DNA of 32,490 nt. It comes from Nitrospirota bacterium (GTDB lineage Bacteria > Nitrospirota > Thermodesulfovibrionia > Thermodesulfovibrionales > Dissulfurispiraceae). The notes under the pieces were generated by a model that was given only the letters and a program-made list of their open reading frames with translations, was not told the origin of the DNA and did not search any database. Made by a program: the position numbers and the translations under genes. The stretch spans positions 1-32,490 of the forward strand of contig JAFGXL010000023.1 in assembly GCA_016936655.1 (NCBI GenBank), in the 5' to 3' direction. How positions within the stretch are numbered: position 1 is the first letter of the stretch; each line of letters starts with the position of its first letter. This document shows positions 1-32,490 of the stretch, in pieces.

Positions 1-83
1 AGAGAAAGCCTAAAGTACCCAGGAGGCACCCACCTGTTTAAAACAGGGATCTGACTTCCATCAACACGGCAGGGCGGATTTCT
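1..83 (+). ncRNA. ssrS: 6S RNA, 3' part (5' end outside window)
   Basis: The first ~83 bases resemble the 3' half of bacterial 6S RNA, which binds the sigma70 RNA polymerase holoenzyme by mimicking an open promoter. The visible pattern is a GAGAAAGCCTAAA segment, a CACCCACCTG - AAA - CAGGGATCTGA hairpin typical of the 3' arm, and a closing strand CGGCAGGGCGGATTT. Its complementary 5' strand would lie before base 1. The position directly upstream of rny matches the zapA - 6S - rny order I recall from delta-proteobacterial genomes. The 3' end is approximate. The assignment rests on remembered consensus and context, not on a covariance-model search. Confidence 0.7.
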
Positions 84-417
84 ATTAACAGTTAGAGACA
101 GGTGATAACAGAGATTATCATCTATCCGTAACCGTTAGTATGGTTAGGGCAGCTACTTTTAAAAGACACATGATTAATAAAGGTAAACTGGAATTGAAAA
201 AGACTATACAAATAAGAATAGAAGACTTGATAATCAAGCAGATACGATCGGAATCTATCAGTCCTGGTGCTATTAAGCCCAGGACATCTTCTATATAGTC
301 TTTAATCCTCCGGCTTTCTTTATTACTGCCTGCCCAAAAAGCATTGCCTAATGCTACAGATTAGCATAGCTATTGCGACCACACCGGTTACATGAATATA
401 GAGGAGGTGTGTTAACA
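84..417 (+). other. Long untranslated leader of rny
   Basis: This 334-base stretch between the 6S RNA and rny has no convincing gene. It holds a short hairpin at 100-123 (9-bp stem with one G-U pair, 6-base loop), a possible multi-branched fold at 199-303 (separate entry) and the rny ribosome-binding site at 401-409. An in-frame TTG at 373 could extend rny by 15 residues but has no Shine-Dalgarno sequence. I could not identify a clear sigma70 promoter. Confidence 0.5.
199..303 (+). promoter_or_regulatory. Candidate multi-branched structured RNA in the rny leader
   Basis: A perfect 10-bp pairing joins 199-208 (AAAGACTATA) to 294-303 (TATAGTCTTT). A second 6-bp helix joins 220-225 to 287-292. 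Three local hairpins sit inside: 226-230/234-238, 240-243/253-256 and 261-267/279-285 (GTCCTGG with CCAGGAC). Together they form a closed multiloop about 115 bases upstream of the rny start. It matches no riboswitch class I know. AT-rich sequence folds by chance, so this is a structural hypothesis only. Confidence 0.3.
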
Positions 418-1983
418 ATGGAAATTAACTTAGTTGTAATTGCAATCGGTATCGGATTAGGTATCTTGTCCGGAATAGTTGTTTCAGTAATATACAGGGC
501 GAGCCTCAAATCCAGAAAGGTTGCTCTTGAGCAGGAACGCCAGAAGATGACGGATGATCTTAAGCGTGAGGCAGAGACCATAAGAAAAGAGGCTCTGATA
601 GCTGCAAAAGACCAAGCTTACCAGGCAAAGATCGAGGCTGAAAAAGAGATTCGCGAGAGGATGCGAGACCTAAACCAGCTGGAGAAGAGAACACGCCAGA
701 AAGAAGAACAGCTCGACCGCAAACTGGATCAATTCGAAAGAAGAGAGCAGGATCTCGCAAGAAAAGAGCGTGAAAACTCTAACCGCGAAAAGTCTATTTC
801 AGACAAAGAAGCTCAATACGAACAGCTTGTAAAAGATCAGATGCAGATACTCGAAAGAATATCATGCATAACTGCAGATGAGGCAAAAAAAGAGATTTTT
901 AGACGTATAGAAGAGGAAACAAGATTTGAGGCAGCCAAATTCGGCAAACAGATCGAGGATGAAGCTAGGGATCAGGCTGAAAAGAAAGCAAAAGAGATCA
1001 TCAGCGTTGCCATACAACGCTATTCAAGCGACTATGTAGCTGATGCTACAGTATCTGCTGTAAGCCTACCGGGCGATGAGATGAAGGGCAGAATCATCGG
1101 CAGAGAAGGCAGAAATATCCGCGCATTTGAGGCAGCAACAGGCGTTGATCTGATGATTGATGACACTCCTGAGCTCGTAACTCTTTCAGCACACGACCCC
1201 GTACGCAGAGAGATAGCAAGACTCTCGCTCGAAAGGCTAATAACAGATGGACGCATACATCCAGCCAGAATTGAAGAGCTGGTAGAGAAGGTAAAAAAAG
1301 AGGTAGATTCAACAATCCGAGAAGAGGGAGAAAAAGCTGTATTCGATTTAGGGCTCTCAGGAGTTCACCCAGAAATAATCAAGCTGATAGGCAGACTAAG
1401 GTACCGCACATCATACGGACAGAACATACTGCAGCACTCAAAAGAGGTTGCATATCTTGCGGGCATGATGGCCGGAGAGCTGAATGTAGATGTTAAGCTA
1501 GCAAAGAGGGCCGGACTGCTGCATGACATAGGCAAGGCTGTTGACCATGAGGTGGAAGGCTCGCACCAAGAGATCGGCGGAAATCTCGCAAAGAAGTACG
1601 GAGAGAATGAGTATGTTATCAACGGCATAGTCGCTCACCACGGAGAAGTTGAGTTCAACTGCGTTGAATCTGCGCTCGTTGCAGCAGGAGATGCGCTTTC
1701 AGCAGCAAGACCCGGAGTAAGAAGAGAGAGCATTGAGAACTACCTCAAGAGGCTCGAGAAGCTTGAAGATCTCGCTATGTCCTTTACAGGAGTAGAAAAG
1801 TGCTACGCGATACAGGCAGGAAGAGAGATAAGAATAATCGTAAAACCTGAGCAGGTTCAGGATGAGGCATGCGCTCTCATATCAAAAGACCTCGCAAGAA
1901 AGATTGAGTCAGAGATGACATATCCGGGTCAGGTAAAAGTAACAGTAATAAGGGAATCAAGATACACTGACTACGCAAAATAG
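418..1983 (+). CDS. rny: Ribonuclease Y
   Basis: Membrane-anchored endoribonuclease that starts decay of many mRNAs. The 521-aa product has the usual family length. In order it shows an N-terminal membrane segment (about residues 3-25), a long charged coiled coil (about 30-170), a KH RNA-binding domain containing [15 protein letters not shown], and an HD phosphohydrolase domain with [22 protein letters not shown] and the later VAHHGEVE. The ATG at 418 was chosen because GAGGAGGTG lies nine bases upstream and the protein then begins directly with the membrane helix, as in homologues. An upstream in-frame TTG at 373 has no ribosome-binding site. The ymdB-like gene follows after three bases, so the two are probably cotranscribed. 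Confidence 0.97.
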
Positions 1984-1986
1984 AAT

Positions 1987-2766
1987 ATGAAAATACTCTT
2001 CATGGGTGACATAGTAGGCAAGACGGGCAGAGATGCTATAAAAAAGCTCCTGCCCAATCTTGTATCAATGTACAAGATTGATATTGTAATAGCAAACGGT
2101 GAAAATGCAGCCGGCGGATTCGGAATAACCGAATCAATAGCAGAAGAGCTCTTTGGCCTCGGCATACATGTGATAACAACAGGCAACCATGTGTGGGACA
2201 AAAAAGAGGCTGTATCTTATCTATCCAAAGAAAACCGCGTACTAAGACCGCTGAACTATCCCAAAGGCGCTCCGGGATATGGCAGCGTTGTTATAGAAAC
2301 AGCATCCGGGAAAAAAATAGCGGTTATGAATGTCTCAGGCAGAGTATTTATGAATCTCTTTGAGTGCCCCTTCAGAACTGCAAAAGCAGAAGCAGAAAAC
2401 CTAAAAAAAGAGACAGACACCATATTTGTAGATTTTCATGCTGAAGCCACATCAGAAAAAGTCGCATTCGGTTACTATATGGACGGACTCGTAAGCGCTA
2501 TTGTCGGCACTCACACCCATGTGCAGACAGCTGATGAAAAGATTCTTCCCGGCGGCACAGCCTACATAACTGACGTTGGCATGACCGGACCGCATACATC
2601 AGTAATCGGTATCGAAAAAGAGCAGATTATAGAGAAATTCCTCTACCATATGCCCATGAAGTATGAAGTGGCAGGAGGCAAGGGTCTTCTATGTGCTGTT
2701 GTAGTAGAGACCGACGACAAGACAGGAAAGGCAACTGCTATACAGCGCCTCATGCTGACGAATTGA
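1987..2766 (+). CDS. ymdB: YmdB-family metallophosphoesterase (TIGR00282 type)
   Basis: 259-aa cytosolic metallophosphoesterase of the YmdB family. Bacillus members hydrolyse 2',3'- or 3',5'-cyclic nucleotides and affect RNase Y-dependent gene expression. Metal-site motifs are in place: MGDIVGKTGR at the N-terminus, NGENAAGG, TGNHVWD and the C-terminal GTHTHVQTAD. The length is normal. The gene starts three bases after the rny stop and has no strong ribosome-binding site of its own, so translational coupling to rny is likely. The rny-ymdB pairing is widely conserved and supports a joint role in RNA turnover, although the natural substrate cannot be told from sequence. Confidence 0.93.
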   Translation: MKILFMGDIVGKTGRDAIKKLLPNLVSMYKIDIVIANGENAAGGFGITESIAEELFGLGIHVITTGNHVWDKKEAVSYLSKENRVLRPLNYPKGAPGYGSVVIETASGKKIAVMNVSGRVFMNLFECPFRTAKAEAENLKKETDTIFVDFHAEATSEKVAFGYYMDGLVSAIVGTHTHVQTADEKILPGGTAYITDVGMTGPHTSVIGIEKEQIIEKFLYHMPMKYEVAGGKGLLCAVVVETDDKTGKATAIQRLMLTN

Positions 2767-3140
2767 TCAGAATAAATCTTTTTACACATCACTAAAAAAT
2801 CATCTACATGTTCCCTCTTTCATTTATCCTATTAGATATTCAGCAAGAATAATAAAATATTATTAGTTTATTATGATGTACCGTGATTTAATTTGGGGAC
2901 AATAAACCTGAAAAATCAAATTGAACTTACCTAAGCATACTCATTTTTTATTTCTCATACTAGAAAAAAGTCCAATAAAACTAAATTTAAAGAAACAACG
3001 CTGTTATTGAATACATCAACAAACCTAAGTTGCATACTCCACTAAAAGGGACTATGCTAAAAATAGGATTACTAAGAGGGGAACTCAGCTCAATATGAAC
3101 TGATAATTGTACCAACTAATTTAGTTCAAAAGGAGCAGAC
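2767..3140 (+). other. AT-rich intergenic region upstream of the molybdoenzyme operon
   Basis: 374 bases, clearly more AT-rich than the genes on either side, with no supported gene or RNA. It contains an imperfect palindrome of AATAATA/TATTATT type near 2850-2870. It also holds TTAATTTGGGGACAATAA at 2888-2905, which has an imperfect same-orientation partner downstream of the operon at 6310-6326. An AAAGGAG ribosome-binding site sits just before the ATG at 3141. I see no convincing promoter or terminator. Confidence 0.5.
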
Positions 3141-5582
3141 ATGGGAAAAGAACGCAAGTTGACTAGAAGAACATTTATTAAAAGCAGCGCTGTAGCAGGA
3201 GCTGCGGCAGCTGTATCCCCTGAGCTACTGCACCAGATATACAGCGATTCCGCAGATGCAAGGATGAATTCTCTCGATTACGACAAAGTTGTAAGAACTG
3301 CCTGCTCACCCTCTTGCGCCGGGCAGGTATGCGGATTGAATGCATTTGTAAAGAATGGCAAAATCATAAAGATTGAGCCTGCAGAATTTCCTGACCCAAA
3401 ATACAAACGAATATGCCTCAAGGGATTATCTCATCTGGAACGCACCTATCACCCTGATCGCCTCAAATATCCGATGAAACGCATAGGCAAACGAGGTGAA
3501 GGGAAGTGGCAGCGCATATCCTGGGACGAGGCATTAGATACAATTGCCTCCAGAATAACTGAAATTAAAGAAAAGCATGGCAGCGATTCACTTGTTTTCA
3601 TGCCGGTTGGAGGCGGAACAAGTACAGTTCTCAATAGCAGATCCGGTTGGCGCCTTGCTAACCTTTTAGATGCACAAGCAGTAGCATCAATATCACTTCA
3701 TGGAGATCTGGCAGTTGGAAACCTTATGACTTTGAGCTGGAAAGGCGGCACCCCGCGCGGTTCACTGCTCGGATATACTGAACCTTCTGATTACAAAAAC
3801 TCCAAGCTTATCATTCTCTAGGGTGAAAACACATCCGAATCGAGAATGATGGATATGCATTTTATGTACGATGCTATGGACAATGGAGCAAAAATAGTCT
3901 CAATTGATCCGAGATTTACATCAACCGCAGCAAAAGTCAATCAATGGATACCGATCAAACCCGGCACTGATGGAGCACTTGCGCTTTCAATGATGCATGT
4001 GATCGTAGACAAAAATCTCCATGACAAGAGCTTTATTGCCAAGTATACTGTCGGGCCATTTCTTGTCAGAAGCGATAATGGCATGTTTCTCCGGGATAAA
4101 GACATAAATGAAAAAGGCGGAGATGCCTACCTGGTATATGACATTGCAGGCGACAAACTCGATCATTCAGCTAAAAATGCAGAACCAGCATTAATCGCTA
4201 AAAGAGAAGTCACACTCAAGAACGGATCAAAGATAACTGTAGAAACAGCATTTTCACTACTTAAAAAACTTGCTGACAAATATCCTCCAGATCTTGCATC
4301 TAAAATCACAACTATACCTGCAGCTCAAATTGAAGCCTTAGCTGTAGAATACGCCAAAACAAAACCAAGCCTTATACGCATTGGGAGATCATTCCATGTA
4401 TATATGGATGGGCACAATGCTCAGAGGGCTGTAATCACGCTCGGGGCACTCACTGGAAATATCGGTAACTCTGGCGGTGGAGTTCTCCATGGAGGAGGCA
4501 CTCAGGCGATTGGAGGATCTGCACTGTCTCGATTCAACATGAAGGAATTTCTCAGTCCTACAGGCAAACCGCTAAAAGTGCTTCCTGGTCTTCACCTGAC
4601 AGGGAATCCAGAAATCGCAAAAAGGACAAAATTTCTCTGGGTATCGGGCAAAAACCCGATTAACCAGTCTCCAGCAAAAAACAAGTTCATAAATGAAATA
4701 CTTCCAAACTATGAGTTTTTTGTTGTTATGGATCAGTTCATGACAGTTACAGCTGAGCATGCCGACATTGTTCTTCCAGCATGCTCATGGTTTGAAAAAA
4801 CTGATATAGCTGTTGCTGTTCACTACTACCTGCAGCTACAGCAAAAAGCAATTGAACCGCTGCATGAGGCCAGACCAGAAATAGAAGTTTATGGCCAAAT
4901 TGCAAATAGACTTGGTTTTGGAAAATATTTTGAAAAAACCAGTGAGGAATGGCTCGAACTTCTGCTCAACAATCCAAGAGCAACAGAGCTTCAGGGAATC
5001 ACACTGGAGAAGCTAAAGAAAGGTGCTTGCAGAATCAATGTTCCAGATCCATATATCGGATGGTCAGATAAAAAGTTCCTTACTGATTCGCAGAGAGTGG
5101 AATTTTATGTAGAGTGGCTTAAAGAGTACGGAGAAGAACTCCCGCTATTTAAAGATCCATACGAAGTTTCCTCCAAAAATCCGCTCTATAAAAAATACCC
5201 CCTAATGTTCCAGCAGGGGCATACACGCTACTACGCCCACTCTCAGTTCGGCGCATATAACCCCTCTATGCTCGAACTGCATCCAGAACCTATGATGAGC
5301 ATCCACCCCTCGGATGCAAAATCAAGAGGCATTAAAACTGGTGATATTGTTTCGATGTTCAACGATAGGGGCAAGCTTAGCTGCAAGGCTCTGGTTACTG
5401 AGGGGATTGTTCCAGGGTGTGTCCATATACCAGAGGGATGGTGGCCTAGACACTATCGTGGGGGACATCACAACGAACTCACTCATGACACCATGACAAA
5501 AGCGACTTCACAGAATGTCAAATTACGTCGTGAATCGAACAGTCCATTTTACGATGTCCTGGTTCAAGTAAAAAAGGCCTAA
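3141..5582 (+). pseudogene. Molybdopterin oxidoreductase catalytic subunit (DmsA-like) interrupted by an in-frame TAG
   Basis: Reads as one 813-residue protein, close to DmsA length, if the TAG at 3819-3821 (codon 227) is ignored. Both halves are in the same frame. The N-terminus carries a twin-arginine signal (TRRTFIK plus an Ala-rich stretch), so export is expected. An Fe-S motif CSPSCAGQVC...CLKG follows, then the molybdopterin-binding core and a C-terminal MopB-type domain (NDRGKLSCKALVTEG). At the stop the sequence runs LIIL-TAG-GENTSESRMMD, where relatives generally have Trp, so one G-to-A change explains it. The downstream half shows no frameshift and looks conserved, which argues for recent inactivation, read-through or a base error. 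The substrate (DMSO, polysulfide or another) cannot be assigned. No membrane-anchor subunit gene follows. Confidence 0.8.
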
Positions 5583-5594
5583 CGGAGGATGACT

Positions 5595-6197
5595 ATGAAA
5601 AAACAATACGGGTTGGTTATAGATCTAAGAAGATGTTTTTGATGCAATACATGCACAATCGCCTGCAGAATGGAAAACAGTACTAAGATTGGGATTCGTC
5701 TTGCGGAGGTATACACTGTTGGTGCCAATTGGAACATAAACGATGTACCGGCCGGCAAGTTCCCAAATCTGAAAATGTACTATCTGCCTCTAATGTGCAA
5801 CCACTGTGATGACCCTCCATGCAAAAAAAATCTGCCTGCAAAAATAACCAAAAGAGATGACGGCGTCGTCTATCTTAACAACAACAAGGGCAAGAAAGAA
5901 GATACGAGCGCATGTCCCTACAACCGTATCCTGTGGGATGAAAAATCGAAAACACTGATAAAGTGCGACCTCTGCATGAGCAGAATTAATGAAGGAAAGC
6001 AGCCTCTGTGTGTCGAGAGTTGTCCATCAAAAGCCCGACATTTTGGCGACCTCAAAGATACAAACAGCGAGGTATCAAAACTAGTCAAAGAGCACAGCGC
6101 AAAACCGCTATTCCCTCAGCTAAACACGAAGCCTTCAGTGCTTTACATAATGCCCAGAGGTAGTGAGAATAAAGCGGTTGGAGATTCCCCGATTTAG
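5595..6197 (+). pseudogene. Fe-S electron-transfer subunit (DmsB-like) with an in-frame TGA
   Basis: A 200-residue reading frame of DmsB size beginning MKKQYGLVIDLRRCF, with GGAGG six bases before the ATG at 5595. TGA at 5640-5642 (codon 16) falls inside the first cluster motif, CF-TGA-CNTCTIAC, where relatives usually have Gly, so one change from GGA explains it. Downstream, CNHCDDPPC lacks its usual fourth Cys (KKNLPA where KxCP is expected). The next motif, normally CxxCxxCxxxCP, is reduced to one ACP after GKKEDTS. The last motif, CDLC...CVESCP, is intact. About half the expected cluster ligands are therefore missing, in addition to the stop. It lies 12 bases after the catalytic subunit and would have been its electron-transfer partner. 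No membrane anchor is present. Confidence 0.75.
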
Positions 6198-6206
6198 TTC
6201 ATACAC

Positions 6207-6243
6207 GGTGATCAGGATATAAAAACTTTATATCCTGATCACC
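6207..6243. repeat. Perfect long inverted repeat between convergent genes
   Basis: GGTGATCAGGATATAAA at 6207-6223 pairs perfectly with 6227-6243, giving a 17-bp stem and a 3-base loop. It begins nine bases after the small-subunit stop and faces hypD on the other strand. No T-run follows on either strand, so it is not a textbook intrinsic terminator. It could still block read-through or protect 3' ends, or be a leftover of a mobile element. Confidence 0.8.
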
Positions 6244-6357
6244 AATCAAAAATAATACTAACACTGAATTAATCGGAAAAACAGAAATCAGGGATACTAA
6301 AAAATGGGGTTAAATCGGGACACTAATTTGTTTTATATATTTTATAATTAAACTAAA

Positions 6358-7407
6358 TCAGCTTCTGTATTTGTAGTAGGCTGCGCAGCTTCCTTCTGTA
6401 CTCACCATGCATGCGCCTATCGGTCTTTCTGGAGTGCATGCCTTGCCAAACAGGTTGCACTCTGACGGCAGCTTAACACCTCTGAGAACAAGCCCGCACA
6501 TACAGCCCTTTGGTTCAGGGCACTCAACAACGCCGGAAAGATCGAAAACTGCCTCAGCATCCCTTCTGCGCCACTCATCGCGTATGCTAAGCCCGCTGCC
6601 GGGCAGTACGCCTATGCCGCGCCAATATGCATCAACGGGTTCAAAATACTTCTCCATAAAACCCACAGCATTAGGATTGCCTATTTCGCTAACAACCTTT
6701 TTGTACTGGATTTCTACTGATGCCCTGCCTGATGCGGTCTGAGAGATCAGCATTGCTATTGAAGCAAGTATGTCATCTGCATCAAAACCTGTGACAACGC
6801 AGGGTCTGTTAAACTTTTCAGGTATAAAATCGTAAGGCTTTGTGCCTATGATAGTGCTAACATGGCCAGGCAGTACAAAGCCGTCTATATTAACATCCTC
6901 AGACTGAAGCAGCACCTCAAGCGCAGGAGGCACAATTTTGTGAACAGAGTATAGGTAAAAGTTCTCTATCCCAAGCCTGTCAGCCTCAGAGAGTGTTGCA
7001 GCAGCAGCAGGAGCTGTGGTCTCGAATCCTGCTCCAAAAAACACCACTTTTTTATCTGGATTCTCTTTAGCTATCTTCAAGCTGTCGAGCGGTGAATATA
7101 CGATCCGTATATCCGCGCCCTCAGCCTTCACCTCTGACAGCGAGAGCTTCCCGCCGGGCACACGCATCATATCTCCAAATGTGGTGAGTATGGCATCATC
7201 CTGTCTGGCAATTGTTATCGCTTTGTCTACATCCTTGATTGATGTTACGCATACAGGGCATCCAGGCCCGCTGAGCAGCTTTATGCCATGCGGCAGCATT
7301 GATCTAATGCCGTGCTTAAATATTGCTACTGTGTGTGTACCGCAAACCTCCATAAAGTTCAGAGGTCTGTCTATTTTTTTGTTAAGTTTTTTTATGGTCT
7401 CGATCAT
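6358..7407 (-). CDS. hypD: Hydrogenase maturation protein HypD
   Basis: 349-aa Fe-S protein that, with HypC, assembles the Fe(CN)2CO group of [NiFe]-hydrogenases in the cytosol. The family motifs are clear: NFMEVCGTHT near the N-terminus, GPGCPVCVT, the central LPGHVS and VTGFDADDI segments, and the C-terminal Cys-rich region (CMCGLVLRG, SECNLFGKAC, GACMVSTEGSC) that holds the 4Fe-4S cluster. The length is close to the usual ~360. It is the last gene of a minus-strand run, 25 bases after moeA, and no other hyp gene or hydrogenase subunit is in this window. Its partners must be elsewhere if it is functional. The ribosome-binding site is weak. Confidence 0.95.
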   Translation of the reverse strand: MIETIKKLNKKIDRPLNFMEVCGTHTVAIFKHGIRSMLPHGIKLLSGPGCPVCVTSIKDVDKAITIARQDDAILTTFGDMMRVPGGKLSLSEVKAEGADIRIVYSPLDSLKIAKENPDKKVVFFGAGFETTAPAAAATLSEADRLGIENFYLYSVHKIVPPALEVLLQSEDVNIDGFVLPGHVSTIIGTKPYDFIPEKFNRPCVVTGFDADDILASIAMLISQTASGRASVEIQYKKVVSEIGNPNAVGFMEKYFEPVDAYWRGIGVLPGSGLSIRDEWRRRDAEAVFDLSGVVECPEPKGCMCGLVLRGVKLPSECNLFGKACTPERPIGACMVSTEGSCAAYYKYRS

Positions 7408-7432
7408 GGGTTTAAGTATAACAGATCAGTTT

Positions 7433-8668
7433 TTAAAACATCCTGACTATTGTCTCTTCTCCTGCCTGCAGTCCAAGTTTGCTGCCGGGAATAACTACTA
7501 TGCCATCAGCTTTCACAAGTGTTGTGATGAGTCCTGATTTGCCCAGCACAGGCGCAGCGTAGAGAACACCGTCTTTCACTTCAAGGCTGACTCTAACATG
7601 ATCTTCCCTGCCTGCTGATGATGCTATAGATTTTGACATTACAGCACGTAAAATTCCGCTCTCAATTGTGCTTTCTGGCATACCGCATATTTTTGAGAGA
7701 ACCGGTCTGATAAAAATGTTGAAGCATACTACTGTGGCAGCTGGATGTCCTGGCAGTCCAAATACTGCCTTGTTATTAACAACCGCTCCTATCATAGGTT
7801 TGCCGGGCTTTATAGAAACACCATGAAATAGCACTCCGGGGCTTCCGATATCATTAATGATAGAGGATGTCATATCTTTTGTGCCTGCTGATGTACCGCC
7901 TGTAAGAAGCACCATGTCAGATTCAGCAAGAGCTTGCGACAGTGCATCCCTGATTGTGCTGTAATCATCCCTGAATATTCCGAGCCTCTTGGGTATGCCA
8001 CCATACTTTTGGATAAGTCCGGATAGAGTATATGAATTTATATCCCTTACATGCCCTGGTTTCAGCTTTTCTGATGCAGAAACTATTTCATCACCTGTTG
8101 ATATTATAGAGACAATAGGTTTTTTGAACACCTTAATTTCTGTAATGCCTATGCCTGCCAAAGCGCCCACATCCTGCGGCTTGAGCCTTTTACCTTTCTC
8201 CAGCACCAGAGAGGATGCTGATATATCATCACCTCTTCTGATCACATTTTCATACAAGGGAACAGAGCGGAGAATCTCTATCAATCCTCCTGAGGCAATC
8301 TGCACATGTTCAAGCATTACAACTGCATCTGCTCCTTTTGGCAGCATTCCTCCTGTAGGAATTTTTGCTGTTGTGCCTTTTGCGAGTGCAAAGTCAGGTT
8401 CATCACCCATAAATATTTCATGGGTGAGCTGCAGATAAGCAGGCATGGTCTCTTTAGCGCCGAATGTGTCTGATGAAGCAACTGCATAGCCGTCAACAGT
8501 AGAACGGTCGAATCCGGGTAGGTCTTCCTGTGAGAATATATCCTTGGCAAGAACTCTGTTATATGCATTCTCCAGCCCTGTATTTTCATATTCAGGGTGT
8601 ATTTCTGACAATGCATCAAGCACTCTGTCAAGAGCATCTTGGGGCATCAGATAATTTTTATCAAACAT
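7433..8668 (-). CDS. moeA: Molybdopterin molybdenumtransferase MoeA
   Basis: 411-aa cytosolic enzyme that inserts molybdate into adenylylated molybdopterin to finish molybdenum cofactor. Domain order fits the family: an N-terminal segment with FDRSTVDGYAV, the GTTAKIPTGGMLPKGADAVV region, a central MoCF-binding domain with ISTGDEIV and LLTGGTSAGTKDMT, FGLPGHPAATVV, and a C-terminal beta domain. The start at 8668 has GGAAG just upstream and overlaps the preceding phospholipase C-like gene by eight bases, so translation is coupled. The cofactor would serve molybdoenzymes such as the one now interrupted at 3141-6197, but moeA itself looks fully intact, so other molybdoenzymes are probably in use. 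Confidence 0.95.
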   Translation of the reverse strand: MFDKNYLMPQDALDRVLDALSEIHPEYENTGLENAYNRVLAKDIFSQEDLPGFDRSTVDGYAVASSDTFGAKETMPAYLQLTHEIFMGDEPDFALAKGTTAKIPTGGMLPKGADAVVMLEHVQIASGGLIEILRSVPLYENVIRRGDDISASSLVLEKGKRLKPQDVGALAGIGITEIKVFKKPIVSIISTGDEIVSASEKLKPGHVRDINSYTLSGLIQKYGGIPKRLGIFRDDYSTIRDALSQALAESDMVLLTGGTSAGTKDMTSSIINDIGSPGVLFHGVSIKPGKPMIGAVVNNKAVFGLPGHPAATVVCFNIFIRPVLSKICGMPESTIESGILRAVMSKSIASSAGREDHVRVSLEVKDGVLYAAPVLGKSGLITTLVKADGIVVIPGSKLGLQAGEETIVRMF

Positions 8669-9368
8669 ACGTCTTCCTTTTACCGGTCATTGGATCAAGG
8701 CCTACGACTGACGCGTTCTTTCCATTTTGAAGCAGATCAACCATTCTATTTTCAGACTCGATAAGCAGCCTGTTTATCTGGCGCATATTAAGCCCCCCTC
8801 TTCTTTTCCTGTTCAGAAACGACAAAAATACGATGCTCTTGTATATCCTCTTATTCGTCCTCTGAGAAAACATATAACTCTCAAGGGATGTCTCTAGAAA
8901 CTTGTCATTTCTTTTCTGTACTTCTCTGCATATTGTTACAGACTTGCGCCAGTACACCTTGTCAATCATGCTGTCGACCTTCATCTCAGCAAGTGTATGC
9001 CCTATGCCCTGCTTGTCCTCTGTAAGCGTCTCATGCGCAACCGTATCAGCTGCAAGGTGGCATAGATAACCATATATAAATGCCTTTTCAGCGCCTTTGT
9101 GCGATTGTTCCAAAAATGTGAGTCCTGTACTCCAGTCGTGGCCTCTCTTGGACTCAGGCAGATACTTTTTGCCGAATATCATATCTGCCATTATGTTGCC
9201 ATAAATAAAGTCCTGCGGATATTTTTTAAGCAGCGCAGCAACAGCAACAGGCAAAATCTGCTGAGTATCCAGCAGCTGGCTAGCCAAATAAACATGCGTA
9301 AGAGGTCCCCACGCAAAAGCATCAGACGGCAAAGCAACTACAAAAATAGCTACAGCTATAAACAGCAT
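8661..9368 (-). CDS. Zinc-dependent phospholipase C-like protein (PF00882 type)
   Basis: 235-aa protein with a signal peptide (residues 1-19, ending AFA) and a predicted mature N-terminus WGPLTH. In alpha-toxin/PC-PLC enzymes the mature Trp1 amino group binds zinc. The other ligands can be matched in order: H25, D62, H77, H104 with D108 and H112 (HLAADTVAH), and H124 with E128 (HTLAE). The whole trinuclear zinc site therefore appears intact, so this is a likely secreted or periplasmic hydrolase. It is shorter than the clostridial toxins and lacks their C-terminal lipid-binding domain. A housekeeping role on phospholipid-like substrates is more plausible than toxicity. Its ATG overlaps the pepA stop by one base and its end overlaps moeA, so it sits inside the operon. 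The substrate is unknown. Confidence 0.8.
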   Translation of the reverse strand: MLFIAVAIFVVALPSDAFAWGPLTHVYLASQLLDTQQILPVAVAALLKKYPQDFIYGNIMADMIFGKKYLPESKRGHDWSTGLTFLEQSHKGAEKAFIYGYLCHLAADTVAHETLTEDKQGIGHTLAEMKVDSMIDKVYWRKSVTICREVQKRNDKFLETSLESYMFSQRTNKRIYKSIVFLSFLNRKRRGGLNMRQINRLLIESENRMVDLLQNGKNASVVGLDPMTGKRKTYV

Positions 9369-10840
9369 TATTTATCTATATCCCTCACAAACTTAAGCAG
9401 GAGTCTGGCTCCCATACCAGTAGCGCCTTTGAGGCTGTAAGGCCTGTCTTTATCGCTCCATGCAGTTCCAGCTATATCCAGATGAGCCCATGGCACAGAA
9501 CCGGCAAACCCCTTCAGAAATGCTGCTGATGCCATCAACGACCCTGTCCTGCTGCCGGAATTTTTCAGGTCTGCTATATCACTGGACAGATAATCTGCAT
9601 ATTCCTCGAAAAGCGGCATCTCCCATACGCGCTCATAAGTATCAGCTGATGCTTTTTTTAGCCTATCCATAAGCTCTCTGTCACTACCCATCATCGCTGC
9701 TGCCTCGCCTCCTAAAGCAATTGCACAAGCTCCTGTAAGAGTCGCTATATCCACTATAGCCCTGGGCTTGAGAAACTTGACAGCGTATCCTATCGCATCA
9801 GCGAGCGTAAGCCTGCCCTCTGCATCTGTGCTGACGACCTCAATGGATGTGCCATTTATTGCCTTTATTACATCTCCAGGCCTGTATGCCGAACCGCCTG
9901 GGAGATTCTCTACAGCAGGCAGAATAGCTGTAACATTAACTTTAAGCTTTAAATCAGATAAAGCCTTCATCACTCCTAAAACTGCAGCCCCGCCTGCCAT
10001 GTCGTACTTCATCTTCTCCATGCCGTCTACAGGCTTAAGAGATATTCCGCCGCTGTCAAAAGTTACAGATTTGCCGATCAGCACAACAGGAGATCCCTTG
10101 CCTCCTTTATACTCCATTACTATAAACCTCGGCAGCTCTCTGCTGCCCTTTCCTACACTCAAATATGCGTTCATACCAAGCCTTTGTGCCTCTTTCTGCT
10201 CAATAATCTTTGTTTTTATAGAGGATGACTTGATCGCTCTGGCATATGAGGCCATAGCAGAGGGAGTCAGTTCATTTGCAGGAGCGCTCACAAGGTCTCT
10301 GGCAAAGAGTGAAGCAGCTACAAATGCGTTGAGCTGTTTTATTTCTCCAGCAGACATGGAACTTATTATGCCAAGCTCCTTAATGCACTTTTTACATTTT
10401 GTCTCTCTTTTATATTTTGTGAATTTGTAACTGCCAAGCAGAGCCCCCTCAGCCAAATAGAATGCAGATGAGAACTCTTCCTTTAGCTTTGCTGAATTAA
10501 GAACAGCCGTAGAAAATACACCGCTGTATAGCCTTTGGCTGTTTAACTGACGTATGGCTGCTGATCCAGTCTGCCTCAGTCTCTCGGCGTCTAACTCTTT
10601 TTTATTGCCTGCTCCTGCAAGCATTACAGACTCGAATTTACATCCCGGAGTATAAATCAGCATAGTCTGTTTGAAATCAGCGCTGAACCTGCCGGATTTT
10701 ACAGCCCTGCTGATAAGGCCGCCTGTAGCTGTATCAACAGCGCTGTATACAGAATATTTTGTATCACTGAAAAAAGGCAGAATCAGGCACTCAGTAGAAA
10801 CATTCGCCTCATCTGCCCTTACATTTCTCAATTTAATCAT
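9368..10840 (-). CDS. pepA: Cytosol leucyl aminopeptidase (M17)
   Basis: 490-aa two-metal aminopeptidase that trims N-terminal residues from peptides in the cytoplasm. The C-terminal catalytic domain has the family's metal and catalytic motifs: GKSVTFDSGGISLKP (Lys and Asp), KYDMAGGAAV (Asp) and the signature STDAEGRLTLADA (Asp, Glu and the catalytic Arg), where most members begin NTDAEGR. The N-terminal macro-like domain is present but divergent. The length is normal. It starts seven bases downstream of pth and its stop shares one base with the next start codon (TAATG), so it belongs to the same transcript. Confidence 0.96.
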   Translation of the reverse strand: MIKLRNVRADEANVSTECLILPFFSDTKYSVYSAVDTATGGLISRAVKSGRFSADFKQTMLIYTPGCKFESVMLAGAGNKKELDAERLRQTGSAAIRQLNSQRLYSGVFSTAVLNSAKLKEEFSSAFYLAEGALLGSYKFTKYKRETKCKKCIKELGIISSMSAGEIKQLNAFVAASLFARDLVSAPANELTPSAMASYARAIKSSSIKTKIIEQKEAQRLGMNAYLSVGKGSRELPRFIVMEYKGGKGSPVVLIGKSVTFDSGGISLKPVDGMEKMKYDMAGGAAVLGVMKALSDLKLKVNVTAILPAVENLPGGSAYRPGDVIKAINGTSIEVVSTDAEGRLTLADAIGYAVKFLKPRAIVDIATLTGACAIALGGEAAAMMGSDRELMDRLKKASADTYERVWEMPLFEEYADYLSSDIADLKNSGSRTGSLMASAAFLKGFAGSVPWAHLDIAGTAWSDKDRPYSLKGATGMGARLLLKFVRDIDK

Positions 10841-10847
10841 TCAAGTC

Positions 10848-11423
10848 TCAGCTCCTGTTCTGCGGATTTGTTCTGTTAAATTTATTCATTGCGCTCTCTG
10901 CGCCTTCAGCTATTATAACACTCACAGCCTCTGCTGCCCTCGCAACAGCATCTGCTATAACAGCCTTGTGCTCAGAACCAAATGGCTTGAGCACATAATC
11001 TTCGACCAGCATCGAAGGATCTCTGGATATGCCTATTTTGATACGAATAAAGTCCTTGGATCCGATAAAGCTGATAATAGATTCTATGCCTCTGTGTCCG
11101 CCTGATGAACCTCCCCGCCTTATCTTGATCACTCCTGCATCGAGATCCAGATCATCATGAACAACAATAAGGTTCTCCGGGGAAGTATAATGTTTATCCA
11201 TCAGCTTCCTGACAGCAGCTCCGCTTCTGTTCATGTATGTGAGAGGTTTTAGGAGCAGGGTCTGAGCTCCTGATATTACTGCCTTGCCTGATATGAAGAA
11301 AGCTTTTTCTGTCATCTCTGAGCTCTGTTCATCAGACAGTGTGTCTATAACCTTGAAGCCGATATTATGACGGGTGTTTGAATATTTTCTTCCTGGATTG
11401 CCGAGACCTGCAATTATCCACAT
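10848..11423 (-). CDS. pth: Peptidyl-tRNA hydrolase
   Basis: 191-aa cytosolic enzyme that frees tRNA from prematurely released peptidyl-tRNA. Diagnostic segments are GLGNPGRKYSNTRHNIGF (catalytic His19), LLKPLTYMNRSG, VVHDDLDLDAG and the GGSSGGHRGIESI loop, all at expected spacing. The length is typical. It follows rplY, an association seen in many bacteria, with a hairpin-containing 68-base gap between them. Confidence 0.97.
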   Translation of the reverse strand: MWIIAGLGNPGRKYSNTRHNIGFKVIDTLSDEQSSEMTEKAFFISGKAVISGAQTLLLKPLTYMNRSGAAVRKLMDKHYTSPENLIVVHDDLDLDAGVIKIRRGGSSGGHRGIESIISFIGSKDFIRIKIGISRDPSMLVEDYVLKPFGSEHKAVIADAVARAAEAVSVIIAEGAESAMNKFNRTNPQNRS

Positions 11424-11450
11424 CGGATGGAGGATCAGACCTTAGACATA

Positions 11451-11477
11451 GGAGCCGACCTGATAGAGGCCGGCTCC
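11451..11477 (-). other. Hairpin between rplY and pth
   Basis: GGAGCCG (11451-11457) pairs with CGGCTCC (11471-11477), and CCT/AGG can extend the stem past one mismatch. It lies in the rplY-pth gap. No T-run follows in the direction of transcription, so it is more likely an RNA-processing or attenuation element than a terminator. Confidence 0.5.
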
Positions 11478-11491
11478 GCATCTAAAATCCT

Positions 11492-12139
11492 CTATTTTTC
11501 TGCCTCTTCAGGCTTCTTTCCCTTTTTTATAACTTCCGGCTCAGCAGCTGCTGCTTCTGCCTCAGCCTCAGCAGCAGTAGCCTCTTCCTTGACAGCTGTA
11601 ACTGTAGCTATAACTTCTTGTGCATCTGTAAGCACCTTTATTCCATTCTGGAGCTTAAGGTCAGACACATGAATTGAATGGTTGATCTCTAGACCTGATA
11701 CATCTATATCAATATGGCCAGGGATCATGCTTGGAAGACACTCAATCTCAATCTCTCTCAGGCTATGCTGAAGTATGCCGCCATCACGCTTTACGCCTAC
11801 AGGCTCGCCTTTTACTGCGATATGCACATTCACCTTGATTGTCTCTGTTGCGAGTATCTCCTGAAAATCTACATGAAGAAGGTTGCCGGCTACAGGATCA
11901 ACCTGATAATCCTTAACAATAGCCTGCTTTGCTCCATCATTGAACTCAAGATTTACTATAACCTGCTCTCCTGCCGTCCTGCTGATAAAGAGCGCCAGCT
12001 CTTTCCCGGGCATCTGTATCGCAGTTGAACCGCCGGCTCTGTACAGTACAGAGGGGATCATGCCCTCTCTGCGCAGTCCGCGTGCTATTCCTTTGCCTGT
12101 GTTCTCTCTCTTTTCTGCCTTAAGAGTTGTAATCTGCAT
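11492..12139 (-). CDS. rplY: 50S ribosomal protein L25/Ctc
   Basis: 215-aa 5S-rRNA-binding ribosomal protein of the long Ctc type. The N-terminal L25 domain begins KAEKRENTGKGIARGLRREGMIPSVLYRAGG, and the C-terminal TL5-like beta domain (VNVHIAVKGEPVGVKRDGGILQHSLREIEIECLP) follows. The last ~35 residues are a low-complexity Ala/Glu-rich tail ending in Lys/Glu, common in these proteins. GGAGG stands just before the ATG. Between prs and pth it forms the conserved prs-rplY-pth group. Confidence 0.96.
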   Translation of the reverse strand: MQITTLKAEKRENTGKGIARGLRREGMIPSVLYRAGGSTAIQMPGKELALFISRTAGEQVIVNLEFNDGAKQAIVKDYQVDPVAGNLLHVDFQEILATETIKVNVHIAVKGEPVGVKRDGGILQHSLREIEIECLPSMIPGHIDIDVSGLEINHSIHVSDLKLQNGIKVLTDAQEVIATVTAVKEEATAAEAEAEAAAAEPEVIKKGKKPEEAEK

Positions 12140-12227
12140 TATTGCCTCCTTATAAAACTTATCATCCTGTCATCCGGTATTCACAGCAAATCCGCACTCA
12201 CGTATTGTGCAGCCGGCTCCGCTGATA

Positions 12228-13169
12228 TCAAACGAACAGTGAATTTACTGAAGTCTCCTCATGGATCCTTTTTATAGCCTCAGCAAGCAGAGGCGCCACA
12301 CTAAGCACCTTGAGCCTGCTGCATTCTTTCATCTTGTCATCAAGAGGTATAGTGTCTGTAACAACAACCTCCTCCAGCACAGAGTTATTTATTCTTTCTA
12401 TCGCAGGTCCGGAGAGCACAGCATGAGAAGCAGCAGCACATACCCTGTTTGCGCCCTTTGCCTTTATCGCAGCGGCAGCCTGCGTTGTTGTGCCTGCAGT
12501 ATCTATCATGTCGTCAAGTATTATCGCATCCTTGCCTTTTACATCACCTATTACATTCATAACCTCGCAGACATTCGCTGCCTCGCGCCTCTTGTCTATG
12601 AATGCGAGTGACGCATTGAGCCGCTTGGCAAATGCCCTCGCCCTTTCCACTCCTCCAGCATCAGGAGAAACTATTACAAGGTGGTCGTCATTCCACTTTT
12701 TAAAATAGTCGAGCAATACAGGCGCTGCAAAAAGATGATCAACCGGAATATCAAAAAAGCCCTGTATCTGGGCTGCATGAAGATCCATTGTGAGAATTCT
12801 GTTTGCACCAGCAGCTGTTATAAGGTCTGCTACAAGTTTTGATGATATAGGAACACGAGGCTGAACCTTTCTATCCTGCCTTGCATAACCATAATAAGGT
12901 ATTACTGCTGTTATTCTGCTTGCAGATGCCCTCTTCAGAGCATCTATCAGGAGCAGAAGCTCCATAAGATTGTGATTTACAGGAGTACATGTGGGCTGAA
13001 TTATAAAAATGTCGGATCCTCTGACATTTTCATTTATCTGCACAAGTATCTCTCCGTCGCTGAAAGATGTTACTGTTGTATCAGTAAGAGATATTTGTAT
13101 ATGTTCACTCACCCTGGCAGCCAGAGTCTTGTTGGCATTGCCGGTAAGAATTTTGATCCCGTTTGACAT
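12228..13169 (-). CDS. prs: Ribose-phosphate pyrophosphokinase
   Basis: 313-aa enzyme making PRPP from ribose 5-phosphate and ATP, the precursor for nucleotides, His and Trp. Family motifs are complete: [17 protein letters not shown], the ATP loop [14 protein letters not shown], the metal-binding [26 protein letters not shown]-type (here [13 protein letters not shown]), and the PRPP loop DDMIDTAGT. The length is standard. GGAGG lies six bases before the ATG at 13169. It follows the tRNA-Gln gene and leads into rplY. Confidence 0.97.
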
Positions 13170-13232
13170 CTTTGTCCTCCATATCTTTGTTCAGCTTGTA
13201 CTGCCGTAAATCTTAAAAGCGTGAGCGATCTA

Positions 13233-13304
13233 CTGGGGCGCCAGGATTCGAACCTGGGGATGGCAGATCCAAAATCTGCTGACTTTCCGCTTGTCGACGC
13301 CCCA
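13233..13304 (-). tRNA. trnQ: tRNA-Gln (anticodon TTG)
   Basis: A full cloverleaf is visible on the minus strand. The acceptor is TGGGGCG/CGCCCCA with a G discriminator. The anticodon arm is GCAGA-TTTTGGA-TCTGC, giving anticodon TTG, and the T arm contains GGTTCGAATCC. No CCA is encoded. It lies between ispE and prs, the conserved place for tRNA-Gln in delta-proteobacteria and relatives, so it is probably processed from the operon transcript. Confidence 0.96.
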
Positions 13305-13329
13305 AACGACCCGACGCGTTTTATAAAAT

Positions 13330-14202
13330 TCAGACAGCAAAACGAGGCATCTCAGCAAGAGATTCAGCTGCCCTGCACCAGAACTGCCCTGACAAGGCCG
13401 CTTCGGCCGCAAGCGCTTCAGGTATATTTTCAAATATACCGAAAACTGCAGACCCGCTGCCGCTCATAAGCGAAACATAGGCGCCTTGCTCTGCTAATTT
13501 CCCCTTTATTTCCCTTATAACAGGGAAGTGCTCCATAACTACATCTTCAAAGTCATTTGAAGCAAGAGTGCTGAAAAGAGTGAAATCACCCAGTCTGATT
13601 TTTTGATAAATTAGCTTGATATTATCTATTTTAGTGTGCGTATTTGTCAATTCCCCAGACCTGCGGAGCTGGTCATATGCCCATGGGGTAGGCACAGAAA
13701 CAGCAGGCTTTACAACAACAACAGGATATGAAAAGGCTGGATTAACACGAGTAAGAATCTCTCCCCTGCCCTCAGCAGCTGCCAAAGGCGCAGAAAAGAA
13801 AAATGGCACATCAGAGCCGATCTTTGCACCTAACATGCTGAGTTCATTATCTTTTAGACCCAAATCCCATAAAATATTCAGGCCACTCAGTACAGCTGCT
13901 GCATCGCTGCTACCGCCTCCTAGACCTGCGCCTGAAGGGATGCTCTTTTTTAGGGTTATGCGTGCGCCTTTGCTGATGCCGGCATGGTCTTTCAGCATAA
14001 TAGCAGCCTTGTATACGAGGTTATGTTCTGCAGGGATATCAAGGTCAGATATAATCTCTATAAAATCAGCCGGTTCTATCTTCAGTTCATCATATATGCC
14101 TATGCACTGCATAAGAGAAAATATATTATGATAGCCGTCATCTCTTTTATTAAGTACATAGAGGCAGAGGTTAATCTTTGCTGGAGTCTTGATCTGTATC
14201 AT
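13330..14202 (-). CDS. ispE: 4-diphosphocytidyl-2-C-methyl-D-erythritol kinase
   Basis: 290-aa GHMP-family kinase of the MEP isoprenoid pathway. It shows the N-terminal PAKINLCLYV, the ATP-binding glycine-rich loop PSGAGLGGGSSDAAAVL, and KIGSDVPFF containing the conserved Asp. The C-terminal GSGSAVFGIF motif is also present. The length is normal for the family. It sits 21 bases after the TPR gene and 25 bases before tRNA-Gln, so cotranscription with both is likely. Confidence 0.96.
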   Translation of the reverse strand: MIQIKTPAKINLCLYVLNKRDDGYHNIFSLMQCIGIYDELKIEPADFIEIISDLDIPAEHNLVYKAAIMLKDHAGISKGARITLKKSIPSGAGLGGGSSDAAAVLSGLNILWDLGLKDNELSMLGAKIGSDVPFFFSAPLAAAEGRGEILTRVNPAFSYPVVVVKPAVSVPTPWAYDQLRRSGELTNTHTKIDNIKLIYQKIRLGDFTLFSTLASNDFEDVVMEHFPVIREIKGKLAEQGAYVSLMSGSGSAVFGIFENIPEALAAEAALSGQFWCRAAESLAEMPRFAV

Positions 14203-14223
14203 TTGTGACTATTTTCTTCTATA

Positions 14224-15969
14224 TCATTCAGGAAGAGGCGCTCCTGCTGCCTTTATCTTTCCCTGCACCCTCTCTTTAAGCCCCTCTTCATCCTTATGAA
14301 GCTTGAGGACCTTGTACCAGGCCTCGAGTGCATTTTTCATGTCTCCTTTTTTATGGTAAACATCTCCGATATGCTCGTATATGGCAGGATCATCCTTCAC
14401 CATCTTTGCAGCCCTCTGCAGTTCAATAAGCGCCTCGTCCAACCTGCCTAGCCTAAAGTATGCCCATCCGAGACTGTCAACTATATATCCGCTGTCAGGC
14501 TTCAGCTCAATCGCTCTCTGAATCAGCCTCAGAGCCTCCTCCAGATTCACATTATTATCGGCATATGTGTAGCCAAGATAGTTAAGTGCATCAACATGAT
14601 CAGGATTTAAATTAAGAGTCTTTTTAAGAAAAGATATCATCTCATCGTTACTCTTCAGCTTTTCATACAGCACTGCTGTCTGAAAATTAATCTCATCATG
14701 ATCAGGGAACTTCTCGACACCCTCTTTAAGTAGCGCCTGCGCCTTGTCAATCATCTTCAGCTGCATATAGAGATGGGATAAATATATATAAATTTCGGGC
14801 TTGCTCCTCTCAAAACTCAGAACCTCTTCATAAACAGCAACAGCCTCTTTATATTTACCCTTTCTGGAATAGACCATAGCCATGCTCATAAAAGCATTTA
14901 TATTTTTTGGATCTGTCTCGAGCACCTTTCTCAGCTCAGCAACAGCCTGATCAGGCCTGTCAAGCTCATCAAGTGCCAGAGCCAAATAGTATCTTGTTGC
15001 TATGTCTTTGGGAAATTTGCCAAGAAGAATCCTGAACTCAGAAACAGCCTTTTCATACTCCCTCTGCTGAAGATACAGCAGCCCTAGTCTCTGGTTAATA
15101 AGGAGGTTTTCCGGAGATTCCTTTGAAAACTCCTGAAGCTGCTCAATCGCCTTGCCATAAGACTTGTCCTTTATATAAAACTGGGAAAGCCTCTCTCTGG
15201 CCATAAAATTTCTCGGGTTTATATCGATAGCCTTTTTATAATACTCTTCAGCAGACTGCCTGTTCCCCTGAGCCTCGTATATTATCCCAAGATTGTAGTA
15301 AGCAGCATCAAATCCCTGCCTAAGCTCAGTTATCCTTAGAAAACTCGTCTCAGCTTTTTTGAACTCTCTTTTATCAATATAGATTGTGCCAAGATAGTAA
15401 AGAGCCATCACATTATCCCTTTCTGCCTTTACAACTGTCTCGAATATGTCAGCAGACCTGTCCAAATCGCCTTTAGAAAGATACAACATGCCGAGCATAA
15501 GCCTTGGCTCTGCCCTCTCTGGCTGAAGTGAATAGAGCTTTTCATATATTTTGATAGCTTCATCGTAATTCTTCTGAGAGTTGAATATTTCACCTAAAAG
15601 TCTGAGTGCTAGCGTATCATCTGGATTGCGCTTTAATATGTCTGTCAAAACCTCCTGAGCCTCGATTATCCTGCCTGTCCTTATTAAAAGCCCGCTCATA
15701 CGCGCCTTAAGATAGTCTGAAGACGAATCTATGGTAGCAGCGTTTTTATAATGCCTGAGCGCCACATCGAGCCTGCCCTCCAGCTCAGCAATAGAGCCCA
15801 TCATATACTCGTAATAAGCACGTGACTGGATTATATGCTCAACTTTTTTAAACAACTCAGATGCATTGGCCTTCTTTTCTTCAGCAGCAGCAGCGCCTAG
15901 TGAATCTGCCAATGGGAAGATGAGAATTAAAGAGAAGAAAATTGACTTTATAAGGTTTTTATTTATCAT
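14224..15969 (-). CDS. Exported TPR-repeat protein
   Basis: 581-aa protein with an N-terminal hydrophobic signal (INKNLIKSIFFSLILIFPLADSLGA) followed by about a dozen tandem tetratricopeptide repeats from residue ~40 to the end, many with the W/A-Y-x-G-x-A consensus. It probably acts as a scaffold in the periplasm or at a membrane, and no enzymatic motif is seen. The ATG at 15969 was chosen because GGTG precedes it and it starts the signal peptide. An upstream GTG at 16002 would place the first codons inside the terminator hairpin at 15984-16015. The gene opens the ispE-prs-pth run. The client protein cannot be told. Confidence 0.88.
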   Translation of the reverse strand: MINKNLIKSIFFSLILIFPLADSLGAAAAEEKKANASELFKKVEHIIQSRAYYEYMMGSIAELEGRLDVALRHYKNAATIDSSSDYLKARMSGLLIRTGRIIEAQEVLTDILKRNPDDTLALRLLGEIFNSQKNYDEAIKIYEKLYSLQPERAEPRLMLGMLYLSKGDLDRSADIFETVVKAERDNVMALYYLGTIYIDKREFKKAETSFLRITELRQGFDAAYYNLGIIYEAQGNRQSAEEYYKKAIDINPRNFMARERLSQFYIKDKSYGKAIEQLQEFSKESPENLLINQRLGLLYLQQREYEKAVSEFRILLGKFPKDIATRYYLALALDELDRPDQAVAELRKVLETDPKNINAFMSMAMVYSRKGKYKEAVAVYEEVLSFERSKPEIYIYLSHLYMQLKMIDKAQALLKEGVEKFPDHDEINFQTAVLYEKLKSNDEMISFLKKTLNLNPDHVDALNYLGYTYADNNVNLEEALRLIQRAIELKPDSGYIVDSLGWAYFRLGRLDEALIELQRAAKMVKDDPAIYEHIGDVYHKKGDMKNALEAWYKVLKLHKDEEGLKERVQGKIKAAGAPLPE

Positions 15970-15983
15970 TTCACCATTCTGAC

Positions 15984-16015
15984 TAAAAATAAAGGGGGTC
16001 ACTACGACCCCCTTT
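15984..16015 (-). terminator. Intrinsic terminator after the peptide gene
   Basis: A perfect 10-bp stem AAAGGGGGTC/GACCCCCTTT with a 5-base loop is followed on the minus strand by ATTTTTA. It closes the transporter-radical SAM-peptide operon and lies only 15-46 bases before the TPR start codon. Downstream genes therefore depend on read-through or on a promoter within this narrow gap. Confidence 0.88.
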
Positions 16016-16038
16016 ACAGATTATGATCCCAGTTTATA

Positions 16039-16101
16039 CTAGCAAGAGCCTTTGCACTTGCATGTTGTTGCTGTCTTTTTTGACACCTTTCTGATTGTCA
16101 T
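16039..16101 (-). CDS. 20-residue Cys-containing peptide, putative RiPP precursor
   Basis: Encodes a 20-residue peptide that begins MTIRKVSKK and ends TTCKCKGSC, with Cys at positions 14, 16 and 20 and a basic N-terminal half. GGGAGG is placed nine bases before the ATG, which is strong for this genome. It starts 15 bases after the stop of the SPASM radical SAM gene and is followed directly by a strong terminator, so it is a real transcriptional unit despite its size. The likely role is substrate of that enzyme, with the C-terminal CKCKGSC as the modified core. From memory it resembles the short precursors named CbpA that accompany radical SAM CbpB, but this is unverified. No protease or exporter gene is adjacent, so the mature product and its destination are unknown. 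Confidence 0.8.
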   Translation of the reverse strand: MTIRKVSKKTATTCKCKGSC

Positions 16102-16116
16102 CGCATTTCCTCCCTT

Positions 16117-17334
16117 TCATAGGGTCTTAGGCAGATTCATTCCGCCTGCTCTATCATCATTATAACCGTATGCCCTGCATTTGTAAACATCTCTCAGTCT
16201 AGATATTCCATTGCTTTGAGCGAGAAAATTCTCGCCATTTGATATGCCAGCCCTGTATCTGCATCCTCCCCTGCACTCATTTATCCAAGGACATGAAACA
16301 TCCGAACACTCCAGATTAGAAAGCATGATCGGCTCTATCCTCTTCCAGCATATTGCGAGACCTTCGGTAATATTGCCTGCCGGCCTGTCCGCATAAAAAG
16401 CGCACTTTGCTACAGATCCGTCTGCCAGCACAGAGGCTAGATGCAGACCGCACCCATAGCCTTCACTGCTTCCGTGCATCCCTTCGCTGAATCCATAAGA
16501 AAAATATCGACCGCCTTTCTCTGGAGATACAGATAGCTCATTATTTGCACCCAGGCTTCCGGAAATACATGGCACATCAACTATCCAATCCTTTATGCCC
16601 ATGCTACTGAAAAGGTTATCCATCTCATCAAACTCATCAAGATTGCAGCTGTGCACCATAGTAGCCACAGAAGCTGATATACCGGATGCCAAAACATTTT
16701 CGAGACTGTTCATAACCTTGTCATAAGAGCCTGCGCCGCGCAGAACTTCATGGCCTCTGCGCATTCCGTCTATGCTGAATTGTATCTCATCAAAATTTAT
16801 GCCCGAGATCCGCTCTTTGGTCAGCATAAGGCCATTGGTAAGCAGAACCTTTCTGAGTCTGAAGCTATGAAGCAGGTCGTTAATACTGTCAAAACATCTA
16901 TGCAATAGCGGCTCGCCTCCTGTTACAAGAAGCCTTAGACCCTGCATCTGCTCAAACTGTGATATTGCGTCCAAAATCGTCTCTGGGGCAAGTTCCCTGC
17001 CGGAAGGTTCGCCTATATAACAGTGTTTACATCTTAGATTGCATCTGTCTGTAATCTGAAGTTCAAGATATCGAAGAGACGGGAAGGAAGGCTTATTAGT
17101 TTCAGCAGCAAAATGTTTATAAGGAGTTTTGTCTGTAATTATGCCTTCATGTACACAATAATCGATAAATTCTGAATCAGCATCTGCAGGAGACGCGCCT
17201 TCAGGACCAGAGCACTTTTTGAGAAAAGAGAATGCCTCAGCATCCAGTTCATAAAGCTCATCAGCCTTTATGTTGTAGACTGACGGAGCTTCGAGGTTTT
17301 TAAGTGCGAAATAGTCTAAAAGGTAGAGACGCAT
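16117..17334 (-). CDS. Radical SAM/SPASM peptide-modifying enzyme
   Basis: 405-aa protein in three parts. An N-terminal ~85-residue segment of the size and place of a peptide-recognition (PqqD/RRE-like) domain comes first. The radical SAM core follows, with C98-x3-C102-x2-C105 and TGGEPLL at 138-144. The C-terminal SPASM domain has Cys at 295, 311, 343, 348, 354, 358 and 386, enough for auxiliary 4Fe-4S clusters. Such enzymes install thioether or other crosslinks in ribosomal peptides. The tiny Cys-rich peptide gene 15 bases downstream is the obvious substrate. Upstream lies an amino-acid ABC importer, 33 bases away. No Shine-Dalgarno is visible before the ATG. It may be the CbpB-type maturase, by memory only. 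Heme or quinohemoprotein maturases are less likely given the neighbour. Confidence 0.88.
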   Translation of the reverse strand: MRLYLLDYFALKNLEAPSVYNIKADELYELDAEAFSFLKKCSGPEGASPADADSEFIDYCVHEGIITDKTPYKHFAAETNKPSFPSLRYLELQITDRCNLRCKHCYIGEPSGRELAPETILDAISQFEQMQGLRLLVTGGEPLLHRCFDSINDLLHSFRLRKVLLTNGLMLTKERISGINFDEIQFSIDGMRRGHEVLRGAGSYDKVMNSLENVLASGISASVATMVHSCNLDEFDEMDNLFSSMGIKDWIVDVPCISGSLGANNELSVSPEKGGRYFSYGFSEGMHGSSEGYGCGLHLASVLADGSVAKCAFYADRPAGNITEGLAICWKRIEPIMLSNLECSDVSCPWINECRGGCRYRAGISNGENFLAQSNGISRLRDVYKCRAYGYNDDRAGGMNLPKTL

Positions 17335-17367
17335 TGTTTATTTTACAACATAACATAAGTGCTATCA

Positions 17368-18132
17368 TCAAAATATTGACCTCTGCAGCACTCTCCTTAA
17401 AAAGGTCTTTGTTCTTTCGGTCTGTGGTGATGTAAATATCTGTTCAGGGCTGCCGGATTCTACAATATCCCCATTTTCGATCACGATCACCTTGTCTGCC
17501 ATTTCTCTGGCAAAGTGCATCTCATGAGTTGCTATCAAAGTTGTCATACCCTCAGACACCAGATCCTTGATTACACTTAAAACCTCTCCAACCATCTCAG
17601 GATCCAGAGCTGATGTTGGCTCATCAAACAGCATTATCTCAGGCTTCATGGCGAGTGCCCTTGCAATCGCCACCCTCTGCTGCTGCCCTCCGGACAGCTG
17701 CCCTGGATAACTGTCCGCCTTGCCTGACATATTGATGCGTTCGAGCAGCCTGCGCGCTCGCTCATGCGCTTCATCAGGAGAAAGCCCCAACACATGCACA
17801 GGCGCCTCTATTATATTCTCTATGGCTGTCATGTGCGGAAATAGATTAAACTGCTGAAAGACCATTCCAGCCTTGAGCCTTACCTGCCTTATAGACTCCT
17901 TTTCTTCAGCGCTGAGCCCTTTTGACGGTATTGAGTGAAGAGAGATGCCGCAGACATCAATTTCTCCGCTATCAAATGTCTCGAGCCCGTTTATGCACCT
18001 AAGAAGAGTACTCTTTCCGCCTCCGGAAGGACCGATCAGCACCAGAGACTCGCCCTTTTTAACATCTAGATTGATGTCCTTAAAAAGCTGATGGCTACCG
18101 TATGATTTTCTCAACTCTCTTATATGTATCAT
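17368..18132 (-). CDS. glnQ: Polar amino acid ABC transporter ATPase
   Basis: 254-aa ATPase of the GlnQ/HisP type, energising uptake through the fused binding-protein/permease encoded just before it. All motifs are present: Walker [11 protein letters not shown]-loop [16 protein letters not shown], signature [15 protein letters not shown], Walker [14 protein letters not shown] and the switch His in IATHEM. Its ATG overlaps the preceding stop (ATGA), showing coupled translation. Gln is only the nearest family name, and the true amino acid is not defined. Confidence 0.92.
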
Positions 18133-19625
18133 TTATGCCCCTTGAGCCTCTGCTCAAGCCTGGATGCAAGAAGAGAGAGAGGATAGCTCATGCCGAAATA
18201 GAGCAAAGCGACTATGATTCCCAGCTCAAAAAATCTGAGAGTTGATGCAGCCAGTATGCTGTATGTCTTTGCAAGTTCAACCATCGCAATTATAGAGACT
18301 AGAGATGAGTCTTTAAACAGCGCTATAAAGTCATTTGTTATCGCAGGAAGAGATACCCTTAGAGCCTGCGGCAGAAGTATTCTCCTTATAGCTACATTAC
18401 TGCTCATCCCCAGAGACAGCGCTGCCTCCATCTGCCCCCTCGGCACTGAATTGATCCCTGCCCTGTAGACCTCTGCCTCATAAGCAGCATAATTCATTCC
18501 AAGCCCGATGAATGCCGCAGCAAGCGGGCTGAGAGAAATGCCTATGTTTGGCAGCCCGTAATAAAGTATAAACAGCTGAATGAGAAGAGGCGTGCCTCTG
18601 TAAAATTCAATGTAGGCTGAAGCCGTTATTCGAGCTGGCGCCTGTCCGTACAGCTTCATAAGAGCGAGACATAGCCCAAGAATTACAGCAAAAAACATTG
18701 ACACAACAGATATCATCACGGTAACGGCAGCGCCCTTCAGTAATGTGGGTACAAAAGTATAGAGCGGAGCCTGTCTAGACTCTTTCAGGCCTGCTGCAAC
18801 TGATGATTTTTCCTCTATGGTTCTCAGCAGATCTGCCTGGTCGCTGTTCCACATATCCCACTTCTTGTAAATCCTAGCGAGGTCGCCCTCGTTATAAAGT
18901 TTAAGAAGAATCCTGTCGAGCTCCTTTTTAAGCTCAATATTCTCCTTTCTGACAGCTATGCCATAGTACCCTCTGCCTATCGGATCTCCAACAAACTTCA
19001 GCTTGTCATTAGGCTTTGCGTAGTATGCTGCAATAGGCAGATCAAGGAGTACTCCATCTATTCTGCCGAGTGCGAGATCTTCATAAGGCTCTACCTGGCC
19101 GGGGTAGATCTTCACGATTATTCCGGTCTCTTTTTCAAGTATGGTTTGCGCTGCAGTACCGGAGAGTGTGCCTGCCTTTTTGCCCTTCAGATCCAGTAGG
19201 TTATTTATTGTGCTGTCATCTGCACGAACAACAAGCTGTTCTGAATAAATGTAGTATGGAGCAGAGAAAATTATCCTGGATTCACGCTGTTCTGTTATTT
19301 CTATGCCATTCATGGCTATATCTGTGTCCCCGCGTTCAAGAGCAGGTATCAGACTATCCCATGCATTCTGGACATGCCTCGCCTTAACACCCAGCTCTAC
19401 TGCTATGGCTTCGGCAAGGTCAACCTCAAATCCGATTTTTCTTGAAGGTTTTTCAGGATCAGGGAATATATATGGAGCCCCGCCCTCGGCATCCGCTCCC
19501 CAGAGAATATAGCCTCGCTCTTTTATCAGCGAAAGCGCATCAGTATGAGGTCTGTCCTGAGAAACAAAATAAAGGACAGACCCCATAACTGCAACCAACA
19601 AAAGAGCGCTGATTTTCTTCTTCAT
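18129..19625 (-). CDS. Fused substrate-binding protein and permease of an amino acid ABC importer
   Basis: 498-aa fusion. An N-terminal hydrophobic anchor (residues ~5-20) is followed by a periplasmic SBP_bac_3 domain (~30-265, with [11 protein letters not shown] and the [11 protein letters not shown] segment). A HisM/GlnP permease domain fills ~285-498, with several membrane helices and the coupling motif [24 protein letters not shown]. Such fusions are known from GlnPQ of lactic acid bacteria. The ATPase overlaps its end by four bases. It is the first gene of a four-gene unit ending with the radical SAM enzyme and peptide. A TTGACC hexamer at 19671-19666 could be its -35 but a matching -10 is poor. 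The ligand is unknown. Confidence 0.92.
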
Positions 19626-19760
19626 ATTTTGCCTGACGTTTAAACTAAAGCATACCGCCCCCGTCGGTCAAGGTTTACTTAAATTAACAGGATATATATA
19701 ATTTCAGCTGCTGTTGTATAATTCTGGGTTAGGGCTTGAAACATTTCATGAGGATCCAAA

Positions 19761-22319
19761 TTGTCTGAACTAACACCACTGATGAAACAGTACTACTCAA
19801 TCAAGGACAGCCACAGGGACTGCATTGTCCTGTTCAGGCTCGGCGACTTCTATGAGATGTTCGGTGAAGACGCAAAAGTTGCATCAGCTATCTTGCAGAT
19901 CACACTAACAAGCCGCGACAAAAGCAGAGATGAGCCTATGCCTATGTGCGGAGTGCCCTACTTTTCTGTTGATGCCTACATCACAAAGCTTATAAAAGCG
20001 GGGCACAAGGTCGCGATCTGCGAACAGATCGAAGACACAAAAAACGCAAAAGGCATAGTGCAGCGTGATGTTGTAAAAATAATCACACCCGGCACACACA
20101 CTCCTGAGGAGCCTAAAGAAAACTATTATATAATGAGCATCTTCCCGGACCGTTCAGGCTGCGGCATAACTGTTGCGGACATCTCTACCGGAGAGTTTAT
20201 GGTATATGAGACCCAGATGCATATTGCTGATGAGGCAGGCAGATTCTGCCCCAGAGAAATACTATGTCCGATGAGCCTTAAAGACAATATCCACTACAGA
20301 GAGTCTCTTGAAGGCTATTTTATCACTTACGCAGATGACTGGGACTTTGACTATTCAGAGGCATACAAGACCGTGCTTAAGCACTTTAGGGTTGCATCTC
20401 TTGAAGGTTTTGGCTGCCAGGACATGCAAAGCGCCACATCCTCGGCAGGTGCGCTCCTGAAATATCTGGATGAAACACAAAAAGTACTAACTTTCAAAAA
20501 AATCGATGTTATGCGCAGCTCGGCCTATATGTTTCTCGATGCAACAACACGCAAAAATCTTGAGCTGATAAACAATCTTGCCGATGGCTCTGACAGCGGC
20601 ACTCTGCTGAGCGTTCTTGATGAAACCATAACACCTATGGGCGGCAGATTTATACGAAACGCAATATCGAGACCACTCCTTTGTGCTGAAGAAATAAACA
20701 AAAGACTTGATTCTGTCGAATACCTTATGGACGACTATGTTCTGCATGAAGAGATAAAATCTTCACTGAGAAAGATGCATGACATGGAGCGTCTCGCTTC
20801 AAAACTGATTGCCGGAACCGCAAACCCAAGAGATCTCATAAGCCTTAAGAATTCAGCAGAATATCTGCCTAAACTTAAAAAGGCATGCCTCTCTTCGGAG
20901 GATGCGCTAATTAAAGAGCAGGCATCATCAATAAAAGATTTCTCTGAGATGACAGAGCTTATATCAGCTTGTATAGATGAAAATCCTCCTATGAATCCTA
21001 AAGACTCAGGGGTCATAAAAAAGGGATACAGCGCTAATGTTGACGAATTAAGAAGCATATCTACCAGCGGGAAAGACTTTATAGCAAAACTCGAAGCAAA
21101 AGAGAAGGAGCGCACAGGCATATCCTCGCTCAAAGTCGGGTTTAACAAAGTCTTTGGGTACTACATAGAGATAACCAAAACAAATCAGCATCTCGCTCCA
21201 GATTACTATATTAGAAAGCAGACACTAGCAAACTGCGAAAGATTCATAACTCCTGAGCTGAAAGAGTACGAAAGCAAAGTGCTCGGAGCTGAAGACAGGC
21301 TCAAAGAGCTCGAAAATGAGATATACAATAAGATTGTAGCAAGCCTGCAGAAGCACGGGCCTGACATTCTTCAGGCCGCTTTATCAGCAGCTATACTAGA
21401 TTTTCTCTCGTCTTTGTCCACAACAGCAAAAAGATACGACTACTGCAGACCGCAGATAAGCAGCTCTGATCTTGTAACCATAACTGACGGACGGCATCCT
21501 GTTGTAGAACGCATACTTCAGCAGTCAAATGGATCTGAATCAAAGTTCATTCCAAACAGCGCACTTATGGACTCTTCTGAAAACAGCCTGCTGATGATAA
21601 CGGGTCCGAACATGGCTGGAAAATCCACATTCATGCGGCAGACAGCCCTTATAGTTCTAATGGCGCAGATGGGCTCTTTTGTGCCAGCTGCCTCTGCTAA
21701 TATCGGGATTGCTGACAGGATATTCACCAGGATCGGAGCTTCAGATTATCTGGCCAAAGGCCAGAGCACATTCATGGTAGAAATGATAGAAACAGCAAAC
21801 ATACTGAACAACGCTACTAACAGAAGCCTTATACTTCTTGATGAAGTAGGCAGGGGAACAAGCACTTTTGACGGGATAAGCATAGCATGGGCTGTGGCCG
21901 AGTATATCGTCAAAAAGATAAAGGCGCGCACACTATTTGCCACTCACTATCACGAACTCACAGACCTAGCTTTAACAATAGACGGCATTAAAAATTATAA
22001 TGTTGTAGTTAAAGAATGGGGAGATGAGATAATATTTCTCCGCAAGATCGAAAAAGGACCTGCTGACAAGAGCTACGGCATCCAGGTAGCAAGACTCGCC
22101 GGCCTTGCAGATGAGGTTATCATAAAAGCTAAAGAGGTCTTGAGCGAGCTCGAAAAAAGGGAGTCTGAAACATTCAGGCACAAGCCTAACCAGATGGATC
22201 TATTCTGCCAAGGCGATCCGCTTAAGGCAGAGATTATGAAGCTAGACCTGCAGTCTCTAACTCCTCAGAAGGCTGTCAAACTACTCCAGAATCTAAAATC
22301 AATGGCACAAGGAAGTTGA
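19761..22319 (+). CDS. mutS: DNA mismatch repair protein MutS
   Basis: 852-aa mismatch-recognition ATPase of normal MutS1 length. The N-terminal domain carries the mismatch-probing Phe-x-Glu (F30-Y31-E32 in GDFYEMF). The connector, lever and clamp regions follow, then the ATPase domain with Walker A GPNMAGKST (around residue 615), Walker B LILLDEVGRGTSTFDG (around 690) and the ATHYHEL segment. It starts at TTG, supported by GAGGA six bases upstream and by the missing alternative ATG before the conserved LMKQYY. TATAAT at 19717-19722 may be its -10 box. mutL is not in the window. Confidence 0.97.
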   Translation: MSELTPLMKQYYSIKDSHRDCIVLFRLGDFYEMFGEDAKVASAILQITLTSRDKSRDEPMPMCGVPYFSVDAYITKLIKAGHKVAICEQIEDTKNAKGIVQRDVVKIITPGTHTPEEPKENYYIMSIFPDRSGCGITVADISTGEFMVYETQMHIADEAGRFCPREILCPMSLKDNIHYRESLEGYFITYADDWDFDYSEAYKTVLKHFRVASLEGFGCQDMQSATSSAGALLKYLDETQKVLTFKKIDVMRSSAYMFLDATTRKNLELINNLADGSDSGTLLSVLDETITPMGGRFIRNAISRPLLCAEEINKRLDSVEYLMDDYVLHEEIKSSLRKMHDMERLASKLIAGTANPRDLISLKNSAEYLPKLKKACLSSEDALIKEQASSIKDFSEMTELISACIDENPPMNPKDSGVIKKGYSANVDELRSISTSGKDFIAKLEAKEKERTGISSLKVGFNKVFGYYIEITKTNQHLAPDYYIRKQTLANCERFITPELKEYESKVLGAEDRLKELENEIYNKIVASLQKHGPDILQAALSAAILDFLSSLSTTAKRYDYCRPQISSSDLVTITDGRHPVVERILQQSNGSESKFIPNSALMDSSENSLLMITGPNMAGKSTFMRQTALIVLMAQMGSFVPAASANIGIADRIFTRIGASDYLAKGQSTFMVEMIETANILNNATNRSLILLDEVGRGTSTFDGISIAWAVAEYIVKKIKARTLFATHYHELTDLALTIDGIKNYNVVVKEWGDEIIFLRKIEKGPADKSYGIQVARLAGLADEVIIKAKEVLSELEKRESETFRHKPNQMDLFCQGDPLKAEIMKLDLQSLTPQKAVKLLQNLKSMAQGS

Positions 22320-22324
22320 AAGAT

Positions 22325-22915
22325 ATGGTTACGGCAGGATTGACAGGAAGCTTCGGAATGGGCAAAAGCACTGTCTCAAAAATGTTCGCACAGCTAGGTG
22401 CAAAAATAATCAACACAGACTCTATAGTGAACAATCTGCTCACAGATCCGGATATTATAAAAAAGGTTGAGGATACATTCGGTCCTGAGTCTGTAACAGA
22501 TGGAGTAGTCAACAAAAAAGAGCTCTCAGAAGCTGTATTCAAGTTTCCGCACCTCAGGATATCGCTTGAGAACATCCTGCATCCTCCTGTTTTTGCGCGT
22601 GTTGAAGAAGAGAAGAAGCAGATCAGCAAGTCTGATCCATCAGCAGTAGTTATTATAGAGGCTCCGGTCATTTTCGAGCGCGGATACCAGAACAGGTTCG
22701 ATGTAATTATAACCGTATTTACAACAGAAGATATTGCAGTCAAGAGACTGGGTATTAAAGGCATATCAGAACAGGATGCAAGAAGCAGGTTTGCGAGTCA
22801 AATGCCTGTTAAAGGCAAGATCTCAAAGTCAGACTTCAGCATAGACAACAGCAGCAGTATTGATGTGACAGAAAAGCAGGTAGAAGAGATATATTGCAGA
22901 CTGCTCTCGTTATGA
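22325..22915 (+). CDS. coaE: Dephospho-CoA kinase
   Basis: 196-aa cytosolic kinase for the last step of coenzyme A synthesis. It begins MVTAGLTGSFGMGKSTVSKMF with the P-loop, followed by the INTDSI segment that corresponds to the acceptor Asp region, and LRISLENILHPPVF of the CoA-binding helices. The ATG at 22325 is preferred because GGAAG lies nine bases upstream. A TTG at 22316 in the same frame sits directly on that site and overlaps the mutS stop. It follows mutS immediately and is probably cotranscribed. Confidence 0.92.
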   Translation: MVTAGLTGSFGMGKSTVSKMFAQLGAKIINTDSIVNNLLTDPDIIKKVEDTFGPESVTDGVVNKKELSEAVFKFPHLRISLENILHPPVFARVEEEKKQISKSDPSAVVIIEAPVIFERGYQNRFDVIITVFTTEDIAVKRLGIKGISEQDARSRFASQMPVKGKISKSDFSIDNSSSIDVTEKQVEEIYCRLLSL

Positions 22916-22936
22916 GTCTCAATAAAAAAGAAAGAA

Positions 22937-23914
22937 ATGAAGATATTTAATTATATTCCCGCAAGAGGAACCTTCAAAAATCCTGTAGTAACCATCGGAA
23001 ACTTCGATGGTGCTCATGCCGGACATCAGAAAATTTTCAGTGAGGTTGTAAAAAAAGCAGAAGAGACCAGCGGCACACCTATTGTCATTACATTCTGCCC
23101 CCACCCGGTCACCGTACTGTTCCCGGAAAAAAATCTGAAGCTGATATCATCTTTTAAGGTGAAGTGCTGCATAGCAGAGCGGATCGGAATAAAGGCTCTT
23201 GTATGCATACCTTTTGACACAAGATTCGCGAATATAGATTCTGAGACATTCATAAGCGAGATACTCGCAGATAAAATCGGCGCAAAATGGGTAATTGTTG
23301 GCAACAACTGCTCTTTTGGAAGATCAAAAAAAGGAAGCCCTGACCTGCTGCGCAGAAGGGGAAAAAAGTTCGGCTTTAATCTAAAGGTTGTCAGATATGC
23401 TACAGCGCTCGGCAAAAGAGTGAGCAGCACCAGAGTGCGAAGTCTTGTTTCAAGAGGCGATGTCCACGAAGCAGCGCTCACACTCAAGAGAGCCTATCAT
23501 ATTGACGGATCAGTAGTTAAAGGCAAGGGCAGAGGAGCCAGAATACTCCGCACGCCAACAGCAAATATCAACACAGAGAACATGCTGATACCCAAAGAGG
23601 GGGTCTATGCTGCAAAGGTAACAATCGATCCTAAGCCTTGCGGACATTCTTCTAAAAAAGCTGCCCGCACATTCAATGCAGTTGCCAACATAGGCAGCAA
23701 CCCAACCTTTGGCAAAGGAGACATAACTTACGAAGTGCATCTGCTCGACTTCAACGGAGATCTCAGTGGCCACACCCTGCGTCTTCATTTCATAAAAAGG
23801 ATCAGGGATGAGAAGAAGTTCAAAAGCACTTCTGAACTCAGCATTCAGATTCAAAAAGACATAGAAAAGGCGAGAGCCATTCTAGCTAAAGCTGACACAC
23901 CCCTATATCTTTAA
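22937..23914 (+). CDS. ribF: Bifunctional riboflavin kinase/FAD synthetase
   Basis: 325-aa enzyme that phosphorylates riboflavin to FMN and adenylates FMN to FAD. The N-terminal nucleotidyltransferase domain has GNFDGAHAGH (residues 21-30) and ITFCPHP, with VSSTRVRSLVSRGD at its end. The C-terminal kinase domain has GRGARILRTPTANI and NIGSNPTFG followed by EVHLLDF. The length is usual. The ribosome-binding site is a GAAAG run. Its last 12 bases overlap the 3' end of priA on the opposite strand. Confidence 0.95.
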   Translation: MKIFNYIPARGTFKNPVVTIGNFDGAHAGHQKIFSEVVKKAEETSGTPIVITFCPHPVTVLFPEKNLKLISSFKVKCCIAERIGIKALVCIPFDTRFANIDSETFISEILADKIGAKWVIVGNNCSFGRSKKGSPDLLRRRGKKFGFNLKVVRYATALGKRVSSTRVRSLVSRGDVHEAALTLKRAYHIDGSVVKGKGRGARILRTPTANINTENMLIPKEGVYAAKVTIDPKPCGHSSKKAARTFNAVANIGSNPTFGKGDITYEVHLLDFNGDLSGHTLRLHFIKRIRDEKKFKSTSELSIQIQKDIEKARAILAKADTPLYL

Positions 23915-25873
23915 CGGATCAACATCCACTATATATTTAATCTTTATTGAATCCAGCCTTTTTATCGCACTCAATGCTGCCTTATGCAGCTTGACGCTGT
24001 CTCTGGACTTCACAAAAAATTGCAGCCTGCTGCCCTTGACTGATGACACCGCCACAGGCCCATAAAAAAGCAGGTCATTTTGCCTGCTGCAGCACTCTGC
24101 AGAAATCTCAGAAACCACCTGTTCAACAGACTTCGAATCTCCTGAATTATCTATGTTGAAAAGTATTATATTTGAGTATGGAGGATAGCCCAGAGATCTT
24201 CTGTCAGCAAGCTCGTCAACATAAAAGTTTCTGAAGTCATAGCTACTTGCAGAGCGGAGAAACTTCTGAGATTTCCTGTATGTCTGAATGAAAACAGAAC
24301 CTCCCTGCTTAACAAGTTCTGAACCGGCGATTATCTCCTGAAAAGCCCTCTCTCTGGCCCTGAAGTCCGGCCTGCCTATCATGGATTCTGCAGAAATAAA
24401 TACCAAAGCCTTTAATGATCCATTGTCAATCTTGCGCACAGCATGAGCTGTACCCACAGAAAATGAGATAACATCTCCCTGCTGTTCGTCTTCGCCGCTG
24501 CCTCTAAGCTTGTCAGCGCCTGAAGCAGTTTTCTGCAGCATTACAGCATCTGTGCCAAAAGCAGTATCGAGCTCTTCTTTAATCCGTTCAATGCCTGTGC
24601 CGGAAGGTTCGAGCTTAAACCCCATGCATGAAGGGCAGGATTCAGGTATTTCCTGCTCTGATCCGCACAACCGGCACCTTGCCTTTGTGCCAGACTTGTA
24701 AAAAATATACGGCACTCCGCACCTTAGGCAGCCTAATGTCTCACCGCACTCTTCACACCTTATAAGCGAATATCCTTTGCGGTTTATCATAAACAGCATG
24801 CTCTCTTTTGCCTTAAGCACATCTTTGGATTTTTTGAGCACCTCTTGTGCAAAGCATCCACTCTTTGAGGAGATTTTCACAACCTTTATCAAAGGTCTGC
24901 GCCTGCTGTCCGGAAATCTGAACCCTGAAATATCCTGACTGTTGCTGCCCAAAAAACTGTACTTGCCTAACGTGCAGTTATGCACAGACTCAAGAGATGG
25001 AGCTATTGATGTAAGAAGCACAGATGCTCTATGCATATAACCGCGCATAACAGCCACATCACGAGCATTGTATCTCATGCCTTCCTGTGCCTTGTATGAC
25101 GAACTATGCTCCTGTGAAGCAATTATTAAAGAAACCTCACGCATAGGCGCCAGAACAGCAGATCTTGTTCCAACAATAATATCTGCCTCTCCTTGAGATA
25201 TTCTTTTAACAGCTTCAGCCCGCTTTGCCGGGGTCAATCTGCTATGGAGCTCGCATACCCTGCTGCTATAAATATCCCTGAGGCATGCAGCAGTGCGTTC
25301 CATCATGTTGAACTCTGGGATCATAACTATAGCATTTTTTATGCTGTTGTCATGAGAAAATATATCCCTGATAAACCGCAGGTCATCAGAAGAGCTTTTA
25401 AGACAGGCTAAGGAGGCACTGTACCTATTTGACCTAATCTTCTGAAGAGCAGCAGAAAGCTTCTCTGCATAGCCCTCATCAGAGCAGTCAGACTGTGCAT
25501 AATCAGTCACAACTTTTTTCAGAGCAGATCCGGCTCTTGTTTTTTTGGATTGAGAAAAATATGCCTTTATAAAATCCTCGAAAAAACAGCTCTTCAAAGC
25601 CATTCCCTCAGGAGTCAGATAGTAGTCCGAAAGCCATCTGATCAACTTAAAATACTGCTTATCAGCAAAAGGTATGCAGCATTCAGAAAGGTCTTTTAAT
25701 CCAACAGAAAGCCCCTCAGGAGCGGTCTTCCTAACATCAGACACCACTCCATAAACTTTGCGCTTGCCGAGCTGTGCCTTTACAATAAAACCTTGAATAT
25801 CAAAGGGCATACCTTCAGGTATCCTATAGGTCAGAGCCGGCAGTTTGAGCGGGAAAAGGACATCTGCATACAT
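23903..25873 (-). CDS. priA: PriA-like replication restart protein with degenerate helicase motifs
   Basis: 656-aa protein matching PriA across its length. The 3'-end-binding N-terminal domain starts MYADVLFPLKLPALTYRIPEG. The zinc-binding domain has all eight Cys (373, 376, 382, 385, 400, 403, 413, 416) and the C-terminal domain is present. The ATPase motifs are gone. The GVTGSGKT loop is replaced by LACLKSSSDD near 155-164. DEEH reads SQEH at 253-256, GSATPALE reads TSIAPSLE, and GRAGR reads GSELV near 517-521. Surrounding segments such as DIIVGTRSAVLAP and SYKAQEGMRYNARDVAV are well kept. It is therefore probably a non-hydrolysing PriA that loads replication proteins by structure alone. 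Known precedent, from memory, is Deinococcus PriA. The start at 25873 fits homologues. An ATG at 25993 would add 40 hydrophobic residues and approach the clpC promoter. Confidence 0.88.
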   Translation of the reverse strand: MYADVLFPLKLPALTYRIPEGMPFDIQGFIVKAQLGKRKVYGVVSDVRKTAPEGLSVGLKDLSECCIPFADKQYFKLIRWLSDYYLTPEGMALKSCFFEDFIKAYFSQSKKTRAGSALKKVVTDYAQSDCSDEGYAEKLSAALQKIRSNRYSASLACLKSSSDDLRFIRDIFSHDNSIKNAIVMIPEFNMMERTAACLRDIYSSRVCELHSRLTPAKRAEAVKRISQGEADIIVGTRSAVLAPMREVSLIIASQEHSSSYKAQEGMRYNARDVAVMRGYMHRASVLLTSIAPSLESVHNCTLGKYSFLGSNSQDISGFRFPDSRRRPLIKVVKISSKSGCFAQEVLKKSKDVLKAKESMLFMINRKGYSLIRCEECGETLGCLRCGVPYIFYKSGTKARCRLCGSEQEIPESCPSCMGFKLEPSGTGIERIKEELDTAFGTDAVMLQKTASGADKLRGSGEDEQQGDVISFSVGTAHAVRKIDNGSLKALVFISAESMIGRPDFRARERAFQEIIAGSELVKQGGSVFIQTYRKSQKFLRSASSYDFRNFYVDELADRRSLGYPPYSNIILFNIDNSGDSKSVEQVVSEISAECCSRQNDLLFYGPVAVSSVKGSRLQFFVKSRDSVKLHKAALSAIKRLDSIKIKYIVDVDPLKI

Positions 25874-25986
25874 ACTAAAAAAGCATACAGGATAGCTGCT
25901 TAAAGATACAAGACAAAGAATATTTTTAATCTGCCGATAAATATATACAGAAACCGAGAATATCAAAAGCTGAAGAATTACTCGTG

Positions 25987-26016
25987 TTGACAAGGTTTCT
26001 CCAAACCAATTACAAT
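25987..26016 (+). promoter_or_regulatory. Sigma70-type promoter of clpC
   Basis: Perfect -35 TTGACA at 25987-25992, an 18-base spacer and -10 TACAAT at 26011-26016, about 30 bases before the clpC start. No inverted repeat of CIRCE type or CtsR-type direct repeat is apparent. Confidence 0.65.
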
Positions 26017-26045
26017 TTTTTTAGAGGGAAAACAAGGAGAAAAAG

Positions 26046-28499
26046 ATGTTTGAGAAATTTACAGAACGCGGAAGAAGAATAATTATATTCGCAAAGGAAG
26101 AGGCTGAGCGCAGAAACAACGACTACCTCGGCACTGAGCATCTGCTTTTGGCAATTCTTCGCGACGAAGAGAGCCTGCCACACACCATACTCAAAAAGAT
26201 GGGGCTCTCTATAGATGAAGTTAAGTTCGAGATAGAGAAAAACCTGCCTGTGGGCACAAACCTACTCACATTCGGAGAGATACCATTCACCCCTAGGGCA
26301 AAGAAGGTACTGGAGCTATCAATTGAAGAGGCGCGGTTGCTCGGCCATAACTACATAGGCAGCGAACATCTAATGCTTGGTCTTATACGCGAAGATGAAG
26401 GAATAGCCGGCAAGATTTTGAGAGACCTTGGCGCAAACCTGCTGGGCGCGCGACAGCTGGCAATAAATCTGGCTATAAAGCCGCAGTTTCAGCATACACA
26501 ACAAAAAGAACGCAAAAAGACAACCACCCCTGCTCTCGATGAGTTCGGAAGAGATTTAACCTTGCTCGCGATTGAGGGCAAGCTCGACCCTGTTATAGGA
26601 AGGGAAGATGAAATTGAACGCGTACTTCAGGTGCTCGGCAGGAGAATGAAAAATAACCCTGCTATCATCGGCGAGCCGGGAGTAGGAAAAACAGCTATAG
26701 TTGAAGGACTTGCCCAAAAAATTGTTGCCGGAGATGTTCCTGACAGCCTTATAGGAAAGCGCATAATATCGCTCGATCTCGGCTCACTAATAGCAGGCAC
26801 CAAATACAGGGGGCAGTTTGAAGAGCGTTTGAAAGCCGTAATGCGCGAGATACTCCAGACAGAAAACTCTATACTCTTTATTGATGAGTTCCATACACTA
26901 ATCGGCGCAGGAGCAGCTGAGGGTTCAGTCGACGCTTCCAATATGCTCAAGCCCGCTCTGTCACGCGGTGAGCTCCAATGCATCGGAGCTACAACGCCTG
27001 ATGAATACAGAAAGCATATAGAGAAGGACGGCGCGTTGGAAAGAAGATTCCAGCCCATATATGTTCAGCCGCCTACTGTAGAAACGACTGTAGATATACT
27101 TAAAGGCATAAGGCCAAAGTATGAGCAGCACCATAAAGTAAAGATAAGCGACGCTGCAATCAATGATGCTGCAAAGCTCTCTGACAGATACATGACAGAC
27201 CGTTATCTGCCTGACAAGGCAATTGATGTTATTGACGAGACAGGCTCCAGGATAAAGCTCAAGAGATCCACACTGCCGCAGGAACTAAGAGACATGGAGA
27301 ACGAACTTATACAGATATCAAAAGAGAAGAATCTATATGTGCGTCTACATGACCTGGAAAAGGTACAGACCCTGAGATCTCAGGAAGAGAGACTAAAAAA
27401 GACATATGAGCTCCAGTATAGAAAATGGAAAGAGACTCTCGGCAAAGAGGTGGCGGTAATATCCGAAGAAGATGTAGCATACACCGTTTCGAAGATGACA
27501 GGCATACCACTTTACAAGATGGGCGAGTCCGAGACAGAAAAACTTCTGCAAATGGAAGAGACTGTCCACAACAGGATCATAGGACAGGATGAGGCTGTCA
27601 AGGCAGTTGCAAGAGCTATAAAGAGATCCCGTGCAGGATTGAAGAACAAGAACAAGCCAATGGGCACCTTCTTCTTCCTAGGCCCCACAGGAGTAGGAAA
27701 GACAGAGCTGGCTAAAGCGCTTGCTGAGTTTATGTTCAATGATCAGAATGCTCTAATAAAAGTTGACATGTCTGAATACATGGAGAGATTCAATGTGTCG
27801 CGTCTTACAGGAGCGCCTCCCGGCTATGTTGGCTATGAAGAAGGCGGCCAGCTTACAGAAAAGATACGCAAGAGGCCTTACGCTGTCATACTTTTTGATG
27901 AGATGGAAAAGGCGCACCCAGATGTATTTAATATGCTGTTGCAGATAATGGATGAAGGAGTGCTTACAGACAGCTATGGCAGAAAGATAGATTTTAGAAA
28001 TACGATTATAATCATGACATCTAACCTTGGAGCAAGGATAATAGAAAAAGCTACCCCTCTGGGCTTCTACAGAAACACATCATCTGAATCTTATGACAAG
28101 ATTAAAGACAATGTGATGTCAGAGATGAAAAAAACATTCAATCCTGAGTTCCTAAACAGGATAGACGAGATGGTTGTATTCCATCAGCTTGAAAAAGAGC
28201 ATCTGCTCTCTATCGTGGATCTGCTGCTGGCAGAGACCAACAAGCAGCTTGTCGAGCACTCATTAACAATAGAGGTGGCCCCAGAGGTTAAAGATTGGCT
28301 TCTGACAAAATATTACCAGCCTACTTATGGAGCACGACCAATGCGCAGGGCTATACAGCGAGAGATCGAAGACCCGCTCTCAGAAGAGCTGATAAAAGGC
28401 AAGTTTAAAAATTCAGGAACAATCAAGGTCGTTCTGAAAGATGCAAAACCTGACTTTATAGAGACCGACCAGGAAGCAATGCTGCTGTCTGTAAATTGA
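26046..28499 (+). CDS. clpC: ATP-dependent Clp protease ATPase subunit ClpC
   Basis: 817-aa Hsp100 unfoldase that feeds proteins to ClpP. An N-terminal double Clp repeat (about 1-145) is followed by AAA-1 with Walker [10 protein letters not shown] (from residue 209) and [13 protein letters not shown] middle region with a UVR-like helix ([15 protein letters not shown], about 435-455) comes next, then AAA-2 with Walker [10 protein letters not shown] (from residue 546) and [17 protein letters not shown]-terminal D2-small domain ends the protein. PLGF near residue 675 is the likely ClpP-docking loop. This set identifies ClpC, not ClpA or ClpB. AAGGAG precedes the ATG. It has its own promoter and terminator, so it is monocistronic. 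ctsR and mcsAB are absent here. Confidence 0.96.
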
Positions 28500-28525
28500 G
28501 ATATCAGCATAAAAATAGAGCTCTG

Positions 28526-28563
28526 AATCCCGCAGAATTCATAAGGATGCTGCGGGATTTTAG
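28526..28563 (+). terminator. Intrinsic terminator of clpC
   Basis: A perfect 10-bp stem AATCCCGCAG (28526-28535)/CTGCGGGATT (28550-28559) is followed by a short T-run, 27 bases after the clpC stop. Confidence 0.85.
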
Positions 28564-28590
28564 CATCATAATTTACTAGTGGAGATATAA

Positions 28591-29115
28591 ATGAATAAAA
28601 AAGGATTTATAATTTTAGTTCTTATACTAGCAGTCTTAGCAGTAGTATTCATATCTGCTTCTAAAAATAGCAGTAAAACAACAAGGGCTGACATCGGCCT
28701 TGCAGCTCCAGAATTGAATCTTACCGACCTTAATGGAAGGATATGGAAGCTCTCTGATCTGAAAGGAAAGGTTATATTCATAAACTTCTGGGCAACATGG
28801 TGCGACTCATGCAAGCCGGAAAAACTGACTATTCAGAATCTCGTAACATCAGAAAAGGATAACCCGAATTTTGTCTTCCTTACAGTACTCTACAATGACA
28901 GCACTGAACGAGCAAAAGATTTTATTAAGCAGCATAACTATACATTTCCAGTGCTTATTGATAATGCGGCTGTTTCAAGAGCATATGGAATTACAGGCGT
29001 GCCAGAGACATTCATCATAGATCCATCAGGAATTTTAAGGGACAAGGTCATCGGATCTTACAGATGGGACTCGTCAGAGCCCAGACTTGTGATATCAAGA
29101 CTGCTTAAAGGATAA
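28591..29115 (+). CDS. TlpA/ResA-like membrane-anchored thiol-disulfide protein
   Basis: 174-aa thioredoxin-fold protein with an N-terminal membrane anchor (about residues 5-22) and the periplasmic domain after it. The redox motif is WATWCDSC within VIFINFWATWCDSCKPE. The cis-Pro loop TGVPETFIIDPSG is also typical of TlpA/ResA/DsbE. It probably reduces or oxidises cysteines outside the cytoplasm, for example in cytochrome c assembly, although no such genes are near. GGAG stands before the ATG. The DUF4416 gene starts one base after its stop. Confidence 0.92.
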   Translation: MNKKGFIILVLILAVLAVVFISASKNSSKTTRADIGLAAPELNLTDLNGRIWKLSDLKGKVIFINFWATWCDSCKPEKLTIQNLVTSEKDNPNFVFLTVLYNDSTERAKDFIKQHNYTFPVLIDNAAVSRAYGITGVPETFIIDPSGILRDKVIGSYRWDSSEPRLVISRLLKG

Positions 29116-29116
29116 T

Positions 29117-29659
29117 ATGGCAAAAATCAGACAGCCAAATCCTGTACTGCTTTTTACGGGCATTTTATACAGCTCTGAAGAAAGCTGCAACAAAGCAATT
29201 AATGAACTTGAAGCCTGCTTTGGAGACATAATGGCACAGAGTCCTGTATACAAGTGGGAGCATACTGACTATTATAAAGACGAACTTGGTGACAATATAA
29301 AGAGAAAGTTCATCATATTCAGACATCCTATTGACCCTTCCCTGCTTTCTGATGCCAAAATCAAAACAAATACGCTGGAGCAAGAGCTGTCTGTCAATAG
29401 CAAACGCACAGTGAACATAGATCCTGGCTACATCACACCAGCAAAGATTGTGCTTGCCTCAACAAAAGACTATTCACACCGCATATACCTTAAAGACGGC
29501 ATATATGCTGAGGTTACACTTATATACACAAAAGGCAGGCTTACACCTCACACATACACTTACAGAGATTTCAAAAACCCTGACATCATAACTTTCTTTA
29601 CAGCATCAAGACGTCTGCTATGGGCAATAAAACATGAGATCTCTGCAAAAAAGAGCTGA
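29117..29659 (+). CDS. DUF4416 family protein
   Basis: 180-aa cytosolic protein of a family without known function, common in Nitrospirota, Desulfobacterota and thermophiles. Recognisable stretches are the LLFTGILYS opening, TDYYKDELG, RKFIIFRHPIDPSLL, NIDPGYITPAKIVLASTKD and HRIYLKDGIYAEVTLIY. The last two hold the most conserved charged residues. There are no membrane segments. It is translationally coupled to the TlpA-like gene (the stop and ATG are one base apart). The pairing may be incidental, and no function is assigned. Confidence 0.88.
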   Translation: MAKIRQPNPVLLFTGILYSSEESCNKAINELEACFGDIMAQSPVYKWEHTDYYKDELGDNIKRKFIIFRHPIDPSLLSDAKIKTNTLEQELSVNSKRTVNIDPGYITPAKIVLASTKDYSHRIYLKDGIYAEVTLIYTKGRLTPHTYTYRDFKNPDIITFFTASRRLLWAIKHEISAKKS

Positions 29660-29718
29660 ATCTCAAAAGCTCATCAGAGCTTGTAACAAACCAGGCCTTC
29701 CACTAGAATTTTCGATAT

Positions 29719-29747
29719 TTCAGCTTCACTTATTGTTGGAGTATAAT
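29719..29747 (+). promoter_or_regulatory. Probable promoter of the SPFH/zinc-ribbon unit
   Basis: A perfect -10 TATAAT at 29742-29747 lies 42 bases before the SPFH start codon. The -35 at 29719-29724 (TTCAGC, 17-base spacer) matches only three of six positions. A weak 6-bp hairpin at 29667-29682 stands between it and the preceding gene. Confidence 0.4.
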
Positions 29748-29788
29748 TAAAAATCTGCTGAATAAATATTCCAAGGAGGGAGTTTGTC

Positions 29789-30898
29789 ATGAACGGCAAC
29801 AATGCAGTGTTTCTTGAGGCTATCGAGTGGCTGGATGAATCCGGCACAGAACTTATTCACAGAATACCAGAAAATGGCTCAGGAGAGATTAAGTTCGGAG
29901 CGCAGCTGACAGTAAGGGAGAGCCAGGCAGCAGTGCTCTTTTACAAAGGAAGAGCCTATGATGCATTCGGACCAGGCAGGCATACCCTCAAGACAGCAAA
30001 CCTCCCTATCCTGACTAAAATACTCAGCATCCCATGGGCAATGACCAGCCCACTTCGTGCTGAAATATATTTTGCGAACATGAAGGTATTCCCCAATATG
30101 AAGTGGGGCACACGAGATCCTGTTGCGTTCAAGGACGACAGGCTCGGCCTTGTCAGGCTCAGGGCATTCGGAATATTCAACATCCATATAGCTCAGCCTG
30201 TACTCTTCATCAACTCCATCACCGGCACTCAAGGAGTATTTGCCAAGGATGAGATAGAAGAGTATCTGAACAGAGTGATAGTCTCACGCCTAAACGACTA
30301 TCTGGGAGAGCATCTCGACACACTATTCAACCTCCCGGGTAAATATGACAGCATAGCTGAAGGGCTCAAGCATAAGCTTCAGGATGACTTCAGCAAGTTC
30401 GGACTCGCGCTATCAGACATATACATAAACTCCATAACACCGCCTCTGGATGTTCAGAAAGCTATTGATGACAAGAGCAGGCTTAGCATATTTGATGACC
30501 TCAACAGCCTGCTTAAAATGAAGGCTGCAATGGCATTTGAAAAGGCATCAGACACAAAAGCAGAAGCATCCGCCGGCATAGGTCTGGGCATGGGAATGAT
30601 GATACCTGCATTCTTCGGATCAGCAGCAAAGGCAGCTGATATGTCCGGCATATCCTGTCCGGAATGCAGCAGCAGCGTGCCCGCACAATCGAGGTTCTGC
30701 CCTATCTGCGGACACCAGCTTCTTGTATTCCGAAAATGCAAATCTTGCGGAGCTGATATGCAGCCCGATGCAAAATTCTGCCATATCTGCGGCAAGTCGG
30801 CTGATGCTGTAAAAGCACCGATAAAATGTTCGAGATGCGGTACTGAAAATCTGCCGGATGCGCTCTATTGCAACCAATGCGGTGAAAAGATCGGCTAG
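29789..30898 (+). CDS. SPFH/band 7 protein with three C-terminal zinc ribbons (YdjI-like)
   Basis: 369-aa protein. Residues ~25-255 form an SPFH (virion core protein-like) domain with VRESQAAVLFYKGRAYDAFGPGRHTLKTAN at its start. A short Gly/Met-rich hydrophobic stretch (about 265-280) may touch the membrane. The end holds three CxxC-CxxC ribbons: CPECSS...CPICG, CKSCGA...CHICG and CSRCGT...CNQCG. Bacillus YdjI is the nearest known relative. It gathers at damaged membranes with the PspA homologue and works with zinc-ribbon partners. GGAGG precedes the ATG. The next gene, also a zinc-ribbon protein, starts two bases after the stop, so the pair probably acts together. No pspA gene is visible here. 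Confidence 0.9.
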   Translation: MNGNNAVFLEAIEWLDESGTELIHRIPENGSGEIKFGAQLTVRESQAAVLFYKGRAYDAFGPGRHTLKTANLPILTKILSIPWAMTSPLRAEIYFANMKVFPNMKWGTRDPVAFKDDRLGLVRLRAFGIFNIHIAQPVLFINSITGTQGVFAKDEIEEYLNRVIVSRLNDYLGEHLDTLFNLPGKYDSIAEGLKHKLQDDFSKFGLALSDIYINSITPPLDVQKAIDDKSRLSIFDDLNSLLKMKAAMAFEKASDTKAEASAGIGLGMGMMIPAFFGSAAKAADMSGISCPECSSSVPAQSRFCPICGHQLLVFRKCKSCGADMQPDAKFCHICGKSADAVKAPIKCSRCGTENLPDALYCNQCGEKIG

Positions 30899-30900
30899 CC

Positions 30901-32139
30901 ATGTGGCAGATCGAACACCAGTGCCCGCAATGCGGCGCTCCTGTGACACTGCAAGAGAACGACAGGCTGCTGAAATGCGGATACTGCAGAGTAGAGCTAT
31001 ACATAACATCAGAAGGCTGCATGAGATACTGCATACCATGCAGCGCTCCTGTTGAGCAGATTATTTATGTTCCATACTGGAGATTCAGGGGCGCGGCATT
31101 CTACTGCACAATCCCCACTATGCGCCACTCATTCATAGACTCCACATATATAGCTGCAGATATAAAAAACATACCTGAGGCTCTGGGGCTGAGACCTCAA
31201 GCTTTGAAGCTGCGGTTCGCATCCACTGATATCAAGGCAGCTGCATTTCTACCTGAAACATCTTTTAAAGAGACATTGCCCCTGATACAGCAGCGGCTTT
31301 CAATTGCGGAAAATATCTCCATGATTACAAATGTCTACTACAAAGAGTTCATAGGAGAGAATTTAAGCCTGATCTATGCGCCTTATCTGCTCAAGGGCAA
31401 TATGCTCTATGATGCTGTACTGAACAGGCCTGCTGCCTCCATAGACCCAGAATTACAGGAAACGCTGCTTACTGGAGACAAACAGCTAAAATGGAAAGCA
31501 TCATTTATTCCTACACTCTGTCCAAACTGCGGCGCAGACATTAAATGCACGAGGCACAGCCTGGCTCTTGCATGCGCAAGCTGCAATACATTGTGGAGTC
31601 AGGACAATGGCACACTTTCCCGTATGAAGTTCAGCATACTCAAAAACGCTGAGAGAGGAACAAATCATCTGCCCTTCTGGCGGATGGAGGCAGAAATTAA
31701 CGGCATACAACTTGCGTCATATGCTGATCTTGCGCGCCACGCCAATCTGCCGAAGGCTGTTAAGCCTGAGTGGGAATCCATGCAGCTCAGCTTCTGGGCT
31801 CCTGCTTTTAATACAACACCAGAAATATTCAGGAGGCTATCAAGACAGCTGACTGCCATTCAGCCTCCGTCAGAACAACGCATCAACAGCGCAATCCCTG
31901 ACAATCCTCTTGACATAACAATCCCTGCATCAGAGGCGATCGAGAGCATCATGCTAACACTAGCTGACATATCTGTTGACAAAAAAGAGCTCTACCCAAA
32001 ACTTAAAAAAATAAGAGTAAATCCTGAAAGCGCTAGGCTTGTATACATACCGTTCAGTTATAATAGTCATGAATATATCAATAAGCAGTATTGTATAAGC
32101 ATATATAAAAAATCGCTCGATGCAGCACCATCAATTTAA
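30901..32139 (+). CDS. Zinc-ribbon protein of unknown function, partner of the SPFH protein
   Basis: 412-aa protein that I do not recognise beyond its metal sites. It has an N-terminal zinc ribbon (CPQCGAPVTLQENDRLLKCGYC, TFIIB-like) followed closely by CMRYCIPC. A second ribbon sits in the middle (LCPNCGADIKC...LACASC, about residues 204-224). The segments between contain YVPYWRFRGAAFYC and a later LPFWRMEAEI that resemble each other. This suggests two related PYWRF modules. There are no signal peptide or clear membrane helices. It starts two bases after the SPFH stop, so stoichiometric coexpression is expected. It may be the functional counterpart of Bacillus YdjG, which is inference from context only. 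Confidence 0.85.
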   Translation: MWQIEHQCPQCGAPVTLQENDRLLKCGYCRVELYITSEGCMRYCIPCSAPVEQIIYVPYWRFRGAAFYCTIPTMRHSFIDSTYIAADIKNIPEALGLRPQALKLRFASTDIKAAAFLPETSFKETLPLIQQRLSIAENISMITNVYYKEFIGENLSLIYAPYLLKGNMLYDAVLNRPAASIDPELQETLLTGDKQLKWKASFIPTLCPNCGADIKCTRHSLALACASCNTLWSQDNGTLSRMKFSILKNAERGTNHLPFWRMEAEINGIQLASYADLARHANLPKAVKPEWESMQLSFWAPAFNTTPEIFRRLSRQLTAIQPPSEQRINSAIPDNPLDITIPASEAIESIMLTLADISVDKKELYPKLKKIRVNPESARLVYIPFSYNSHEYINKQYCISIYKKSLDAAPSI

Positions 32140-32166
32140 CCAAAACCATCTTCAGGAGGATCTGCC

Positions 32167-32490
32167 ATGGATGCAATTGAATGCATTAACACAAGAGCCA
32201 GCATTCGCAAATTCAGGCCTGACCCTGTGCCAAGAAATATTCTTGAAAAAATCATCTCTACAGCACAGAGAAGCCCCTCGTACAAAAACAGCCAGCCATG
32301 GAAGATAGCTGTCATATCCGGAGAAAAAAAAGAACAGCTATCTAATATTCTTATAGACCTACTCGAAAAAGGCACAGACCCGACGCCTGATATACCGGAA
32401 CCTCAATCGTGGCCAAAAGAGATCGACGCAAGAATACAAAAAACATTTCTTGAAAGAAACGCAAAATTCGGGACAGACATATATGACCCT
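32167..32490 (+). CDS. Nitroreductase family protein (3' end cut by window)
   Basis: The first 108 codons of an FMN-dependent nitroreductase-fold protein, which run off the window. The diagnostic N-terminus is MDAIECINTRASIRKFRPDPVP, with the FMN-contacting R-x-S-I-R-x-F, then AQRSPSYKNSQPWKIAVISG. AGGAGG lies seven bases before the ATG. It begins 27 bases after the zinc-ribbon gene and may share its transcript. The substrate cannot be inferred from this part. Confidence 0.9.
   Translation, partial: MDAIECINTRASIRKFRPDPVPRNILEKIISTAQRSPSYKNSQPWKIAVISGEKKEQLSNILIDLLEKGTDPTPDIPEPQSWPKEIDARIQKTFLERNAKFGTDIYDP

Follow-up and report, generated by a model that had tools for sequence, protein, structure and literature searches.

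Is a 20-codon open reading frame beside a radical SAM/SPASM gene the precursor of a modified peptide and, if so, what is made from it? The question is raised by a 32,490-nucleotide stretch of DNA, hereafter the window, from a Nitrospirota bacterium of the family Dissulfurispiraceae (GenBank assembly GCA_016936655.1, contig JAFGXL010000023.1). An earlier note, made from the sequence alone, had proposed that the two genes form a minimal SPASM-enzyme/peptide pair of the RiPP type, and a lack of conservation of the small ORF had been set beforehand as an outcome that would refute it.

ORF analysis agrees with that note in placing a 20-residue peptide, with three Cys among its last seven residues, behind the SPASM radical SAM gene; 15 nt separate the enzyme stop codon from the peptide ATG (Table 1). 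The peptide, MTIRKVSKKTATTCKCKGSC, has a basic N-terminal half and ends in the tail TCKCKGSC. The sequence directly upstream, gaaagggaggaaatgcgATG, contains a strong Shine-Dalgarno element, in line with the ribosome-binding site described previously. The intrinsic terminator that had been noticed downstream corresponds to a hairpin with a 13-bp stem beginning 21 nt past the peptide stop codon.

Table 1. Features of the enzyme and peptide locus, in window coordinates.
Feature	Position	Strand	Basis
Radical SAM/SPASM enzyme (proposed peptide maturase), 405 aa	16117..17334	(-)	ORF and PF04055, 65.7 bits
RRE-like N-terminal domain of the enzyme, residues ~1-65	17140..17334	(-)	Foldseek, predicted fold
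Proposed precursor peptide MTIRKVSKKTATTCKCKGSC, 20 aa	16039..16101	(-)	ORF and conservation
Shine-Dalgarno of the peptide, aaagggagg	16108..16115	(-)	Low-entropy stretch just 5' of the start in all relatives
Predicted peptide promoter inside the enzyme ORF	16159..16187	(-)	11/12 sigma70-type matches
Predicted intrinsic terminator 3' of the peptide	15989..16017	(-)	13-bp stem, 3-nt loop, T tail

The peptide is conserved at the codon level

A 20-residue ORF ending in TCKCK(G/S/N/A)SC lies on the same strand, 3' of the enzyme, in 44–45 of the 72 genomes of the same order that carry the enzyme, typically 15–120 nt downstream. The full tail was not imposed by the search, whose loose rule asked for C.C with a third Cys close to the end. 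A DNA pattern for CKCKxSC followed by a stop codon found matches in 72 of 100 relatives, while its reversed control found 0, indicating that the peptide is real and not a chance ORF; the same pattern was present in 95 genomes of a 296-genome phylum sample. A CKCKSCC match in genome G028 was discarded as chance, since it has no start codon and contains an in-frame stop.

Among the matches listed there are about 130 distinct peptides, all of 19–20 residues and all with a strong ribosome-binding site. The tail TC-K-C-K/H-x-S-C is kept in the relatives, both beside and away from enzyme genes, with silent codon positions free to vary; the test set for the small ORF was thus passed. Four positions outside the pattern are also nearly constant, with I3 in 132, K5 in 131, K/R8 in 133, and T13 in 131 of 134 peptides (T13 was imposed only in the set from the named-genome scan). 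For the invariant residues, every available synonymous codon is in use: the Cys, Lys, and Ser codons differ in their third positions from peptide to peptide, and those for I3, K5, K/R8, and T13 vary too. Bases flanking the ORF are random, the Shine-Dalgarno sequence excepted. These codon patterns indicate that the peptide is under strong protein-level selection.

In three genomes that have the enzyme but gave no match to the pattern, K17 is naturally replaced by H (CKCHSSC or CKCHQSC), and in two of the three the full 20-residue ORF was read. Given the pattern and these variants, C14, K15, C16, S19, and C20 are fixed, position 17 holds Lys or His, and position 18 is free to vary. The His17 peptides TCKCHQSC and TCKCHSSC occur in two unrelated families (L329 and L330), with a match also in L328. 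Two contigs (L139 and L217) each hold two near-identical peptide copies ~1.4–1.5 kb apart. None of 32 peptides matched an NCBIfam model, and the peptide was not found in plasmid and phage collections.

Enzyme and peptide are inherited together, linked or not

The enzyme was present in 72 of the 100 genomes of the order that were searched. Both genes were found in 71 of these relatives, the enzyme alone in one (G084, 86% complete), the peptide alone in one (G043), and neither in 27. After follow-up, the 296 Nitrospirota genomes contained 96 with both genes, one with only the enzyme (G310), two with only the peptide (G043 and G302), and 197 with neither. Fisher tests on these raw tables, which ignore relatedness, gave 1.9e-19 for the 100 relatives and 1.9e-67 for the 296 genomes. 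Six families (f1, f2, f3, f4, f9, and f13) each mix genomes that have both genes with genomes that have neither; with families standing in for a species tree, this mixture suggests that joint gain or loss has recurred.

The enzyme gene is not followed by the peptide in 27 genomes of the order; 26 of them carry the peptide at another place in the genome. Such coupling without linkage is the strongest argument that enzyme and peptide act together. Pairs that are coupled though far apart are missed by neighbourhood-based RiPP mining. The three exceptions in the phylum sample are of both kinds: the near-complete genomes G302 and G043 (L255) have a canonical peptide and no recognisable orthologous enzyme was found in them, and a peptide search of G310 returned none. 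Taken together, conservation and co-inheritance strongly support the minimal enzyme/peptide pair of the earlier note; almost certainly the two genes encode a precursor and its maturase.

Among the matches listed in the scan of named genomes, the peptide is confined almost entirely to Nitrospirota, including Thermodesulfovibrio, Ca. Magnetobacterium casense, Ca. Magnetominusculus xianensis, and many MAGs. The pair also occurs in at least a few MAGs labelled Syntrophaceae, Deltaproteobacteria, Proteobacteria, and Poribacteria, a lower bound for the distribution outside Nitrospirota that comes from the peptide DNA pattern in named genomes. It was found in none of the genomes of f27, a large family of mostly 3–5 Mb genomes in the phylum sample, and a single-sequence search of named genomes with the enzyme as query gave no match. 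As a correlate of the pair, dsrA was uninformative because 94 of the 100 relatives have it. Nitrospirota are largely uncultured, and most hosts of the pair are uncultured anaerobes; the phylum-level family described here has a precursor about as short as any known, below default gene calling.

The peptide probably has its own transcription unit

A sigma70-type promoter candidate absent from the earlier note lies within the 3' end of the enzyme ORF. Its -35 box (TTTACA, 16187-16182) and -10 box (TATAAT, 16164-16159) are separated by a 17-nt spacer and match 11 of 12 consensus positions. The -35 box coincides with the codons of V-Y-K beside the SPASM residue C386, and the -10 box with those of G-Y-N, so that the predicted substrate promoter is written into the last codons of the maturase. 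Of 44 loci where the peptide adjoins the enzyme, 34 have a site with at least 10/12 matches at the enzyme 3' end, compared with 0 of 27 loci where it does not (Fisher 1.2e-11). Both groups encode Tyr(Phe)-Lys(Arg)-Cys; the difference lies in the C-terminal DII/GII/GYN stretch that spells TATAAT.

Similar signals accompany the wider peptide set. Promoter sites of at least 10/12 lie upstream of 52% of 141 peptides compared with 3.4% of control windows, and a terminator lies within 80 nt 3' of 57% of peptides compared with 2.4% of control windows. Judged from these signals, the peptide is very probably a transcription unit of its own. A separate promoter and terminator would allow the substrate to be transcribed independently of the enzyme, probably above its level, and the likely purpose of this arrangement is an excess of substrate over enzyme.

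The enzyme resembles RRE-bearing SPASM maturases

The core Cys residues C98, C102, and C105 (CxxxCxxC) and the seven SPASM Cys residues (C295, C311, C343, C348, C354, C358, and C386), both already recognised in the earlier note, are invariant in 71 of 71 orthologues. The latter follow the seven-Cys pattern C-x-GX4C, C-xn-C-X5-C-X3-C, C, with C311 reached through G306 and X4. An AlphaFold2 model of the enzyme (pLDDT 90.7) matched SkfB best over the whole chain (Z 25.8), followed by SuiB (Z 25.3, aligned from residue 2) and then anSME and CteB.

The note had also guessed at an N-terminal recognition domain. When this domain was folded alone and searched with Foldseek, RREs made up nearly all of the top 20 matches (best E 4.9e-3, probability 1.00), including TbiB1-leader complexes, LynD/TruD, lasso B1, SuiB, MccB, ThcOx, and CteB. 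The Pfam PqqD model did not match the enzyme by sequence. The predicted fold thus identifies the domain as an RRE. Residues 1-68 are acidic, with 14 D/E and 5 K/R.

Sequence models place the enzyme outside the named families. Its best score against named NCBIfam maturase models was 75.7 bits, compared with a cut-off of 400 (TIGR04340), and all 25 NCBIfam families listed for it fell under their own cut-offs. A proposal of the earlier note that did not hold was a likeness to the CbpA/CbpB systems, which share a short Cys-containing peptide with a radical SAM partner: the enzyme scored 39 bits against TIGR04163 (cut-off 375), and TIGR04165, a model of 50 positions, was matched neither by the peptide nor elsewhere at the locus.

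Comparison with known systems

In its working the pair is like other RRE-SPASM systems, among them the SCIFF peptides of Clostridia (CteA/CteB and Tte1186; ranthipeptides), which likewise pair a lineage-wide, non-bacteriocin-like, Cys-rich peptide with an RRE-bearing SPASM enzyme. The fold of CteB is one of those nearest to our model (Z 23.9). However, SCIFFs are defined by six Cys in ~45 residues, whereas the ~130 distinct peptides found here have three in 19–20, belong to another bacterial group, and are often unlinked to their enzyme. SCIFFs were judged unlikely to be antimicrobials because they are widespread in Clostridia (PMC8326336).

The sactisynthases SkfB and AlbA share the RRE and radical SAM core with the Nitrospirota enzyme, and AlbA also has seven C-terminal Cys (PMC6231123). 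In contrast, SkfB carries a single auxiliary cluster in a Twitch domain, and the precursors of both are longer and give rise to bacteriocins with exporters. SuiB/SuiA, the streptide system, combines a small precursor with an RRE and SPASM enzyme, and 360 residues could be aligned (Z 25.3), but SuiB forms a Lys-Trp C-C bond and the Nitrospirota peptide has no Trp. PqqA/PqqE and mycofactocin MftA/MftC are physiological systems in which a very short precursor meets an RRE-bearing SPASM enzyme; they involve no Cys chemistry, no further pathway genes are linked to the present pair, and the enzyme scored 63.7 bits against the mycofactocin model, far under its cut-off of 265.

The pair is best regarded as an unnamed RiPP family that is new but works by a mechanism of a kind already known. 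Full-text literature, in which few subscription journals are covered and an earlier description could thus stand elsewhere, yielded no relevant paper on the tail sequence and no radical SAM RiPP described for Nitrospirota or Thermodesulfovibrio. All evidence considered, we hold with good confidence that the pair encodes a maturase and its substrate in an undescribed, Nitrospirota-centred RiPP family, with a tail that is probably thioether-crosslinked and a housekeeping role likelier than that of a bacteriocin.

Proposed modification of the tail

Family knowledge and conservation make it very likely that the enzyme places a covalent, radical-based modification on the tail. In the mechanism that we propose, the basic N-terminal half, MxIxKVxKK, would serve as a leader that binds the acidic RRE by adding a strand to it. 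A 5'-deoxyadenosyl radical formed at the core cluster would then abstract hydrogen from one residue of T-C-K-C-(K/H)-x-S-C, and at least one thioether ring would be closed by a Cys sulfur that may be bound at an open iron site of the auxiliary cluster. Seven Cys for two clusters, as in AlbA, had prompted the proposal that one site is left open to bind the thiolate of the substrate, and CteB shows such a site (PMC6231123).

On the same grounds of family and conservation, we lean modestly towards a modification that includes at least one Cys thioether. A thioether is no more than the most likely option, since other SPASM enzymes form C-C bonds (SuiB) or formylglycine (anSME) or epimerise residues. 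An alternative, which we regard as unlikely, is a modification of one of these other kinds (a C-C or C-O crosslink involving Lys, Thr, or Ser, conversion of Cys or Ser to formylglycine as in anSME, or epimerisation) that would leave the thiols free for metal. SuiB, with its C-C chemistry, and anSME are indeed among the closest folds, two of the invariant residues (K15 and S19) are not Cys, and C14, C16, and C20 together with K or H17 resemble a metal-binding set; even unmodified, the conserved tail could act as a small metal ligand. Against this, a cluster of three invariant Cys in a seven-residue stretch is what thioether RiPPs typically have, and a SPASM domain with seven Cys agrees with the proposed binding of a substrate thiolate. 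Within the radical SAM/SPASM subfamily, chemistry is not predictable from fold (PMC6231123). A 20-residue substrate can be made by chemical synthesis, and the chemistry of the enzyme is thus directly testable.

Gene neighbourhood and possible role

No recurring exporter, peptidase, or immunity gene was found near the peptide loci. Given that the pair is retained across the lineage in single copy, with no recurrent transporter or peptidase and no dependence on synteny, a housekeeping product that acts inside the cell or in signalling (redox or metal) is favoured over a bacteriocin. We consider such a role, whether in redox, metal, or signal functions, likely from conservation and from what is known of the enzyme family. 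The tight co-inheritance also offers a clean system in which to study the purpose of lineage-wide, non-bacteriocin RiPPs.

Genes of the oxidative-stress type (rubrerythrin or rubrerythrin-like, Fe-SOD, nitroreductase, flavodiiron, or CMD) lie within 4 kb of the peptide at 42 of 144 loci, a raw count with no background control. They occur in bacterial families other than that of the window and are absent from the window and from Thermodesulfovibrio; the count hints at a role in redox stress. It also bears on a second alternative, that a small cofactor or metallophore is cut from the peptide, as PQQ is from PqqA, for anaerobic metabolism or defence against oxidative stress. Lineage-wide retention in single copy would suit such a product, but the neighbour count has no proper background, the association does not extend to the window or Thermodesulfovibrio, and no dedicated protease is linked, and we find this explanation doubtful. 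Equally tentative is the more specific proposal that the ribosome makes the 20-mer as the precursor to a new redox or metal cofactor of peptide origin, a Cys-based counterpart of PQQ or mycofactocin in anaerobic sulfur-cycling and magnetotactic Nitrospirota, with the peptide's own promoter overlapping the codons of the last cluster-binding Cys of the maturase.

A bacteriocin or competition peptide is far less probable: sactipeptides such as SKF and the ruminococcins do use the same kind of enzyme, but the loci have no recurrent exporter, immunity gene, or peptidase, and the sequences are highly uniform across the phylum in a vertically maintained pair. The idea that the small ORF arose by chance, or serves as a regulatory leader or as part of an RNA that is not translated, can draw on its position between promoter and terminator, with a predicted transcript of ~165 nt that is typical of small RNAs, but is next to negligible in view of codon-wise conservation with synonymous drift, fixed length, a strong Shine-Dalgarno sequence, co-inheritance even when unlinked, and an Rfam search that matched no family.

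Other features of the loci

At 11 of the 144 peptide loci, a further radical SAM gene, shorter than that of the maturase, is found within 4 kb. Seven loci (L036, L049, L055, L058, L062, L154, and L174) have a second radical SAM/SPASM gene of ~315–365 codons near the pair, a possible extra tailoring enzyme, and some loci with a second radical SAM gene also contain a flavodiiron protein and an AhpD-like gene.

The neighbours in Thermodesulfovibrio and in the family of the window include a TPR protein, ispE, prs, rplY, and pth; the TPR-ispE-prs arrangement looks like ordinary synteny. The TPR protein of the window (14224-16002, minus strand), downstream of the peptide, scored 281 bits against the NCBIfam model of the magnetosome protein MamA (cut-off 200), a level that generic TPR repeats alone could perhaps explain. 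The same TPR family adjoins the unlinked peptides of Thermodesulfovibrio.

An amino-acid ABC transporter gene (18129-19625, minus strand), upstream of both an ATPase gene (17368-18132) and the maturase, encodes a solute-binding domain and a permease fused in one 498-residue protein. Elsewhere in the window, a gene for a molybdopterin oxidoreductase of the DMSO-reductase type (3141-5582, plus strand) contains a single in-frame TAG at 3819-3821, which divides it into ORFs of 226 and 578 residues; the two halves otherwise read as one protein.
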